A DNA stretch of 64,000 nt from Sulfurimonas sp. SAG-AH-194-I05. Its GTDB lineage: Bacteria > Campylobacterota > Campylobacteria > Campylobacterales > Sulfurimonadaceae. The DNA is taken from NCBI RefSeq assembly GCF_029215955.1, contig NZ_JAEMVA010000007.1, positions 1 to 64,000 on the forward strand. The letters are read 5' to 3'. The position numbers and the translations under genes are program-made. How positions within the stretch are numbered: the stretch's first letter is position 1; the number at the start of each line of letters is the position of its first letter. Below the pieces are notes generated by a model. That model did not search any database. It had not been told where the DNA came from and saw nothing but the letters and a program-made list of their open reading frames with translations. Below are positions 1-64,000 of this stretch, piece by piece.

Positions 1-110
1 ACCATTAAATTTATTCAAATAATAGTATTGATACAAAGAGTATTTTATTTTTAATACGTTCCAATTCCAGAAATAAAGAAAAGTATATGAAAATAAAAGC
101 AAAGATAAGG

Positions 111-131
111 TAAAATAGATAATTAATTATC
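111..131 (+). promoter_or_regulatory. putative gatB promoter with 14-bp palindrome
   Basis: A TAAAAT -10-like box at 111-116 lies 34 bases before the gatB start. It is followed at 118-131 by a perfect palindrome, GATAATTAATTATC, covering the expected transcription start. An AAGGA ribosome binding site follows at 140-144. No -35 box is evident, which is usual in this phylum. The palindrome could be an operator, but AT-rich DNA yields such sequences by chance. The first 110 bases hold no gene I can recognise. Confidence 0.35.
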
Positions 132-149
132 ATTTATGTAAGGAAATCT

Positions 150-1577
150 ATGTTTGAAGTAGTTATCGGTCTTGAAGTTCACGTACAACTCAACACAAAA
201 TCAAAACTTTTTTGTTCGTGTCCAACGAGTTTTAATCATAAACAAAATACAAATACTTGTCCCACATGTATGGCTCTTCCTGGTGCTTTACCAGTTTTAA
301 ATAAAGAGGTTGTACATAAATCGATTATGCTTGGAACTGCTATCGATGCTACTATAAATAAGGTTTCTATTTTCGATAGAAAGTCTTACTTTTATCCTGA
401 TTCTCCATCTGCTTACCAAATTACGCAGTTATATACTCCTATAGTTGAGCATGGTGAATTAGAAATTGAATTAGAAGATGGAACGAAGAAAACTATTCGC
501 GTGAATCGTGCACATATTGAAGCGGATGCTGGAAAAAATATTCATGATGGTGACATTTCTAAAGTCGATTTAAATCGTGCAGGAACTCCACTTTTAGAGA
601 TTGTTTCCGAGCCTGACATGAGTAACGAGTTTGAAGTTATTGCTTACCTTAAAAAATTACATTCTATTATTCGTTACTTAGACATTGGTGACGCAAATAT
701 GCAAGAGGGAAGCTTTCGTGTCGATGTAAATGTTTCTATTCGTCCAAAGGGTGATAAAAAACTTTATACACGAGTAGAGATAAAAAATATCAACTCCTTT
801 AAGTTCATTCAAAAGGCAATCCAACTTGAAGTTACACGTCAGAGTGAAGCATGGGAAGATGGTGTTTATGAGCAAGAAATTGCTCAAGAAACGAGACTTT
901 TTGACCAAGTAAAAGTAGAAACACGTTCTATGCGTGGTAAAGAAGAAGCTGCAGATTACCGTTACTTTCCTGAACCAGACTTACTTAAATGTGTTGTTAC
1001 AGATGCGATGATGGAAAAATATTCTAAAATTCCAGAACTACCAGATGCAAAAAGAGATCGATTTGTAAAAGAGTACAAAATGAGTGAATACAACGCAGGT
1101 GTGATTACATCTTCAGTTGAAATGGCTCACTTTTTTGAGACTATGATGAGCGAGCAAGGTGTGACTGCTAAAACAGCTATTACATGGCTAACAGTTGAAC
1201 TTCCAAGTCGTTTATCAGGTGAGACAAACATTACAAACTCTCTTGTAAATGCAAAAAAATTAGGCTTTTTAGTAAAAAGAATTGATGATAAAACTATAAG
1301 TGGTAAAGCGGCTAAAGAAGTACTTGATTATCTTATGGAAAATGATGTTGCAATTGATAGTGTTATAGAAAAACTTGGGTTAAAACAAGTTACAGATATG
1401 GGTGCTATTGAAGCTATTTGTGAGGAAATCATTAATGCAAATCCTGAGAAGGTTGCGCAATATCAAGGTGGAAAAGAAAAGCTTTTTGGTTTCTTTGTTG
1501 GTCAGGTTATGAAAGCATCCAAGGGAAGCGCAAGTCCTCAAGCAGTAAATGAAGTTTTAAAAGCTAAATTAGGCTAA
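150..1577 (+). CDS. gatB: Asp-tRNA(Asn)/Glu-tRNA(Gln) amidotransferase subunit B
   Basis: GatB is the kinase and tRNA-binding subunit of the GatCAB complex, which converts mischarged Glu-tRNA(Gln) or Asp-tRNA(Asn) to the correct aminoacyl-tRNA. The 475-residue length is normal. The N-terminus ([14 protein letters not shown]), the cysteine set C22, C24, C37 and C40, and the signature [15 protein letters not shown] (76-90) are all present. The C-terminal helical and YqeY-like tail is complete. The start is supported by an AGGAA site 5 bases upstream. GatA and GatC are not in this window, so the subunits are dispersed. The channel gene starts 5 bases after the stop, suggesting cotranscription. 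Confidence 0.97.
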
Positions 1578-1582
1578 ATCAC

Positions 1583-3133
1583 ATGATAAAGCGTCTGATA
1601 GTTGATTTCGCTTATTTTATAAATACTTCAGGTAAGTATCAAAAGAAAAAACATTTCTTTTATGATTTACTAGAAAATAATTCCTACAAATATAAAAAAT
1701 ACTTTGATATTTTTATGATTACGCTTATTTTTATAAGTGTAGTTATTTTTATTCAAGAAGTAAAGTCAGAAGTTGATACTCGTTTGCTTTATTTTAATAA
1801 CTACATTATCTCTTTCATTTTTTTAGTAGAGTACCTTTTACGGCTTTGGATTAGTAGTAGTATTTCAAAGACTATCATTGAGCAAAGTGAGCATGACTTT
1901 ATTCTTGGCGAAAAATTTCGATTTTTTAAAGCTTTTAAAAATATACTAATCATAAAATTTAGATACATTCTTTCTTTTAAAGCTATTGTAGATTTACTTG
2001 CGATTATTCCATTTTTTCATCAGCTTCGTTTGCTTCGTATTTTTATTTTATTTCGTGTTTTTAAACTCTTTCGTTATGCAAAAAGTATTCAGACTTTTAC
2101 CTCTGTTATTGCAGCGAAGAAGTTTGAGTTCTTTACACTTTTTATTTTTGCTTCTATTATTATTTTTGTGTCTTCTGTTCTTATTTATGTCATGGAAGCA
2201 AATCATCCTGACTCATCTATAACGACATTATTTCAAGCTGTTTATTGGTCTATTGTTACTATATCGACAGTTGGTTATGGAGATATAACTCCTATAACGC
2301 AAGAAGGACGTGTTGTTTCAATGTTTGTAATTATTGCGGGGATAGGTGTTTTTTCATTTACAACTTCATTAATTGTTACATCTTTTACAGAAAAACTTGA
2401 TGAAATTAAAGATTTAAAACTCATAGATGACATTTCAAAAATTAAAGAATTTTACTTAATTTGTGGGTATGGAACTGTTGCTAAAGAAGTGGCTAAAAAA
2501 CTTAGCATACATAACAAGGTAATTATTTTAGATGAAGATGAAGAGATTGTTTCAAGGGCTACCAAAGATGGTTTTATTGCACTTAATTATGACCCTGGTA
2601 CAACACAGAGTTACCATAAGCTAAAAATAAATATTAAATCACAGGTAAAAGCGATTCTTTGTCTTGGAAAAAATGATGTAGAAAATGTATACACAGCACT
2701 CACTATTCGCTCGTTTAATAAAGATGTTTTTATTTTGTCTATTTTAAAAAATAAAGTAAATAAAAACAAACTCAATTTTGCTGGTGTAAATGAGATTTTT
2801 TACGAAAAAGAGCTTGTGGGGATTGTTGCTAAAGAGTTCGTTGGTAAGCATGTGGCTTTTGAAGCGATTCATGCTTTACGTTCAAGTTATAATGGAATAG
2901 ATGTCAATGAAATACGCATAACACAAAGAATTATTAAAAACTATCAAAAAATTGCTGATTTAGATAATAAAAAGTATAGAATTGTTCTTTTAGGTGTGTA
3001 TAAAACAAAAGAAAAACAGTTTTTCTTTAATCCAATAGATGATACATTATTTGAAAATGGAGATTACCTTTTAGTGATAGGTAATACCCAGTTTTTAAAA
3101 GAATTTAATGTATTACTCAATAAGAAGAATTAA
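1583..3133 (+). CDS. potassium channel with C-terminal RCK (TrkA-N/TrkA-C) domain
   Basis: This is a 516-residue cytoplasmic-membrane ion channel. The first ~270 residues are hydrophobic, with a six-helix voltage-gated-like layout. The pore signature TVGYGD (about residues 229-234) specifies K+ selectivity. A cytoplasmic RCK domain follows, with a Rossmann nucleotide motif (ICGYGTVAKEVA, GxGxxA) near residue 294, and then a TrkA-C-like region to the end. The S4-like stretch carries regularly spaced Arg and Lys, so voltage sensing is possible but unproven. The next gene encodes a separate RCK-like protein whose likely start abuts this stop, suggesting that the two form a mixed gating ring. Confidence 0.9.
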   Translation: MIKRLIVDFAYFINTSGKYQKKKHFFYDLLENNSYKYKKYFDIFMITLIFISVVIFIQEVKSEVDTRLLYFNNYIISFIFLVEYLLRLWISSSISKTIIEQSEHDFILGEKFRFFKAFKNILIIKFRYILSFKAIVDLLAIIPFFHQLRLLRIFILFRVFKLFRYAKSIQTFTSVIAAKKFEFFTLFIFASIIIFVSSVLIYVMEANHPDSSITTLFQAVYWSIVTISTVGYGDITPITQEGRVVSMFVIIAGIGVFSFTTSLIVTSFTEKLDEIKDLKLIDDISKIKEFYLICGYGTVAKEVAKKLSIHNKVIILDEDEEIVSRATKDGFIALNYDPGTTQSYHKLKINIKSQVKAILCLGKNDVENVYTALTIRSFNKDVFILSILKNKVNKNKLNFAGVNEIFYEKELVGIVAKEFVGKHVAFEAIHALRSSYNGIDVNEIRITQRIIKNYQKIADLDNKKYRIVLLGVYKTKEKQFFFNPIDDTLFENGDYLLVIGNTQFLKEFNVLLNKKN

Positions 3134-3134
3134 A

Positions 3135-3809
3135 ATGAAAGAAAAATACGCACTTATTTTTGGTCATAATGACTATACACTTGAAATAAAAAAAAATATA
3201 GTTTCAGAATATGAAGCAGTATATGTCCTTAGTTTAGAGGATGAAAGTGAAAATAGTTTTGATTTAAGTGATGACTGGGATACAGTAGATAAAAAATACA
3301 AAATGAAAGACTGCGTAGCTTTTTGTATTTTAGAAGATATGGCAGAAAATATTTTTTTGACAATATCGCTTAGAGATACTTTTAAAGATTTAACTATAGT
3401 TGCTTTAGCTAAGGACAAAGAGGGTGCAGACAAGTTAACACTTGCTGGTGCATCACGTGTTTTACCAACAACGCAAACAACTGCAAATGTGATTGTAGAG
3501 ATGCTTGAAAAACCTATAGTAACAGAAGTTTTACACAATATTTTATATGAAGAAAGTGATTTGAAAATCGCACAAATTAAAATAAAGAACCATGAACTTT
3601 TTGATGGAAAACATTTAACCGACATTGACTGGAGCAGGGAACATGGGATTATTGTAATTTCAGTTGTACATGAAGATGGAAGTAAAGAGTTTATTTATTC
3701 AGCTAAGTCAAAACATCATAAAATTAAAATGGGTGATATATTTGTCGTGGTTGGATATGAACAAGATATTAAAGATTTTGAAAAATTAATAGGAAATAAA
3801 AATGACTAA
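3135..3809 (+). CDS. stand-alone TrkA/RCK-like protein, partner of the upstream channel
   Basis: This 224-residue protein has a TrkA-N-like fold followed by a TrkA-C-like domain (IKIKNHELFDGKHLTDIDW onward). An in-frame ATG at 3108 exists inside the channel gene. I prefer ATG 3135, which starts MKEKYALIFG and follows an AAGAAGAA purine run just after the channel stop. The Rossmann glycine motif is degraded (FGHNDYT instead of GxGxxG), so nucleotide binding may be lost, as in the second RCK of eukaryotic BK channels. No membrane segment is visible. The inferred role is a regulatory subunit of the channel; a general TrkA subunit for another uptake system is the alternative. Confidence 0.8.
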   Translation: MKEKYALIFGHNDYTLEIKKNIVSEYEAVYVLSLEDESENSFDLSDDWDTVDKKYKMKDCVAFCILEDMAENIFLTISLRDTFKDLTIVALAKDKEGADKLTLAGASRVLPTTQTTANVIVEMLEKPIVTEVLHNILYEESDLKIAQIKIKNHELFDGKHLTDIDWSREHGIIVISVVHEDGSKEFIYSAKSKHHKIKMGDIFVVVGYEQDIKDFEKLIGNKND

Positions 3810-4692
3810 AATAGGTGTAATTGGAGCGGGAAAATGGGGTACAGCTTTAGCTTTTGCTCTCAGTGAAAAGAACGATGTTGTACTAAGTTCAAGAACGCCA
3901 CGTAAACTTGATAATTTTGTTTCAATGAAGGAAATCCTTACATGTGAGTATTTAGTAATAACTGTGCCTGCACAGCAAGTTTCACTTTGGTTAGAAGAAA
4001 ACTTTGTATTTAGTGGACAAAAAATTCTTGTTGCATCGAAAGGAATAGAAGCTTCAAGTGGTAAGTTTTTAAATGAGATTTATGAAATGCATATTCCACA
4101 TGCTAACATTGCTTTTCTCTCAGGACCATCTTTTGCACATGAGGTACTGGAGTCTCTTCCCACAGCACTTGTAGTTAACTCTGAAAATGAGGAATTAAGT
4201 GCTACTTTTGCATCTTTTTTTCCTTCATTTATAAAAGCATATACTTCCACTGATGTTATGGGTGCTGAAGTCTCAGGGGCATATAAAAACGTCATAGCTA
4301 TAGCTGCTGGTATTTGTGAAGGTTTAGGTCTCGGAAAAAATGCAGCAGCCTCCTTGATTTCTCGTGGTTTAGTGGAGATGCAAAGATTTGGAAATGAGTA
4401 CGGTGCTAAAGAAGAAAGCTTTATCGGTTTAAGTGGAGCAGGAGACTTGTTTTTAACTGCATCATCTGAAAAGTCACGTAACTTTCGTGTAGGTTTAGGT
4501 CTTGCATGTGGGAAATCACAAGAAGAGATACTTAATGACTTAGGTGAAGTAGCAGAGGGTATAGGTACTTCGTATGCACTGTTTGAAATAGCAAAGAAAA
4601 AAGGTTTGTATTTACCAATAGCGAATGAAGTTTATGCAACATTAGAGGGTAAAAACCCGCAAGAATCTCTTAGAGATTTACTTTCAAACTAA
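3802..4692 (+). CDS. gpsA: glycerol-3-phosphate dehydrogenase [NAD(P)+]
   Basis: GpsA reduces dihydroxyacetone phosphate to sn-glycerol 3-phosphate for phospholipid synthesis in the cytoplasm. The 296-residue length is slightly short for the family. It has the dinucleotide motif GAGKWG (8-13), the family motif SGPSFAHEV (107-115) and the catalytic lysine in GAYKNVIA (K162). The C-terminal half contains the conserved GLGKNAAASLISRG and GLSGAGDLFLT stretches. The gene overlaps the preceding RCK gene by 8 bases, so translational coupling is likely although the functions are unrelated. Confidence 0.96.
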   Translation: MTKIGVIGAGKWGTALAFALSEKNDVVLSSRTPRKLDNFVSMKEILTCEYLVITVPAQQVSLWLEENFVFSGQKILVASKGIEASSGKFLNEIYEMHIPHANIAFLSGPSFAHEVLESLPTALVVNSENEELSATFASFFPSFIKAYTSTDVMGAEVSGAYKNVIAIAAGICEGLGLGKNAAASLISRGLVEMQRFGNEYGAKEESFIGLSGAGDLFLTASSEKSRNFRVGLGLACGKSQEEILNDLGEVAEGIGTSYALFEIAKKKGLYLPIANEVYATLEGKNPQESLRDLLSN

Positions 4693-4700
4693 GGAAAAAA

Positions 4701-5537
4701 ATGAAAATTACAAATACAATTATACTAGCAATATTACTTGGAGCAAGTACACTCAGTGGAAGTTGGATGGATATTTTTAGTGAGGGAGCTAAGGTTTTAG
4801 AACAAACGACTGCAGCATCTACTTCTTCAAAAACAACTGAACCAACAGATAAAATAACTGCAAATAGCTTATCAACATTTGATATGAATACAGCGTTTAA
4901 ACAAGCTCTTAGCAAAGGTGTTGAGTATGCTATTAGTACCCTAAGCAAAGAAAATGGTTATTTTAAAAATGAAATTACAAAAATTGGCTTGCCTGCTAAC
5001 TTACAAAAAACAGCAGAGTTAATAAGAAAAGCAGGTGGTGGAAAATATGTTGACAACCTTGTTTTAGCACTTAATAATGCGGCAACACAAGCAGCTCCAA
5101 AAACGGCTGCTATTTTTACGAAGAGTATTACCGACATGAGTGTTGACGATGTTAAAAAAATTCTTTCAGGATCAAACCATGCGGGAACAGATTACTTTCG
5201 TGAAAAAACTACAAAAGATTTACAAGCGACAATAGCACCGATTATTCAAAAAAGTATGGATAATAATGATGTAACAAAATATTATAATGCTTTTAATTCA
5301 TTTTATAAGCAAAATGCGGGGGTACTCAAAAATGAATATGTATCAGGTTTAGCAAATGCTTTTGGCTATGGTGACTTCATTCCAAATGATAAAGATGAAG
5401 ATATAAATACATTTGTAACAAATAAATCTATTGATGGGATAATGACTCTTATTCAAGAAAAAGAAAAAATAATTAGAGACAATCCACTCGGACAAAACAG
5501 TGAGATTTTGGGAAAAGTTTTTTCAGTTTTTGAGTAA
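4701..5537 (+). CDS. DUF4197-family exported protein
   Basis: This 278-residue protein has a short N-terminal signal peptide (MKITNTIILAILLGASTLSG) and an otherwise hydrophilic helical body. The region around residues 60-278, including the GVEYAISTLSKENGYFKNE stretch, resembles DUF4197 proteins of Proteobacteria, which have no established function. It is probably periplasmic. A Thr/Ser-rich linker sits at about 34-50. The start is supported by AAGGAA 5 bases upstream, and the gene sits 8 bases after gpsA. The family call rests on overall look rather than a catalytic motif. Confidence 0.75.
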   Translation: MKITNTIILAILLGASTLSGSWMDIFSEGAKVLEQTTAASTSSKTTEPTDKITANSLSTFDMNTAFKQALSKGVEYAISTLSKENGYFKNEITKIGLPANLQKTAELIRKAGGGKYVDNLVLALNNAATQAAPKTAAIFTKSITDMSVDDVKKILSGSNHAGTDYFREKTTKDLQATIAPIIQKSMDNNDVTKYYNAFNSFYKQNAGVLKNEYVSGLANAFGYGDFIPNDKDEDINTFVTNKSIDGIMTLIQEKEKIIRDNPLGQNSEILGKVFSVFE

Positions 5538-5561
5538 CTTAAATATGAAAGGAATATCTCT

Positions 5562-6917
5562 ATGACTGAATACAAAGAACAGTTTCAAAAAATTGCGATA
5601 GCTATTTTTATAGGTTTAGTAGTTCTTGTTCTTTCATTAAGTTTATTTAATGAGACACAGGCAACGCTGTTAGGTTTAATAGCTTTTTTAGTTACTTTAT
5701 GGACAAATGAAGCTTTACCTTTAGGTGTAGTTTCTCTTTTACCTATTCTGTTATTTCCCTCTTTTTCTATTTTAACTACAAAAGCTACGACTGTCAATTA
5801 TGCGCACCCTATTATATTTTTATTTTTAGGTGGTTTCTTACTTGCTATTGCGGTTGAAAAAACGAATTTACATATTTTTATAGCGGATAAAATTCTTGAC
5901 TTATTTCCAAGTACACCTAGGGGAATGATATTTTCTCTTGCTATAACAGCTGGTTTTTTAAGCTCGATTCTCTCTAACACAACGACTACACTTCTACTTA
6001 TCTCTATAGCTCTTTTTATTACACAAGATGTTACGTTGAAAATGAGGTTTGCTTTGGCTATTGCTTATGGTTCAAGTGTTGGAGGTATTTTAACACCTAT
6101 TGGGACACCACCAAATTTAATTCTTTTTGGAATTATGAGTGATAAAGGAATGGAGATGATTCCTTTCTTTCAATGGATATGGATGGTCTTTCCTCTTGTT
6201 TTAACTATGCTTGTTGTTGTAAGTTTACTTTTAAGTATTGGAGTTCCAAAAACTGAAATAAAACGAGAAAAAACTACAAATAATTTAGATGTTGCACAGA
6301 AAAAAATATTATTTTTAATGGGTGGACTTATTCTTTTACTTATAGTAAATGCAAAAATCAAGCCTTACTGGGGTGGTCTTGGTTTAAGTGAATCTGGGAT
6401 TCTTTTAGCTGTTGGTCTGATTCTTTTTGCTCCGCCTTTTAGAATTTTAGACTGGAGTGAAGATGCGCATAAAGTACCTTACCAAATTATGTTCTTGTTT
6501 GGTGCAGGTTTTTCCATAGCAAAAGCATTTGGTGATACTGGTCTTGCAGATGCAGTAGCAACGTACCTTTTAGCAATGACTGATATGCCTCCTATACTTT
6601 TACTCTTAAGTGTAGCTGCTATGATTACTTTTACAACAGAAATTACTTCAAATACAGCGTTAATCTCTATAATGCTTCCTGTGATTTATGCAGTGTCTGA
6701 ACAAGCTGGAATAAATATAACACTCTTTATGATGGTTGCAACAGTATGTGCGAGTTATGCTTTTATGCTCCCAATTGCAACTGCTCCTAATGCAATAGCC
6801 ATGAGTAGTGGTGCTGTTAATGTAAAAGCTATGATACGATATGGAATTATTTTAAATTTAGTAGGAATATTTTTCATTGTTCTTTTAGCTGAGTTTTTTT
6901 GGAAACCAATTTTATAA
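5562..6917 (+). CDS. SLC13/DASS-type sodium:dicarboxylate or sulfate symporter
   Basis: This 451-residue polytopic membrane protein has about 11-12 hydrophobic segments. It shows the two internal repeats of the divalent anion:Na+ symporter family: an N-terminal SNTTTT with the downstream GTPPNLILFG loop, and a C-terminal TSNTALISI with ATAPNAIAMSSG. These Ser-Asn-Thr and Pro-Asn motifs form the substrate and sodium sites in the family. Likely substrates are C4-dicarboxylates, citrate or sulfate; the sequence does not decide. An AAAGGAA site precedes the start. Confidence 0.88.
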   Translation: MTEYKEQFQKIAIAIFIGLVVLVLSLSLFNETQATLLGLIAFLVTLWTNEALPLGVVSLLPILLFPSFSILTTKATTVNYAHPIIFLFLGGFLLAIAVEKTNLHIFIADKILDLFPSTPRGMIFSLAITAGFLSSILSNTTTTLLLISIALFITQDVTLKMRFALAIAYGSSVGGILTPIGTPPNLILFGIMSDKGMEMIPFFQWIWMVFPLVLTMLVVVSLLLSIGVPKTEIKREKTTNNLDVAQKKILFLMGGLILLLIVNAKIKPYWGGLGLSESGILLAVGLILFAPPFRILDWSEDAHKVPYQIMFLFGAGFSIAKAFGDTGLADAVATYLLAMTDMPPILLLLSVAAMITFTTEITSNTALISIMLPVIYAVSEQAGINITLFMMVATVCASYAFMLPIATAPNAIAMSSGAVNVKAMIRYGIILNLVGIFFIVLLAEFFWKPIL

Positions 6918-6930
6918 GAAAAGGAAAAAT

Positions 6931-7224
6931 ATGATAGTGCATATTGTAATGTTTAAGTTTAATGAAAAAAATAAAGAAGAGAACCTTCAAATAGTGAAAG
7001 AGAAATTAGAGCAGTTAGTAGAAAAAATTCCAACACTTTTATCTATAGAAGTGGGAATAGACTTTAATCAAAGTGAAAGAGCATTTGATTTATCTCTTTA
7101 CTCGACTTTTAATACAAAAGAAGACCTTCAAGAATATGCCGCACATACTGAACATGTAAATGTTGTTACATTAATTAAAAGTGTTACATGTGGAGCAAAA
7201 GTTGTTGACTACACGCTTAGTTAA
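6931..7224 (+). CDS. Dabb-family (stress-responsive alpha/beta barrel) protein
   Basis: This 97-residue cytoplasmic protein has the dimeric A/B-barrel (Dabb) pattern: MIVHIVMFKF at the start, a central EVGIDFNQSERAFDLSLYSTF strand region and the AAHTEHVNVV motif near residues 70-80. Some relatives act as small-molecule enzymes but most are uncharacterised. It lies between the SLC13-like transporter and a YqiA-like esterase with short spacers, so it is probably in the same transcript. AAAGGAAAAA lies just upstream of the start. Confidence 0.8.
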   Translation: MIVHIVMFKFNEKNKEENLQIVKEKLEQLVEKIPTLLSIEVGIDFNQSERAFDLSLYSTFNTKEDLQEYAAHTEHVNVVTLIKSVTCGAKVVDYTLS

Positions 7225-7236
7225 AAAAGGTTCAAT

Positions 7237-7794
7237 TTGATTATTTATATTCATGGTTTTGGTGGAAGTGGTGCGGGAGTTAAGTCTACTTTATTTCGGA
7301 AATATTTTAAAAATTTAGGTGTTGATTTTATTGCACCATCACTTTCTTATACTCCTAATTTAGCAATTCAAACTTTAGAAGAATTAATAGAATCTTATGA
7401 AAATGTAACTCTTATTGGTTCCTCTTTAGGTGGTTTTTATTCGATGTATTTATCGCAAAAGTATGATGTAAAAGCTGTTTTAATAAACCCTTCCATTTAC
7501 CCAATGGAAACACTTTTACACCATACAGGGCACGCACCTAGTTTTTATGATGAAAGTTATTTTAAGTGGTCAAGTACACATGTGGAAATGTTAATAAAAT
7601 ACACAACTACACTAACTAAGCCACAAAACTTTATGCTTTTAGTACAAAAAGATGACGAACTCTTAGACTATAAAAAAGCTGTTACCTTTGTTGATGGAGC
7701 TAAAATTATAGTTGAAGAAGGTGGTAACCATAGTTTTGTAGGGATAAAGAATCATTTTTTGATAATTTATGATTTTCTTTTTGCTAAAGATTAA
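7237..7794 (+). CDS. YqiA-like alpha/beta-hydrolase (UPF0227-type esterase)
   Basis: This 185-residue small alpha/beta-hydrolase starts at a TTG. It carries an oxyanion-side HGFGGSG (6-12), the nucleophile elbow GSSLGG (Ser63), and a C-terminal Asp and His region (QKDDELLD and GGNHSFVG) that completes a Ser-Asp-His triad. The length and the SLGGFYSMYLS elbow fit YqiA-type esterases. The natural substrate is unknown. AAAAAGG sits 6 bases before the TTG, supporting that start; no ATG lies nearby. It is the last gene of this + run and faces a cytochrome c gene tail to tail. Confidence 0.85.
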   Translation: MIIYIHGFGGSGAGVKSTLFRKYFKNLGVDFIAPSLSYTPNLAIQTLEELIESYENVTLIGSSLGGFYSMYLSQKYDVKAVLINPSIYPMETLLHHTGHAPSFYDESYFKWSSTHVEMLIKYTTTLTKPQNFMLLVQKDDELLDYKKAVTFVDGAKIIVEEGGNHSFVGIKNHFLIIYDFLFAKD

Positions 7795-7835
7795 AGAATA
7801 CTCACAATTACAAAAAATATTGCTCATGATAGGGA

Positions 7836-8246
7836 TTATTTAAAATCTATATTTTCATATCTATCATATAACCAAATAGCTACAGCTTTTGCTTCTTTTT
7901 TTGTGATTTGCTTTTTCATAGATGGCATGGTACCAAACCTCTCTATTGCACCTGCATGACACATGCTAAACTCTAAATCAGGATTCATAATATAGTCTTT
8001 TACAAAAAGAATAAATAAATGGCGATCAACATCGTCTTCTTCATCTGTTGTTCTAATATTTTCCTTGAGTCTTCCTGAGACTTCAATCATTGGTGGGGCT
8101 TTCATATTTTTTAAATTTGCCATCACCTCTTTTTTACTCATAACTTCCACATGGCAAGACATACAGTTTTTTTTATAAACTTCATAGCCTTCATTTGCAA
8201 AAAGAGAGATGCTTAGTAGCACAGTACTTAAAAGTATTTTTTTCAT
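7836..8246 (-). CDS. periplasmic c-type cytochrome (single heme)
   Basis: This 136-residue protein has a cleavable signal peptide (MKKILLSTVLLSISLFA) followed by one heme-attachment motif, CMSCH (residues 28-32). Candidate distal Met ligands lie in MKAPPM and in FGTMPSM near residue 108. A further Cys (MCHAG, about residue 97) is unusual for a single-heme protein. It probably carries electrons in the periplasm, but no partner oxidase or dehydrogenase is adjacent. The gene stands alone on the minus strand and is divergent from the M48 protease gene. Confidence 0.88.
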   Translation of the reverse strand: MKKILLSTVLLSISLFANEGYEVYKKNCMSCHVEVMSKKEVMANLKNMKAPPMIEVSGRLKENIRTTDEEDDVDRHLFILFVKDYIMNPDLEFSMCHAGAIERFGTMPSMKKQITKKEAKAVAIWLYDRYENIDFK

Positions 8247-8325
8247 GTATATCCTTGTTTTAAGACTTAAAGAGTCTTGTTAATTAAAAAATTTTACTCT
8301 CTTTGTGTTAAGGGTTTGTTAATAT

Positions 8326-8334
8326 GCTAAAATG
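8326..8334 (+). promoter_or_regulatory. extended -10 promoter for the M48 protease gene
   Basis: TGCTAAAAT is an extended -10 element (TG-N-TAAAAT) with T-rich DNA upstream and no -35 box. The predicted transcription start is near 8341, 21 bases before the ATG. The 115-base gap also holds the divergent cytochrome c promoter, for which I see no clear box. Confidence 0.45.
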
Positions 8335-8361
8335 AGATTTAAAATAAAATAAGGCATAGTA

Positions 8362-9618
8362 ATGTTAATGACAATAGTAACAATTTATACAATATTTACA
8401 CTTATAACAATATACACAAGTGTGATGCAAATAGGCTACATAAACATAGCAAAAAGAAAAAAGGCTGTTCTTTTAAGTGATACACAGTTTTTAATTGCTG
8501 GAAATTACTCTGTGCAAAAAGAGAAACTAGCTCTTGTGAATGCCTTTGTTGATTATATTTTATTTATTGCTTGGATAGGTGTTGGGGTTTCATTTTTACA
8601 AAGTTATATATTTATAGAGAATGAAGCCTTGCAAAACATACTTATTGTTATGAGCTTTTTACTTATAAATTCTGTAATTTCTGTACCATTTTCTTATTAT
8701 GAAAAATTTGTTTTAGATGAGGCATTTGATTTTAATAAATCAACACTTGCTTTATGGATAAAAGATACTGTTATTTCTTTTGTTTTGACAATCCTTCTTG
8801 GCTCATTGATAGTGTGGGGAATTTATGAAATTATTACTGCATTTACTTTATGGTGGGTATGGAGTTTTGTATTTATATTTATTGTTATTATTATGATAAA
8901 CATGCTTTATCCAGCATTTCGTGCTACATTTTTTGATAAGTTAACACCATTGCAAGATGAAGAACTCGATGGCAGTATAAAAGCACTTATGGATAAAACA
9001 GGTTTTGTTAGTTCTGGTGTTTTTGTCAGTGATGCAAGTAAACGTGATGCACGTTTAAATGCGTATTTTGGTGGTTTTGGAAAAGCAAAAAGAGTAGTTC
9101 TTTTTGATACTTTAATAGAAAAACTCACTACAAAAGAGCTTCTTGCAGTTTTAGGGCATGAACTAGGGCATTTTGCACATGGCGATATTTATAAAAACAT
9201 TGGACTTGTTGGTACTATGTTGTTTGTAATGTTTGGTATTTTTGGGAATTTACCTGAGACTTTATACCTTGAGATGGGTATGAGCAAGTCACCTGCATTA
9301 TTAATGATTTTACTTCTTTTATTTATGCCAGTTTTAGGCTTTATTATGATGCCTATTATGGGTGTAGTAAGTCGTCATAACGAATATGAAGCAGATAAAA
9401 TGGGGAGTGAACTTGGTGGACCAGCTGGAGCTATTGAGTTAGCTAACGCACTTAAAAAGTTAGTGACAGAAAACAAAAGTTTTCCACTCTCTCATCCTTT
9501 ATATATCTTTTTTCATTATACACATCCTCCAGTAATGGAGCGACTCAAAGCTCTTGGTGTAGATGTTGAAAACCAAGGTGTATCTGCGCTCGAGGGAACA
9601 TGCGAAGCAGTTATATAG
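8362..9618 (+). CDS. M48-family (Ste24/CAAX-prenyl-protease-like) membrane metalloprotease
   Basis: This 418-residue zinc metallopeptidase is embedded in the membrane. Several N-terminal helices precede the active site HELGH (266-270), with the third ligand glutamate in the NEYEADKMG motif near residue 340. The architecture and length match Ste24-type CAAX endopeptidases. Bacteria lack prenylated CAAX proteins, so the role is more likely membrane protein quality control, as proposed for related proteases. The prmC gene overlaps its end by 19 bases. ATG 8368 is an alternative start that loses two residues. Confidence 0.9.
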   Translation: MLMTIVTIYTIFTLITIYTSVMQIGYINIAKRKKAVLLSDTQFLIAGNYSVQKEKLALVNAFVDYILFIAWIGVGVSFLQSYIFIENEALQNILIVMSFLLINSVISVPFSYYEKFVLDEAFDFNKSTLALWIKDTVISFVLTILLGSLIVWGIYEIITAFTLWWVWSFVFIFIVIIMINMLYPAFRATFFDKLTPLQDEELDGSIKALMDKTGFVSSGVFVSDASKRDARLNAYFGGFGKAKRVVLFDTLIEKLTTKELLAVLGHELGHFAHGDIYKNIGLVGTMLFVMFGIFGNLPETLYLEMGMSKSPALLMILLLLFMPVLGFIMMPIMGVVSRHNEYEADKMGSELGGPAGAIELANALKKLVTENKSFPLSHPLYIFFHYTHPPVMERLKALGVDVENQGVSALEGTCEAVI

Positions 9619-10430
9619 TTAAAGATATACTTCGTGAAATTACTTCTCTTTTAAGCCCAACTATAGAGAGGGCTTCAAGAGAAGCACAACTTCTTTTGAT
9701 GGCACAAAAAAATGTTGATGAATTATGGTTAATTACAAATCAAAATACAAAACTTGAAAATGTTGAAGAACTATTTGAATGGGCGTTAAGACGTGCTAAA
9801 AATGAGCCTTTTGAGTACATAGTAAATAAGGTGAGTTTTTACAGTGAAGAGTTTTTTATAGGGGAGGGTGCTCTTATTCCTCGTCCTGAAACTGAAATAC
9901 TTATTGATGAAGTTATTAAAAATATTCCGGATCCACATGTTGCACTTACTTTTGTTGAAGTTGGAATTGGGAGTGGTATTATATCTATTATGCTAGCAAA
10001 GAAGTTTCCACATGCTAAAATTATTGCCATAGATATATCTGAAGATGCTTTAAGCGTTGCGCGTATTAATATCCGTAAATTTGATTTAGAGAATAGGATT
10101 GAATTACGTTTAGGTTCTTTACTTCAACCAATAACTGAGCATGTGGATTACTTGGTCTCTAACCCACCTTATATAGAAAATGGAGTGGATTTGGAGTCTA
10201 ACCTTGCGTATGAACCGCAAAATGCTCTTTTTGGTGGTAGTGTTGGTGATGAAATCATAAAAGAACTTCTTGATGAAGTCTTAAGTAGAGATATTAAGTT
10301 TTTTTCTTGTGAGATGGGTTATGACCAAAAGGATAAAATTACAGAGTATTTAAAAGATTATAAATATAAAAAACTAGACTTCTATAAAGATTTATCATAT
10401 TTTGATAGAGGATTTACCTTAAGGTTATAA
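9600..10430 (+). CDS. prmC: peptide chain release factor N5-glutamine methyltransferase
   Basis: PrmC (HemK) methylates the glutamine of the GGQ motif in release factors RF1 and RF2. The 276-residue protein has the helical N-terminal domain and a SAM-binding Rossmann core (EVGIGSGIISIMLA). The family-defining NPPY motif is near residues 187-190 (VSNPPYIENG). The start lies within the end of the M48 gene, overlapping by 19 bases, which implies translational coupling rather than a free ribosome binding site. Confidence 0.95.
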   Translation: MRSSYIVKDILREITSLLSPTIERASREAQLLLMAQKNVDELWLITNQNTKLENVEELFEWALRRAKNEPFEYIVNKVSFYSEEFFIGEGALIPRPETEILIDEVIKNIPDPHVALTFVEVGIGSGIISIMLAKKFPHAKIIAIDISEDALSVARINIRKFDLENRIELRLGSLLQPITEHVDYLVSNPPYIENGVDLESNLAYEPQNALFGGSVGDEIIKELLDEVLSRDIKFFSCEMGYDQKDKITEYLKDYKYKKLDFYKDLSYFDRGFTLRL

Positions 10431-10433
10431 AAT

Positions 10434-10913
10434 TTGAGTAAAAAAATATACATAGATTTTAGTTATTTAATTATGTTGGCTGCCTCTTTTGGTGGTGTTA
10501 TTGTTCTTGGTGCTTTTGTAGCTCCTGTGATTTTTCATACAGATAGAATTTTAGTTGATATGCTAATAGATAACTATAATGCAGGGATCATTATGGGTGA
10601 AATTTTTAGTCGATTTTCATACTGGATTTATGCTGTTGCATTTTTCGTGGCTATCTATGAAATAGTAGAATATAAACAAGGGCATCGCGACAAAATAATC
10701 TTTGCTAGCGCATCTATAACGATATTTACTTCATTGATGTTTAGTGCTGTGTATGCACCTCAAATTTTATCTATGCAAGCTTTAGGTGCTGAAGCTACAC
10801 AAAGTGATACATTTAATAACATTCATATTGCAAGTGAGATAGACTTTAAAATATTAGCAGTTTCTTTAATTATTTTGTTTGTTAGAAGGTTAATGCTTCT
10901 AAGAAGAGCATAA
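10434..10913 (+). CDS. DUF4149-like four-helix membrane protein
   Basis: This 159-residue protein has four hydrophobic helices (about residues 9-30, 63-83, 92-112 and 138-155). It resembles the DUF4149 (TMEM205-like) family, especially in the first helix and the GxxVAPxxF-like segment (GAFVAPVIFHT). No function is established. It starts at a TTG 3 bases after prmC; no in-frame ATG fits. The gene ends 4 bases from the convergent J-domain gene. Confidence 0.7.
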   Translation: MSKKIYIDFSYLIMLAASFGGVIVLGAFVAPVIFHTDRILVDMLIDNYNAGIIMGEIFSRFSYWIYAVAFFVAIYEIVEYKQGHRDKIIFASASITIFTSLMFSAVYAPQILSMQALGAEATQSDTFNNIHIASEIDFKILAVSLIILFVRRLMLLRRA

Positions 10914-10917
10914 CTCT

Positions 10918-11208
10918 TTATCTCTCTCCAAATTTATCGTTCCACCACTCAGCTGGTGTGAAATGACTTCGTTTTATTTTTTCTTCATTAAAATTATATT
11001 CATAATTATTACAGTAATGTACTATTATTTCATAAGCTTCATTAATTAGCATACTCATTTTAGTTGCTTTTGCAACATTGTCTTTATGTTTATCAGGATG
11101 CCACTTTTTCATAAGATTTTTATAGCTAAGTTTAATTTCTTTAAGGGTGGAAGTTTCACGAAGACCAAGAAGAGTTTTGGCCTTTATGAGTTGTTCGAAG
11201 GAGTACAT
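10918..11208 (-). CDS. short J-domain (DnaJ-like) protein
   Basis: This 96-residue protein is essentially one J domain, with the HPD motif at 37-39 (WHPDKHKD). J domains stimulate the ATPase of Hsp70 (DnaK). There is no Gly/Phe-rich region, zinc finger or substrate-binding C-domain, so it is a type III co-chaperone. It lies 9 bases downstream of ftsZ and probably shares its transcript. The ATG start falls inside one copy of the over-represented word CCACATG. Confidence 0.88.
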   Translation of the reverse strand: MYSFEQLIKAKTLLGLRETSTLKEIKLSYKNLMKKWHPDKHKDNVAKATKMSMLINEAYEIIVHYCNNYEYNFNEEKIKRSHFTPAEWWNDKFGER

Positions 11209-11217
11209 GTGGAGTTT

Positions 11218-12333
11218 TTAGTCTTGCTGCTGTCTCATGTATGCAGGAATATCTAAGTAATCACTATTGCCATAGTCACCACCAACAACAAGTTTTGGAC
11301 GTACTATAGCTCTTGGAGTTGCCACTTCTTCACCTACATAATTTTTATCATTTGTAAGTTCTTTTTCAAATCCAGTTGCAACGATTGTAATTTTTACATA
11401 CTCTTCAGATAATGTTTCATCTGTGGATGTCCCAAAAATAACTTCAGCATCTTCATGTGCGCTATCATGTACAACATCCATTGCTTCAGATATTTCCATA
11501 ATAGGAAAATTAGGATTTACTTTAAAGTGAACAAGAACACCCATAGCGCCATTTATCGACATATTATCTAACAATGGCGATTCTATTGCTGCTTTGATTG
11601 CTTCATAAGCAGAGTTTTCACCCTCATGCTCACCAACACCCATAAGTGCCATACCTTTGTGACTCATAACTGTTTGTAAATCGGCGAAGTCAAGGTTAAT
11701 GTCATTTTCTCCATTTGAAAGAATTACACCAGAAGTACCACTTACTGCTTGTGATAAGACACCATCAACAATTTTAAAACTGTCTTTAAGACCTAGCTTT
11801 TTATCGATTACTGAAAGAAGTTTATCATTAGGAATAACAACAATTGAATCACTTTCTTTTTTAAGTTCTTCAAGACCTTCTTCTGCAAGTTTAAGTCTTT
11901 TCTTTCCTTCAAATTTAAAAGGTTTTGTTACAACTGCAATAGTAAGTGCACCTACTTCTTTTGCAATCTGAGCAACAACAGGAGCTGCACCAGTTCCTGT
12001 TCCGCCACCAAGGCCAGCTGATATAAATACAATATCTGCACCATCAAGAGCAGCTTTTATATCTTCATAGTTTTCAATTGCAGACTCTCTACCAACAGCT
12101 GGTTTCATTCCAGCTCCCAAACCTTTCGTAAGTTTCGTTCCAATCTGGAGTTTTACAGCTGCTGAGTCTTCTGCAAGAACTTGCGCATCTGTATTAATAA
12201 GCATCATTTCAATACCAGTAACACCTTCTTTTAACATGTGGCCAATCATATTTCCACCACCACCACCAACACCGACTGCTATAATTCTAGCACCAGTAAT
12301 ATTATTTGTCTCTTCTACTAAAAATGGTTCCAT
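11218..12333 (-). CDS. ftsZ: cell division protein FtsZ
   Basis: FtsZ is the tubulin-like GTPase that forms the division ring. The 371-residue protein has an N-terminal GVGGGGGNMI nucleotide motif, the tubulin signature GGGTGTG (109-115) and the T7-loop region around NPNFPIM. A short linker leads to the conserved C-terminal peptide DIPAYMRQQ, which binds FtsA and other tethers. The gene lies 10 bases downstream of ftsA on the minus strand, the usual ftsA-ftsZ order. Confidence 0.98.
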   Translation of the reverse strand: MEPFLVEETNNITGARIIAVGVGGGGGNMIGHMLKEGVTGIEMMLINTDAQVLAEDSAAVKLQIGTKLTKGLGAGMKPAVGRESAIENYEDIKAALDGADIVFISAGLGGGTGTGAAPVVAQIAKEVGALTIAVVTKPFKFEGKKRLKLAEEGLEELKKESDSIVVIPNDKLLSVIDKKLGLKDSFKIVDGVLSQAVSGTSGVILSNGENDINLDFADLQTVMSHKGMALMGVGEHEGENSAYEAIKAAIESPLLDNMSINGAMGVLVHFKVNPNFPIMEISEAMDVVHDSAHEDAEVIFGTSTDETLSEEYVKITIVATGFEKELTNDKNYVGEEVATPRAIVRPKLVVGGDYGNSDYLDIPAYMRQQQD

Positions 12334-12343
12334 CTCTTACTCC

Positions 12344-13699
12344 TTAAAATAGCTGGGTAGCCCAGTTCCAAAATTTGCTGAATGAACCAGCTTCGTCGTT
12401 ACCTTTCTCTTTTTTGGATGGCAGAGTAACCATTGTGTCTGGAATATTTTCCTCTTCTTGTAATACAGGTACTTCCGGTTCTTCTAAGAAGTCTATACTA
12501 TTTTGTGAAGTAGGTGTTTCATTCGTGTGACGAACTTTTTTATTTACATCTATTTCATAAGGGGTAAATGAAGAAGCACTGTACATTACAAGGCCAACAG
12601 CACTTGCGTATTCTGGATCTTGAAGATGGTCAAAAAGACCATCCATTGGTTTAGGTTTAGCAATACGTACAGGCATAGAACCAAAAGTAGCTATTGCTAA
12701 ATCTCTGATTCCTTCCATTTTTGAAAAACCACCAGTTAAGACAACTCCAGCACCCATTTGATCTTTAAGTCCACTGTTTTCTATAAACTGCGCAAGAATC
12801 ATTAATGTTTCTTCAACACGCGCAAAAATAACATTTTGAACAACTTCTAAAGAAACTTCATGGGTGTTATTTTCATCACCAATGATTGGTAACTCTATAA
12901 GGTCATTTGTTGGCGTTAATAAAGAACCATACTGAAGCTTTACAGAATCAGCAATATTTAATGGTGTATGGAGTGCCATTGAAAGGTCACTAGTTACATG
13001 GTTTGAACCAACACCTAGAAAATCGTTATATTTAATGGAATTTCCTATATGAATAGCAATGTTACTTGTATTCCCACCCATGTCAATGACAGCAACACCA
13101 AGTTCTTTTTCATCATCATTTGTTGTTGCAATTGCTGATGCATATGCGTTGAGAATTACATTTTCAACTTCTACACCAGCACCACGAACAGCTTTTCTTA
13201 AGTTATTAAGATTTGATTTTTGTGTTGTAATAATATGTGTTTCAACTTCAAGTCTTGAAGCATTCATCCCTAGTGGGTCTTCGATAAAGTCTTGATCATC
13301 AACTTTAAAGTTAAATGGTAATGCATGAAGTACTTCAAATTCGTTAGGAATATTAGCATTATAGAGAGAAGTTTGCATTACGCGTTCAATCTCTTTAAAA
13401 CTAATTTCCTTATTTGGTATATTTACGATACCGTTAGAATTCAAACTTTTTGTATATGCTCCAGAAATAGAAACAACAGCACGTTTAATATCACTCCCAG
13501 CTACACGCTTAGCATCTGAAACTGCAGTTTTTATTGACTTCGAAGCAAGTTCTATATTTGTAATACTTCCTTTTTTTAATCCCTGTGCTTTAGTTGTTCC
13601 TGCACCAATTATTTGAATAGAATCGTCTTCATTAATCTGAGCGATTATTGCGCATATTTTAGTAGAACCAATGTCAATGGCTAAAATAGTTTTACTCAA
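12344..13699 (-). CDS. ftsA: cell division protein FtsA
   Basis: FtsA is the actin-fold membrane tether of FtsZ. The 451-residue protein begins with the phosphate-1 motif LAIDIGSTKIC. It has the SHS2-like 1C domain around residues 85-165, the second phosphate loop (AVIDMGGNTSNIAI) and the adenosine motif VVLTGGFSKMEGI. It ends with SKFWNWATQLF, an amphipathic helix expected to bind the membrane. The start overlaps the upstream PpiD-like gene by 4 bases (ATGA type), and ftsZ follows after 10 bases, so the three are probably cotranslated. Confidence 0.97.
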   Translation of the reverse strand: MSKTILAIDIGSTKICAIIAQINEDDSIQIIGAGTTKAQGLKKGSITNIELASKSIKTAVSDAKRVAGSDIKRAVVSISGAYTKSLNSNGIVNIPNKEISFKEIERVMQTSLYNANIPNEFEVLHALPFNFKVDDQDFIEDPLGMNASRLEVETHIITTQKSNLNNLRKAVRGAGVEVENVILNAYASAIATTNDDEKELGVAVIDMGGNTSNIAIHIGNSIKYNDFLGVGSNHVTSDLSMALHTPLNIADSVKLQYGSLLTPTNDLIELPIIGDENNTHEVSLEVVQNVIFARVEETLMILAQFIENSGLKDQMGAGVVLTGGFSKMEGIRDLAIATFGSMPVRIAKPKPMDGLFDHLQDPEYASAVGLVMYSASSFTPYEIDVNKKVRHTNETPTSQNSIDFLEEPEVPVLQEEENIPDTMVTLPSKKEKGNDEAGSFSKFWNWATQLF

Positions 13700-15168
13700 A
13701 ATGAGAGTCCTTCTATGAAAATCTCTGTTGTATACAAGTTTTGAAGTTCTTTAATGAGCCCTTCATTAAACATTGCACTTTTCAATTTTTCAATTGAATT
13801 TTCTTCACTTTCAAGTGAATTATTAAGGATTTTTTGTTCTAAAATTGAATAAAGAACAATATTCCCACTACGTAAGTATATGATACCCTTTTTTTGCTTA
13901 CTAATGAAGAGTTGTGCTATGAAATCGTTAGCATCTTCTGCTGGCATATCGGCAATTTTATCAAAATCTTTACGCGTTAAAAAATCAGATATTGTTCCTT
14001 TAAAGGTCTCGAGTGACTTTTGGGCTGATGCACGAAGTTGTTTTGTTGTTTCATTTTTTATAAAAAGCTCTTTAACATCATCTTTAGCATTAAGAAAACT
14101 TTTAGTTTTTGAAGGATTAACTTTGATAAGTTCAAATGTAAAATATTCTCCATCTATACTCATTGGTTTTAGGTAAGGTGATGTAATAGTAAGTGCCTGA
14201 ATTTTTTCAAGTATTTCTTGTGTAAATGGATTGTTTTTTTGAGAAATTGTCGCAGTATGAATAACTACATCTGAAGATAATTTTTGTTTTTTATATGCAA
14301 TGTATGCTCTGAGTGCCATCTCTTTTGTGTCTTTAGCATTAAGTTCATCAACGACTTTTTCTTTTGCATCTTCAAAATTTAAAATTTTTCCATCTTCATT
14401 TTTAAAGTGGTTTTTATTTGCATCATAATAGGAAGCTATTTTTCCTTCTTCATGTATATTCATAACTTTAGCTTGCTTAATATATTTTACTTCATAACTT
14501 ACTTCACTCATGAAGTCTCGTTGTCTTTGTTCCCAAAAAGGTTTGAGTCTTTCATCTGATGTATCTACTGTAATGTTGGAATCTGTTAAAAGTTTATATT
14601 CTATTTTATCTGCGATATTTGCAATTGTTGTAGAAATTTTTAGTTCATCTTTATTTGGATGTATCGGTAATAATTTTAAAACTTTTTGAATTAGCATTTG
14701 TTTTTTTAAATCTGTTTCATATTCTTTAAGACTTAAGTTATTACTTGATAATGTCTCTTTATATATACTTTTATTAAACACACCATCTTTAAAAAAATGT
14801 TCTTGTTTCATTAGTTCTGCTAAAAGATCAGCATCACTAATTCTCAAATCATACGCTTGTGCAAGATTTAAAAGCAATGCTTGATTTGTTAGCTGATTTA
14901 ATGCTTGTCTTTGAAGACCAAATTGTTTTGCTTTTTCTTCATCAAACTGACCTTGAAACATTTGATTATATTGAGAATAAAGTCTTGAGTAAGACTTTTG
15001 AAGTGTACCCATTGTAATTTCAATATTTCCAACCTTTGCCACTGCTCCAGCTTTGTCACCGTAATTGTACTGTCCCCATCCAACAAAACCAGCCCCAACA
15101 AAAGCTATTGTTGAGATCCAGATTGTTATAATGAGGTATTTTTTATGTCTTTGCATCCATGTAATCAT
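13696..15168 (-). CDS. PpiD/SurA-like periplasmic foldase anchored in the inner membrane
   Basis: This 490-residue protein has one N-terminal transmembrane helix (about residues 12-30) and a SurA_N-type chaperone domain. The helical stretch RQALNQLTNQALLLNLAQAY and the YDLRISDADLL segment are typical of PpiD. I do not see a clear parvulin catalytic core, so isomerase activity is doubtful and a chaperone role is likelier. It acts on proteins emerging from the Sec translocon in relatives. It is the first gene of the foldase-ftsA-ftsZ operon. Confidence 0.82.
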   Translation of the reverse strand: MITWMQRHKKYLIITIWISTIAFVGAGFVGWGQYNYGDKAGAVAKVGNIEITMGTLQKSYSRLYSQYNQMFQGQFDEEKAKQFGLQRQALNQLTNQALLLNLAQAYDLRISDADLLAELMKQEHFFKDGVFNKSIYKETLSSNNLSLKEYETDLKKQMLIQKVLKLLPIHPNKDELKISTTIANIADKIEYKLLTDSNITVDTSDERLKPFWEQRQRDFMSEVSYEVKYIKQAKVMNIHEEGKIASYYDANKNHFKNEDGKILNFEDAKEKVVDELNAKDTKEMALRAYIAYKKQKLSSDVVIHTATISQKNNPFTQEILEKIQALTITSPYLKPMSIDGEYFTFELIKVNPSKTKSFLNAKDDVKELFIKNETTKQLRASAQKSLETFKGTISDFLTRKDFDKIADMPAEDANDFIAQLFISKQKKGIIYLRSGNIVLYSILEQKILNNSLESEENSIEKLKSAMFNEGLIKELQNLYTTEIFIEGLSF

Positions 15169-15201
15169 TGTAGAAAAAACCTTATATTTGTTATTTTTGC
15201 T

Positions 15202-15207
15202 ATTTTA
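15202..15207 (-). promoter_or_regulatory. -10 box for the PpiD-ftsA-ftsZ operon
   Basis: On the minus strand this reads TAAAAT, with the expected transcription start about 27 bases before the PpiD-like start at 15168. An AAGG site (plus strand CCTT at 15180-15183) follows. No -35 element is visible. Confidence 0.35.
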
Positions 15208-15229
15208 GGGGAATTCTCATTAAAACTTG

Positions 15230-15258
15230 ATAAAGATGAGACTTTTATTCGTCTTTAT
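15230..15258 (-). terminator. hairpin at the end of the thioredoxin-fold gene
   Basis: Ten-base arms at 15230-15239 and 15249-15258 pair with one G:T wobble around a 9-base loop. The hairpin straddles the stop codon of the thioredoxin-fold gene. On the minus strand it is followed by CAAGTTTTAATG, a weak T-run. It probably acts as a leaky terminator before the PpiD-ftsA-ftsZ operon. Confidence 0.4.
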
Positions 15259-16072
15259 GAATTATATACATAAATTCTTCTTTATTATTATAGCCCACAA
15301 CTTCTTTGTAACTTTTGAGTGTTTTATAATCAATAAAATATACTATAGGAGAAAATGATTTGTTGTATTTTTTTGGAAAACTGTCTTTTTCTTTATTTAA
15401 AATGAGTGGAATATAATTTTTATGAATTAATGTATTGATTTTTTCTTGTAAAAGTACTCTTTGTTCAAATTTGCGACACCAAGGGCAGTAATTGGCTACT
15501 AAAACAAGCATTATATTTTTTTTCATTTTTTTAGCTTTTTGTACAGCTTCTTTATAAGATACTTCGTAATTCATTTCTTGTGCAAAATTTTTTTCATTAA
15601 TTACAAACTTTTGAAGGGGTTTGTTCTCTTCTATATATTGTTCAGAAAACTTCTCTAAAACACTACTAAGGGCATCTTCAAATTTATCTTCTAAGTTATC
15701 ACCTTCTTCGTATATGAAATGTGACTGTGTTTCATATGTTAATGCAAATGTTTTTTCTTTGGAAGTCTTTCTGTATACTGGCTCACCGATAATAAGCTTG
15801 AGTATTATTACGGATTTTTTATCTACTTTTATAGAACTAACTAAAAGAGCAAAAGCTCTTTCATCGTAGCCCTTATTTTGTATATCTAGCTCATTTAAAA
15901 GAGAAGTTATTTCTTCTTTGACAAGTGTTTTGTAACCTTGTGGAACCTCTTTTGTCATAATCTCTATAACAGTATAGACTTTATTTACTCCACTGAGCGT
16001 ATACATAGTACTTGCACATGCTATGTTACTTATGAGTAAAAGTAAGAAAGCTATTCGTGTATGTTTTTTCAT
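15245..16072 (-). CDS. exported thioredoxin-fold protein (CPWC)
   Basis: This 275-residue protein has a signal peptide (MKKHTRIAFLLLLISNIACAS). A novel-looking N-terminal domain spans about 20-165 and a thioredoxin-like domain spans about 170-265 with the redox motif CPWC (in ANYCPWCRKFE). The C-terminal half resembles DUF255/thioredoxin_7-type proteins that reduce periplasmic disulfides. The N-terminal half I do not recognise. It is divergent from bioA and probably periplasmic. A Cys at the end of the signal (IACAS) could make it a lipoprotein, but the lipobox is poor. Confidence 0.78.
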   Translation of the reverse strand: MKKHTRIAFLLLLISNIACASTMYTLSGVNKVYTVIEIMTKEVPQGYKTLVKEEITSLLNELDIQNKGYDERAFALLVSSIKVDKKSVIILKLIIGEPVYRKTSKEKTFALTYETQSHFIYEEGDNLEDKFEDALSSVLEKFSEQYIEENKPLQKFVINEKNFAQEMNYEVSYKEAVQKAKKMKKNIMLVLVANYCPWCRKFEQRVLLQEKINTLIHKNYIPLILNKEKDSFPKKYNKSFSPIVYFIDYKTLKSYKEVVGYNNKEEFMYIIHKDE

Positions 16073-16085
16073 TATGAGCCTTATT

Positions 16086-16109
16086 TATTGTATAATTTAT
16101 AATACAATA
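16086..16109. promoter_or_regulatory. palindromic operator candidate and promoter between bioA and the thioredoxin-fold gene
   Basis: Perfect 8-bp arms TATTGTAT (16086-16093) and ATACAATA (16102-16109) flank an AT-only centre. Two overlapping TATAAT boxes (16091-16096 and 16098-16103) point toward bioA. The site fills a 50-base divergent promoter region. The TTGTAT...ATACAA layout recalls, but does not match, the BirA operator of enteric bacteria. Repression of biotin synthesis is a guess from position only. Confidence 0.45.
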
Positions 16110-16122
16110 ATATGGATAAATA

Positions 16123-17424
16123 ATGAATAACTTAGAGCTTAAAACAAGAGACTTGGATGTATTATGGCATCCTTGTACACAAATGAAAGACCATGAAACC
16201 TTACCACTAATACCTATAAAAAAAGCACATGGTATTTATTTAGAAGACTTTGAGGGAAATAGTTATATAGATGCTATTAGTTCATGGTGGGTAAATATGT
16301 TCGGGCATACAAATACCTATATAAATTCAAAAATCAAAGAACAGTTAGACACCTTAGAGCATGTGATTTTAGCCGGATTCACACATGAACCAGTTGTGAG
16401 ATTATCTGAGCGATTAGTAAAACTTACTCCTCCTGGACTCGATAAATGCTTTTACTCAGATAATGGCTCAAGTGCGGTAGAAGTAGCTTTGAAAATGAGT
16501 TATCACGCACATTTAAATGATGGAAAAAAAGATAAAAATGTCTTTGTGTCCTTAAAAAACTCTTATCATGGAGAAACAATCGGTGCTCTAAGTGTAGGTG
16601 ATGTTGAATTATACAAAGACACGTATGCTCCACTGCTATTAAAAACACTTCAAACTGCAGTACCTTATGATATGAGTATTGAAGCAGCGAAAGAAGCGGC
16701 AAAAGAATTTGAATTTTTATGTCAAAAAAAAGCAGATACCTTAAGTGCTATTATTTTAGAGCCATTAATTCAAGGTGCTGGGTATATGCATATGTATCAT
16801 CCAGAATTTTTAGTTTTAATTCGACAAATATGTACCAAGTATAATGTTCATTTAATTGCTGATGAAGTTATGGTTGGTTTTGGAAGAACTGGAAAACTCT
16901 TCGCATGTGAAGTTGCAAATATTACACCAGATTTTATTGTCTTATCCAAGGGTTTAACTGGTGGTTACCTTCCTCTTTCTGTTGTAGTAACCTCAAATGA
17001 AATATATGCAAAATTTTATTGTGATTATAATGAACATAAGGCTTTTTTACATTCACACTCTTATACAGGAAATGCGCTTGCCTGTGCAGCTGCAAATGCA
17101 ACACTTGATATTTTTGAAAATGAAAATACGATAAAAAATAATGAAAAAATAGCAGCGTATATGGCTGAGAAATTAAAAACTTTTGAATCACTTCCTAATG
17201 TAAGTACTATTAGACAAACAGGGATGATTTGTGTTGTGGAACTTAAAGGATATAAATCAGAAGAAAGAATAGGACTTAAGATATACCAATACTGTTTAGG
17301 TAAAGGTGTCCTCATCCGTCCTTTAGGACATGTAGTTTATTTTATGCCACCGTATATAATAACAAACAAAGAGATAGATATTATGATGGATACAACATAT
17401 ACTGCTATAAAATCTTTACTTTAA
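16123..17424 (+). CDS. bioA: adenosylmethionine-8-amino-7-oxononanoate aminotransferase
   Basis: BioA is the PLP enzyme converting KAPA to DAPA in biotin synthesis. The 433-residue protein opens with the BioA-type LWHPCTQMKDHE and SSWWVNMFGHTN motifs and carries YHGETIGALSVG. The PLP lysine is in LSKGLTGGYLPLS (about K276), preceded by the cofactor aspartate in IADEVMVGFGRTG. The HPCTQM and SSWW residues separate BioA from other class III aminotransferases. No other bio gene is adjacent. The start uses a short GGA site 6 bases upstream. Confidence 0.95.
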   Translation: MNNLELKTRDLDVLWHPCTQMKDHETLPLIPIKKAHGIYLEDFEGNSYIDAISSWWVNMFGHTNTYINSKIKEQLDTLEHVILAGFTHEPVVRLSERLVKLTPPGLDKCFYSDNGSSAVEVALKMSYHAHLNDGKKDKNVFVSLKNSYHGETIGALSVGDVELYKDTYAPLLLKTLQTAVPYDMSIEAAKEAAKEFEFLCQKKADTLSAIILEPLIQGAGYMHMYHPEFLVLIRQICTKYNVHLIADEVMVGFGRTGKLFACEVANITPDFIVLSKGLTGGYLPLSVVVTSNEIYAKFYCDYNEHKAFLHSHSYTGNALACAAANATLDIFENENTIKNNEKIAAYMAEKLKTFESLPNVSTIRQTGMICVVELKGYKSEERIGLKIYQYCLGKGVLIRPLGHVVYFMPPYIITNKEIDIMMDTTYTAIKSLL

Positions 17425-18011
17425 TCGAAATTAAAATCATTTTTTGATGTATCTAACATGAGTATACGGCAACTTTTTTCTAAAATAGCGAGTTGCTTTG
17501 CCATCTCATGCAAGTCTCTGTGAAAGGCATACACACCATACCCTCGTATAACCATCAGATTCGTTTTTTTTGTTTGAAAATAGTATGTAATTTCACTTTC
17601 AGCCCTGTCGTACCAATCATCAAATTGTTTTGGGTCAAAGATAGTTATAGATCCAATTTCTTTATGTCCAAAATAGTCTTTAGGTGAGATGATATTATGT
17701 TCTAATGAATATGCTGTAGTAAAAGGAGGCATAGAAAAGGATATAAATTTAGCATCTGAAATTTGAGCATATATATTAAAATGTATTCGTGAATCTATAC
17801 TCGCTTGGTTCCATCGATAATCTTTTTTAAAATAAAGTTCAATAAGACTTTTTTCATCAATACTATCAAAAACAGCTTCTTTTGTATTTATAAGAAAACG
17901 ATTGGATTCTGTTTTTGCAGAGATAGACCCATGATAAATACCAAAAAAATCTTTTCTAAACATAGAAAGTGATAAAGAGGACAACTGTGTTTGCAGGTGC
18001 TGTTTATTCAT
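17421..18011 (-). CDS. class II aldolase/adducin-fold protein lacking zinc ligands
   Basis: This 196-residue protein has the class II aldolase/adducin fold pattern: an FFGIYHGSISAKTESNRFLIN opening and a C-terminal GYGVYAFHRDLHEMAKQLAILE helix. The metal-binding histidines of aldolases appear to be missing. The usual HxH position reads SFSMPP, and the usual asparagine-His-Gly reads RGYG. It is therefore probably a non-catalytic or repurposed member; its function is unknown. Its stop overlaps the bioA stop region by 4 bases, tail to tail. Confidence 0.75.
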   Translation of the reverse strand: MNKQHLQTQLSSLSLSMFRKDFFGIYHGSISAKTESNRFLINTKEAVFDSIDEKSLIELYFKKDYRWNQASIDSRIHFNIYAQISDAKFISFSMPPFTTAYSLEHNIISPKDYFGHKEIGSITIFDPKQFDDWYDRAESEITYYFQTKKTNLMVIRGYGVYAFHRDLHEMAKQLAILEKSCRILMLDTSKNDFNFD

Positions 18012-18030
18012 AGTTTATTCCTTATGTATC

Positions 18031-18036
18031 ATTATA
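18031..18036 (-). promoter_or_regulatory. -10 box for the aldolase-fold gene
   Basis: On the minus strand this is a perfect TATAAT, 20 bases before the start at 18011, with an AAGGA site at 18019-18023 in between. The 127-base gap also serves the + gene at 18139; a TATAAT at 18072-18077 is a candidate for that one. Confidence 0.5.
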
Positions 18037-18138
18037 ATAGAAGATGGCTTAGAAAATACAAAATACATTTTTATAATTAAGTTTAAATATATGTAGAGAA
18101 ATGTAAAATGATTGTATCAAAATTAGGGGCAAGTTTAA

Positions 18139-18432
18139 ATGGGTGAATTTTTATATTCGTTAGTCGGCATCATAGGTATTAGTTTTATTATATATAAAAC
18201 ACTTCGTAGTAGCAGGTCTGTTAAAGTTAAAAGTAAAGATCAAAAACGTTTAGAAATTATTGCTGAATATACTGAATTTTTAGAGAGTACATTGATAGCT
18301 ATAAAAGACAAAGACCTTCAACGAGCTAAAAAAATTAGTTTATTGAAAAAATTTAGTGATGAGTTAGCAATGAATGTTTTTTTTGATAAAGAAGAATCAA
18401 ATGAAATTATTTTAAATCTATCAAAGATTTAA
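18139..18432 (+). CDS. uncharacterised small membrane-anchored protein
   Basis: This 97-residue protein has one N-terminal transmembrane helix (about residues 3-20, SLVGIIGISFIIYKTL). A basic stretch (SSRSVKVKSKDQKR) and a helical cytoplasmic tail (EYTEFLESTLIAIKDKDLQRAKKISLLKKFS) follow. I do not recognise a family. A purine-poor leader (GGGGCAAG) lies 9 bases upstream and could be the ribosome binding site. It ends 5 bases from the convergent response regulator gene. Confidence 0.65.
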   Translation: MGEFLYSLVGIIGISFIIYKTLRSSRSVKVKSKDQKRLEIIAEYTEFLESTLIAIKDKDLQRAKKISLLKKFSDELAMNVFFDKEESNEIILNLSKI

Positions 18433-18437
18433 AAAAT

Positions 18438-19172
18438 TTACGTAAAGGATGTAAATTTATATCCTACTCCATAAATACTTTCTAAAGAGTTTTCTGGGAT
18501 TTTTTTTCTTAATTTAGAAACAAGTTTTCGAATATTTGTGTAATCAATAGTTTCTTCTAACTTAGCATAATACTCTACAATTTCATCATTAGAATATATT
18601 TTTCCAAAGTTTTGTGTAAGTAACTCAATAAATAAAATTTCAAATTTTGTTAAATGAATGTTCTTTTGATTATAAGAAAGGGATTTAGTATCTTTTGAAT
18701 AAATTGTATTTTTAGCAATTTCTATAGTAGGTATATAAACCACATCAATCTCTTGAAGGATTTTTTTAGAAATATGAAGAAAAGTTCCTAAAAGCTCTGT
18801 AAAATCAATAGGTTTTTTAATGAATTGTTCTATTCCTAAATTGATGAGACTAAGTAAATACTTCGATTCATCATAGGCGGAGAGAATAATAATTATTTGC
18901 TTTGGATTTGTATCGTAAATATTTTTAGTAAGGTCAATACCGTTCATATTTGGCATTTGTATATCCGAGAGAACAATGTCATAATATTTATTTTGCTTTT
19001 TGTAGTATGAATTGTATTGTTTTAATCCTTTTTCACCATCATTAGCAGTATCTACAACATGAAAAAAATTCTCGAGTATAACTTTTGTGCTCTCTCGAAT
19101 ATCTTTATGATCTTCTACAAAAAGAATAGAAAGGTTTTGCGTATATTTCTTTAGTTCAATTGACGTAATCAT
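18438..19172 (-). CDS. orphan OmpR/PhoB-type response regulator
   Basis: This 244-residue transcription regulator has an N-terminal receiver domain with the acidic pair E20-D21, phospho-acceptor D70 (LSDIQMPNMNG) and the conserved lysine at 119-120 (FIKKPI). A C-terminal winged-helix DNA-binding domain follows (about 150-244, ending LVSKLRKKIPENSLESIYGVGYKF). No histidine kinase is adjacent, so its partner is elsewhere. It shares a divergent promoter region with thiS that contains a perfect palindrome. Confidence 0.9.
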   Translation of the reverse strand: MITSIELKKYTQNLSILFVEDHKDIRESTKVILENFFHVVDTANDGEKGLKQYNSYYKKQNKYYDIVLSDIQMPNMNGIDLTKNIYDTNPKQIIIILSAYDESKYLLSLINLGIEQFIKKPIDFTELLGTFLHISKKILQEIDVVYIPTIEIAKNTIYSKDTKSLSYNQKNIHLTKFEILFIELLTQNFGKIYSNDEIVEYYAKLEETIDYTNIRKLVSKLRKKIPENSLESIYGVGYKFTSFT

Positions 19173-19204
19173 ATGCCCATACTTTAATTAATTTAATTTT
19201 CATA

Positions 19205-19210
19205 ATTATA
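19205..19210 (-). promoter_or_regulatory. -10 box for the response regulator gene
   Basis: On the minus strand this is TATAAT, 33 bases before the start codon at 19172. It faces the thiS promoter, about 30 bases away. The palindrome at 19222-19244 lies between the two. Confidence 0.45.
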
Positions 19211-19221
19211 TCTTTTGTTAG

Positions 19222-19248
19222 TATCAATTTAGATTAAATTGATATAAT
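19222..19248. promoter_or_regulatory. thiS promoter with overlapping 9-bp inverted repeat
   Basis: A perfect TATAAT lies at 19243-19248. Perfect 9-base arms TATCAATTT (19222-19230) and AAATTGATA (19236-19244) with a 5-base centre occupy the -35 to -10 space and touch the -10 box. An operator for thiS, for the divergent response regulator, or for both is likely. The half-sites are ATCAA...TTGAT, the opposite order from an FNR/CRP box. Confidence 0.5.
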
Positions 19249-19275
19249 ATGATAAGAATAATACAAAGTGAAATG

Positions 19276-19476
19276 ATGAATATAATTATAAATGGCGAAT
19301 CAAAGGTTTTTAAAGAAGGCATAACTTTAATGGAAGTTTTAACAGAACTATCATTAGAAGGCAAAGTAATGGCAGCAGCTATTAATATGAATATTGTTAA
19401 ACAAGATAGTTGGGTTACGCACCAGTTAAATGATGGAGACAAACTAGAGCTTCTTGATTTTGTAGGTGGTGGTTAA
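19276..19476 (+). CDS. thiS: sulfur carrier protein ThiS
   Basis: ThiS carries thiocarboxylate sulfur to the thiazole of thiamine. From ATG 19276 it has 66 residues, the normal family length, and ends in the required Gly-Gly (FVGGG). It has the ubiquitin-like MNIIINGE start and the central KVMAAAINMNIV region. A longer frame opens at ATG 19249, but that codon would sit immediately after the TATAAT box, before any transcript. An AAGTGA site precedes the chosen start. No thiF, thiG or thiH lies beside it. Confidence 0.85.
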   Translation: MNIIINGESKVFKEGITLMEVLTELSLEGKVMAAAINMNIVKQDSWVTHQLNDGDKLELLDFVGGG

Positions 19477-19829
19477 AGTTTATTTCTTTGTATTGCTACA
19501 ACGGCGATAGCATAGTCCCCATCATGTGTAATAGATACGCTTGTATCGAGAATACTGTATTTAATTATTACATTTTGTGTTAAAGTGATTTCTGGAGCAC
19601 CCTTAGATGTTTTAGAAATTACTATATCATGAAAACCACATTCTTTACCTATCCCTACACCAAGAGCTTTTGAAGTAGCTTCTTTTACAGCCCAAAAACC
19701 AGCTGCCGTTCTATAATTTTTAACAAGTTGTATTTCACTTGAAGATAAAAATTTTTGAAGAGCTTTCTCGCCAAATCGTTCGATTAAACGATCCATCCGA
19801 GATGTTTTAATGAGGTCAATACCAATCAT
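19473..19829 (-). CDS. acpS: holo-[acyl-carrier-protein] synthase
   Basis: AcpS transfers phosphopantetheine from CoA to the serine of acyl carrier protein. The 118-residue protein has the Mg-binding Asp in MIGIDLIK (D5) and the WAVKEATSKALG motif (E50, K54), which defines the family. It lies immediately downstream of fliL; the stop of fliL and this start are adjacent, as in other Campylobacterota. It overlaps the thiS 3' end by 4 bases on the opposite strand. The same enzyme would be a candidate to activate carrier proteins of any polyene pathway encoded further right. Confidence 0.93.
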   Translation of the reverse strand: MIGIDLIKTSRMDRLIERFGEKALQKFLSSSEIQLVKNYRTAAGFWAVKEATSKALGVGIGKECGFHDIVISKTSKGAPEITLTQNVIIKYSILDTSVSITHDGDYAIAVVAIQRNKL

Positions 19830-20393
19830 TTACTGAATAACAAATTCCGTAAAGTATATACCTTGTATTTCTCCATCAGCTATCATCGCATTAAGAGTAC
19901 CCATAATTTGTGATGAAACCTTTGCTTTACCTTTTTTAGAAGAAATTTCTTCTAATGTTTTTGATGATAAAATTCGAATAATTCTATCTCTTAAAACCGC
20001 AGTTTTTGCATCGAGCTCTAAACTTAATTCTTCACCTTCAAGTTCTAATGACATTGTTGCTTTTAAGTATCTACGTCCAGCATCACTTTTTAAGTTAACT
20101 GTAAATGTATCCATAGGGTAAAGAATACCTATTTCACTTAATTGTCTGTTGTCGTCCATGGGTGTCATGCTTGCAGAACTTCTTCTTGATCGTGCAGAAC
20201 TTTTTTCTTTTGGTTGCTCCATTTTTTGAGGTGCTTGCATCTCTTCCTCGTCGTCACCACCCATTAATAAAGCTGCTACTGCACCTAATAAAATAAGTAA
20301 AACTAAAACAACAATTATAATAATCAGTAACATGTTACTTGATTTTTTTTCTGCGGGTGCTTCTTCTGATTCTTTGTTTTCTTCGTCAGCCAT
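19830..20393 (-). CDS. fliL: flagellar basal body-associated protein FliL
   Basis: FliL is a single-pass inner-membrane protein around the flagellar stator, affecting motor torque. The 187-residue protein has an acidic cytoplasmic N-terminus, a transmembrane helix at about 21-44 (MLLIIIIVVLVLLILLG) and a periplasmic SPFH-like domain (120-187). In that domain TVNLKSDAGRRYLKATMSLEL and the ending GIYFTEFVIQ are typical. It is separated from other flagellar genes and paired with acpS, as in relatives. A minus-strand TATAAT at 20419-20414 and an AAGGAAAA site precede it. Confidence 0.93.
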   Translation of the reverse strand: MADEENKESEEAPAEKKSSNMLLIIIIVVLVLLILLGAVAALLMGGDDEEEMQAPQKMEQPKEKSSARSRRSSASMTPMDDNRQLSEIGILYPMDTFTVNLKSDAGRRYLKATMSLELEGEELSLELDAKTAVLRDRIIRILSSKTLEEISSKKGKAKVSSQIMGTLNAMIADGEIQGIYFTEFVIQ

Positions 20394-20413
20394 ATTTTTT
20401 CCTTACTATTTAT

Positions 20414-20419
20414 ATTATA
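20414..20419 (-). promoter_or_regulatory. -10 box for fliL-acpS
   Basis: On the minus strand this reads TATAAT, 21 bases before the fliL start, with AAGGA between. No -35 is visible. Confidence 0.4.
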
Positions 20420-20435
20420 ACTTCTAGGATATTAT

Positions 20436-20699
20436 TTATTTAATACAATTCTTTATATTCAGTGCTTGCATTATTTCTTCAAAAATAGCACCTGCTTCAC
20501 GAGTAATATCATCGTGGTATTCTATTACTAGCACTTCTTTACTATCAGAAATATTACATGTATATGTTTCAGGTTTAACATCATATTTTGCAATTATTTT
20601 ATCAATTGTTGAACAAACAAGTTTTCCTTCTTCTTTTCCTTCATATGCTATGGATAATTTCGAAAACTTTTCTTCACTTCTACATTCTGCATCTATCAT
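20436..20699 (-). CDS. uncharacterised 87-residue cytoplasmic protein
   Basis: I do not recognise this family. The 87-residue acidic protein has four Cys (C6, C29, C44 and C84), no signal peptide and no membrane segment. The sequence alternates predicted strands and helices (KLVCSTIDKIIAKYDV, EVLVIEYHDDI). The even codon use and a ribosome binding site (AAGGTTCACC upstream) support a real gene. It lies between radA and fliL on the same strand; gaps of 73 and 42 bases make operon membership uncertain. Confidence 0.65.
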   Translation of the reverse strand: MIDAECRSEEKFSKLSIAYEGKEEGKLVCSTIDKIIAKYDVKPETYTCNISDSKEVLVIEYHDDITREAGAIFEEIMQALNIKNCIK

Positions 20700-20772
20700 G
20701 GTGAACCTTTAAACTAATATAATTAGAAGTATACAATTTTTTTTAATAAAGCAAGTTGTATTTTCTCTAAAA

Positions 20773-22119
20773 TTAGTACCATTCCAAAAGTTTTGTCACT
20801 TCATCTACAATAAAAGTTTTCATAGGAGTTTTTTCAAGTGGTTTTTTAGCAAGAAGTACTTTCGAAATATTTTGCATTGTTGCTTCTTTGAGGCGCACAT
20901 CAAGTGCATAAACTTCACGTACATCACCAACAAGAGAAACTTCACCAATAAATATAGTTTCTTTAGAAATAGCTCTGTCTCTAAAACTACTTAATATTGC
21001 TGCTAAAACTGCTAAGTCAGCTGCTGTTTCAGTGATTTTTATACCACCTGTAATATTTATAAAAACATCATATCCGGAGAGTGGAATTTCTAATTTTCTC
21101 TCTAAAAGCGCTAATAGCATGTTGAGTCTATTGTTATCAAATCCTGTTGCCTGCCTTTTTGAATTTGGAGTATGTGATTCTGAAACAAGGGCCTGAACTT
21201 CAAGTATAATTGGTCTAGAACCCTCCATGACAACAGTAAGGGCTGAACCTGCTTGTTCAGAATTACGGTTGAAAAATCTTGATGAAATATTTGTAGCAGA
21301 TACAAGACCCTCTGCACGCATTTCAAAAACTCCTATTTCACTTGTCGCTCCAAAACGGTTTTTGAAGCCTCTAAGGATTCGTAATTCTTGAGAAGAGTCT
21401 CCTTCAAAGTACAATACAGTATCAACCATATGTTCTAATACACGAGGTCCAGCGATAGAACCTTCTTTTGTAATGTGACCTATAATAAATATAGCGATGT
21501 TTTTGTCTTTAGCAATACGCATAAGTTCAAAAGTAATTTGTCTCACCTGTGTTACTGAACCGGGAGCAGAAGTGATATTTTCTGAATATACTGTTTGAAT
21601 AGAATCTATGATTATGAATTCATAACTTCGATGCTCTAACTCTACTAGAATTTGCTCTAATCTTATTTCGCTAAGAAGATAAAGTGAATCATTATTTGCA
21701 TGAAGTCTATTTGCTCTTAGTTTAATTTGTCCTGCGGATTCCTCACCTGTTACATAAAGTACATTTTTATTACATGAAGAAATATTTGATGCCACTTTTA
21801 AGAGTAAGGTTGATTTTCCAACACCAGGACTTCCTCCGATAAGTGTTAAGGAACCGGGAACTATTCCCCCTCCTAAAACACCATCAAGTTCTTTATCAAG
21901 AGAGGAATAACGGTAGACTTCACTTTCTTTGATTTTATTGATACTAATAGCTTTGGATGGAGTTGCTGCTGTTATTTTTGTTTTTTTTACTACCTCTTGC
22001 TGGTGCTCATTTAATTCTATAAATGAATCCCAAGCATTACAGTTTGTACATTTTCCCATCCATTTTTGTGTACTAAATCCACAATGCTGACATTCAAAGA
22101 GTATTTTTTTCTTAGCCAT
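20773..22119 (-). CDS. radA: DNA repair protein RadA (Sms)
   Basis: RadA is a RecA-like, DnaB-related ATPase that promotes branch migration during recombinational repair and natural transformation. The 448-residue protein has an N-terminal zinc finger (C10, C13, C24, C27) and the Walker A GGSPGVGKST (95-104). It also has the RadA-specific KNRFG motif (near residue 250) and a C-terminal Lon-like domain (ISGGIKITETAADLAV region). All hallmarks are present. It is 89 bases downstream of ftsY, separated from it by a hairpin. Confidence 0.97.
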   Translation of the reverse strand: MAKKKILFECQHCGFSTQKWMGKCTNCNAWDSFIELNEHQQEVVKKTKITAATPSKAISINKIKESEVYRYSSLDKELDGVLGGGIVPGSLTLIGGSPGVGKSTLLLKVASNISSCNKNVLYVTGEESAGQIKLRANRLHANNDSLYLLSEIRLEQILVELEHRSYEFIIIDSIQTVYSENITSAPGSVTQVRQITFELMRIAKDKNIAIFIIGHITKEGSIAGPRVLEHMVDTVLYFEGDSSQELRILRGFKNRFGATSEIGVFEMRAEGLVSATNISSRFFNRNSEQAGSALTVVMEGSRPIILEVQALVSESHTPNSKRQATGFDNNRLNMLLALLERKLEIPLSGYDVFINITGGIKITETAADLAVLAAILSSFRDRAISKETIFIGEVSLVGDVREVYALDVRLKEATMQNISKVLLAKKPLEKTPMKTFIVDEVTKLLEWY

Positions 22120-22180
22120 TATTTTAAGCCTATTATTAAAGTGAAAAGATTATAGAGTATTTTATACGAAAGAAGAAAAG

Positions 22181-22199
22181 ATATGACAGTTTGTCATAT
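22181..22199 (-). terminator. hairpin between ftsY and radA
   Basis: Perfect 8-base arms ATATGACA (22181-22188) and TGTCATAT (22192-22199) with a 3-base loop lie just after the ftsY stop. On the minus strand they are followed by the pyrimidine-rich CTTTTCTTCTTTC. It may be an intrinsic terminator. The same core (ATGACA-N3-TGTCAT) recurs at 44262-44286. Confidence 0.45.
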
Positions 22200-22208
22200 T
22201 TAGTACGT

Positions 22209-23093
22209 TTAAGCTTTTACTTCTTCTTCAAAAAGAGCATCAAGTAGACCATCAACAAATTCATATTTATCAAATACGACTAAGTCCTCAGGTTGTTCTC
22301 CTGTACCAATATATAAAATTGGAAGTTCAAGTTCATAGGCAATACTAAAAATACTTCCACCTTTTGCCGTTCCATCGAGTTTTGTAATTATAATGCCATC
22401 AATACCTATCATTTCATGAAATGCTTTAGCTTGAGCAATTGCAGAGTTTCCTTGTGTACCATCAAGGATTAAAACAGTTCTATGCGGTGCACCATTATGT
22501 GCTTTTTCACATATTTTATTTATTTTAATAAGTTCATTGGCAAGGTTTTTTTGTGTGTGAAGTCTTCCGGCTGTATCTATTATTACATTATCAAAATCTT
22601 TAGCTTTTGCTGAATCTATAGTATCATAAGCAACAGCTGAACTGTCATGTCCTTGTTTTGAAGATACGATAGGAATATCGAGTCTTTGAGACCATAAAGT
22701 AAGTTGCTCTATTGCAGCTGCACGAAAAGTATCACCAGCCCCTAAAATTACTTTTTTACCATCATTCTTATATTTTTGAGCTAATTTAGAAATAGTAGTA
22801 GTTTTACCAGCCCCATTAACTCCAACAATAAGCTCAACAAAAGGAGCTGTAAATTCGGGTTCTTTATAAGTAGTATAAGCAAGCGTCGCTAAAAGTTTTG
22901 AACGTAAAATTTCACGTGTTATTTTATCTTGGTATGTTTGATCTATAATTATTTCAACTAGATCGTATTCTACATCTGCTTCAAGTAAAATATCCTCAAG
23001 TTCATCTTTTGTAAAATACTTTTTTTTCTTAGGTGCAACGGTTTTTATTGCTTCAACAGTTTTACTAAGAGATTTTTTTATAAATCCAAACAT
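22209..23093 (-). CDS. ftsY: signal recognition particle receptor FtsY
   Basis: FtsY is the SRP GTPase receptor that docks ribosome-nascent chain complexes at the membrane. The 294-residue protein lacks the long acidic A domain of E. coli FtsY, as is common in this phylum. It has the N domain helices, G1 GVNGAGKTT (91-99), [15 protein letters not shown], and the closing loop [13 protein letters not shown]. Its start lies 4 bases after the TlpA-like lipoprotein stop on the same strand. Confidence 0.97.
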
Positions 23094-23097
23094 ATTA

Positions 23098-23673
23098 TTA
23101 TTTTCCTAATGCTACTTTAATATCACTTGCAACAAATTCTTCTTGAACTTCGCCTACATAATGATTAAGAAGCTTACCATCTTTATATAATGCCATGATA
23201 GGGATGGGGAATCTATCACCAAGTTCTAAAGCATCTGCAATTTCGTTTACAAGAGGTCTATTGTCTTTAGAATTCACAATACTATATGCAGCATTATTTT
23301 CTTTTTTAAATTGTAAGAGTTTATCATTTGAAATACCATCTTCTATAGTAATACCAATGATGATTAAATCATCTTTAAACTTTTCTTGTAAAGATGTTAA
23401 ATGCGTTGCACTCGCTTTACAAGGGGGACACCATGTTGCAAAAATGTCAAATATTACTACTTTACCTTCTGCATTTTCAAGAAGGAATCCACCATTTTCT
23501 TTTGTCACAATAAATTGCTTGTTATCAGTTGATGTAAGGATATATTGGTTTGTTGTCATAACTGCATTCGCTTTTGCTGTTTCTTTATCTGTTTGTTTCT
23601 TTGTATCACTAGAACATCCTATCATAAGTGCTGAGAGAAGAAAAAGGGAAGTGAATATTGTTTTGTTAATCAT
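23098..23673 (-). CDS. TlpA-like thioredoxin-family lipoprotein
   Basis: This 191-residue lipoprotein has a signal peptide and lipobox (LMIGC, lipidated Cys20). A linker follows, then a thioredoxin fold of the TlpA/ResA type with the redox motif WCPPC (C82, C85) and a cis-proline near IPIMALY. Such proteins reduce periplasmic disulfides, often for cytochrome c maturation. It is cotranscribed with ftsY, with a 4-base gap. A minus-strand TATAAT at 23721-23716 is the likely promoter. Confidence 0.88.
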
Positions 23674-23702
23674 TGAAAATACCTTTGTTTTGTTTTTTAG
23701 AG

Positions 23703-23721
23703 TAAAATGTTTAAAATTATA
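23703..23721. promoter_or_regulatory. divergent promoters of the TlpA-like gene and 5-FCL
   Basis: On the plus strand TAAAAT at 23703-23708 points to the 5-FCL gene (start 23737). On the minus strand TATAAT at 23721-23716 points to the TlpA-like gene (start 23673). The two boxes are interleaved, so the promoters probably compete for polymerase. Confidence 0.4.
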
Positions 23722-23736
23722 TCTAAAGAGATTTAT

Positions 23737-24285
23737 ATGACTCTTACAAAAGCTGAATTTAGAAAAGAATGTTTACAAAAACTAGATAAACTACCAAGTG
23801 CTAACAAATTATATAAAGATTATTTGTTAAACAAAAAGTTACTTAGTGAATTAAAAAGATTAAAAAAGAAGTCAATTCTATTTTATATGCCGTTTGGGTT
23901 TGAAATAAATATAAAACCCATTCTTATGAATATGAGAAGAAAAACTAATGTTTATATTCCATTTATGGAAGGTCAAAGTTTTAAAATGGTACCATTTAGA
24001 CTACCGCTAAAGAAGAAGAGATTTGGAATATATGAAGCGGGAAATACACTTAAAAATATAAATAAAATTGATATAGTAATAGTTCCTATTCTTGGAGTAG
24101 ATATAAATTTACAAAGAATAGGATTTGGAAAAGGGATGTATGACCGTTTTTTTTCACGTTTAAAAAAGAAACCGTATACTATTTTTGTGCAACAAGAACT
24201 TTGTTATACAAAAGAAAAAGTTTGTGATGCATACGACATAGCATGTGACGTATTATTAACACCAACGAAAACAATAAGAAAATAA
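23737..24285 (+). CDS. 5-formyltetrahydrofolate cyclo-ligase family protein
   Basis: The enzyme converts 5-formyl-THF to 5,10-methenyl-THF using ATP. From ATG 23737 it has 182 residues (MTLTKAEFRKECLQKL). An in-frame ATG at 23707 lies within the promoter region, and an AAAGAG site fits the later start. The C-terminal motif VPILGVDINLQRIGFGKGMYDRF is the family's substrate and Mg-ATP signature (GxGxGxYDR, here GFGKGMYDR). It lies 12 bases before rny and is probably cotranscribed. Confidence 0.9.
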   Translation: MTLTKAEFRKECLQKLDKLPSANKLYKDYLLNKKLLSELKRLKKKSILFYMPFGFEINIKPILMNMRRKTNVYIPFMEGQSFKMVPFRLPLKKKRFGIYEAGNTLKNINKIDIVIVPILGVDINLQRIGFGKGMYDRFFSRLKKKPYTIFVQQELCYTKEKVCDAYDIACDVLLTPTKTIRK

Positions 24286-24297
24286 ACAGGATTAAAA

Positions 24298-25866
24298 ATG
24301 TTAAATGAAATACTAATAGGTGGCTCAATTGCTACAGTTAGTGGATTGTTTGGCTTTTTCATTTCTAAAAAATTAATAAGTTCAAATTTTGAAATTTTTA
24401 CAGACCAAGCAAAAGCAAAAGCAAGTGCCATAGAAAATGAAGCACATACACTTTTACAAAAGTCTAATATTAAATGCCAAGAGCTTGAAGTAGAAGCTAT
24501 GAGGCATTTTGAGAGTGCTAAAGAGCGAGCTAAAGCTGATTTACATCAAAGAGAAGATGTTATAATTAGAAAAGAGCAAACATTTAAGCGTTATAAAGAA
24601 CTTGAAGATACTAGAATTAATCAAGATAATGTAACGATTAAAGCAAAGTTAATTGATTTAGAGAGAAATGAAAAGTCACTTGATTCATTAGTTGTAAAAT
24701 ATGAAAAAAAGATTGATGAAGCACTTCATAATATAGAAAATTGTGCAGGTATGACGAAAAATGAAGCGCAGAAAATCTTACTTGAAAAAGTAGAAGAGAT
24801 GTCTCGTGTTGAAATTTCTCATATTGTAAGAAAGTACGAAGAAGAAGCAAAAGAAGAGGGTAAAAAACGTGCGAATTATATTTTAGCGCAAGCTACAAGT
24901 CGTTTTGCTGGTGAATTTGCACAAGAAAGACTTACAAATATTGTTCATTTAGATAATGATGAATTAAAAGGACGTATTATTGGTAAAGAGGGACGTAATA
25001 TTAAGTCTCTTGAAACAATTTTAGGTGTTGATATTATTATAGATGATACACCAAATGCTATTGTAGTAAGTAGTTTTAATCTTTACCGTCGTGCAATTGC
25101 TACAAAAACTTTAGAACTTTTAATAGAAGATGGAAGAATCCAACCAAGCAGGATAGAAGAAATTTTTCAAAAAGTTTCAGATGATTTTGAGGCTGGAATT
25201 TTAGCTGAGGGTGAAGAACTCATAGCTGATATGAATATTGGTGTTATGCATCCTGAACTTATGAAGCTTCTTGGCCGTTTACGCTACCGTGCGAGTTATG
25301 GTCAAAATGCTCTTGCGCATACACTTGAAGTAGCGCATCTCGCTGGAATTATGGCATCTGAAATGGGTGGTGACCCAATTTTAGCGAAACGTGCGGGACT
25401 GCTTCATGACATTGGAAAGGCCCTCACACATGATCATGATGGAAATCATGTTGATTTAGGTGCTGAAATCTGTAACCGTTATAATGAACATAGTGTTGTT
25501 ATAAATGCTATTTATGCACATCATGGACATCAAGAAATAGAGTCTGTGGAATGTGGAGCAGTTTGTGCAGCTGATGCACTCTCAGCTGCTCGTCCAGGTG
25601 CTAGACGTGAAGTCTTAGAAAGTTTCTTAAAACGTGTTACTGCAATAGAAGAGATAGCATCTTCACATTCAGGTGTAAAACAAGCCTACGCTATAAATGC
25701 TGGACGTGAAGTTCGCATTATCGTAAATGCTACACTTATTAATGACGATGAATCAACATTGTTAGCAAAAGAGATAGCAAAAGAGATAGAAGAAAAAGTA
25801 CAGTATCCTGGTGAAATTAGGGTAAATGTAATTCGAGAAAGTAGAGCAATTGTATACGCTCGATAA
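24298..25866 (+). CDS. rny: ribonuclease Y
   Basis: RNase Y is a membrane-anchored endoribonuclease that initiates mRNA decay. The 522-residue protein has an N-terminal transmembrane helix (about 5-25), a long coiled coil (30-200) rich in Glu and Lys, a KH RNA-binding domain (GRIIGKEGRNIKSLETILGVD) and an HD domain with LLHDIGKAL (His-Asp at about 369-370). The length and domain order match the family exactly. Campylobacterota generally rely on RNase Y and RNase J rather than RNase E. The gene ends 3 bases from the convergent cation efflux gene. Confidence 0.97.
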   Translation: MLNEILIGGSIATVSGLFGFFISKKLISSNFEIFTDQAKAKASAIENEAHTLLQKSNIKCQELEVEAMRHFESAKERAKADLHQREDVIIRKEQTFKRYKELEDTRINQDNVTIKAKLIDLERNEKSLDSLVVKYEKKIDEALHNIENCAGMTKNEAQKILLEKVEEMSRVEISHIVRKYEEEAKEEGKKRANYILAQATSRFAGEFAQERLTNIVHLDNDELKGRIIGKEGRNIKSLETILGVDIIIDDTPNAIVVSSFNLYRRAIATKTLELLIEDGRIQPSRIEEIFQKVSDDFEAGILAEGEELIADMNIGVMHPELMKLLGRLRYRASYGQNALAHTLEVAHLAGIMASEMGGDPILAKRAGLLHDIGKALTHDHDGNHVDLGAEICNRYNEHSVVINAIYAHHGHQEIESVECGAVCAADALSAARPGARREVLESFLKRVTAIEEIASSHSGVKQAYAINAGREVRIIVNATLINDDESTLLAKEIAKEIEEKVQYPGEIRVNVIRESRAIVYAR

Positions 25867-25869
25867 CTT

Positions 25870-26763
25870 TTAGTATATATCTTCTGATTCATTCATTTTT
25901 GAATCATCATAAGGATCCATATGCAACATAATATGGGTCTTTTTCTTTTTAAACAAAGAACGAATCTTTTCTTCAAGTCTATCTGATACTACATGTGCAT
26001 CATAAAGTGAGATACTGACATTAAAAACCACATGCGCAGATACAAATATATGAGAACCTGATTCCCGTGTTTGTAAATAGTGAAAATTATTTATATCTTT
26101 TTCTTCTTCAAGTACATTTCTTATTTTTTCTATATCTTTTTCATTTAATGCAGCATCAAGAAGCATTAAAATACCTTCTTTTATAATAGGAATTGCAGAA
26201 TAAATCATATATATTGCAATAAGTACACCTAAAATAGGGTCGATTAAAGATTCAGCAGTATAAGAAATAAGTACGAGAGCCATAAGTACAGCACCATTAG
26301 AAAATAGGTCTGTTTTATAGTGCAGCGCATCGGCTTTTATTACCATGTTGTTTGTTTTTTTTGCAACACGGTTTAAAAACATAACTAAAAAAGCAGTAAT
26401 TATGAATGAAACAATCATTACAGCGATACTTTCAGTCATATGGTTCATTTCTCTAGGGTGCACAATTTTAACAAGTGCTTCATAAAGAATAAAAAGTGCA
26501 GAAAAAGAGATAACGACACCTTCTATAACGGCAGCAAGTGGCTCAATTTTACTACGTCCAAAATGAAACTTCTCATCAGGGTCTTTTTCTGCTGTATGAA
26601 GTGCAAAGTAGTTGAAAAGTGAGACAACTAAGTCAAGCATAGAGTCGATTGCAGATGCTAAAATAGCGATTGATCCACTTAAAATTCCAACTGTCATTTT
26701 CATGATTACAAGTACCCCTGCAACAGAAGTAGAGACAACGGTGGCTTTCTTTTCTAATCTCAT
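25870..26763 (-). CDS. cation diffusion facilitator (FieF-like metal efflux)
   Basis: This 297-residue inner-membrane exporter of divalent metals has six transmembrane helices and a cytoplasmic C-domain. The transport-site residues are visible: SAIDSMLDLVVS in helix 2 and DALHYKTDLFSN in helix 5 (DxxxD and HxxxD), the pattern of Zn/Fe exporters such as FieF. The C-terminal tail is His-poor. The frame allows an ATG two codons earlier (26769), but that one abuts AAGG; the chosen ATG has proper spacing. Metal specificity is not decided by sequence. Confidence 0.92.
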   Translation of the reverse strand: MRLEKKATVVSTSVAGVLVIMKMTVGILSGSIAILASAIDSMLDLVVSLFNYFALHTAEKDPDEKFHFGRSKIEPLAAVIEGVVISFSALFILYEALVKIVHPREMNHMTESIAVMIVSFIITAFLVMFLNRVAKKTNNMVIKADALHYKTDLFSNGAVLMALVLISYTAESLIDPILGVLIAIYMIYSAIPIIKEGILMLLDAALNEKDIEKIRNVLEEEKDINNFHYLQTRESGSHIFVSAHVVFNVSISLYDAHVVSDRLEEKIRSLFKKKKTHIMLHMDPYDDSKMNESEDIY

Positions 26764-26783
26764 CAACATCCTTGGAACTCTTT

Positions 26784-26792
26784 TGCTATAAT
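26784..26792 (+). promoter_or_regulatory. extended -10 promoter for cmoB
   Basis: TGCTATAAT is a full-consensus extended -10 element. It lies 31 bases before the cmoB ATG, in the 60-base gap divergent from the cation efflux gene. Confidence 0.55.
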
Positions 26793-26823
26793 TATATAAA
26801 ATTTATCATATAAAAAGAATAAA

Positions 26824-27711
26824 ATGGACTTAAACAAATTACGAACAGAACGTGAAAAATGGATGACATGGAAAAATATTCTTCCATTAAGAGAAGTTTT
26901 AAGCACTTTAAGAAAAGGTGACTGGCATGTGGATATTGGAGATGTTATTACCATACATGGGGACTATGAAGGTATAAAAGAAAGTGCAAAGCTTCTTATG
27001 CCTTGGAGAAAGGGTCCATTTAAACTATTTGATACATTTATAGATACAGAATGGCAAAGTAATATAAAATATAACTTATTACGACCACATTTTAATTTAA
27101 AAGATAAAAGAGTTGCCGATATAGGGTGTAACAATGGTTACTATTTGTTTCGTATGCAAGAAGATGCTCCAAAGTCACTCGTAGGATTCGATCCTTCGCC
27201 ACTTTATAAAACACAGTTTGATTTTATAAATCACTTTGTCAAAAGTGACATAGTTTATGAGCTCTTAGGTGTTGAGCATGTGGAATTTTATGAAGAAAAA
27301 TTCGATATAATTTTTTGTTTAGGTGTTTTATACCATAGAAGTGATCCTGTTGCAATGCTTAAACAACTTTATAAAGGGCTTGATAAAAAGGGTGAAGTGA
27401 TTCTTGATACTTTTTATATACAAGGCGAGGGGGAGATGTGTTTATGTCCCGAGTCCTCGTATTCTAAAATACCAAATATTTATTTTGTTCCTACTATAGG
27501 GGCATTAAAAAACTGGTGTTTACGAGCAGGATTTTCTAGTTTTGAAGTTTTAGAAACTTCTGTGACACAAGCTAATGAGCAAAGAAAAACAGAGTGGATA
27601 GAAGGGCAGTCGTTAGAAGACTTTTTAGATCCAGAAGATACAACCAAGACAGTAGAAGGCTATCCAGCTCCAGCAAGAGTATATGTACGATTAATAAAGG
27701 ACAAAAAATGA
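26824..27711 (+). CDS. cmoB: tRNA U34 carboxymethyltransferase
   Basis: CmoB uses carboxy-SAM to form cmo5U at tRNA position 34. The 295-residue protein has the family's N-terminal region with [13 protein letters not shown] and [16 protein letters not shown]-fold [15 protein letters not shown] follows (from about residue 97), then the [16 protein letters not shown] segment. The residues around WRKGPF and GVLYHR are diagnostic against other methyltransferases. CmoA, which makes carboxy-SAM, is not in the window. The next gene starts with an ATGA overlap. Confidence 0.95.
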
Positions 27712-28205
27712 CAGAAGAGATACCAGACGAAGAGTTAGAATTAGAAGATTATATAAATGATGAAGAGCCTACTCTTATTCAAACACATGAAAAAGTGAAT
27801 TCAGAACTTAATGGTGAAATTATTACTTTAGAAAAAGGTTATGTTGAACTTCGTCTGACAACAACTCCTGAAATGATCGCTGATAGTATTGGTCTTATTC
27901 ATGGAGGTTTTATTTTTTGTGCTGCGGATTATGCGGCTATGGTTGCTGTAAATGAAAAAAATGTTGTTTTAGTTGCGAGTGATTGTCAGTTTCTCTCTCC
28001 TGTAAAATTTCATGATGAGGTAAACTTTGTGGCAAGAGCTCGTCAGTTAGAAGGTAAAAAGCGAAATGTTCATGTAGTAGGTCATGTTCATGATATTAAA
28101 GTTTTTGAGGGTGAATTTAAGACAGTCATTACAGAAAGACATGTCTTAAAATTAAAGCTCATTGATGGTGATTCCAAACAACATGGAGAGAGTGGAATTA
28201 TTTAA
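27708..28205 (+). CDS. hot-dog-fold thioesterase-like protein
   Basis: This 165-residue protein has a PaaI/YiiD-like hot-dog domain: a [21 protein letters not shown] helix preceded by the [19 protein letters not shown] strands. A long acidic N-terminal extension ([19 protein letters not shown]) is unusual. It starts with ATGA overlapping the cmoB stop, so translation is coupled. Such proteins hydrolyse acyl-CoAs; the substrate is unknown. Its end overlaps the convergent methyltransferase by 8 bases. Confidence 0.85.
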
Positions 28206-28794
28206 TCGCAGTGAGTAAAAATACTCCAAAGTCTCTTTGTGGTTTTTTAATGGTGTTAATATTTTCAAAAATTACATTTTTAAAGCCACATGCTTCAACG
28301 ATTTGACAAAGCTCCTCTTTGTCAAAACCAAAGTGGTAAACACCCGTGTTGTCTGAATGAAAAGTACCATCTTCTTTCTCCAAATCAGCTATGGCTAAAA
28401 AACCATTTTTATTTATATTTTTATATATAGTTTGAAAGAAAAGTTTTAGATTTTCTACATGGTGGAGTGTCATTGAACTGACAATACCGTCAAAAATTTC
28501 TGAAGTAGGATTTGTGACAATATCCACATGCCAGGGTTCTATGCTTAAGTCTGTTGTGTTTTTTTCTTCTAGTTTTTCAAGCATAGCCTTTGAAGTATCA
28601 ACACCGATAACTTCTTCTACACTCTTAGCTATTTCAAAACCTAAAAGACCAGTACCTACACCAAAGTCCATAACGCGCATGTGTGCGTTGAGTACAATTT
28701 TTTTCTCTATAGCATTTGCGATAGTTTTAGCACCGTTGGTTCGTGTACTTCCTTTGTCCCAGTTGTTTGCTTTGTCTTTAAAATTATCTCGCAT
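28198..28794 (-). CDS. class I SAM-dependent methyltransferase
   Basis: This 198-residue methyltransferase starts at an ATG overlapping the stop of the upstream hydrolase gene (TAATG). A TTG 18 bases earlier is open but less likely. Motif I is VMDFGVGTGLLGFEIA and is followed by the acidic loop VIGVDTSKAML. The C-terminal half has the usual FLAIADLEKEDG strand. Substrate is unknown. The C-terminal coding region contains a chance-looking perfect inverted repeat at 28302-28326. Confidence 0.86.
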   Translation of the reverse strand: MRDNFKDKANNWDKGSTRTNGAKTIANAIEKKIVLNAHMRVMDFGVGTGLLGFEIAKSVEEVIGVDTSKAMLEKLEEKNTTDLSIEPWHVDIVTNPTSEIFDGIVSSMTLHHVENLKLFFQTIYKNINKNGFLAIADLEKEDGTFHSDNTGVYHFGFDKEELCQIVEACGFKNVIFENINTIKKPQRDFGVFLLTAIK

Positions 28795-29390
28795 TAAAGA
28801 GTCCTTATCCAATAATCAGCGTGCTGTTGTTCTTGCTTTATAGTGGTAGTACCACCATGACCAGGATAGAGAATTTTATCATAAGTGATTTTTTTAAATC
28901 GTTCTAAAGAGTCTTTCATATCTTGGGGGTTAGAATATGGAAAATCAGTTCTTCCAATAGAACGCTCAAAAATAAAGTCTCCACTAAACATAGCATCACC
29001 TATTTCTATGGTTGAGCATCCGGGGCAGTGTCCAGGAAAATGACGAAATTTAATTTTCACACCTTGAATTTCAAATTCTTTATTATCAGGTTCAACTACT
29101 ACATCCGGATAAGAAGGTGGTAAATCAGGCATCCAATCACTTGATGTAAGAAGCATTACATCACCTTTTGGAGTGTAAAGAGGAATGTTGAATTTTTCTT
29201 GTACTTCTGTGTTGGACCATACATGGTCAAAGTGTCCATGTGTGTTTAAAATTGCTACAGGATTGGTGACATTAGCACTTACCCAAGCAGTTGCGTCTAC
29301 CCCAGGGTCAATTATAAAGTCTTTTCCATCTACAGTAATAATATAGCAATTTGTTTGGTACGGACCCATGGGTTGTACTTTAACACGCAT
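28794..29390 (-). CDS. metallo-beta-lactamase-fold hydrolase (glyoxalase II-like)
   Basis: This 198-residue metal hydrolase has THGHFDH (H51, H53, D55, H56), a HFPGHCPGC ligand His near 117 and a C-terminal YPGHGGTTT (about 177). These are all the usual di-metal ligands. Similar enzymes hydrolyse S-lactoylglutathione or other thioesters, or act as persulfide dioxygenases; the sequence does not decide. Its start touches the stop of the 85-residue gene upstream, so the three minus genes form an operon. Confidence 0.88.
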   Translation of the reverse strand: MRVKVQPMGPYQTNCYIITVDGKDFIIDPGVDATAWVSANVTNPVAILNTHGHFDHVWSNTEVQEKFNIPLYTPKGDVMLLTSSDWMPDLPPSYPDVVVEPDNKEFEIQGVKIKFRHFPGHCPGCSTIEIGDAMFSGDFIFERSIGRTDFPYSNPQDMKDSLERFKKITYDKILYPGHGGTTTIKQEQQHADYWIRTL

Positions 29391-29647
29391 TATATTTCAC
29401 CATCTTGCCAAGCTTCTACGGCTTTTATAAGGTTGTCAAACCCATCAACTTTCCCAACTATGAAAATCTCATCAAAAATATAACAACAAACGGAGCCATT
29501 GAGAGCCATTAAAAAAACAGCGTACTCATCGTCTGCTCTTCTGTCAGTTGAAATTACCATCATACCATCTACCGTATCGTTGAGTGTAGGTATTACATCG
29601 TATTCTACATTTATAAGTTTTTTGCCATCGCTTACATAATTAGCCAT
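29390..29647 (-). CDS. uncharacterised 85-residue protein
   Basis: I do not recognise the family. The acidic 85-residue protein has no membrane segment and alternates strands and helices (MANYVSDGKKLINVEYD, SVCCYIFDEIFIVGKVDGFDNLIKAVEAWQ), with a vicinal Cys pair at about 54-55. It is the first gene of a three-gene operon with the MBL-fold hydrolase and methyltransferase (stop and start overlap by one base). An AAAGAGG site precedes the start. The Cys pair next to a glyoxalase-like gene is suggestive only. Confidence 0.65.
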   Translation of the reverse strand: MANYVSDGKKLINVEYDVIPTLNDTVDGMMVISTDRRADDEYAVFLMALNGSVCCYIFDEIFIVGKVDGFDNLIKAVEAWQDGEI

Positions 29648-29692
29648 AAGTACCTCTTTAAAATAATGAGATAATAATACAGTTTTTTAGTT

Positions 29693-29710
29693 ACAAAGCT
29701 TTGTTATAAT
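29693..29710 (+). promoter_or_regulatory. extended -10 promoter of the DUF455 gene overlapping a 12-bp palindrome
   Basis: TGTTATAAT (29702-29710) is an extended -10 element. The perfect palindrome ACAAAGCTTTGT (29693-29704) overlaps its upstream edge, leaving room for a repressor. The -10 box to start distance is about 38 bases. Confidence 0.45.
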
Positions 29711-29748
29711 CTTTTTAATATAAATTACTTAAAGAAGATGAAGTCCAT

Positions 29749-30564
29749 ATGCAATTTTTTACGCACCTAGAAGCTATTTTAAAAGAAAAGATACCACATT
29801 GTAAGATACAAATGTTTCAGTATTTTTATACAAAATATAAAAAAGGGAATGTTTTATTTGAAGATACGTATAATGCATTACTATTTGAGAATCCTTCTTA
29901 TATTTCCACATGTACAGTAGTACCACCACAAGACGTACCAAAAAGAAGTAACTTAACTGCAAAAGAGGGACAAATAGTCCTCGTTCATGCTATTGCGCAT
30001 ATAGAATACTCAGCTATTGATCTAGCACTTGATGGTGCGTATAGGTTTTCCCACATGCCAAAGAAGTATTATGATGATTGGCTAGATGTAGCAAATGATG
30101 AAATACGTCATTTTCTTATGTTAGAAGAACTCTTGCATGAGCTAGGTTCAAGTTATGGAGCAGTGAATGTACATAATGCCTTGTTTGAAGCAAGTCAAAG
30201 AACCCAAACCTTACTTGAGCGTATGGCAGTCGTTCCGAGGTACTTAGAAGCAAATGGACTTGATGCAACACCTTTGATTTTAAAAAAACTTCACAAGCTT
30301 CCAAAAAGTGAAATGATAGAAAAAATTATAAACGTCCTAAGCATTATTTTAGAAGAAGAAGTAGAGCATGTGAAAAAAGGCGATGTTTGGTTCACTTACG
30401 CATGTGAGAAAGAGGGTGTATCAAGCGAAATATACTTTGAAATCATAAAGAAGTACTATCCACAAGGGTTTTTAAGAGCTAAAAATATTAATATAGAAGC
30501 TAGAAAAGAAGCAGGGTTCTCTTGTAGTGAATTAAAGCACATGGCACATAAAGAAGTTTGTTAA
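29749..30564 (+). CDS. DUF455-family ferritin-like protein
   Basis: This 271-residue cytoplasmic protein resembles DUF455, a ferritin-like, possibly diiron helical family. Candidate metal ligands are E and H in the AIAHIEYSAID and DEIRHFLMLEELL helices (about 84-131). A third helix has ILEEEVEHVKKGD near 200. Related proteins are annotated as rhamnosyltransferase-like or MiaE-like without firm basis, so no enzyme activity is assigned. It has its own promoter and is followed by nadE after 52 bases. Confidence 0.8.
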   Translation: MQFFTHLEAILKEKIPHCKIQMFQYFYTKYKKGNVLFEDTYNALLFENPSYISTCTVVPPQDVPKRSNLTAKEGQIVLVHAIAHIEYSAIDLALDGAYRFSHMPKKYYDDWLDVANDEIRHFLMLEELLHELGSSYGAVNVHNALFEASQRTQTLLERMAVVPRYLEANGLDATPLILKKLHKLPKSEMIEKIINVLSIILEEEVEHVKKGDVWFTYACEKEGVSSEIYFEIIKKYYPQGFLRAKNINIEARKEAGFSCSELKHMAHKEVC

Positions 30565-30575
30565 AGTATTTTAGC

Positions 30576-30581
30576 TACAAT
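30576..30581 (+). promoter_or_regulatory. -10 box for nadE
   Basis: TACAAT preceded by TTTTAGC, 35 bases upstream of nadE, fits the AT-rich promoters of this phylum. The nearest purine-rich site (AAAAGG) lies 13 bases before the ATG, a longer spacing than usual. Confidence 0.35.
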
Positions 30582-30616
30582 TTAAATATAAATAAAGAAA
30601 AGGTTTCAAAATTATT

Positions 30617-31423
30617 ATGAGTAAATACTCGCAAATTACAGATTATTTAGAACATTTTTTAGATAACGAAGTGAGAAAAACTGGAATTTTAAAGGTTGTT
30701 ATTGGTTTAAGTGGTGGTCTTGATTCTGCTGTTGTAGCAGTTTTAGCACAAAGAGTTTTTAAAGATGATTTACTTTGTGTGAAAATGCCATCGCAGTATT
30801 CTTCGCAAAGTTCTTTAGCTGATGCAGATGAATTATGTCGTGATTTTAATCTTCGTTCAGAGACTGCTTCAATAGAACCTATGCTTCGTGCATATGAAGA
30901 GATGAATCCAAATCTTAACAATCTTAGAAAAGGAAACTTTTCTTCTCGTATGCGTATGTCTACGATCTTTGATATTTCAGCAAGAGAAAATGCTCTTGTA
31001 CTAGGAACAAGTAACAAAAGTGAACTTATGTTAGGGTATGGTACACTTAATGGAGACCTTGCAAGTGCACTCAATCCTATAGGTGATTTGTATAAAAGTG
31101 AAGTTTTTGAATTAGCAGAGTATTTAGGTGTAACAAAGAGTATCATTAAAAAGCCTCCATCGGCAGACCTTTGGGATGGTCAGAGTGATGAGGATGATTT
31201 AGGGTATACTTACGAAAAATTAGATGAGGTAATGAAACTGTATGTAGAGAAGAGGCTACAGCGCAGTGAAATTATTCGTTTAGGACATGATACCAAGATG
31301 TTAGATATGATAATAGAGAGAATTTTTCGTAATCATTTTAAAAGAAAAATGCCACTTATCGCAAAGTTAACATCACGAACTTTAAATCATGACTTTAATT
31401 ATCCTCGAGATATAAGACTATAG
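30617..31423 (+). CDS. nadE: NH3-dependent NAD+ synthetase
   Basis: NadE amidates nicotinic acid adenine dinucleotide to NAD+, using ammonia; no glutaminase domain is present. The 268-residue protein has the P-loop SGGLDS (32-37) and the GLYK-like contact region YKSEVFELAEYLG. The acceptor segment KSELMLGYGTLNGDLAS is conserved. A C-terminal extension beyond the classic fold (FKRKMPLIAKLTSRTLNHDFNYPRDIRL) resembles a Sulfurimonas-type NadE. It lies 9 bases before the DegT gene. Confidence 0.94.
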   Translation: MSKYSQITDYLEHFLDNEVRKTGILKVVIGLSGGLDSAVVAVLAQRVFKDDLLCVKMPSQYSSQSSLADADELCRDFNLRSETASIEPMLRAYEEMNPNLNNLRKGNFSSRMRMSTIFDISARENALVLGTSNKSELMLGYGTLNGDLASALNPIGDLYKSEVFELAEYLGVTKSIIKKPPSADLWDGQSDEDDLGYTYEKLDEVMKLYVEKRLQRSEIIRLGHDTKMLDMIIERIFRNHFKRKMPLIAKLTSRTLNHDFNYPRDIRL

Positions 31424-31432
31424 GAAAATATT

Positions 31433-32560
31433 ATGAAAACTAAAATACCATTTAGTAAATTTATTAGTGGAAGAGAAGCACACTCAAATGTAAGCGATGC
31501 TTTAGATGGGGAAGATGTTAATCAAGTAGGACAACTTGAAGATGAATTTTCTTCATATATTGGAGTTGAATACGCAATAGCTACTTCACATGGTACAGAT
31601 GCACTGCACTTAGCAATGTTGGCTTTTGACCTCAAGCGTGGTGATAAAGTAGTATGTTCTGTAAATGCGCATCCTAATGTACCAGAAGTTGTTCGTCATT
31701 TTGATGCTGAACCTGTATTTATTGACATTGATGCAGATACGTACAACATAAATCTTGATGCACTCGAAAATTACCTAGAAGATAATCAGTCTAAAAAATT
31801 AAAAGCTGTAATTATTACACATATAGCTGGTGATACTATTGATTTACAAAGACTTTATTCAATGGCTAAAATTTATGATGTAAAAATTGTAGAAAATGCA
31901 AATGATTCATTTGGTGCTACATATAAAGGTGAAAAAATAGGCTCAACGGGTGCTGATGTAACCTGTTTTGATTTTTCACCACATTTAAAGAAAAATATTT
32001 GTAATGGTGGTATGCTTGTTACAAATGATGAAGAAATTATGCAAAGAGCGAAACTTCTTCGTAATCATGGAATAACAAGAGATGAAGATGCTTTAGAATA
32101 TATTTATGAAGTTATTGATATTGGTAATGATTATACGATGAGTGAATTAAATGCAGCCTATATTCGTGCGCAGATAATGGAACAAGATGCCAATATTACG
32201 AGACATCAAGAGATAGCAGAAATGTATACAAAAGCGCTTGCATCTGTTGAACATGTACGTGTACCAAGGAGCGAAAACGAAGAACATCCTTTTTCTCTTT
32301 ATATAGTGAAAATTGATAAAAATCGTGATTCTTTTGCTGTGGAGCTTAAAAAAGAGGGTATTGAGACAGGTCTACATTATATTCCTTTACATTTTTTAAC
32401 ATACTATAAATCAAAATATTCTTTACGAATAAATGATTTTCCTGTAGCTCTTCGAACATACCAACAAGTTTTATCTCTTCCAATGTACACAGGTATGACA
32501 GACAAAGAAGTTAAATTTGTATGTGATAAAATCAAAAAAATAGCATCTTCAAGAGTGTAA
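31433..32560 (+). CDS. DegT/DnrJ/EryC1/StrS-family aminotransferase
   Basis: This 375-residue PLP enzyme has ATSHGTDALHLAMLAFDLKRGD, typical of sugar aminotransferases of the PglE/WecE type. Another conserved stretch is DFSPHLKKNICNGGMLV, where the PLP lysine is in LKKNI. The HIAGDTIDL and NANDSFGATYKGEKIGSTG motifs are also present. Such enzymes transaminate nucleotide-sugars for surface glycans. Neighbouring lpxK suggests an LPS role, but no other glycan gene is nearby. Confidence 0.9.
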   Translation: MKTKIPFSKFISGREAHSNVSDALDGEDVNQVGQLEDEFSSYIGVEYAIATSHGTDALHLAMLAFDLKRGDKVVCSVNAHPNVPEVVRHFDAEPVFIDIDADTYNINLDALENYLEDNQSKKLKAVIITHIAGDTIDLQRLYSMAKIYDVKIVENANDSFGATYKGEKIGSTGADVTCFDFSPHLKKNICNGGMLVTNDEEIMQRAKLLRNHGITRDEDALEYIYEVIDIGNDYTMSELNAAYIRAQIMEQDANITRHQEIAEMYTKALASVEHVRVPRSENEEHPFSLYIVKIDKNRDSFAVELKKEGIETGLHYIPLHFLTYYKSKYSLRINDFPVALRTYQQVLSLPMYTGMTDKEVKFVCDKIKKIASSRV

Positions 32561-32561
32561 A

Positions 32562-33479
32562 ATAATCTCTTTCAAATCTTTTGTATTTTGGGTTGAAGAA
32601 TACTTCTACAACCCAAATATTTTTCAAAAAACTCTTTCTTTTTTTCTCGTACCACTTTCGTTTCTTTATTGCTTCATTATGTGGCTTCGTTATAAAAGTA
32701 AAACACCCTATGACTTTTCTATTCCCATTATAAGTATAGGAAACCTTAGTGTTGGTGGGAGTGGCAAAACACCACTTACGAGTGCCTTAGCTTTAAGATA
32801 TGAAGATGTAGCAATTATTTTACGTGGTTATGGGAGAGAGAGTAGGGGTCTTTATATTGTTAAAAATAAAGATGCAATTTTATGTGATGTTAAAGTAAGT
32901 GGTGATGAGGCGATGATTTATGCGCATAAAGTACCACATTCTCTTGTTATAGTTAGTGAAGATAGAACAAAAGGTATAGAAAAAGCAAAAGAACTAGGTG
33001 CTAAAATAATCTTTTTAGATGATGCTTACTCTAAACATGGAATTAAAAAATTAGATTTTTTAATTGATGTGACTGTGGCTAATAAACGCTGTTTTCCATC
33101 GGGTGCTTTTAGAGAAAGACTTTGGAATTCTAAAGAAGCATATGTACTCCAAGAAGGAAGTGACTTTAAAAGAGTAGTAGAGCTTAAAGACAAATATGAT
33201 AAAATGTCACTTGTTACAGCTATTGCTCGACCACAGAGGTTAGATAAGTTTTTACCCTCAGTTGTGAGTAAACATTATTTTGAAGATCATTATTCCTTTA
33301 AAAAAAGTGAATTAGAAGATATTCTTAGTAATGATGGCTCAGATTCACTTTTAGTAACGTATAAAGATTTTGTAAAAGTGCAATCTTTTGGGCTTCCATT
33401 ATCGCTACTTGATTTACATGTGGAAGTTGATGAAAAAGTATATGAAATAATAGGAAATTATATTGCAAAAGAAAATTGA
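32562..33479 (+). CDS. lpxK: tetraacyldisaccharide 4'-kinase with a non-standard start
   Basis: LpxK phosphorylates the lipid A disaccharide. The family's Walker region is IIISIGNLSVGGSGKTPL-like. The first ATG (32679) gives only 266 residues and cuts off the N-terminal membrane helix. In-frame codons upstream read FVFWVEEYFYNPNIFQK then LSFFLVPLSFLYCFIMW, which matches the known LpxK N-terminus. That frame is open back to 32544 but contains no ATG, GTG or TTG. An AAGAG site (32551-32555) is well placed for the ATA at 32562 or the ATC at 32565. I therefore list 32562; the exact start is uncertain, and a sequencing error is the alternative. Confidence 0.8.
   Translation: MISFKSFVFWVEEYFYNPNIFQKTLSFFLVPLSFLYCFIMWLRYKSKTPYDFSIPIISIGNLSVGGSGKTPLTSALALRYEDVAIILRGYGRESRGLYIVKNKDAILCDVKVSGDEAMIYAHKVPHSLVIVSEDRTKGIEKAKELGAKIIFLDDAYSKHGIKKLDFLIDVTVANKRCFPSGAFRERLWNSKEAYVLQEGSDFKRVVELKDKYDKMSLVTAIARPQRLDKFLPSVVSKHYFEDHYSFKKSELEDILSNDGSDSLLVTYKDFVKVQSFGLPLSLLDLHVEVDEKVYEIIGNYIAKEN
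32587..32617 (+). other. strong hairpin overlapping the lpxK N-terminal codons
   Basis: Nine-base arms TTTGGGTTG (32587-32595) and CAACCCAAA (32609-32617) enclose a second 4-bp stem (AGAA at 32597-32600, TTCT at 32604-32607) around a TAC loop, with one A:A mismatch. It is followed by TATTTTTC, which makes it resemble an intrinsic terminator after the DegT gene. However, it also encodes conserved LpxK residues. It may act as an attenuator or translational brake. Confidence 0.55.
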
Positions 33480-34314
33480 AACGGTAAAAACACTTCTTGA
33501 TGCCTTGCCGTTTATAAAAGAGTTTAATAAAGAAATAGTAGTAATTAAATATGGTGGATCAGCACAAACATCACCACAGTTAAAAGAGAAATTTGCTGAA
33601 GATATTTTACTTATGTATCTTGTTGGGATTCGTCCTGTTATTATTCACGGTGGTGGTAGTAAAATTACTGAAATGCTCGGTGCTCTCAGTATAGAAACAA
33701 AGTTCATAGAAGGACAACGTGTGACTACTAAAGAAGTTATGCGTATTGCAGAGATGATTTTAAGTGGAGAAATTAATAAAGATTTAGTTTCTCTTTTAAA
33801 CTCACATGGTGCAAAGGCTATTGGTGTGAGTGGTAAAGATGCACATTTTATAACTGGAGTTGCAAAAGACTTCGCAAAATGGGGTTTAACTGGAAATATT
33901 ACAAATGTTAAATCAGATGTAATTATGAATCTTATGGATGAAAAATTCATTCCTGTTATTGCGCCTATTGCTGCTGGTGAAGAGATGGGACATCCTGGTT
34001 TTAATATTAATGCTGATCTTTGTGCTTCGTATGTTGCCAAGGCTATTGGTGCAAATAAAATTATTTTTCTTACAGATACTGCTGGAGTGCTCAATAATGA
34101 CAAAGTACTTCTTGACACTTTAACAAAAGATGAGGTTGAAGCACTCAAAGCGGATGGTACGATTCACGGAGGAATGGTTCCAAAAGTAGATGCATGTTTA
34201 GAAGCGATTAATGGTGGTGTTCATAAAGCGCATATTATTGATGGAAGGTTAGAACACTCAATGCTTTTAGAACTTTTTACTTCAGAGGGTGTTGGTACAC
34301 AAATAGTTAAATAA
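33463..34314 (+). CDS. argB: acetylglutamate kinase
   Basis: ArgB phosphorylates N-acetylglutamate in arginine synthesis. The 283-residue protein has the amino-acid-kinase motifs VVIKYGGSAQ, VIIHGGGSKITEML and KIIFLTDTAGVLNN, and a C-terminal VPKVDACLEAINGGVHKAHIIDG. The N-terminal helix (QKKIETVKTLLDALPFIKEF) is like that of arginine-sensitive ArgB forms. It starts at TTG 33463, overlapping the lpxK stop by 17 bases. ArgH is encoded 8 kb downstream on the same strand. Confidence 0.96.
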   Translation: MQKKIETVKTLLDALPFIKEFNKEIVVIKYGGSAQTSPQLKEKFAEDILLMYLVGIRPVIIHGGGSKITEMLGALSIETKFIEGQRVTTKEVMRIAEMILSGEINKDLVSLLNSHGAKAIGVSGKDAHFITGVAKDFAKWGLTGNITNVKSDVIMNLMDEKFIPVIAPIAAGEEMGHPGFNINADLCASYVAKAIGANKIIFLTDTAGVLNNDKVLLDTLTKDEVEALKADGTIHGGMVPKVDACLEAINGGVHKAHIIDGRLEHSMLLELFTSEGVGTQIVK

Positions 34315-34339
34315 AATGAGTTATAATGATAAAGAAATT

Positions 34340-34759
34340 ATGAAAAAATCTTTATTGAAAATTTTAGTTCTATGCTTCTTTTTATTTACTGCTCTTGGAG
34401 CAAATGAATATAAAAGTATAGATACAATTGAATTAAAAAAAGATGAGCATAAAAAAATACTTGTTACATATGGAAAAATTGCAAAACTTTTTAAGTTTAG
34501 ATGGACATTATATGTAAATAATGGCTTAGTAATTTTACGTTCCTATGATAGAATAGTGGCTCAAAACATGCTTTATTTAAGACATAAAAATAGAAGTTTC
34601 CGTGTCGATTTAATGCCAAAGGGTTTAGGTTCTATAAAAGTTCCTTATTTATTGGTAAAGTTTATAGAGTTTAATTATAAAACAAATAAAGCGACATTCA
34701 AAATGTACTTATCTGATGACACAGGTGTAGTAACTTTAGAATATTTAAAAGAGAAGTAA
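34340..34759 (+). CDS. uncharacterised exported protein
   Basis: This 139-residue protein has a clear signal peptide when started at ATG 34340 (MKKSLLKILVLCFFLFTALGANEY). The frame is also open from ATG 34316, but that one lacks a ribosome binding site. After cleavage it is a small basic periplasmic protein rich in predicted strands (FRWTLYVNNGLVILRSYDRI, LVKFIEFNYKTNKATFKMYL). I do not recognise a family. It sits between argB and the polyprenyl synthase with short spacers. Confidence 0.7.
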   Translation: MKKSLLKILVLCFFLFTALGANEYKSIDTIELKKDEHKKILVTYGKIAKLFKFRWTLYVNNGLVILRSYDRIVAQNMLYLRHKNRSFRVDLMPKGLGSIKVPYLLVKFIEFNYKTNKATFKMYLSDDTGVVTLEYLKEK

Positions 34760-34768
34760 AGAGAGATA

Positions 34769-35656
34769 ATGCAAAGAGTTGAGAGTGAAATAGCAAGATT
34801 AATTAAAGAGATAGACTATGAGGAAGTGACACGTTTGTTTTCGATGCTATCTGGTGGTAAAAGATTACGAGCAAAACTTATTTTAAAAATTGCACCTACG
34901 CATGAACAAGCTCCACTTTTAGCAGCTATTGTAGAATTGATTCATGCTGCAAGTTTATTGCATGACGATGTAATAGATGATGCACTCACACGTCGTGGAG
35001 TTACTTCTGTAAATGCAACACATGGAAGTAAAACGGCTGTTATGCTTGGTGATGTTTTATACTCTAAGGGTTTTACGGAACTTGTACGTTTTGACCCTTC
35101 TATTGCAAAAGTTATTGCTTCTTCTGTTACTGCCCTTTCAAAGGGTGAAATGATGGATGTAATGATGGCAGATACGTTTAATTTTGATGCAAAAAAGTAC
35201 CTTGATATGCTCTATTTAAAAACTGCGACACTTATCGAAGCGGCGGCAATTGCGGCTGCTATGCTTAGTGGGAAAGATGAAAAAGCACATAGTATCTATG
35301 GACGTAATCTTGGTCTTTCTTTTCAAATTATTGATGATATTTTAGATATTACTTCAGATGAAAAAACACTTGGAAAACCTACGATGAATGATTTTGTGGA
35401 AGGAAAATGTACATTGCCTTATATTTATTTATATGCGTCGTTGCATGAAGATGACAAAAAACGATTAAAAAATTCACATGCGAAGACTATCGATACAAGT
35501 GAAGCTTTGTGGATAAAGCAAGAGATGCAAAAACATAAGTGTATTGAAAAATCTTTTGCACTTGCAAAAGAACTCTCACATGAAGCAATGAATGCTGTAA
35601 AGGAAGAAACAGCACTTATAGAGATTTTACAAACTATGATAAAAAGAAGTTATTAA
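34769..35656 (+). CDS. trans-polyprenyl diphosphate synthase (IspB-like)
   Basis: This 295-residue enzyme elongates isoprenoid chains, probably for the menaquinone tail. It has two aspartate-rich motifs: DDVIDD (66-71), preceded by the LIHAASLLH helix, and DDILD (about 189-193) followed by SDEKTLGKPTMNDFVEGKCTLP. FARM-region residues suggest a long product (C35-C40), but I cannot fix the chain length. hemA starts within its stop (TAATG), so the two are translationally coupled. Confidence 0.93.
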   Translation: MQRVESEIARLIKEIDYEEVTRLFSMLSGGKRLRAKLILKIAPTHEQAPLLAAIVELIHAASLLHDDVIDDALTRRGVTSVNATHGSKTAVMLGDVLYSKGFTELVRFDPSIAKVIASSVTALSKGEMMDVMMADTFNFDAKKYLDMLYLKTATLIEAAAIAAAMLSGKDEKAHSIYGRNLGLSFQIIDDILDITSDEKTLGKPTMNDFVEGKCTLPYIYLYASLHEDDKKRLKNSHAKTIDTSEALWIKQEMQKHKCIEKSFALAKELSHEAMNAVKEETALIEILQTMIKRSY

Positions 35657-36948
35657 TGCATTATTTAAATATATGTTTCTCACATAAAAATTCTAGTATT
35701 GAAATAAGAGAAAAATTATCCTACCCCAACGATGAAGATATGCATGGATGTTTAAATAAGCTGAATGCATCCAAGGTTATTAATGAGTCTATTCTTATTT
35801 CCACATGTAACAGAATGGAAGTACTCTGCTCTTGTAGTGACATTATAGAAGCTACAAAACATATTTTTGCAATGCTTAGTCAACGTTCGGGCATTAGTGA
35901 AGAAGAACTCGAAGGTCGCGCAGATATTTATGATAATAGCAGTGCTATTCACCATATTTTTACAGTTGCCTCTTCTTTAGATTCTATGGTTATTGGTGAA
36001 ACACAAATTGTAGGACAACTCAAAGATGCCTTTCGTTTTTCACATGATAATGGCTACTGTTCTAAAAAGTTAGCACGTACAATGAAAAGTGCATTTCGTT
36101 GTGCTGCAAAGGTTAGGAATACAACAGAGATTTCATCAAAACCTGTTTCAATGGCAAGTGTTGCTGTCTCAAAACTAAAAGAATTAATGAATGATTTATC
36201 AGATAAAAAAGCACTTGTAATTGGTGCTGGTGAAATGTCTGAAATTACGGCGAGACATTTGGTTTCTGCCGGTGCAGATGTTTGTATTATGAATAGAACA
36301 AAACACAAGGCAGAAGCTTTAGCTCTTGCATGTGGTACACAAGTTCTTGATTATGAAAAGCTATCGACAGCTGTAAACGAATTTGATATTCTTTTTACTG
36401 CTACATCATCTGCTGTACCAATTATTACAGATGCAATTATCCTTCCATGTGATTTTGAAAGATACTGGTTCGATTTAGCACTTCCACGTGATATTAATTA
36501 CCATAAGGGTGAGCGAATTAATCTTTATGTTATTGATGATTTAAAAATGATTGTTGATGATAATGTCAAGTTTAGAGAACAAGCCTCAAAAGCGGCACAT
36601 GGAATTATTGGACGAGCAATTATTGAATTTTTTGAATCTTTAGAATCTTTAGATATTGAGCCTATTATTAAAGAAATTTATATCAAAGCATATAAGGCTG
36701 CAAAAGAAGAAAGTAGTCGTGTTATTACAAAAGGCTTTCTTCCTTTAGAATATGAAAAAGTAGCACAAAAAATGTGTGAACAAGCACTTAAAAGATTTTT
36801 ACATGATATGACTTCGAGTATGCGAAATACTTCAGAAGAATCAATAATAGATATTTCTTCAAATATGATGCAGATTTTTTCTAAAAGTATTGATAAAGAC
36901 AAAATAAAAAAACCAGATTTTATAAAGGAAATATGTGCGAAGAAGTAG
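35656..36948 (+). CDS. hemA: glutamyl-tRNA reductase
   Basis: HemA reduces glutamyl-tRNA to glutamate-1-semialdehyde, the first committed step of tetrapyrrole synthesis by the C5 route. The 430-residue protein has the catalytic Cys51 in ISTCNRMEV. It also has the signature [22 protein letters not shown], the NADPH domain [15 protein letters not shown] and a C-terminal dimerisation helix. hemC lies about 2.6 kb downstream, and an octaprenyl-type synthase is immediately upstream. proS overlaps its end by 14 bases. Confidence 0.97.
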
Positions 36949-38239
36949 AGCATTCATACCAACAACAAAAGAGGCACCATCAGATGCTACCCTTCCATCA
37001 CATCAGTTTTTAGTACGTGGTGGTTTCATAAATCAACAAGGTTCAGGACTTTATAACTATATGCCTTTAGGGAAAATAGTTTTAGAAAAAATTAAAAATA
37101 TAGTGAAAGAAGAATTAGATAAGGCAGGATGTAATGAGGTACAACTTTCTTTTGTAACTCCAATAGCTTTATGGGAAAAAAGTGGTCGAGCTGAAACTAT
37201 GGGCAAAGAGATGCTTCGTATAAAAGATAGAAATGAAGCAGAGTTTGTTCTAAGTCCTACGAATGAAGAAGCGATGGTAGCTCTTGTGAAAAATAGAGTA
37301 AATTCTTATAAGGATTTACCACTGAACCTTTACCAAATTAATACGAAATTTCGTGATGAAGCAAGACCACGTTATGGACTTTTACGTGGACGTGAATTTT
37401 TAATGAAAGATGCGTATTCTTTTCATGCTTCACTAGAAGATATGAAACGTGAATTTGATATGATGGAAGCAACATATAAGAAAATTTTTACAAGATTAGG
37501 TGTTGATTTTCGTGTAGTTGAAGCAGACTCTGGTGCAATAGGTGGAACAGGTAGTAAAGAGTTCCACGTTTTAGCAGATAGTGGAGAGGATACTATAGTT
37601 ATTTGTAATACATGTGAGTATGGTGCAAATATTGAAAAGATTTTTGAAAGTGAAGAAGAGATAGATGCTTTAAATGAAAAATCGTATGAAGAACTTTCTT
37701 TAAAAAATATCGAAGAGAAATGTACATGTGGTGGAACACTTAGCTTTAAAAAAGGTATCGAAGTTGGACATATATTTCAACTTGGGGACACGTATTCAAG
37801 TGCTTTAGATGCAAAATTTAATGACGAGAATGGTAAACCACAAGCATTCCATATGGCAACATTTGGAATAGGTATAAGTAGACTTGTGGCATCGGTAATA
37901 GAACAAAACCATGATGAAAATGGTTGTATCTGGACAAAAGAAACAGCACCTTATACAGTTAATATTATGGTTTCAAATATAAAAGATGAAGCACAAATGG
38001 CTCTTGGAGAAAAACTTTATACAGAGTTGCAAGAAAAAAACATTGAAGTTATTTTAGATGATAGAAAAGAAAGATTTGGTTTTAAAATGAAAGATGCAGA
38101 GCTTATTGGTTTCCCATATACCGTAATAATAGGAAAAGAATTAGTGAATGGTTCTGTTCAGGTTTATGATAGAAAAACAACTGAAAAAACTTCAGTTTCA
38201 GTAGATGCTATTTTGACACATATTATGGATCTTCTCTAA
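36935..38239 (+). CDS. proS: prolyl-tRNA synthetase lacking the INS editing domain
   Basis: ProRS charges tRNA-Pro. The 434-residue protein has class II motif 2 ([18 protein letters not shown], 138-155) and motif 3 (GIGISR, 311-316), and the anticodon-binding domain ends it. The usual ~180-residue INS editing domain of campylobacterial ProRS should lie between the [11 protein letters not shown] region (C224, C227) and CTCGG (C263, C265). Here only ~35 residues lie there. The frame is intact and the flanking Cys pairs remain, so this is a clean domain deletion rather than a frameshift. The GTG start at 36935 has an AAGGAA site upstream. Confidence 0.95.
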
Positions 38240-38671
38240 ATGCTCTATTTTATATTTTATATTTTTTTAGAAGTTATGGTATCTACAAATATATCAGCAT
38301 ATTTTGGTGGACTTATTACCTTTAGTGCAATTATTTTGAGTGCATTTATAGGTGTGTCTATCTTAATTAATTTTAGAAAAACACTTATGGAAAATATGTC
38401 AGCTCTCACATGTAACTGTATGGACTTAGAACAGTTTCAGCGTTTGAATTTATTTACACTTTTTGGAGCTATTCTTTTAATTGTTCCTGGTTTCTTAACA
38501 GATATAGTAGGACTTATTATGCAGTTTAGCATTTTTACATCTATGCTTGTTAACCGTTATCATGTAAAATCTGAAAAATGCAAGTCGTATGAAAGTGAAA
38601 ACTATACTACGAATATGGATCCAAACATCATTGATGTAGAAGTTATTACAAATAATACGATGATAAAATAA
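38240..38671 (+). CDS. FxsA-family membrane protein
   Basis: This 143-residue protein has three or four hydrophobic helices. The ILLIVPGFLTDIVGLIMQF segment is the FxsA signature. In E. coli FxsA affects phage T7 exclusion by the F plasmid; the general function is unknown. The ATG directly follows the proS stop. The C-terminal tail is hydrophilic. Its first residues (MLYFIFYIFLEV) are unusually hydrophobic for this family. Confidence 0.8.
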   Translation: MLYFIFYIFLEVMVSTNISAYFGGLITFSAIILSAFIGVSILINFRKTLMENMSALTCNCMDLEQFQRLNLFTLFGAILLIVPGFLTDIVGLIMQFSIFTSMLVNRYHVKSEKCKSYESENYTTNMDPNIIDVEVITNNTMIK

Positions 38672-38685
38672 AAAAGGTATAAAAA

Positions 38686-39513
38686 ATGATAGTAAAAGTA
38701 CTTACAGCATCCGCGTTACTTATTACGCTAGCAACTGCAAATGAAAATAAAAAAATCGAGTCTTTTTTAGAAGATAAGTTTAGTGAAAATCCAAGTATCA
38801 CTTCTTTAAAAGTAAAAGTAAATGAGATGCTTACTCTTAAAGATATTAAAAGATGGAAAGCGGCTATTGTAACTGTAGACGCAACTCTAAAGACTAAAGG
38901 TAAAGACAAAAAAATAAAACAAAAAATGATTTGGTTTACGGATGGTCAATTAATTACAAAAGAGTTAACAAACCTTTCTAATGGAGAGTCTTTACGAGAT
39001 TTAGTAAGTCCAAAATTTAAAGATTCTTATTATTCAAAAGAAAATTTAATTTATGGAAATGCAAATGCAAAACATAAGGTAGTTATTTTTTCAGACCCTT
39101 TATGCCCATTTTGTGGAACTTTTGTACCTGAAGCTATTAAGTATATGAAAAAAAGTCCTCATAAATTTGCAATTTACTACTACCATTTTCCTCTTCCAAA
39201 TCTTCATCCAGCAGCTGTAGAACTTTCACAAGCTGCAATAGCGGCTGAGATGCAAGGTGTAAAAGATGTTGTGCTTAAAATGTATGACATTAGTATTAAT
39301 TCTAAACAAAGAGATGTAAAGAAAATTTTAAAAGCTTTTAATAAAACAATGAAAACAAATATTAAACCATCAGATATAAGATCTGCAAAAGTAATGGCAC
39401 ATTTTAAAAATGACTTAAAAACTGCAGATGATGTTATGGTTCAAGGAACTCCAACAATGTTTTTTAATGGTATAGTAGATAAAACAAAAAGAAAATATAA
39501 AGAGGCTAAATAG
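38686..39513 (+). CDS. periplasmic Dsb-type thiol:disulfide protein (DsbC/DsbG-like)
   Basis: This 275-residue protein has an N-terminal signal peptide (MIVKVLTASALLITLATA), an N-terminal dimerisation-like region and a DsbA-like thioredoxin domain. The redox motif is CPFC (C140, C143, in DPLCPFCGTF), with cis-proline in VQGTPTMFFNG. Its family is DsbC/DsbG or DsbA-like; the long N-domain favours a DsbG-type layout. The C-terminus is truncated soon after the GTPT motif compared with typical relatives. It lies 15 bases after fxsA and 4 bases before hemC. Confidence 0.85.
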   Translation: MIVKVLTASALLITLATANENKKIESFLEDKFSENPSITSLKVKVNEMLTLKDIKRWKAAIVTVDATLKTKGKDKKIKQKMIWFTDGQLITKELTNLSNGESLRDLVSPKFKDSYYSKENLIYGNANAKHKVVIFSDPLCPFCGTFVPEAIKYMKKSPHKFAIYYYHFPLPNLHPAAVELSQAAIAAEMQGVKDVVLKMYDISINSKQRDVKKILKAFNKTMKTNIKPSDIRSAKVMAHFKNDLKTADDVMVQGTPTMFFNGIVDKTKRKYKEAK

Positions 39514-39516
39514 TTA

Positions 39517-40476
39517 ATGAATAAACTTATTATAGCAACAAGGGTTTCTGATTTAGCTCTTTGGCAAGCATACCATATTAAAGAAAGAATTGAAAAATTG
39601 TATCCTGAGATTACAGTTGCACTTAATAAAATAGTGAGTAATGGTGATAAGATCTTAGATAAACCACTAGCACTTATAGGCGGAAAAGGACATTTTACCA
39701 AAGAACTTGAAGATGCAATGCTTGCTGGCGAAGCAGATATTGCTGTTCATAGTTTAAAAGATGTTCCTACATATATACCTGAGGGCTTAGAATTAGTTTG
39801 CGTAACACAAAGACAAGACCAAAGTGATGTTTTTCTATCACATAAATATGAAAATTTAGATGCTTTACCCATGGGTGCGGTTGTAGGAACTACAAGTTTA
39901 CGTCGTAGAATGCAACTTTTACAACAACGTCCTGATTTAAAGGTGAAAGATTTACGGGGTAATGTAAATACACGTTTAAGAAAGCTAGGAGAAGGGCAGT
40001 ATGATGCAATTATTTTAGCGTGGATAGGTCTTCATCGATTAGATTTATTAAAAAATATCCCTTTTACGCAAAAGCTTTCACTTGATATGATGATACCTCC
40101 AATGGGTCAAGCTGCACTTGGAATAGAAATAGTTGCAGACAATGCAAAAATTCGTGAAATAGCACAAAGTTTGAATGATGAAAATACATTTATTTGTACA
40201 CAAATAGAAAGAGATTTTATTTCAAAAATTGGGGCTGGATGTTCTGCACCAGTTGCATGTAATGCAGTTATTGAAGGTAAGAATATTATTTTTAGAACAA
40301 TGATAGGTTTTCCTGATGGAACACAGATTATGAATGAAAAGATTATAAGTGAAATTACAAAAAGTAAAAATTTAGGTAGTACAATGGCAGATATTATGAT
40401 TAATAATGGTGCACTCAAAATTCTTGAAAATGCAGAAAAAATTGCTTTTAAAGATGAGATGCCACAAAGACTGTAG
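39517..40476 (+). CDS. hemC: porphobilinogen deaminase (hydroxymethylbilane synthase)
   Basis: HemC polymerises four porphobilinogens to hydroxymethylbilane. The 319-residue protein opens with IIATRVSDLALWQA and carries GGKGHFTKELEDAML, HSLKDVPT, and GTTSLRRRMQLLQQRPDL. The dipyrromethane-cofactor cysteine is in GAGCSAPVA (about C242). The first Arg-Ser-Lys normally seen as TRxSxLA is TRVSDLA here, a normal variation. It follows the Dsb gene by 4 bases. Confidence 0.97.
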   Translation: MNKLIIATRVSDLALWQAYHIKERIEKLYPEITVALNKIVSNGDKILDKPLALIGGKGHFTKELEDAMLAGEADIAVHSLKDVPTYIPEGLELVCVTQRQDQSDVFLSHKYENLDALPMGAVVGTTSLRRRMQLLQQRPDLKVKDLRGNVNTRLRKLGEGQYDAIILAWIGLHRLDLLKNIPFTQKLSLDMMIPPMGQAALGIEIVADNAKIREIAQSLNDENTFICTQIERDFISKIGAGCSAPVACNAVIEGKNIIFRTMIGFPDGTQIMNEKIISEITKSKNLGSTMADIMINNGALKILENAEKIAFKDEMPQRL

Positions 40477-40505
40477 TGTAAAAGAAATTGAATTAAAGAT
40501 AAAAA

Positions 40506-42323
40506 ATGAAAAAAACGATAGAACTTTTAAAAAATAACAATGAATTAATAACTATTGAAGATGAACTCGATATTTATCTTGAAATTTCGCATATTGCATA
40601 TGCAGAAGTGAAAAAAAGTCATGGAGGCAAAGCCCTTCTTTTTACAAATGTAGTAGATAAAAAAAATAATAAAAAATTTGAAGAACCTGTTCTTATGAAT
40701 GTATTTGGTTCTTATAGACGTTGTGAACTCCTTTTTGGTCGTACTATTGAGTCTATTGCAGATGAAATTACGTCACTTTTACATATGAAGCCTCCAACTG
40801 GAATAGCCGATAAAATATCGATGGCATCTCAAATGTTTGCACTTAAAAATGTTTTTCCAAAGAGAGTTAAAGGTAAGGCTCAATGTCAAGAAGTTCAGTT
40901 TCTCCATGATGCTATTGACCTTACTTCATTACCTGTTTTAACTACATGGGAACAAGATGGTGGTCCTTTTATTACAATGGGACAAGTATATACACAATCA
41001 CTTGATGGCGATATGGTTAATCTTGGAATGTATAGACTTCAAGTGTATGATAAAAACCATTTAGGAATGCATTGGCAAATACATAAAGATTCTTCTCACT
41101 TTTTCGATCAGTACCAAAAAGCGGGTAAAAAAATGCCTGTGAGTATTGCTATTGGTGGTAATCCCCTTTATACATGGTGCGCTACAGCTCCTCTACCTTA
41201 TGGTGTAAATGAACTTTTAATGTATGGTCTTATTACAAAAACACCAGCAAAAATCATTAAGTCGTTAACGACACCTCTTTATATTCCAACAGATGTTGAT
41301 TATGTTATAGAGGGTTGGGTAGATACAAATGAATTAAAAACAGAGGGTCCTTTTGGGGATCATACTGGATACTATACTTTAGAAGAACCTTATCCTGTGA
41401 TGGAAGTAAGTGCCATTACAATGAAAGAAGAGAAGGTATTTTTAGCAACAGTAGTAGGAAAACCACCTTTGGAAGATAAGTATATGGGTTGGGCGACGGG
41501 AAAAATATTTTTCCCTCTTTTAAAAACAACCGCTCCAGATTTACTCGATTACCACATGCCAGAGAATGCAGGTTTTCATAATCTCATTATTGGAAAGATG
41601 AAAACTTTATATAAAGGACATGCAAAACAGTTTATGCATGCTTTTTGGGGTGTAGGACAGATGAGCTTTGTTAAACACGCAATTTTTGTTGATGAAAATG
41701 CTCCTAAGTTAGATAACTACCATGCTTTAGCTACGTATATTTTAAATAGATTTACACCTAAAAGTATGTTTATAACAGAGGGAATTTTAGATGCACTTGA
41801 TCATTCTTCTCCTGAAACATTAGTCGGTGGAAAATTAGGTATTGATGCAACAGCGGCACATGTTATCGATGCTCCTCAATATATAGATGATGATTTACTT
41901 TTAAAAAAAGTCAAAGCTATAATACCAAGTGTTGTAGATTTACGCCAATACATGACACGAACAAAAAATCCAATTACAGTTATTTCATTAGTTAAAACAC
42001 AAACATGTAAAAACCATTTTCAAATTCTTGAAGCACTTAGTGTTTATTTAAGAGTAGTTGTTTTTATAGATTTTGAAAAAAATGATATTGACAATCCTTA
42101 TATGTTAGTTTGGAGAGTTACAAATAATATTGATGCCCAAAGAGATATTTTTATAAATAATCTGATGGTCTGTATTGACGGTACAAATAAAAATAAACTA
42201 GATAACTACGATAGAGAATGGCCAGATGATGTTACGTGTACCCCTCGTGTTATTGCGTCATTAAAACAAAGAGGTATCTGGAACTTTGATGATACTCTTT
42301 ATAAAAAGTATCAACTTTCATAA
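40506..42323 (+). CDS. UbiD-family decarboxylase, probably MqnL-type
   Basis: This 605-residue prFMN-dependent decarboxylase is longer than E. coli UbiD (~497). It has the prFMN-binding NLGMYRLQVYDKNHLGMHWQ and EGPFGDHTGYYTLEEPYPV signatures, including the Glu and Arg region used in catalysis. In Campylobacterota ubiquinone is absent and menaquinone is made by the futalosine pathway, in which a UbiD homologue (MqnL) decarboxylates the naphthoate. The gene also sits near a polyprenyl synthase. It is therefore more likely MqnL than UbiD. Confidence 0.88.
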   Translation: MKKTIELLKNNNELITIEDELDIYLEISHIAYAEVKKSHGGKALLFTNVVDKKNNKKFEEPVLMNVFGSYRRCELLFGRTIESIADEITSLLHMKPPTGIADKISMASQMFALKNVFPKRVKGKAQCQEVQFLHDAIDLTSLPVLTTWEQDGGPFITMGQVYTQSLDGDMVNLGMYRLQVYDKNHLGMHWQIHKDSSHFFDQYQKAGKKMPVSIAIGGNPLYTWCATAPLPYGVNELLMYGLITKTPAKIIKSLTTPLYIPTDVDYVIEGWVDTNELKTEGPFGDHTGYYTLEEPYPVMEVSAITMKEEKVFLATVVGKPPLEDKYMGWATGKIFFPLLKTTAPDLLDYHMPENAGFHNLIIGKMKTLYKGHAKQFMHAFWGVGQMSFVKHAIFVDENAPKLDNYHALATYILNRFTPKSMFITEGILDALDHSSPETLVGGKLGIDATAAHVIDAPQYIDDDLLLKKVKAIIPSVVDLRQYMTRTKNPITVISLVKTQTCKNHFQILEALSVYLRVVVFIDFEKNDIDNPYMLVWRVTNNIDAQRDIFINNLMVCIDGTNKNKLDNYDREWPDDVTCTPRVIASLKQRGIWNFDDTLYKKYQLS

Positions 42324-42340
42324 ATAAAGTTTGTTTTAGA

Positions 42341-42346
42341 TAAAAT
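42341..42346 (+). promoter_or_regulatory. -10 box for argH
   Basis: TAAAAT lies 34 bases before the argH start, with TTTTAGA just upstream and an AAGGAAA site at 42369-42375. A weak imperfect repeat (AAAGTTTGT and ACAAAACTTT) spans it and could be the ubiD terminator. Confidence 0.3.
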
Positions 42347-42379
42347 ACAAAACTTTTTATATAATTTAAGGAAATAGCA

Positions 42380-43768
42380 ATGGACAAAATGTGGTCAGGT
42401 CGCTTCTCTACAAGCGCTTCAAGTTTATTAGATCAATTTAATGCTTCGATTATGTATGACAGAAAACTTTATCGCGAAGATATTGATGGTTCTCTTGCTC
42501 ATGCAGCAATGCTTACAAAACAGGGTATTTTAAATACAGAAGAATTTCGTCAAATTACAGAGGGTCTTAACCAAATTGTATCTGAGATTGAATCGGATGT
42601 ATTTGAGTGGAATATAGCTGATGAAGATTTGCATATGGGTATCGAGAAAAGATTAACAGCAATTATTGGTGATGCTGGTAAAAAACTTCATACTGCTCGA
42701 AGTAGAAATGATCAAGTAGCTGTTGATTTTAGACGTTTTGTCATTCGTAAGAATTTAGAAATAGTAGAAGCTTTAAAGTTACTCATGACTGAAGTGATTG
42801 TGGTAGCTGAAAAACACACAGAGACACTTATTCCAGGAATGACACATTTACAACATGCACAACCAATTAACTTTGCGTTTCACTTAGCTGCATATTTAGC
42901 AATGTTTACAAGAGATATCGAACGATTTGAGAGTTCTGCAAAACGTAATAATGTTTCACCTCTTGGTTGTGCAGCACTTGCAGGGACTCCACATGATGTA
43001 GACAGAAATATGACAGCTTCTATTTTAGGTTTTGATAGTGTAAGTATTAACTGTTTAGATACGGTAAGTGATAGAGATTTTGCACTTGAAATTTTGTTTA
43101 ATATTGCAACAATGATGATGCATATTTCACGTTTGAGTGAAGAACTTGTAATGTGGTCTTCTTATGAGTTCGGCTTTGTTGAGTTAAGTGATGCGTATTC
43201 AACTGGTAGTTCCATTATGCCTCAAAAGAAAAATCCTGATGTTCCAGAACTTTTACGTGGAAAAACAGGTAGGGTTTATGGTTCTTTAATGGGTCTACTA
43301 ACTGTTATGAAAGGTCTTCCCCTTGCATATAATAAAGACACGCAAGAAGATAAAGAGGGTGTTTTTGACGCAGTCGAAACTGCTGAAATTTCACTTGAAA
43401 TTTTAAAAGAAGCTATTAAAACTATGGAAGTGAAATCTCATAACATGGAAAGTGCATGTGCGGTTGGACATCTCTCAGCAACCGATTTAGCGGATTATTT
43501 AGTTGAAAAATGTGATATTCCATTTCGTGAGGCGCATTTTATTACAGGGCGCGCTGTAGCAAAAGGTGAAGAGTTGAAGACTGATTTATCTGCTATGGAT
43601 TTTAAATATTTAAAAGAAATAGATGAAAGAATTAATGAAGATGTTATGGAGTACTTAGGTTTACGTCATTCGATGAATGCAAGAACTTCTCAGGGTGGAA
43701 CAGCAACACAAAGAACGAAAGAACAATTACAATATTATAAAAATTATTTACAAGGAAATAAAGAATAA
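42380..43768 (+). CDS. argH: argininosuccinate lyase
   Basis: ArgH cleaves argininosuccinate to arginine and fumarate. The 462-residue protein has the N-terminal MWSGRFSTS, the [15 protein letters not shown] region, the fumarase-superfamily signature [12 protein letters not shown] (from about 276) and the C-terminal tetramer helices. The OsmC-like gene starts in its stop (TAATG). With argB 8 kb upstream, part of arginine synthesis is encoded here. Confidence 0.97.
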
Positions 43769-44232
43769 TGAAAGTTACAATAACACATAAAGATGGAATG
43801 AAATTTGAGGCGAAGACTCCTAAAGGTAGTTTTATTATAGACTGTCCTATTATATCACCAATTGATTATTTTTTATCAGGGATTATCACATGTACTGCTA
43901 CTGATCTTATATTAATGCCAAAAAATCAAGATAAAACAGTAACTGACTTAGTTGTTGATGGTGAAGTTGTTCGTGCAGAGTCACATCCTTGTAAGTTTAA
44001 TACACTCCATTTAACGTATAGTTTTAATTCAAATGCAGATGATGTTATGGCTTCTCGTTGGGTTATGGCTTCACTTGAGACATACTGTTCTACAATAAAT
44101 ACAATACGTGATACAACAAGTATTTCCTATTCTATTACTCATAATGGAAGTTTGATTAAAGAAAATGAATCTATGATTTCTGGCGCTGGAACGAAGATAG
44201 ATATGGGTGAAATCGAGTCTTGTCCAAGCTAA
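43768..44232 (+). CDS. OsmC-like protein
   Basis: This 154-residue protein resembles OsmC/Ohr proteins: a strand-rich N-terminus (EAKTPKGSFIIDCPIISPIDYFLSGIIT), the helix cysteine in GIITCTATDLI and a second Cys in ETYCSTINTI. In Ohr the two cysteines reduce organic hydroperoxides; both are present here, but spacing is not identical to Ohr. It is translationally coupled to argH. Function cannot be fixed beyond peroxide or thiol chemistry. Confidence 0.75.
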   Translation: MKVTITHKDGMKFEAKTPKGSFIIDCPIISPIDYFLSGIITCTATDLILMPKNQDKTVTDLVVDGEVVRAESHPCKFNTLHLTYSFNSNADDVMASRWVMASLETYCSTINTIRDTTSISYSITHNGSLIKENESMISGAGTKIDMGEIESCPS

Positions 44233-44261
44233 ATAATCTTTATTAAATACAAATTTTACGA

Positions 44262-44286
44262 ATTCCATGACAATTTGTCATGGAAT
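44262..44286. terminator. long perfect hairpin after the OsmC-like gene
   Basis: Eleven-base perfect arms (ATTCCATGACA at 44262-44272 and its complement at 44276-44286) with a 3-base loop start 30 bases after the OsmC-like stop. A pyrimidine-rich run (CTTTTCTCTCTTTTTTT) follows at 44291-44307. It is probably an intrinsic terminator. Its core matches the hairpin at 22181-22199. Confidence 0.55.
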
Positions 44287-44309
44287 GAAACTTTTCTCTC
44301 TTTTTTTCC

Positions 44310-44315
44310 TAAAAT
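44310..44315 (+). promoter_or_regulatory. -10 box for the small membrane ORF
   Basis: TAAAAT preceded by a T-run lies 34 bases before the ATG at 44344. With the terminator-like hairpin upstream it suggests that the short ORF has its own transcript. Confidence 0.35.
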
Positions 44316-44343
44316 ATAAGTAATAAAAATAAAAGGATGTATG

Positions 44344-44457
44344 ATGATTGAGATGACTAGTGTATTAATTGGTAGTTTAATGTTGATGTTTTTAGCATAT
44401 GAAGTTTCTCTTCAACCCAAAAGAGAATGGGGAGAGAATCCAAAAAACTTTTTTTAA
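44344..44457 (+). CDS. small single-pass membrane protein (37-38 residues)
   Basis: This 37-residue ORF (38 if the preceding ATG at 44341 is used) is too short for standard calls. It reads MIEMTSVLIGSLMLMFLAY, a hydrophobic helix, then EVSLQPKREWGENPKNFF, a hydrophilic tail. An AAAAGGA site lies at the right distance. It has its own -10 box and stops 3 bases inside the 3' end of the convergent HIT gene. I do not recognise a family; small subunits of membrane complexes (CydX- or KdpF-like) have such layouts, but sequence similarity is not visible. Confidence 0.55.
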   Translation: MIEMTSVLIGSLMLMFLAYEVSLQPKREWGENPKNFF

Positions 44458-44810
44458 AAGTGACCTTGTGGATCTGAGTCACTAAAGTGACCCCATTTAA
44501 GTTTTGTACCACCTAAAATATGAAAATGTAAATGAGGCACTTCTTGACCACCATTTTCACCAATATTTGTGATAACTCTGTATCCACTCTCTTCGATTTT
44601 TACTTCTTTTACAACTTCTTGAATAAAAGATGTCATTTGAGCCATAGTCTCTGGAGTTACATCGGTAAAACTATTGAAATGTTGTTTGGGGATGGTCAAT
44701 ATATGAATGGGCGCCTTAGGGTTAATATCGTGAAAAGCTAGAAAATTATCATTTTCTAATATGATATTTGATGGGATTTCTTTTTTAATAATTTTGCAAA
44801 ATAAGCACAT
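44454..44810 (-). CDS. HIT-family protein (HinT-like nucleotide hydrolase)
   Basis: This 118-residue protein has the histidine triad HLHFH (in VPHLHFHILGG) and the N-terminal CLFCKIIKKEIPSNIILENDNFLAFHDI. These are characteristic of HinT-type purine phosphoramidate hydrolases. The CxxC at the N-terminus (C2, C5) may bind zinc as in some HinT proteins. Its promoter lies at 44844-44852 on the minus strand (extended TGATACAAT). It converges on the small membrane ORF. Confidence 0.9.
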   Translation of the reverse strand: MCLFCKIIKKEIPSNIILENDNFLAFHDINPKAPIHILTIPKQHFNSFTDVTPETMAQMTSFIQEVVKEVKIEESGYRVITNIGENGGQEVPHLHFHILGGTKLKWGHFSDSDPQGHF

Positions 44811-44843
44811 TTGTTTCCTTTTATTTCTTAAGTATTTATCACA

Positions 44844-44852
44844 ATTGTATCA
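44844..44852 (-). promoter_or_regulatory. extended -10 promoter for the HIT gene
   Basis: On the minus strand this reads TGATACAAT (TG-N-TACAAT), about 33 bases upstream of the HIT start. It is divergent from pheS. Confidence 0.4.
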
Positions 44853-44892
44853 TAGATTTAGAAGATGAAGCTAGTTGTAATGCAAATTTCTA

Positions 44893-44898
44893 TATAAT
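44893..44898 (+). promoter_or_regulatory. -10 box for the pheST-aroA-ispH operon
   Basis: A perfect TATAAT lies about 36 bases upstream of the preferred pheS start, in the 114-base gap shared with the HIT gene. No -35 box is seen. No leader peptide or T-box-like structure is evident. Confidence 0.45.
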
Positions 44899-44933
44899 CC
44901 TTATCAAAATTTTAAAAATTATGGGTGACTCTA

Positions 44934-45926
44934 TTGAAAGAATGGTACGACGCAATACAAAAAGCACAAAGTGTAGAGTCTCTTGAAGAGATTCGCATAT
45001 CTGTATTTGGAAAAAAGGGTGTTTTAGCACAAGAATTTGCTAAAATGAAGACTGCTCCAAATGAGAATAAAGCACAAATTGCTAAAGATTTAAACACGCA
45101 TAAAAGTGCTCTTATGAATGAGTTTACAGCAAAGAAAATAACTTTGCAAACAATAGAACTTCAAATCGCTATGAAAGCTGAGGCCATAGATGTTTCACTT
45201 TTTAGTGCAAAGTCTCAGTCGGGTGCCTTACACCCTGTAATGGAAACGATGGATAAAATAGTTGAGTATTTTTCATCAATGAACTTTTCAGTAAAAACAG
45301 GAGGTATGGTTGAAGATGATTTTCATAACTTTGAAGCATTAAACCTTCCTAAATACCATCCTGCTAGAGATATGCAAGATACTTTTTATTTTAAAGATGA
45401 AATGTTACTTCGTACACATACCTCTCCTGTACAAATTAGAACAATGCTAAGTACAAAACCTCCTATTAGAATGATCGCACCAGGAGCAGTATTTCGTCGT
45501 GATTACGACTTAACACATACTCCTATGTTTCATCAGGTAGAGGGTTTGCTTGTTGATGAAAAAGGCAAGGTTTCTTTTGCTAATTTAAAGTTTATACTTG
45601 AAGACTTTTTAAAGTATATGTTTGGTGATATTGAAGTGCGATTTCGTCCATCATTCTTTCCATTTACTGAACCTTCTGCTGAAGTAGACATTTCATGTGT
45701 ATTTTGTGAAGGAAATGGTTGTCGTGTTTGTTCTAAGACTGGGTGGCTAGAAGTTCTTGGATGTGGTATAGTTGACCCAAATGTTTTTAATGCTGTAAAG
45801 TATGAAAATGTAAGTGGGTATGCATTTGGTTTAGGTGTTGAACGATTTGCAATGCTTATACACCAAATAGGTGATTTAAGATCACTTTTTGAGGGAGATA
45901 TTAAGTTGTTGGAGCAGTTTCAGTGA
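44934..45926 (+). CDS. pheS: phenylalanyl-tRNA synthetase alpha subunit
   Basis: PheS is the catalytic subunit that charges tRNA-Phe. From TTG 44934 it has 330 residues ([11 protein letters not shown]). The frame also opens at GTG 44925, but a GGGTGA site is spaced for the TTG. It has a coiled-coil N-domain, the class II motifs [32 protein letters not shown] and GLGVERFAM, and a [12 protein letters not shown] metal-like loop common in this phylum. pheT starts 4 bases inside its stop. Confidence 0.96.
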
Positions 45927-48262
45927 TAGTAACAAGAAGTTGGTTAAGTGAATGGATAAATTTAGATGGAATTACAACAGAAGATCTTTGTAAAACTTTT
46001 AATTCGATAGGACTAGAAGTTGATTCACTGACAAGCTATACAATACCTAAAAAAATAATTTTTGGTACAGTACTTGAGTGTGAAAAACATCCTGATGCAG
46101 ATAAATTGAATGTTTGTAAGGTAGATATTGGTACAAGTATCCGTCAGATTGTATGTGGGGCTTCAAATATTAGAGCTGGTATTGATGTTGTAGTAGCTAC
46201 GATTGGTGCTGTAATGCCTAGTGGTCTTGCTATTAAGCCTGTAAAATTACGTGGTGTTGATTCTGAGGGTATGATTTGTTCTGCTAGTGAAATTGGATTT
46301 GTTGATTGCCAAAGTGGTATTTTAGAAGTTGACTCGAGTATGGGTACATACGAGTTAGGTCAAGAAGTTCGTGAAAACCCACTTTTTAATGATGATGTAA
46401 TAGAGATTGAACTTACTGCCAATAGAGGTGACTGTTTAAGTATACGTGGTGTTGCTCGAGACTTGAGTGCTGCATATGACAGACCTTTAAAAGAATATAC
46501 AGCAAATGAAAGTGATAATAGAAAAGGGATTGGAAGACTATTAAGTCTTTCACATGAGAAAGAATTAAATGTTGAGTTGAGCTATAAAGTGCTTGAGTTG
46601 AAAAATTTATCTTTACCGTTAGTTGTAAAATTACGTTTAGTACAAATTGATGAAACGAGAGAAACAGATATTGACTCCTTACTACTTTATACTACACATA
46701 GTAGTGGTGTTATTTTAAGAGCATACGACTATAAATTTTTTACTAACAATGATGATAATACCTCTTTGGCTAAAGTTGAATTATGTGAAGATGAAAATGC
46801 TTTTGCTTCTATAAAGGCAGAGGAGAAAGCTTCTGTTGTTGGAGTGATGCAAACTGATATTTCACGGGTAAAAGAAAAAGATGGAAGAGTATTGCTTGAG
46901 GCAAGTTATATTCCACCTGATGTTATCTCAAAACAAATGGCATTAAATAAAATACCATCGTGCCCTGTATTTTATAGAACTTCACGTGGTAGTGAGCCTG
47001 AACTTAGTAATGGTATCTCTTGTTTTTTAAATATACTTGAAAGTAGTTCAGACTCTTCATCTTTTAGCGGTAATATTAATTATGGTAATGTATATAAAAA
47101 TACTATTATTAGTTTAACAAAAGATGAAGTAGATGAAGTAATTGGTGCTGATATTAATCAAGTAGTCATTGGTAAAATTCTTAAAAATCTTGGATTTGAC
47201 ACTTCGAAGTCTACAACGGGTAATTTTGTGATTTCAGTACCTCGTTATAGACATGATATTTCTAACAAACAAGATATTATTGAAGAAATAGTACGCATGA
47301 TAGGGATTGACAATATTCCTTCACGTGCGTTTACATTTACAGAAGATAATAAACTCAAAGATGATTATTTTGAGTATAAAAAAAGAAGTATTTATAGACA
47401 TAAATGTGCAAATAGTGGCTTCTTTGAATCGATTCATTTTGTATTTGATGAAAAGAAAATATTAGAAAAATATGGTTTTGAAACGATTGATAGTGAAATG
47501 GAACTTTTAAATCCAATAGTGAATACTTTAGATACTTTAAGAACAACGCTTATGACAGGCTTACTAAAAGCTGCATCGCATAATGTAAAGTCTGGTTATT
47601 CACAAGTAAAATTATTTGAAATTGGCTCGATTTTTAATGCTTCGAGAGAAGAGTCTTTAAAACTAGCACTTTTATTTAGTGGGGATAAAGAAAAAGAAAA
47701 TCTTTTAAATGCTGGAAAGCCTTCTAAAATAGACTTTGGTACTTTTAGTCAAAAAATTTCTGATGTTATTGGAGATTTTGAATTAAAAGAAGGAAAAACA
47801 TCACATATGTTATCTCATATGTATCAATCTGCAAATATTATAGTAAATAATGAAGTTATAGGTGAGCTTTTTCGGGTACATCCTGAAGTTGAAAAAGCAT
47901 ATGCTTTAGAAGATACCTATATCTGTGAAATTGACTTTGAAAAAATAAAAATAGAACTAAAAACAGCGCAAAAAACATCTAAATACCAAGCATCGTATAG
48001 AGATTTAAGCGTGATTATGCCAAAAAATATGCAGTTTGAAAAAGTAAAAGATGTAATTACTGATCATTCCAGTGAAGAATTAATTCGTTTTTATCCAGTA
48101 GATAAATACAGTGATGAAAGTTTAGGTGATACTATGAGTTTATCTATTCGTTTTGTATTGCAGTCAATGGAAAAAACATTAGAAGAAGAGGATATTACTG
48201 CATCTATGGATAGAATTTTACAAGCACTTAAAAATGAATTAGGAATAGGGCTTCGTGAATAG
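45923..48262 (+). CDS. pheT: phenylalanyl-tRNA synthetase beta subunit
   Basis: PheT provides tRNA binding and editing. The 779-residue protein has the N-terminal tRNA-binding (EMAP-like) domain around [15 protein letters not shown] and the [10 protein letters not shown] segment. The B5 domain includes the Mg-binding [14 protein letters not shown] segment. A C-terminal FDX-ACB domain is also present ([20 protein letters not shown]). Its start overlaps pheS by 4 bases and its end overlaps aroA by 8, a tightly coupled trio. Confidence 0.97.
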
Positions 48263-49538
48263 TGTAAAGGTATCCCCCGCCAAAGATTTTTCTTTAACTA
48301 TTAATACTATAGCTCCAGATAAATCCATTTCACATAGATCAGCAATGTTTTCAATGCTTGCAGAGGGTACAAGTGAAATACGAAATTTTTTACGAGCTGA
48401 AGACACTTTAAATACCTTAGAAATTGTTAAAAACTTAGGTGCTACAGTTGAAGATGATGGAGAGGTAATTAAGATTACGTCTACGGGAATAAAAGAGAGT
48501 TTTGAAGTACTTGATTGTGGTAATTCAGGAACTGGTATGCGACTTTTTTGTGGCTTTTTAAGTTCTGCAAATGGTCATTTTATTTTAACTGGTGATAAGT
48601 ATCTTCGTTCTCGTCCAATGAAGAGAGTTACATCTCCGCTTCTTTCTATTGGTGCGAAGCTTGATGGAAGAGATGATGGCGATTTAGCGCCACTTAGTAT
48701 TCGTGGAGCATCACTTAAATCTTTTGATTATGAGAGTAAAATAGCTTCCGCACAAGTGAAAAGTGCAATGATATTGGCGGCCTTAAGAGCCGATGGAATT
48801 TGTACTTATACAGAACCAGAACTTTCTCGTGATCATACTGAGAGAATGTTAAAAGGAATGGGTGCAGATTTACAAGTTAAGGGTTTAAAGACAACGATTA
48901 TCCCTATGAAAAAACTTTTGGAACCGTTAATTATTACAGTTCCTGCTGATCCTTCTTCTGCTTTTTTCTTTGCTGTTGCTGCTGCGATTACACCTCATTC
49001 TCACATAGTTTTAAAAGGTGTAACATTTAATCCAACTCGAATAGAAGCCTTTAAAGCACTCGAGCGAATGGGTGCAAATATTTCTTATAATGAAACTGAT
49101 AATAAATATGAACCTATTGGTGATATTACAGTTACATATGCTCCACTTAAAGCAATTACAGTTGAATCAAATATATCTTGGTTAATTGATGAACTTCCAG
49201 CTCTTTCAATTGCTTTTGCATGTGCTGAGGGTATAAGTATTGTAAAAAATGCTAAAGAGCTTCGTGTCAAAGAGTCAGATAGAATAGCAACAGTTGTGAA
49301 TGGTTTGTCTGCATGTGGTATTGATACAACAGAATATGAAGATGGTTATACCGTTAAAGGTGGTATACTAAATAGTTCTTGTATAGATAGTGATGGTGAT
49401 CATCGAATTGCTATGAGTTTCATCATAGCAGGTCTTCGATGTGGAATGCAAGTGAGTGATTTGGATTGTATTAATACCTCTTTTCCAAACTTTTTTGATT
49501 TAATGAAAGAGATAACTACTCTTAATTTTAAGGTATAA
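48255..49538 (+). CDS. aroA: 3-phosphoshikimate 1-carboxyvinyltransferase (EPSP synthase)
   Basis: AroA joins PEP to shikimate-3-phosphate in aromatic amino acid synthesis. The 427-residue protein has [20 protein letters not shown] and [15 protein letters not shown], where the GNSGTxxR motif places it with EPSP synthases. The [13 protein letters not shown] and LRVKESDRI regions are also present. The GTG start at 48255 overlaps pheT by 8 bases. The Gly-Thr-Gly in GNSGTGMR may matter for glyphosate class; I do not assign it. Confidence 0.96.
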
Positions 49539-49567
49539 ATAGTATCTTTAATGAAAGGATATAAGTA

Positions 49568-50404
49568 ATGAAAATTGAATTAGCCGAAAACTATGGTTTT
49601 TGTTTTGGTGTGAAACGAGCAATAAAGATTGCTGAAGAAAATGAAAATGCTTCTACTTATGGTCCTCTTATACATAATTCAAAAGAGATAAATAGACTTT
49701 CAAAAGATTTTAAAGTAGGTTTAACCGAAAACTATAAAACATTTAAAGTAGGTGATACTGCTATTGTAAGAACGCATGGAATTGTTAAAGATGAATTAGC
49801 AGATTTGCATAAGGATGGTATAAATGTTATAGATGCAACATGTCCTTATGTAACCAAACCTCAAGAAATTACACAGGAAATGAGTGAAGCCGGATATGAT
49901 GTTATTATTTTTGGTGATGAAACACATCCTGAAATTAAAGGTGTGAAGTCTTATGCTACTAATGGTGCACGGGTCGTAACATCAGTTCATGAGTTAAAGT
50001 CGATGAAATTTAAAGACTCTATTGCTCTTATAGCTCAAACGACTCGTAAGGTTGAAGACTATATGGCTATTGCTAATTATTTAATTCCTCGTTATAAAGA
50101 AGTTCGCGTTTTTAATACAATTTGTAATGCTACTTTTGAAAATCAAGATGCTGTACGTAAAATTGCTCAAAAATCTGATGTTATGCTTATTATTGGTGGA
50201 AAAAATTCCTCCAATACAAAAGAACTGTTTAATATATCGAGTGATGACTGCAAAGATAGTTATCATATAGAAGATGAAAATGATATAGACTATAGTTGGT
50301 TTAATGAGAAAAAAGCATGTGGAATAAGTGCTGGTGCATCTACTCCTGATTGGATTATTCAAAATGTTATTCATTCAATTGAAAAAATACCTTATAAATT
50401 ATAA
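49568..50404 (+). CDS. ispH: 4-hydroxy-3-methylbut-2-enyl diphosphate reductase
   Basis: IspH, the last MEP-pathway enzyme, makes IPP and DMAPP with a [4Fe-4S] cluster. The 278-residue protein has the three cluster cysteines: C12 (YGFCFGVKRA), C92 (DATCPYVTKP) and about C186 (NTICNATFENQ). The catalytic glutamate region includes GDETHPEIKG. It supplies precursors for the polyprenyl synthase encoded 14 kb upstream. A good AAAGGA site precedes the ATG. It lies 29 bases after aroA. Confidence 0.97.
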   Translation: MKIELAENYGFCFGVKRAIKIAEENENASTYGPLIHNSKEINRLSKDFKVGLTENYKTFKVGDTAIVRTHGIVKDELADLHKDGINVIDATCPYVTKPQEITQEMSEAGYDVIIFGDETHPEIKGVKSYATNGARVVTSVHELKSMKFKDSIALIAQTTRKVEDYMAIANYLIPRYKEVRVFNTICNATFENQDAVRKIAQKSDVMLIIGGKNSSNTKELFNISSDDCKDSYHIEDENDIDYSWFNEKKACGISAGASTPDWIIQNVIHSIEKIPYKL

Positions 50405-50463
50405 AATTTTCTATTTCTTTCTCTTATTCTAAATATTTAATACAAATATAACCTATTGTTAGG

Positions 50464-50469
50464 TATAAT
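50464..50469 (+). promoter_or_regulatory. -10 box for rpsA
   Basis: A perfect TATAAT lies 32 bases before the rpsA start, with T-rich DNA upstream and a GAGGA site at 50491-50495. It fits an independent strong promoter for a ribosomal protein gene within the ispH-rpsA run. Confidence 0.55.
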
Positions 50470-50501
50470 CACGAAATTTTTATGTAACAAGAGGATAGGT
50501 A

Positions 50502-52157
50502 ATGGCGTTCGATAACGAATCATTTGAAGAAGAAGAAAATTTTGCAGAGATGTTTGCAGCAAGCGAGAAGAAACAAGAAACAAGCCGTATAGTTGAAGGT
50601 GAGATTGTTGAGATTCAAGAAGATGAAAACAGAGCATTAGTTGGTGTTGGCGATAAGCTTGAGGGTATTGTTAGTTTAGATGAGATTACTGTAGATGGTG
50701 AGCTTATTTTTAAAACTGGTGATAAAATTAATGTAATGGTAATGGGATACTATAATGAGCGTCCTAAAATATCTTATAAAAAAGTTTTAGAACAACAAAA
50801 AACTCTTGATTTTATTAATGCAAATAAAGATGACTTTGAAGAATTAGTGATTGAAGGTATTATTACTAAGAAGAACCGTGGTGGTTATGTAGTTGAAGCA
50901 GATACTGTTTCTTTCTTTATGCCACGTTCATTAGCAGCTTTTAAAGATACTGATGATGTTGTTGGTCGTAAAATCAAAGCACAAGTTGTTAAGATTGATG
51001 AAGCTGAAAGTTCAATTATTGTTTCTCGTAGAAAACTTTTCAACGAAGAAAGAAAAAGAAAGAAAGAAATTATTGATCAACTTATGGCAGAAGATGTTAT
51101 TGTTGAAGGTTCAATCAAAAAAATCACTTCTTACGGAATGTTCGTAGATGTTGGTGGCGTTGATGGTCTTGTTCACTATAATGAAATTTCTTATAAGGGT
51201 CCAGTAAACCCATCAAAACTTTATAAAGAAGGCGATATCGTAACTGTTAAAGCTATTTCTTATGACAAAGATAAAAGACATCTTTCTCTTTCTATTAAAG
51301 CTGTGCAACCAGACCCTTGGGCTGAAGTTGAATCAGAATTAGATGAAGGTGATACTATTACAGTAACTGTTTCAAATATTGAAGCATACGGTGTATTTGT
51401 TGATCTTGGAAATGATATTGAAGGTTTCTTACATATTTCTGAAATCTCTTGGAGCAAAAACGTTAAAAATCCTAATGATTACTTAACTGTTGGCGAAGAA
51501 ATTGATGTTGAAGTTATTGAAATTAACTCTAAAACACATAAATTAAGAGTTTCTCTTAAAAGATTACTTCCAAAACCATTTGATGAATTCTTAAAAAACT
51601 ACAATGAAGGTGATATTGTAACTGGTATAGTTACTTCACTTACTGACTTTGGCGCTTTTGTGAGAATCGCTGGTGTTGAAGGTCTTTTACATAATCAAGA
51701 TATCTCTTGGGATAAAAATACAAAATGTAAAGATGTTTTAAAATCAGGGGAAGAAGTTGAAGTTAAAATAGCTAAAATTAATTCAGAAGATCAAAAAATA
51801 TCTTTAAATAGAAAAACTCTTTTAGAGTCTCCTATTGATAAATTTGCGACTACACATGATAATAATTCTATTGTTACGGGAACTATTCGTGATATCAAAG
51901 ACTTTGGTGTATTTGTATCTTTAGAAGATGGTGTTGATGCACTTATCCGTGATGAAGATTTAACTCCACTTGTAAAAGAAGAGCTTGAAGCTGGTCAAGA
52001 AATTGAAGCTGCTATTGCTGTTATTGATACAAAAAGAGATCGTATACGTTTATCTGTTAAAAAGTTAGACTACATTAAAAATCAAGCATTATTAGCTGAG
52101 ATTAATGACGATACATCACATTCTTTGGGTGATTTAATTAAAGATCAAATGAAGTAG
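50502..52157 (+). CDS. rpsA: 30S ribosomal protein S1
   Basis: S1 binds mRNA at the ribosome. The 551-residue protein carries six S1 (OB-fold) repeats; KGPVNPSKLYKEGD, FGAFVRIAGVEGLLHNQD and FGVFVSLEDGVDALIRDED mark three of them. The N-terminus is acidic. It matches campylobacterial S1 in length. A shadow frame is open on the opposite strand but is not a gene. The next gene begins 6 bases after the stop. Confidence 0.97.
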   Translation: MAFDNESFEEEENFAEMFAASEKKQETSRIVEGEIVEIQEDENRALVGVGDKLEGIVSLDEITVDGELIFKTGDKINVMVMGYYNERPKISYKKVLEQQKTLDFINANKDDFEELVIEGIITKKNRGGYVVEADTVSFFMPRSLAAFKDTDDVVGRKIKAQVVKIDEAESSIIVSRRKLFNEERKRKKEIIDQLMAEDVIVEGSIKKITSYGMFVDVGGVDGLVHYNEISYKGPVNPSKLYKEGDIVTVKAISYDKDKRHLSLSIKAVQPDPWAEVESELDEGDTITVTVSNIEAYGVFVDLGNDIEGFLHISEISWSKNVKNPNDYLTVGEEIDVEVIEINSKTHKLRVSLKRLLPKPFDEFLKNYNEGDIVTGIVTSLTDFGAFVRIAGVEGLLHNQDISWDKNTKCKDVLKSGEEVEVKIAKINSEDQKISLNRKTLLESPIDKFATTHDNNSIVTGTIRDIKDFGVFVSLEDGVDALIRDEDLTPLVKEELEAGQEIEAAIAVIDTKRDRIRLSVKKLDYIKNQALLAEINDDTSHSLGDLIKDQMK

Positions 52158-52163
52158 TAAGTA

Positions 52164-52646
52164 TTGCAAAAGATATTAAATTGGTTTACTCCTATTATTG
52201 GAATAGGAGTAGCTATATTTATTGTCTTATTTCTTATCTCAATAAATGCAGAAGATGAATTTATTGAGGTTGAACCTTTAGTATATGAAAGTTCATTGGT
52301 TCAAGAAAAACCTAAACAAGTTTGGCTAAACCATTTTTCAAAATCACAAAGACTAGGATATTTTTATCCTGTAAATGAAGTTTATGTAAAAGTTGACTTA
52401 GATGAAAGAATAACTAAAGCTATTACGTATAAGCTATCTGCACCCCTTTTAGATCCTTATCAATTATTTTGTCTAAAAGAAGAGTTAAAGCAGCATAAAT
52501 TAAAATACTTTCTTGAAAAAGATGCGTACGGAGTAGAATTACTTATTTTTTCTAAAAATATTGCAAAACTCAATTCTTTAGTAAAAGTACTTAAAAATTA
52601 TCAAATATCAGCGACAGTTACGTCGTACAAAGAGGAATACAAATAA
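52164..52646 (+). CDS. uncharacterised single-pass membrane protein
   Basis: This 160-residue protein starts at TTG 52164 (no ATG fits). It has one N-terminal helix (FTPIIGIGVAIFIVLFLISI) and a soluble C-domain with a KLSAPLLDPYQLFCLKEELKQHKLKYF region and alternating strands, like a small periplasmic sensor or SPOR-like fold. I do not recognise it with confidence. It sits between rpsA and serA with a 6-base gap and a 1-base overlap, so it is probably coupled to serA. Confidence 0.6.
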   Translation: MQKILNWFTPIIGIGVAIFIVLFLISINAEDEFIEVEPLVYESSLVQEKPKQVWLNHFSKSQRLGYFYPVNEVYVKVDLDERITKAITYKLSAPLLDPYQLFCLKEELKQHKLKYFLEKDAYGVELLIFSKNIAKLNSLVKVLKNYQISATVTSYKEEYK

Positions 52647-54241
52647 TGAGCCAAAAACAATACACAGTAGTAGTTTGCGATCATATCCATGAAGCTGGAT
52701 TAAAAATGTTAGAAGCTGATGAAAATATAAATTTTATCATGGCAGCAGATGTAGATAAAAAAGAGTTAGTTGAAAAAATTATTCCAACTGCTGATGTAGC
52801 CATTACAAGAAGCTCTACAGACGTAGATGCAAACTTTATTAAATATGCAAAAAATATGAAAGCTATTGTTCGTGCTGGAGTTGGTGTTGACAATGTAGAT
52901 ATTGCTGGCTGTTCTAAAGAGGGTATTATTGTTATGAATGTACCAACAGCAAATACAATAGCTGCAGTAGAGCTTACAATGGCACATATGCTTTCTTGTA
53001 TGAGAATGTTTCCTTATTCACATGATCACCTTAAAAACCAAAGAATTTGGAAGCGTGAAAAATGGTATGGGCATGAAATGAAAGGGAAAAAACTTGGTGT
53101 TATTGGTTTTGGTAATATCGGTTCTCGTGTTGCAAAACGTGCAGCAGCTTTTGAGATGGATATTATTGCTTATGATCCATATATTCATCCAAGCAAGGTT
53201 ACAGACTTAAATATGACATATACAAAAGAATTTAAAGATATTTTATCTTGTGATATTATTACTATTCATACGCCTAAAAATCAAGAGACTATTGGTATTA
53301 TAGATGAGAAAGAATTTGCTCAAATGAAAGATGGTGTTGTTGTAATTAACTGTGCCCGTGGCGGTCTTTATAATGAAGAAGCACTTTTTAATAATCTTAA
53401 ATCAGGAAAAATTCGTTTTGCAGGTATTGATGTATTTAATAAAGAGCCAGCAACGGATCACCCATTACTTGACCTTGATAATATTGTAGTATCACCTCAC
53501 TTGGGTGCAAATACATATGAATCTCAATTTAACATTGGTACACAGGCTGCTGAAAATGCGATAGAAGCTGCAAAGGGTATAGCATACCTCCATGCAATGA
53601 ATTTACCAATTGATGAATCTAAAATACCTATTTTTGTAAAACCATTCTTAGAAATGGGTCAAAAAATAGGTTTCTTAGAATCTCAAATTAATAAATCACA
53701 AATTATTGCTATTAAAGTATCTGGTCATGGTGAGATTTCAGAATATGTTGATTCTTTAGCAACTTTTGTAGCAGTTGGTGCTATGAGTGAGAACAGTGGA
53801 GATACGATTAACTATGTAAATGCTGATTTTGTGGCAAAAGAAAAGGGTATTAAAATTGAATCAGAGGCACTTGGTGAATCTTCAGTATTTAAAAATTTAA
53901 TTACTATTAAACTTACTACTGCTGAAGGTAGTACAAGTATTTCGGCTACTATTTTTGATGATGGAGTGAAACGTATAGTTGCAATTGATGGTTTTGATAT
54001 TGAAGTAGCATTGAAAGGCGATATGATTTTATTTAAGAATAATGATGTCCCAGGTGTAATTGGAAATATCGGTTCTACTTTGGCAAATCACAGTGTAAAT
54101 ATATCTGATTTCTCATTAGCAAGAAATACTAAGGCACAAGCATTAGCTGTTATTTTAGTGGATGGTATTGTAAAAGAGAGTGCCTTAAGCGACTTGAAAA
54201 AATTAGAAGCATGTATTAGCGTTAATTACGCTAGATTATAA
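52646..54241 (+). CDS. serA: D-3-phosphoglycerate dehydrogenase
   Basis: SerA oxidises 3-phosphoglycerate to 3-phosphohydroxypyruvate, the first step of serine synthesis. The 531-residue long form has VGVDNVDI, an NAD-binding LGVIGFGNIGSRVAKRA, catalytic VVINCARGGLYNEEAL and the SPHLGANT His region. An intervening ASB domain and a C-terminal ACT domain follow (VPGVIGNIGSTLANHSVNISDFSLAR), which allow allosteric serine control. Its start is the last base of the preceding gene. Confidence 0.97.
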   Translation: MSQKQYTVVVCDHIHEAGLKMLEADENINFIMAADVDKKELVEKIIPTADVAITRSSTDVDANFIKYAKNMKAIVRAGVGVDNVDIAGCSKEGIIVMNVPTANTIAAVELTMAHMLSCMRMFPYSHDHLKNQRIWKREKWYGHEMKGKKLGVIGFGNIGSRVAKRAAAFEMDIIAYDPYIHPSKVTDLNMTYTKEFKDILSCDIITIHTPKNQETIGIIDEKEFAQMKDGVVVINCARGGLYNEEALFNNLKSGKIRFAGIDVFNKEPATDHPLLDLDNIVVSPHLGANTYESQFNIGTQAAENAIEAAKGIAYLHAMNLPIDESKIPIFVKPFLEMGQKIGFLESQINKSQIIAIKVSGHGEISEYVDSLATFVAVGAMSENSGDTINYVNADFVAKEKGIKIESEALGESSVFKNLITIKLTTAEGSTSISATIFDDGVKRIVAIDGFDIEVALKGDMILFKNNDVPGVIGNIGSTLANHSVNISDFSLARNTKAQALAVILVDGIVKESALSDLKKLEACISVNYARL

Positions 54242-54261
54242 ATAAAATATAAGCGAAAAGC

Positions 54262-54846
54262 ATGTTTATGAGACTTTTTTTATTCTTATTTTTAGAATTA
54301 ACTTTATTTGGAAAAGATGTTAGTATTTTTGATCTTTCACTGCATGGAAAGTTTTGTGGTAAAAATACACCTTACTTTTTAAAACAGTCCAAAACGAATG
54401 AAGCAGATTTTTTAAAAAATATAGAACCTATTGATATTATTGACGCAGCATGTAAAGAACATGATATCTGTTATGTTACTAATGGAGACTTTAATGAAGA
54501 ATGTGACAAAGAACTTGTTAGAAAAGCACGTAAAATAGAAATAGAACTCGAAGAAAAAAGTTGTAAAATGTTAACCGGTGCCATTATTGTATTTTTTGAA
54601 ACAAAGAATAATAACTTTATAAAGGTATTTGAATCAGATTATGCTATTGAAAAGAAAGTATTTGAAGTTTCTCGAATATCAGCAAAAAATATATTTGATA
54701 TGGCTTCGTATTCAAGTGACTTAGCACTTAATTATCTTTATAATAAACCTGTAGATTATTTTTTTGATTATAAAAATAATAAAGAGCGTTTTAAAGAAAT
54801 TTTACAAGTTTTTCCAGCAAGATCTTATAAGTGTAAGACAAAGTAG
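54262..54846 (+). CDS. secreted phospholipase A2-like protein
   Basis: This 194-residue protein has a hydrophobic leader (MFMRLFLFLFLELTLFGKD). The PLA2-type hallmark AACKEHDICY (C64, H67, D68, C70) follows a Ca-loop-like HGKFCGKNT (C32) and is followed by C81. H67-D68 correspond to the catalytic His and calcium-binding Asp of secreted PLA2. The cysteine pattern suggests disulfides and a periplasmic or outer-membrane location. The remaining C-terminal ~100 residues are unlike known PLA2. The glycine-rich XCGXGG loop is only partly kept, so activity is uncertain. Confidence 0.7.
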   Translation: MFMRLFLFLFLELTLFGKDVSIFDLSLHGKFCGKNTPYFLKQSKTNEADFLKNIEPIDIIDAACKEHDICYVTNGDFNEECDKELVRKARKIEIELEEKSCKMLTGAIIVFFETKNNNFIKVFESDYAIEKKVFEVSRISAKNIFDMASYSSDLALNYLYNKPVDYFFDYKNNKERFKEILQVFPARSYKCKTK

Positions 54847-54892
54847 TATATTTGAAAAATAATTTTTCTGAAAATAAAGGGAGAAAAGTTTT

Positions 54893-55597
54893 ATGGCTAA
54901 AGTGGTAATATTCTCAGGCGCTGGACTAAGTGCTGAGTCAGGTTTAAAAACCTTTAGAGATAGTGGTGGACTTTGGGAAGAGTATGATGTTAATGTTGTT
55001 TGCAACCATGACTCACTAGAAAAAAATGAAGCGTTGACATTAGAATTTTATGATAAACGTAGACGTGAGTTAGAATTTAAAGCGCCTAATTTTGTTCATC
55101 GTAAAATATTTGAAATAAAAGAAGAACATGGTTCATCTGTGGCTATTATAACTCAAAATGTAGATAACCTTTTTGAAAAAGCTGGTATTGATAATGAAGA
55201 TGTAATCCATTTACACGGATTTATGCCAGAAGTACGTTGTCGCTCATGTGAAGGTGTTTTCGATATAGCTTATAAAAAAATTGAAGAGTTTAAAGGTGGA
55301 ATATGCCCGAATTGTTCTTCTAAACTACGTCCAAATATTGTTTTCTTTGGAGAGTCTGCACCAATGTATGAAAAACTCTCACAAGAGCTTAGCGATTGTG
55401 AATTTTTAGTAGTTATAGGTACAAGTGGTGAAGTTATTTCGGTTAATGGTATGGCGAAAGCTGCCAAGTATTCTATTTTAAATAATTTAGAAGAGAGTGA
55501 ATCAATCGATGATACTTTATTTTCTAAAGTTCTTTACAGAAAAGCGACAGCTGCTATTGATGAAATAGCTGAAAAAATAGATGAGTATTTAAAATAG
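54893..55597 (+). CDS. NAD-dependent protein deacylase (Sir2 family)
   Basis: This 234-residue sirtuin has GAGLSAESGLKTFRD (9-23), the TQNVDNL segment, catalytic His108 (HLHG) and a zinc tetrad C116, C119, C138, C141. A Tyr53-x-x-Arg56 pair (FYDKRRREL) is the desuccinylase and demalonylase determinant of CobB/SIRT5 class III enzymes, so acyl groups besides acetyl are expected. A GGGAGAAAAG site precedes the ATG. Confidence 0.92.
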   Translation: MAKVVIFSGAGLSAESGLKTFRDSGGLWEEYDVNVVCNHDSLEKNEALTLEFYDKRRRELEFKAPNFVHRKIFEIKEEHGSSVAIITQNVDNLFEKAGIDNEDVIHLHGFMPEVRCRSCEGVFDIAYKKIEEFKGGICPNCSSKLRPNIVFFGESAPMYEKLSQELSDCEFLVVIGTSGEVISVNGMAKAAKYSILNNLEESESIDDTLFSKVLYRKATAAIDEIAEKIDEYLK

Positions 55598-55665
55598 TAA
55601 CTTTGTATTAAGAAAATAATACTAGAATTTCACCTATATTTAGAGTTAGAGAAGGTTATATAGTA

Positions 55666-56109
55666 ATGTCCTATTCATGTCCACTTAATTTTATTAAAGT
55701 TGATTCTAATGCTTCAAGATTAAGTTCTTTTATTGTTGCTTCACTTGTTATTATATATCTTTTAACTTCGATAGAATATATTTTATTTTTTTTAGTTTTA
55801 GATTTTTCTTTAAAACTCTTTATAGATAAAAAATATGCCCCTATCTTTGTGTTTGCATTGTTTTTAAGAAAAGCATTTAAAATGCAAGAAAAGTTTACCG
55901 ATGGTGGAGCAAAAAGATTGGCTGGATTTTTTGGTTTATTTTTTGTTTCGTTGCTTTTAATTATACATTTTTTACAGTTAGGTTCTTTATCTTTACTTGT
56001 AGCGGCTTTATTCTTATCATGTTCTTTACTTGATGTATTTTTAAATTTTTGTTTAGGTTGCCAAATTTATTATCTTGTTAAAAAAATATATCCCTCTTTT
56101 ATGAGTTAA
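55666..56109 (+). CDS. DUF4395-family membrane protein
   Basis: This 147-residue integral membrane protein has four helices (about 17-38, 40-65, 88-105 and 110-140). It opens with SCPLNFIKVDSNASR and ends with a NFCLGCQIYYLVKK segment, both typical of DUF4395. A Cys pair near the last helix (CLGC) recalls a redox or thiosulfate-linked role suggested for some family members, but no function is established. Confidence 0.8.
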   Translation: MSYSCPLNFIKVDSNASRLSSFIVASLVIIYLLTSIEYILFFLVLDFSLKLFIDKKYAPIFVFALFLRKAFKMQEKFTDGGAKRLAGFFGLFFVSLLLIIHFLQLGSLSLLVAALFLSCSLLDVFLNFCLGCQIYYLVKKIYPSFMS

Positions 56110-56124
56110 GGATTTCTTATCGAT

Positions 56125-56445
56125 ATGCAAATGATGGTAGATTCTCTTCGTAAACAAGGAAAAATCTATAAAAAAATGCAAGAGGTATTACCTAAAGAAT
56201 TAGGAATAAGAAATAAAATTAAAATCTACAAGGCTACAGATACAAAAGGCTATTTTTGGGCTATTTTTGTAGTGCATCAAAAGAGTAGAGTTCTTATGAA
56301 AGATGTACATAAGTTTCAAGAGATTTATGGAAAACTCACACTCTTTTGTGACCATAACTTTAAACATAAAATTATTTTTATTGATGCTCCTTTGTGTTCG
56401 AAAGCAAAGGTGGCTTTTAAAGAAGTTGGATGGAAAATTCAGTAA
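56125..56445 (+). CDS. uncharacterised 106-residue basic protein
   Basis: I do not recognise this family. The 106-residue protein is strongly basic (pI clearly high from the Lys content), with KIYKKMQEVLPKELGIRNKIKIYKA at the N-terminus. No membrane segment or signal is visible. The start may be any of Met1, 3 or 4. It is followed by coaX, whose ATG overlaps its stop (TAATG). The Lys-rich first half may bind nucleic acid; that is inference. Confidence 0.6.
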   Translation: MQMMVDSLRKQGKIYKKMQEVLPKELGIRNKIKIYKATDTKGYFWAIFVVHQKSRVLMKDVHKFQEIYGKLTLFCDHNFKHKIIFIDAPLCSKAKVAFKEVGWKIQ

Positions 56446-57056
56446 TGCTTTTATGTGATGTTGGAAATACTTCCTATCACTTTTTAGATGAAGAAGGGGA
56501 TTATAAACAAAGTGTAAAAACCTTTGACCCTAAAACCATAACCCAAAAAGTATATTATATTTGTGTGCATTCTCATATCAATTTAGAGTTAAAAAAATTA
56601 GAAAACTGGATTAATATAGCTACATTTGTAAATATGCAACACTATTATAAAACTATGGGAATAGATAGGATTTTTGCATGTGAAGCAATCACGCATGGTG
56701 TGATTATAGATGCAGGGAGTGCTATTACTGTTGACGTAGTTACTAATAATATATTCGAAGGTGGATTTATTTACCCTGGTGTTCATGCGATGCAAAATAC
56801 CTATGAAAATATATCTTCAGCGTTAAAGTACCCATTTAATTACGATATAGATTTAACTGTATTACCAAAAAATTCACAAGATGCTATTAGCTATGGTTTT
56901 TTTAAAACGCTGTATAGTGAAGTAATAGCGCATCAAAAAGATATTTATTTAACAGGTGGGGATGCACAAAAGCTTTTAAAGATATTTCCACATGCAAAGC
57001 TTGTTGAAAGTCTGATTTTTGATGGAATGAAAAAAGTTTTAAAAGAGATACTTTAG
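56445..57056 (+). CDS. coaX: type III pantothenate kinase
   Basis: CoaX phosphorylates pantothenate, the first CoA step. From ATG 56445 (overlapping the previous stop) it has 203 residues. A frame opening at 56430 is less likely. It has the CoaX phosphate loops DVGNT (5-9) and IDAGSAITVDVV, plus the GIDRIFAC pantothenate-site motif. Type III kinases are insensitive to CoA feedback. The enzyme would serve ACP phosphopantetheinylation by acpS, encoded far to the left. Confidence 0.93.
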   Translation: MLLCDVGNTSYHFLDEEGDYKQSVKTFDPKTITQKVYYICVHSHINLELKKLENWINIATFVNMQHYYKTMGIDRIFACEAITHGVIIDAGSAITVDVVTNNIFEGGFIYPGVHAMQNTYENISSALKYPFNYDIDLTVLPKNSQDAISYGFFKTLYSEVIAHQKDIYLTGGDAQKLLKIFPHAKLVESLIFDGMKKVLKEIL

Positions 57057-57090
57057 ATAAAATTTATCCTTTCTTTGAGCAAGATTTAGA

Positions 57091-57096
57091 TAAAAT
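57091..57096 (+). promoter_or_regulatory. -10 box for hisG
   Basis: TAAAAT preceded by TTTAGA, 32 bases before the hisG ATG. The ATG itself lies within a copy of the over-represented word CCACATG (57125-57131). Confidence 0.35.
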
Positions 57097-57128
57097 GCGA
57101 AAAATAATATATATAAATAGGAATCCAC

Positions 57129-57743
57129 ATGTTAACAGTTGCACTTCCAAAAGGTCGTATCGCTAAAGATACACTTGAAATTTTTGGTAAGATATTTGGT
57201 GATGAATTTAAATTTGATGATAGAAAGCTTATTTTAGAGACTCCAAACTTTACTTTTTTACTTGTAAGAAATCAAGATGTAGCAACGTATGTTTATCATC
57301 AAGCAGCTGACATTGGGGTAGTGGGACTTGACACTTTAGAAGAGCAGGGTCTTGATGTAATCCGTTTACTTGACTTAAAAAAAGGTATATGTAAAGTTTC
57401 TATTGGGATGAAAAAAGGTGAAAAATTTGACCTTAATAAACCTGACTTAAAAGTAGCCTCAAAAATGGTAAATATTACTAAGCGTTACTTTCAAGAGAGA
57501 GCAGTAAGTGTTGAAATTATAAAACTTTATGGTTCTATCGAACTCGCTCCTTTAATTGGTTTAGCTGACATGATTGTAGATGTTGTTGAAACGGGTGCAA
57601 CGATGAAGCAAAATGGCTTAGTGGTTGTTGAGGATATTATGACATCTTCTACATACTTAATCGCAAATAAAAATTCTTATATTGCTAAAAAAGATGAAGT
57701 TTTAGATATTTATGAAAAAATAAATGGAATTATCAACCCATAA
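57129..57743 (+). CDS. hisG: ATP phosphoribosyltransferase, short form
   Basis: HisG makes phosphoribosyl-ATP, the first step of histidine synthesis. The 204-residue protein is the short form without the C-terminal regulatory domain. It has VALPKGRIAKDTLEI, DIGVVGLDTLEEQGLDV and IVDVVETGATMKQNGL. Short HisG needs HisZ, which is not in this window. The ATG follows GGAATCC. The methyltransferase that follows begins right after the stop. Confidence 0.95.
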   Translation: MLTVALPKGRIAKDTLEIFGKIFGDEFKFDDRKLILETPNFTFLLVRNQDVATYVYHQAADIGVVGLDTLEEQGLDVIRLLDLKKGICKVSIGMKKGEKFDLNKPDLKVASKMVNITKRYFQERAVSVEIIKLYGSIELAPLIGLADMIVDVVETGATMKQNGLVVVEDIMTSSTYLIANKNSYIAKKDEVLDIYEKINGIINP

Positions 57744-58439
57744 ATGGTAGACAAAATGACAAATTTAGATTTATACGCAAAGGCTGAACACCTCTTAGGT
57801 ATAGAAGAAGCAACCGAAGCCCTCTATGACCTCTACCGATCGGAACTTGATGATAAAGATGTTAAAACTCTTTTAGACGTAGGTTGCGGACGTGGTGGAT
57901 TTATGCAACGTATGATAAGTGATGGCGTCAAATGTAAAGGTGTTGATTTAAGTTCTGTAATGGTTGAGGAGTGTAAAGAAAAAGGTCTTGATGCTGTCTG
58001 CATTGAAGCTACTGAGATAGATGGACAATACGATGCGATTGTAAGTATTTTTGATGTTCTTAACTTTATGGATGAAGACACGCTCACATCATTTTTAAAT
58101 GCAATGGCAAATAAGCTCAATGATAATGGTATTTTTATAGCCGATATTAATACAAAATATGGTTTTAGTGATGTCGCTGAGGGGACTATGAGCAGTGAAA
58201 ATGAAAAAGAATTTTTAAGCGTTGACGCTATGTTTGAAGATGATGAGCTGCATACAAAATTTACTTTATTTGAAAAAAATGAAAATGGTACTTTTACGAA
58301 ATACCAAGATACGATTGTGCAGTACTTTCATAAAATGAAAGTTTTTCAAAAAAATGATACTTTAGAACTTGTAGAAAAACAAGTGTTTTCTCTCTATGAT
58401 ACAGAAGATAAAATACTACTTATTTTTAAAAAACGATAA
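57744..58439 (+). CDS. class I SAM-dependent methyltransferase
   Basis: This 231-residue methyltransferase has motif I LLDVGCGRGGFMQRM, the acidic loop GVDLSSVMVEEC and the YDAIVSIFDVLNFM segment. Its N-terminus begins immediately after the hisG stop. An in-frame ATG 12 bases later (57756, MTNLDL) is an alternative start. The substrate is unknown. Its stop overlaps the end of the dihydroorotase-like gene on the minus strand by 14 bases. Confidence 0.85.
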   Translation: MVDKMTNLDLYAKAEHLLGIEEATEALYDLYRSELDDKDVKTLLDVGCGRGGFMQRMISDGVKCKGVDLSSVMVEECKEKGLDAVCIEATEIDGQYDAIVSIFDVLNFMDEDTLTSFLNAMANKLNDNGIFIADINTKYGFSDVAEGTMSSENEKEFLSVDAMFEDDELHTKFTLFEKNENGTFTKYQDTIVQYFHKMKVFQKNDTLELVEKQVFSLYDTEDKILLIFKKR

Positions 58440-59616
58440 CTTCTCCATATAACTTTTCTTTATCATAAAGCGATTGTTTATTATTTATAACACGCGTAGC
58501 ATGTGGATTAAATAAAAGTATATCCGCATTATCTCCAACATTAAGACTACCATGTACTTTACCTATATTTGAAGCTGGGTTTTGTGTTGTAAGCTTTACT
58601 AATTCAGTCATACTAATAAGACCACTTTTAACAAGCTTTGTATAGTAAAGGGGAAGTGCATCACAAAGTGCTTCGCATCCATAATCGGCATCAAAAAATG
58701 CTACTTCTTTATGTATGAGAGAAGAGGGTTGATGGAGGGTTGTTAAACAGTCGATTTCATTATTTTTTAAAGCATCTTGTAAAAGTAATCTATCTTTCTC
58801 ACATGCTAGGGGAGGGTTGAGTTTAGCTGTTGTATTAAAGTTTTCACATGCTTCATCGGATTTAAGAAGGTGATGAATAGACACTTCGCAAGACACAGCA
58901 ACACCATCTTTTTTTGCTTGAGTAATGAGTGAAATAGAACGAGGTGAGGCAATAGACTTAAATAAAATCTTTATTTTAAAATGTCGTGCTATTTCTATCA
59001 TTCGTGAGACATGTAACACTTCACTAAGGTCAGGTATACCTGCAAGTCCTAAATGCGTACTCACATTGCCATCAAGCATTACGCCACTACTAATGAGCGA
59101 ATTATCCTCAGCCTTACAAAAGAGTGTAACTTTATACATTTGAACATACTCAGCTATTTTAATAGCAATATCATTTTTAGCTATGGTGCTCATAAAAGGT
59201 GCGAGTACACCTTTTTTTAGTAAAATTGCAATATCACTTAAGGTAAAATCTTCTTTTAATGTGTTAAGTGTTAGATCGATCTTTGCACCTTTTATATCTT
59301 TGAGTCCATTTTGAGCAAATTCTAAAACTATTTCGTTGTCGATGAAAGGTGTAGTATTTGCATTTAAAACCACATGCCCAACACCACCAAGAAGGGCTTC
59401 TTTTGATACTTTTTGAATATTCTTAGCATTAAGGATTGTATCTTGGAGTTGAATGTTTAAATCAACAAGTAATGGAAGTACATAAGCACCCTTCGCATCA
59501 ATAACATTTGTATCTTGTAATTGATTTCCAATCGCAATAATTTTTCCATTGTCAATTTGAATATCACTTTTTCTTTCACCATAAATATCACAAATAATAG
59601 CATTTTTAATTAGCAT
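58426..59616 (-). CDS. dihydroorotase-like amidohydrolase lacking metal ligands
   Basis: This 396-residue amidohydrolase-fold protein aligns with multifunctional-complex-type dihydroorotase (PyrC) over its length. The DxHxH metal motif reads D52-L-N54-I-Q56, with both histidines lost. The terminal Asp-His region (normally DHAPH) reads HQPSS. It is therefore expected to be non-catalytic, like the PyrC' subunit that stabilises aspartate transcarbamoylase in Pseudomonas. Whether pyrB is its partner cannot be seen here. It follows the AMP-ligase gene but has its own -10 box. Confidence 0.82.
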   Translation of the reverse strand: MLIKNAIICDIYGERKSDIQIDNGKIIAIGNQLQDTNVIDAKGAYVLPLLVDLNIQLQDTILNAKNIQKVSKEALLGGVGHVVLNANTTPFIDNEIVLEFAQNGLKDIKGAKIDLTLNTLKEDFTLSDIAILLKKGVLAPFMSTIAKNDIAIKIAEYVQMYKVTLFCKAEDNSLISSGVMLDGNVSTHLGLAGIPDLSEVLHVSRMIEIARHFKIKILFKSIASPRSISLITQAKKDGVAVSCEVSIHHLLKSDEACENFNTTAKLNPPLACEKDRLLLQDALKNNEIDCLTTLHQPSSLIHKEVAFFDADYGCEALCDALPLYYTKLVKSGLISMTELVKLTTQNPASNIGKVHGSLNVGDNADILLFNPHATRVINNKQSLYDKEKLYGEVIVF

Positions 59617-59640
59617 GAAGAAGTACCTTATATTTGTAAA

Positions 59641-59646
59641 ATTATA
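59641..59646 (-). promoter_or_regulatory. -10 box for the dihydroorotase-like gene
   Basis: On the minus strand this is TATAAT, about 25 bases before the start, with AAGG at 59627-59630. It suggests that the gene is transcribed separately from the polyene-like cluster. Confidence 0.45.
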
Positions 59647-59668
59647 TCAATAGTATCAAAAATGGGGC

Positions 59669-60859
59669 TTAAAAATGTATAGTCTTCTTCCCCAAGGCTG
59701 AATAGTTTATTTTTTCGACATAATTTACTTGAAATGGTATGCTTAAAACACCAAAATACTCAGTTATTTTACGCGTAATCATTTTTCTTGTTATTTTTCT
59801 TTTTGTCTCAAGTGTAATTATAATGTGTTCACTTTTGAGTAATTTTGACTTATATACTAAGGTCACTATAGCACCGTTTACTTCATCTATATCTTCGAGT
59901 ATTTTTTCAATATGTAAGGCAGAAATTCTTTTTCCAGCTATTTTAATAAGTTTATTGCTTCTTCCAATAAGCTTGAATGTAGTATCTTTGATGGTAACGA
60001 TGTCCTCTGTTTGAAAGGGTTGCTTAAGAGAAATGATTTCTTTACGTACTATATAAGGTGAAATAAATGGAGAGTATATACAAAGTTTATCATGAGTTTC
60101 ATGTATTTTCACATGTGGTAATGGAACCCAATTTGGTGTATTTCCTATTTTATAGGCTATACCTCCCGTTTCAGTTGAACCAAATATTTGTATAAGGTTT
60201 GAAGTGTACTTTGTCTGAAAGAGTTCTACATTCTCAGGTGCAAGTGGTCCAGTGGAACAAACAAAAAGGTTTGTAGATAAATTAGGACTTTCGTTAAGCT
60301 TTGCTAACGCCTTAATAAAAACTGGAGTAGTTATTATAAGCGTATTTCCAGATTTAGATTCATTTAAAATTTCATAAGGAAGAAAGTCTTCTTTAATTAC
60401 TAAGGTAATATCATCTATAGCAAGAGGTAACAGTAGCCCTGCTAGTACACCATATATATGCACAAAAGGGACTGTGACGATAACCTTTTTAAAGTTCTTT
60501 TGTGAAAGAATACTCTTTAGTACAGTAACCTCTTGTTGCATATTTTCTTGGGTTTTAAAAGCACCAACTGGAAAGCCTGTACTTCCTGATGTGAAAAAAA
60601 GAAGTTGGCATGTGCTATGAACCTTATGGATACCACTGAGAGTATTCATATCAGTATTCTTAGTATACTCGAGGAGCTGTTTGTGTTTTGTATCAAATAA
60701 AATTATTTTTTGGCCAGCATTAAAAGCAGGAATAAATTTTTGAATAAATTCTAATTTGTTCTTTGCTTGCAATATAATCCATTCCTCACTTTTGATGTAG
60801 GAGTTATTAAGGGGGATGATTTCTTTTGAGTTATCGGTATGAATGTATTCTAAAAGCAA
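59669..60859 (-). CDS. acyl/aryl-AMP ligase (aryl-polyene type)
   Basis: This 396-residue adenylate-forming enzyme has the phosphate-binding loop FTSGSTGFPVGA (89-100). Its YKIGNTPNWVPLPHVKIHE and SNKLIKIAGKRIS (A8/hinge) motifs are typical of the ANL superfamily. It is short for a full acyl-CoA synthetase (~500). It starts at TTG 60859 with an AAAGGA site 7 bases upstream. In aryl-polyene clusters such a ligase activates the aromatic starter made by the ammonia lyase. The cluster order here (lyase, GT2, acyltransferase, ligase) supports that role. Confidence 0.8.
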   Translation of the reverse strand: MLLEYIHTDNSKEIIPLNNSYIKSEEWIILQAKNKLEFIQKFIPAFNAGQKIILFDTKHKQLLEYTKNTDMNTLSGIHKVHSTCQLLFFTSGSTGFPVGAFKTQENMQQEVTVLKSILSQKNFKKVIVTVPFVHIYGVLAGLLLPLAIDDITLVIKEDFLPYEILNESKSGNTLIITTPVFIKALAKLNESPNLSTNLFVCSTGPLAPENVELFQTKYTSNLIQIFGSTETGGIAYKIGNTPNWVPLPHVKIHETHDKLCIYSPFISPYIVRKEIISLKQPFQTEDIVTIKDTTFKLIGRSNKLIKIAGKRISALHIEKILEDIDEVNGAIVTLVYKSKLLKSEHIIITLETKRKITRKMITRKITEYFGVLSIPFQVNYVEKINYSALGKKTIHF

Positions 60860-60904
60860 CGTATAATCCTTTAAGCAACAAGAAATTGCAAAAAAATAAA
60901 TATT

Positions 60905-61771
60905 TTAACCATTATCTTTATTCCAAAAATCATAAAAATTAAACCATTGTTGAGGATATTTTTTTAATATACTTGTATATTTTTCCACATATATTTGCAT
61001 TGCTTTTGCGATGGATTCATCTTGGTTGAGTTCGTAATCCATATCTATTTCAATAAACGTAACATTATAGTGTTGTATCGCAGTTAAAATAATAAAGTAA
61101 GCTACTAAAGGTTTTTTCATTCTATAGGCTATTTGAAAAGGACTTTTGTTAAAGTATGCTTCTTCACCAAAGAATTCAATGGAAAAATTTGCTTTGTTAC
61201 TTGAGGTTCTATCTCCCATTATAGCTACAACTTCATTGCGTATGAGTGCATGGCCTATTTCGATAGATGATACTATGGGACCTTTGTTTACGTCAATGAT
61301 ATGTACTGTTTCTTTTTGCTTCATGGAGTTTTCTATAGCTTTTATAGAATCAAAAAGAGCTTCTTGCATTACTATATTGAGCATATTATTGGAGCTCGAC
61401 ATATTTGAGGCTGTCGCCCAACCACCAAAGTGAGAGTGAACGAGTACCATAGCATTTGAAAAAAGTTGCAGTGTTCTTTGTTGGTCGGAATAAATAAATG
61501 TGTAACTCTTTGGGTCTGCTTTTGAAATAAACCTATCTAGCATTGTAATGGCAAAAATGCGTAAGTGTTTATAATATAAAGCATTTGTAAGTTTAATTCC
61601 TAAATGTTGATAGTAAATGTTAAGAGATTCCCGAACATTTGAAGATACAAAATAGTAAAAAAAACTTACAGGATACATGAGATAATAGATAAACCTATAT
61701 CCAAAAACCTTATAAATGTTCAAAGCGAGTTTTACACTCCAACCACTTCCTCTTTGTTTTGTAGTATGCAT
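60905..61771 (-). CDS. LpxL-like lysophospholipid acyltransferase family protein
   Basis: This 288-residue membrane-associated acyltransferase resembles LpxL/HtrB. The HSHFGGW block (about 112-118) stands where LpxL proteins have HxxNWE; the acidic partner is not obvious, so catalysis is likely but variant. Other LpxL-like stretches are EALFDSIKAIENSMKQ and MGDRTSSNKANFSIEFFGEEAYF. In aryl-polyene clusters an acyltransferase joins the polyene to a lipid. It is adjacent to the GT2 gene, which ends one base before it. Confidence 0.8.
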   Translation of the reverse strand: MHTTKQRGSGWSVKLALNIYKVFGYRFIYYLMYPVSFFYYFVSSNVRESLNIYYQHLGIKLTNALYYKHLRIFAITMLDRFISKADPKSYTFIYSDQQRTLQLFSNAMVLVHSHFGGWATASNMSSSNNMLNIVMQEALFDSIKAIENSMKQKETVHIIDVNKGPIVSSIEIGHALIRNEVVAIMGDRTSSNKANFSIEFFGEEAYFNKSPFQIAYRMKKPLVAYFIILTAIQHYNVTFIEIDMDYELNQDESIAKAMQIYVEKYTSILKKYPQQWFNFYDFWNKDNG

Positions 61772-61772
61772 G

Positions 61773-62486
61773 TTATTTTTTTGTCCTCATTATTTTTTCT
61801 AAGATAAAACGAGGCCACTTCGATGGAAGTATTTGTAAATGTACCCAAGCTATTGAAGCTGTATCAGAGCATTTTTTAAAGTGACTTACACGTTCTTTTG
61901 GAGTAGGGTAATAGCATTCAATGGAAACTTCGTTAATAATTCCTCCTTCTTCAGCATGGCGAATAAGTACTTCCATTTCCCAGTCAAAACGTGATGTTTT
62001 CATTTTTAATGCAAGAATATTTACGGGGTATATTCTAAAACCTGAGAGTGAGTCTGTGATTTTTTGTTCTGTGTTCCAAGATGCCAAAAAATTACTCAGC
62101 CACCTTCCAAATTTTGAAGTATTTGGAACATGTTTTCCGTCAAAGTTTCTTACACCTATCATAATCTCATTTTTTGTATATTTACGAAGAAGTTTAGAAA
62201 TTTCAGAAGCTAAATGTTGTCCATCACCATCAATACTAACTGCATATTCAAACCCCAGTTCTTGAGCCTTTTTTATACCAGTTATAATAGCTTGACCCTT
62301 TCCTTGATTGCGCTCATGTCTTACAAAGTAAATATTTTTTTTATCAATAAATAAATCTTCAACTTTTTGTTCAGATCCATCATCTATGATAATAAGCTTG
62401 TATCCATATGTTACGACATCTAAGGCCACAGATCGAATTGTTTTTGGATTGTTATACGTTGGTATAATGATGATAGAATTTTTCAT
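61773..62486 (-). CDS. family 2 glycosyltransferase
   Basis: This 237-residue GT-A enzyme has DDGS (35-38), the metal-site DGDGQH (86-91) and the RFDWEMEVLIRHAEEGG acceptor-side region. The sequence resembles DPM1/polyprenyl-phosphate sugar transferases but lacks a transmembrane tail. In aryl-polyene clusters a GT2 lies with the acyltransferase and may build the anchor headgroup; here that is inference from neighbours. It starts 31 bases after the ammonia lyase stop. Confidence 0.85.
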   Translation of the reverse strand: MKNSIIIIPTYNNPKTIRSVALDVVTYGYKLIIIDDGSEQKVEDLFIDKKNIYFVRHERNQGKGQAIITGIKKAQELGFEYAVSIDGDGQHLASEISKLLRKYTKNEIMIGVRNFDGKHVPNTSKFGRWLSNFLASWNTEQKITDSLSGFRIYPVNILALKMKTSRFDWEMEVLIRHAEEGGIINEVSIECYYPTPKERVSHFKKCSDTASIAWVHLQILPSKWPRFILEKIMRTKK

Positions 62487-62517
62487 GAACGTATTATAAA
62501 AACTTTTTTTGCATAGT

Positions 62518-64000
62518 TCATGTAAAATCTCCCTGACGCAACATTGTATTTACACATTTTATATCATTATCCATTCTTCTATCATGTGTGAGTTTTACAA
62601 CATTTTTTCTTAATGCATTATAGTTCTTTTGTAAAAATGGAGAACATTTATCTTTTCCTCGTAAATCAACAGCTTGAGCCATGCCAATCATAGCTATACT
62701 TAACATATTTGTTAAGTCGGGGAGTTGTTTCGCAAAATGTAAAGCGGCAGTTGTTCCCATGCTTACTTTGTCTTGATTAAAAGACTCTGTTGGACGTGAA
62801 TGCAGAGATGCTGCTGTTGTATTTATCATAACATCAGCTGTGAGAGAACTGAGTGTTATTTGCATTGCTTTAAAACCATGATGGGTTGCTTTTTTGTTTA
62901 TTTTTAAACTTTCTCCAAGTCCTTTATTAAATTTATGGTCTACTAAAAGTTCAAATTCTTTATCAAGTAAGTCTGCTAAATTACCTGCACAAATTCGCAT
63001 AGTATCCATTGCATGTGCAATATAGCCACCATAAAAATTTCCTGATGTATAAATTCTTTTTCCAATAGGGTCTATTAAAGGATTGTCGTTTACACCATTT
63101 ATTTCTGTTTGGATCCATTTTTTTGCAATCTCTAAGTTATCATGGATTACACCAAGAACTTGTGGAGCACAACGTATAGAATATCGATCTTGTATATTTT
63201 GTTTGGCTTCTAAATGAAAGTTTTCATAACGACTAAAGGCCTCATGTGTAAGTAAAGAGTCTTTACACTTTTTCAAGATATTTGCTGCTGCATTTTGTTG
63301 CCCTTCAAAGGGCTTACTTTCATGCACAAAAGGTTCAAGTGGAGTAATATCACAAAGTAAAAGTTCAAAAATAGATGCCACAAAACTCTCAGAAGTGTGA
63401 AGTAAAATTTCAAATTTTTCAATCGCATCAATAGCAATAGCACTCATGGCAGCTGTTCCATTCATAATGGCGAGGGCTTCTTTTGGTTTAAAAGTATAGG
63501 GTTTAATTTCAAGTTCTGTATAAACTTCACATGTTAGTCGTATTTCTCCCTTATAAATGACCTCGCGTTCACCTGCAATAACTGCTGCAATGTAAGAAAG
63601 GGGTGTTAAGTCTCCACTTGCACCAACAGAACCTTGAGACGGAATGAGAGGATAGATTTTTTTCTCTAAAAGAAGTGCAAAGCGTTTAAGTAAGTCATAG
63701 CTAATGCCACTTTTTCCCTTAGAGAGACTAATCATTCGAATAGTAATCATAATGCGTGAAACATCAGAACTTAAATACGCACCTACACCACAGCCGTGAA
63801 AACTAAAAAGGTTGTACTGTAATTCCTCTGCTTCTTCAAAGGTTGCATAGTTTTGACCAGCCTCACCATACCCCGTTGTCACACCATATATTGGACGACC
63901 TTGGCGAATATTTTCGATTAAAAAATCATGTCCAAGATTAATAAAATCTATAAATTCTTGTGAATCATCTAATTGAACTACGGTATCGTGTAAAAAGTTT
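62518..64000 (-). CDS. aromatic amino acid ammonia lyase (HAL/TAL family), partial
   Basis: This MIO-containing lyase removes ammonia from an aromatic amino acid, forming an arylpropenoate or urocanate. 493 residues are visible; the start lies beyond 64000. The visible N-terminus has GRPIYGVTTGYGEAGQNY. The Ala-Ser-Gly that cyclises into MIO is in GSVGASGDLTPLS (63613-63621). The selectivity loop reads LFSFHGCG, unlike the SH of HutH or HL of tyrosine lyases, so the substrate is undecided. With the ligase, GT2 and acyltransferase next to it, an aryl-polyene starter role is favoured over histidine catabolism. Confidence 0.9.
   Translation of the reverse strand, partial: NFLHDTVVQLDDSQEFIDFINLGHDFLIENIRQGRPIYGVTTGYGEAGQNYATFEEAEELQYNLFSFHGCGVGAYLSSDVSRIMITIRMISLSKGKSGISYDLLKRFALLLEKKIYPLIPSQGSVGASGDLTPLSYIAAVIAGEREVIYKGEIRLTCEVYTELEIKPYTFKPKEALAIMNGTAAMSAIAIDAIEKFEILLHTSESFVASIFELLLCDITPLEPFVHESKPFEGQQNAAANILKKCKDSLLTHEAFSRYENFHLEAKQNIQDRYSIRCAPQVLGVIHDNLEIAKKWIQTEINGVNDNPLIDPIGKRIYTSGNFYGGYIAHAMDTMRICAGNLADLLDKEFELLVDHKFNKGLGESLKINKKATHHGFKAMQITLSSLTADVMINTTAASLHSRPTESFNQDKVSMGTTAALHFAKQLPDLTNMLSIAMIGMAQAVDLRGKDKCSPFLQKNYNALRKNVVKLTHDRRMDNDIKCVNTMLRQGDFT

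Follow-up and report, generated by a model that had tools for sequence, protein, structure and literature searches.

A Sulfurimonas lpxK frame without a standard start codon ahead of its conserved N-terminus

Where does translation of a gene begin when its open frame offers none of the usual initiation codons ahead of conserved coding sequence? This question is raised by lpxK in a stretch of 64,000 nucleotides of Sulfurimonas sp. SAG-AH-194-I05 (contig NZ_JAEMVA010000007.1), hereafter the window. The frame (32544-33479, + strand; HLQECKIISFKSFVFWVEEYFYNPN...) runs from stop to stop over 311 codons plus the stop. The initial annotation had claimed that it lacks a standard start upstream, and this is indeed the case: from the upstream in-frame stop to the conserved coding sequence there is no ATG, GTG or TTG, and the first one in the frame is ATG 32679, 45 codons in.

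The lpxK frame and its N-terminus

The frame scored above the cut-offs of three LpxK profiles, PF02606 (148.2 bits, cut-off 27), NF001892 (415.7, cut-off 327) and TIGR00682 (104, cut-off 91.95), with position 3 of the NF001892 model aligned to residue 5 when residues are numbered from ATA 32562. The P-loop GGSGKT (G65 G66 S67 G68 K69 T70) and the Walker B residues D153 and D154, motifs named for LpxK in the available text of a review (PMC6286764), were invariant in 18 aligned rows, and this was the only lpxK match in the genome of the window. Judged by these sequence matches, the predicted product is LpxK, the tetraacyldisaccharide 4'-kinase (lipid A 4'-kinase). Upstream lies a gene for a DegT-type aminotransferase (31433-32560, identified by profile match), which ends with the TAA at 32558-32560 (+), within the span of the open lpxK frame. 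Downstream, an amino-acid-kinase gene, which we take to be argB, overlaps the end of lpxK with its TTG start at 33463.

The sequence upstream of 32679 encodes the conserved N-terminus of LpxK, as the initial annotation had proposed on the strength of the motifs FWVEEYFYNPN and PLSFLYCFI. The stretch FWVEEYFYNPN...YCFI (32586-32678, +) is conserved, and when it was compared with the six nearest relatives we counted 15-17 differences at third codon positions, 3-10 at first and 3-4 at second positions. Against the 15 nearest relatives pS was 0.42-0.73 and pN 0.11-0.22. The pN of the N-terminus was higher than that of the rest of the gene in some pairs (0.22 versus 0.13 for L031) and lower in others (0.11 versus 0.17 for L038), so that the constraint on the N-terminus is real but no stronger than elsewhere in lpxK. 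This constraint reflects the whole branch, and a very recent loss would still be compatible with it. Five N-terminal columns (W10, E12, Y14, Y16 and P18) were invariant in the 18 rows.

In a structure model of the protein (mean pLDDT 82.9; 54-80 in the first five 10-residue blocks), helices were predicted at residues 4-16 and 20-46, so that a product initiated ahead of 32679 would carry a helical segment before the P-loop domain. The solved structure of LpxK, chain 4ehw, is matched from residue 29 of the query onwards, starting at residue 8 of the chain. A start at ATG 32679 (residue 40, inside the second helix) would drop the whole first helix and, of the second, 20 residues out of 27, and the shortening of about 39 residues foreseen for gene callers that accept only ATG, GTG and TTG comes to exactly 39 at this codon. 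From these observations the start of the LpxK protein most probably lies upstream of 32679.

A run of 45 codons that lacks a standard start is unremarkable alone. Two other frames of at least 150 amino acids in the window go further without one; the frames at 4080 and 57833 (-), of 183 and 164 codons, have their first ATG, GTG or TTG after 112 and 69 codons, and they are probably not genes in that frame. In lpxK itself, 51 of 121 sequences (the window included) have no ATG, GTG or TTG between FW and the column of 32679. The oddity in the window is that there is none where the relatives have one.

Start codons in relatives and in control genes

We collected lpxK 5' ends from a search of the genus, in which 125 of 135 genomes gave a match, a search of relatives, a scan of genome contigs (74 loci) and extra regions. 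Anchoring on the conserved Trp of FWVE was possible for 192 of the 197 loci and gave 122 distinct 5' ends, the window included. The five loci left out were one with unresolved bases at the start place (L124), one cut at residue 79 (L129), two distant ones with a different N-terminus (L130 and L197) and one in which the Trp is Leu (L157). A few loci of the contig scan were titled above genus level, so that some of the 122 5' ends, which represent Sulfurimonas and close kin, may lie outside Sulfurimonas. In an order-wide search LpxK was present in 392 of 398 genomes, the starts being tallied for the genus and close kin. One of the distant loci, L197 (G115:C23), is a second LpxK-like frame, 42-43% identical, that stands beside a normal one in a genome of the same genus and could be contamination.

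A standard start lies exactly 7 codons before the Trp (position 32589 in the window) in 118 of the 122 distinct 5' ends, as TTG in 97, GTG in 12 and ATG in 9. One further 5' end (L134/L092) has TTG at -6, an arrangement which shows that a start codon TTG is tolerated there. Another (L167/L107) reads ACG at -7, and we rejected it as a rare-start case since it carries a TTG two codons upstream, at -9. This leaves two of the 122 without any standard start, the window and L161/L131. The latter, with TTA at -7, was also dismissed as a second rare-start case, since its contig, from a MAG, contains Ns and its argB start is damaged as well; an in-frame ATA stands 8 nt after AAGAG in this locus (G081, NORP87 MAG). 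In the window the relatives' start place, -7 and -6 from the Trp, is occupied by TCT TTC (32568-32573, +). A conserved rare lpxK start was sought among the 122 distinct 5' ends and not found.

A tree of 121 protein rows, its bootstrap values not fully settled, placed the window with L031, L033, L061 and L036 (support 99/98). Since all four of these nearest relatives have TTG at -7, the absence of a standard start appears from the sequences to be a change on the branch of the window and not a device common to its nearest kin. The proposal of a rare start stands in so far as no standard codon is available, whereas in the relatives the start is no rare codon but UUG, GUG or AUG at -7. The stretch from the stop to the Trp also differs in length from that of the relatives, whose start place would fall on TTC 32571 if one codon had been deleted. 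By eye, the simplest path would be the loss of one AAA codon together with a change of TTG to TTC, although we are unsure of the exact path. The genomes searched, from which very near records were possibly excluded, included no further member of the species, and the best other lpxK was 78% identical.

The neighbourhood provided a control. We compared 22 frames lying between 22 and 42 kb in the window with homologues in 20 reference stretches. In 21 of them a standard codon is present no more than 9 codons from the place where the homologues most often start, lpxK being the lone exception. The check is weak for at least three of the 21 (22209-23105, 27579-28205 and 40503-42323), whose homologous frames vary much in length. 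Of 345 gene-genome pairs, four had no start close to the commonest position. Three of these concern 23098-23772, where the start is ambiguous among homologues, and one concerns 29719-30564; we take these four as alignment noise. In the reference stretches, all on contigs of at least 164 kb, lpxK had a standard start in 20 of 20.

Among 315 distinct 5' ends of control genes from the same loci, 2 had no standard start close to where one was expected (argB 1/86, nadE 1/57, the aminotransferase gene 0/112, ispA 0/41 and hemA 0/19), as against 2 of 124 for lpxK with the window included, both being raw counts. The 315 exclude the control at 34316-34759, whose N-terminus was unaligned and for which 27 of 33 rows had no start near that of the window, and the gene 29749-30564 contributed no row. 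Both control misses occur in MAGs, one of them on the N-bearing contig that also carries L161/L131. In nadE of L060 (AUK240 MAG) the start reads AAG, an error or a real loss.

These tallies also bear on start strength. ATG was found in 110 of 112 aminotransferase genes (a looser tally, with a standard codon accepted at any of six neighbouring offsets), 55 of 57 nadE, 40 of 41 ispA and 19 of 19 hemA, whereas the 86 distinct argB starts comprised 43 GTG, 27 TTG and 15 ATG. Non-ATG starts are common in lpxK and argB and ATG is near-universal in the other four genes, so that weak starts characterize lpxK and argB in this group of bacteria.

Candidate start codons and competing readings

If the sequence is correct, the most likely start codon is ATA 32562 (32562-32564, +), which begins 1 nt after the upstream stop, with ATC 32565 (32565-32567, +; 4 nt after the stop) as a second candidate. 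A weak Shine-Dalgarno-like site, AAGAG (32551-32555, +), lies within the final codons of the aminotransferase gene. The claim that the two candidates are suitably spaced from it agrees with the gaps of 6 and 9 nt (15 nt for TTC 32571); on the other hand, neither candidate is the relatives' start place, which corresponds to TCT 32568. AAGAG is the site before the start in 59 of 120 relatives; the gap is 5-9 nt in 13 of them, 10-13 nt in 36 and 15-17 nt in 10, and 29 of the 120 have none of the listed motifs. Pairing of the AAGAG region was -3.4 kcal/mol, which equals or beats 84% of relatives; in the window nadE, argB, ispA and the aminotransferase gene pair more strongly and hemA more weakly (all with an assumed 16S tail). 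Some rare-start genes carry a Shine-Dalgarno site that is strong or extended, a trait not needed in every such gene, and the window has none of this kind.

In the 120 relatives the start lies between -4 and +13 nt of the upstream stop in 103, at +24 and +26 once each, and 15 were unscored. Starts at +4 (as for ATC), +7 and +10 (as for TCT and TTC) occur among them, whereas a start at exactly +1 nt, the place of ATA, was found in none of the 105 scorable relatives. The folding energy of the start region was -3.9 for ATA, -6.5 for ATC and -7.0 for both TCT and TTC, the mean of 119 relatives being -9.0 (SD 3.1).

The reading that we favour, while giving it somewhat less than an even chance, is that this is an ordinary Sulfurimonas lpxK which has lost the conserved UUG on its own branch and whose full-length product still arises from translation that begins at a near-cognate codon. 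Initiation would take place at AUA 32562 (most likely) or AUC 32565 (less likely), perhaps aided by the AAGAG site, by the weak structure around the start and by ribosomes coming directly from termination at UAA 32558-32560. The codon used, the coupling to the upstream gene and a low output are all inferred. Nothing points to selection for a rare start, as no nearest relative shares one. The weak AAGAG pairing and the lack of any relative with a start at +1 nt speak against this reading, and one wrong base would explain everything. A more far-reaching form of it, which we consider unlikely, is that lpxK would be translated from AUA or AUC by ribosomes that re-initiate past the upstream stop; lipid A synthesis would in that case be tied to the level of IF3, and the arrangement would extend the tendency of the genus towards a weak UUG. 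The chances given to this and the following readings are our judgement and were not computed.

A wrong consensus base, or a minority allele of a mixed population, is nearly as likely, and the real start would then be standard, for instance at -6 (TTC 32571). The source genome is an unfinished draft, 85% complete and in 110 contigs. The two control misses are in MAGs, one of them sharing an N-bearing contig with L161/L131, the other start-less lpxK, and every lpxK on the long reference contigs has a standard start. A TTG at -6 has its precedent in L134/L092, and the gap it would leave to AAGAG is within the 15-17 nt seen in 10 of the 59 relatives. However, the window contains no N and none of the other compared frames is start-less, and because the start region is set apart from those of relatives by several changes, one of them in length, and not by a single base, it has truly diverged. 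True losses are rare as well, since in the available text of PMC5622118 only 1 of 2,468 ancestral UUG starts in 36 close-genome triplets had become a codon other than AUG, GUG or UUG.

It is very unlikely that the species makes a shortened LpxK from ATG 32679 (32679-32681, +). This codon is the first standard in-frame start, M occupies its column in 114 of 121 sequences, and the shortened protein would still score above the Pfam and NCBIfam cut-offs; the Met is a conserved internal one, however, preceded by 31 constrained codons, and it lies within the predicted helix 20-46, in the region aligning with the beginning of the 4ehw chain. Moreover, Shine-Dalgarno pairing upstream of it is unfavourable (+0.7 kcal/mol), and this makes a start there unlikely. 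The N-terminal amphipathic helix of LpxK is described in the available review text as the likely membrane contact (PMC6286764). Least probable of all is that initiation remains at the ancestral place (TCT 32568 or TTC 32571), or that a +1 frameshift fuses the aminotransferase to LpxK. TTC would be the TTG position after the loss of one AAA codon, with a 15 nt gap that is within the range of relatives, but neither UCU nor UUC serves well as a start codon. Relative to the upstream frame the lpxK frame is +1, and it stays open beyond the upstream stop; yet GUG-UAA-A offers no obvious slip site, and in relatives the upstream stop falls in varied frames with respect to lpxK. The anomaly is confirmed and limited to one genome, as either a real rare start or a wrong base, interesting but not proven.

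Rare starts elsewhere and their meaning for lpxK

Initiation from all 64 codons is reportedly the subject of an earlier study (Hecht, 2017). Among the literature matches listed, which were partial for broad queries, none dealt in its title or abstract with a rare start in lpxK or in Sulfurimonas, nor did a case from the phylum turn up. The closest comparison for the window is Sulfurimonas lpxK with a UUG start, which has the same upstream neighbour and the same N-terminus and differs in its standard start at -7.

In the available text of PMC13009471, AUA is the natural start of S. aureus infC, ccpN and citZ and AUU that of cvfC1. In poor medium, reporters carrying non-canonical starts such as AUA reached about 10% of the output obtained with AUG, and the ccpN start up to 30% in rich medium (PMC13009471). 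The candidate AUA in the window would resemble ccpN, infC and citZ in its codon and in the reduced output expected from it. However, infC, ccpN and cvfC1 have extended Shine-Dalgarno sites, unlike the weak AAGAG of the window, and the rare starts of cvfC1 and ccpN are conserved, whereas here there is no conservation (PMC13009471).

E. coli infC (AUU) and Streptomyces infC (ATC), as described in the accessible part of PMC5472188, have an AUN start and no ATG, GTG or TTG, like the candidate here, and E. coli pcnB (AUU), known to us from a reference title in PMC13009471, does likewise. Streptomyces sigR (GTC) is also a single gene whose rare start was missed by start prediction (PMC5472188). The starts of both infC genes and pcnB come from experiments, and repression by IF3, which represses non-canonical starts, was shown for sigR (PMC5472188), whereas the lpxK of the window is known from sequence alone and its nearest relatives do not share its start. 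According to the available text of PMC2268962, E. coli ribosomes can re-initiate behind an upstream stop, and an excess of IF3 makes this less frequent. The infC gene of the genome of the window (L198, G000:C1) has TTG, GTG and ATG near the beginning of its frame, and a start of the AUU type is not needed there.

In the available text of the review, LpxK is called the final step of the pathway that is absolutely essential to E. coli (PMC6286764). If the rare start is real, an envelope gene that most Gram-negatives need would join the bacterial genes with non-canonical starts, and gene callers limited to ATG, GTG and TTG would shorten its product by those 39 residues. If a base is in error, the case would instead counsel caution about start codons read from draft genomes. 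The UUG start kept in 97 of the 122 lpxK 5' ends is itself a testable sign that weak initiation of this gene may have been selected.
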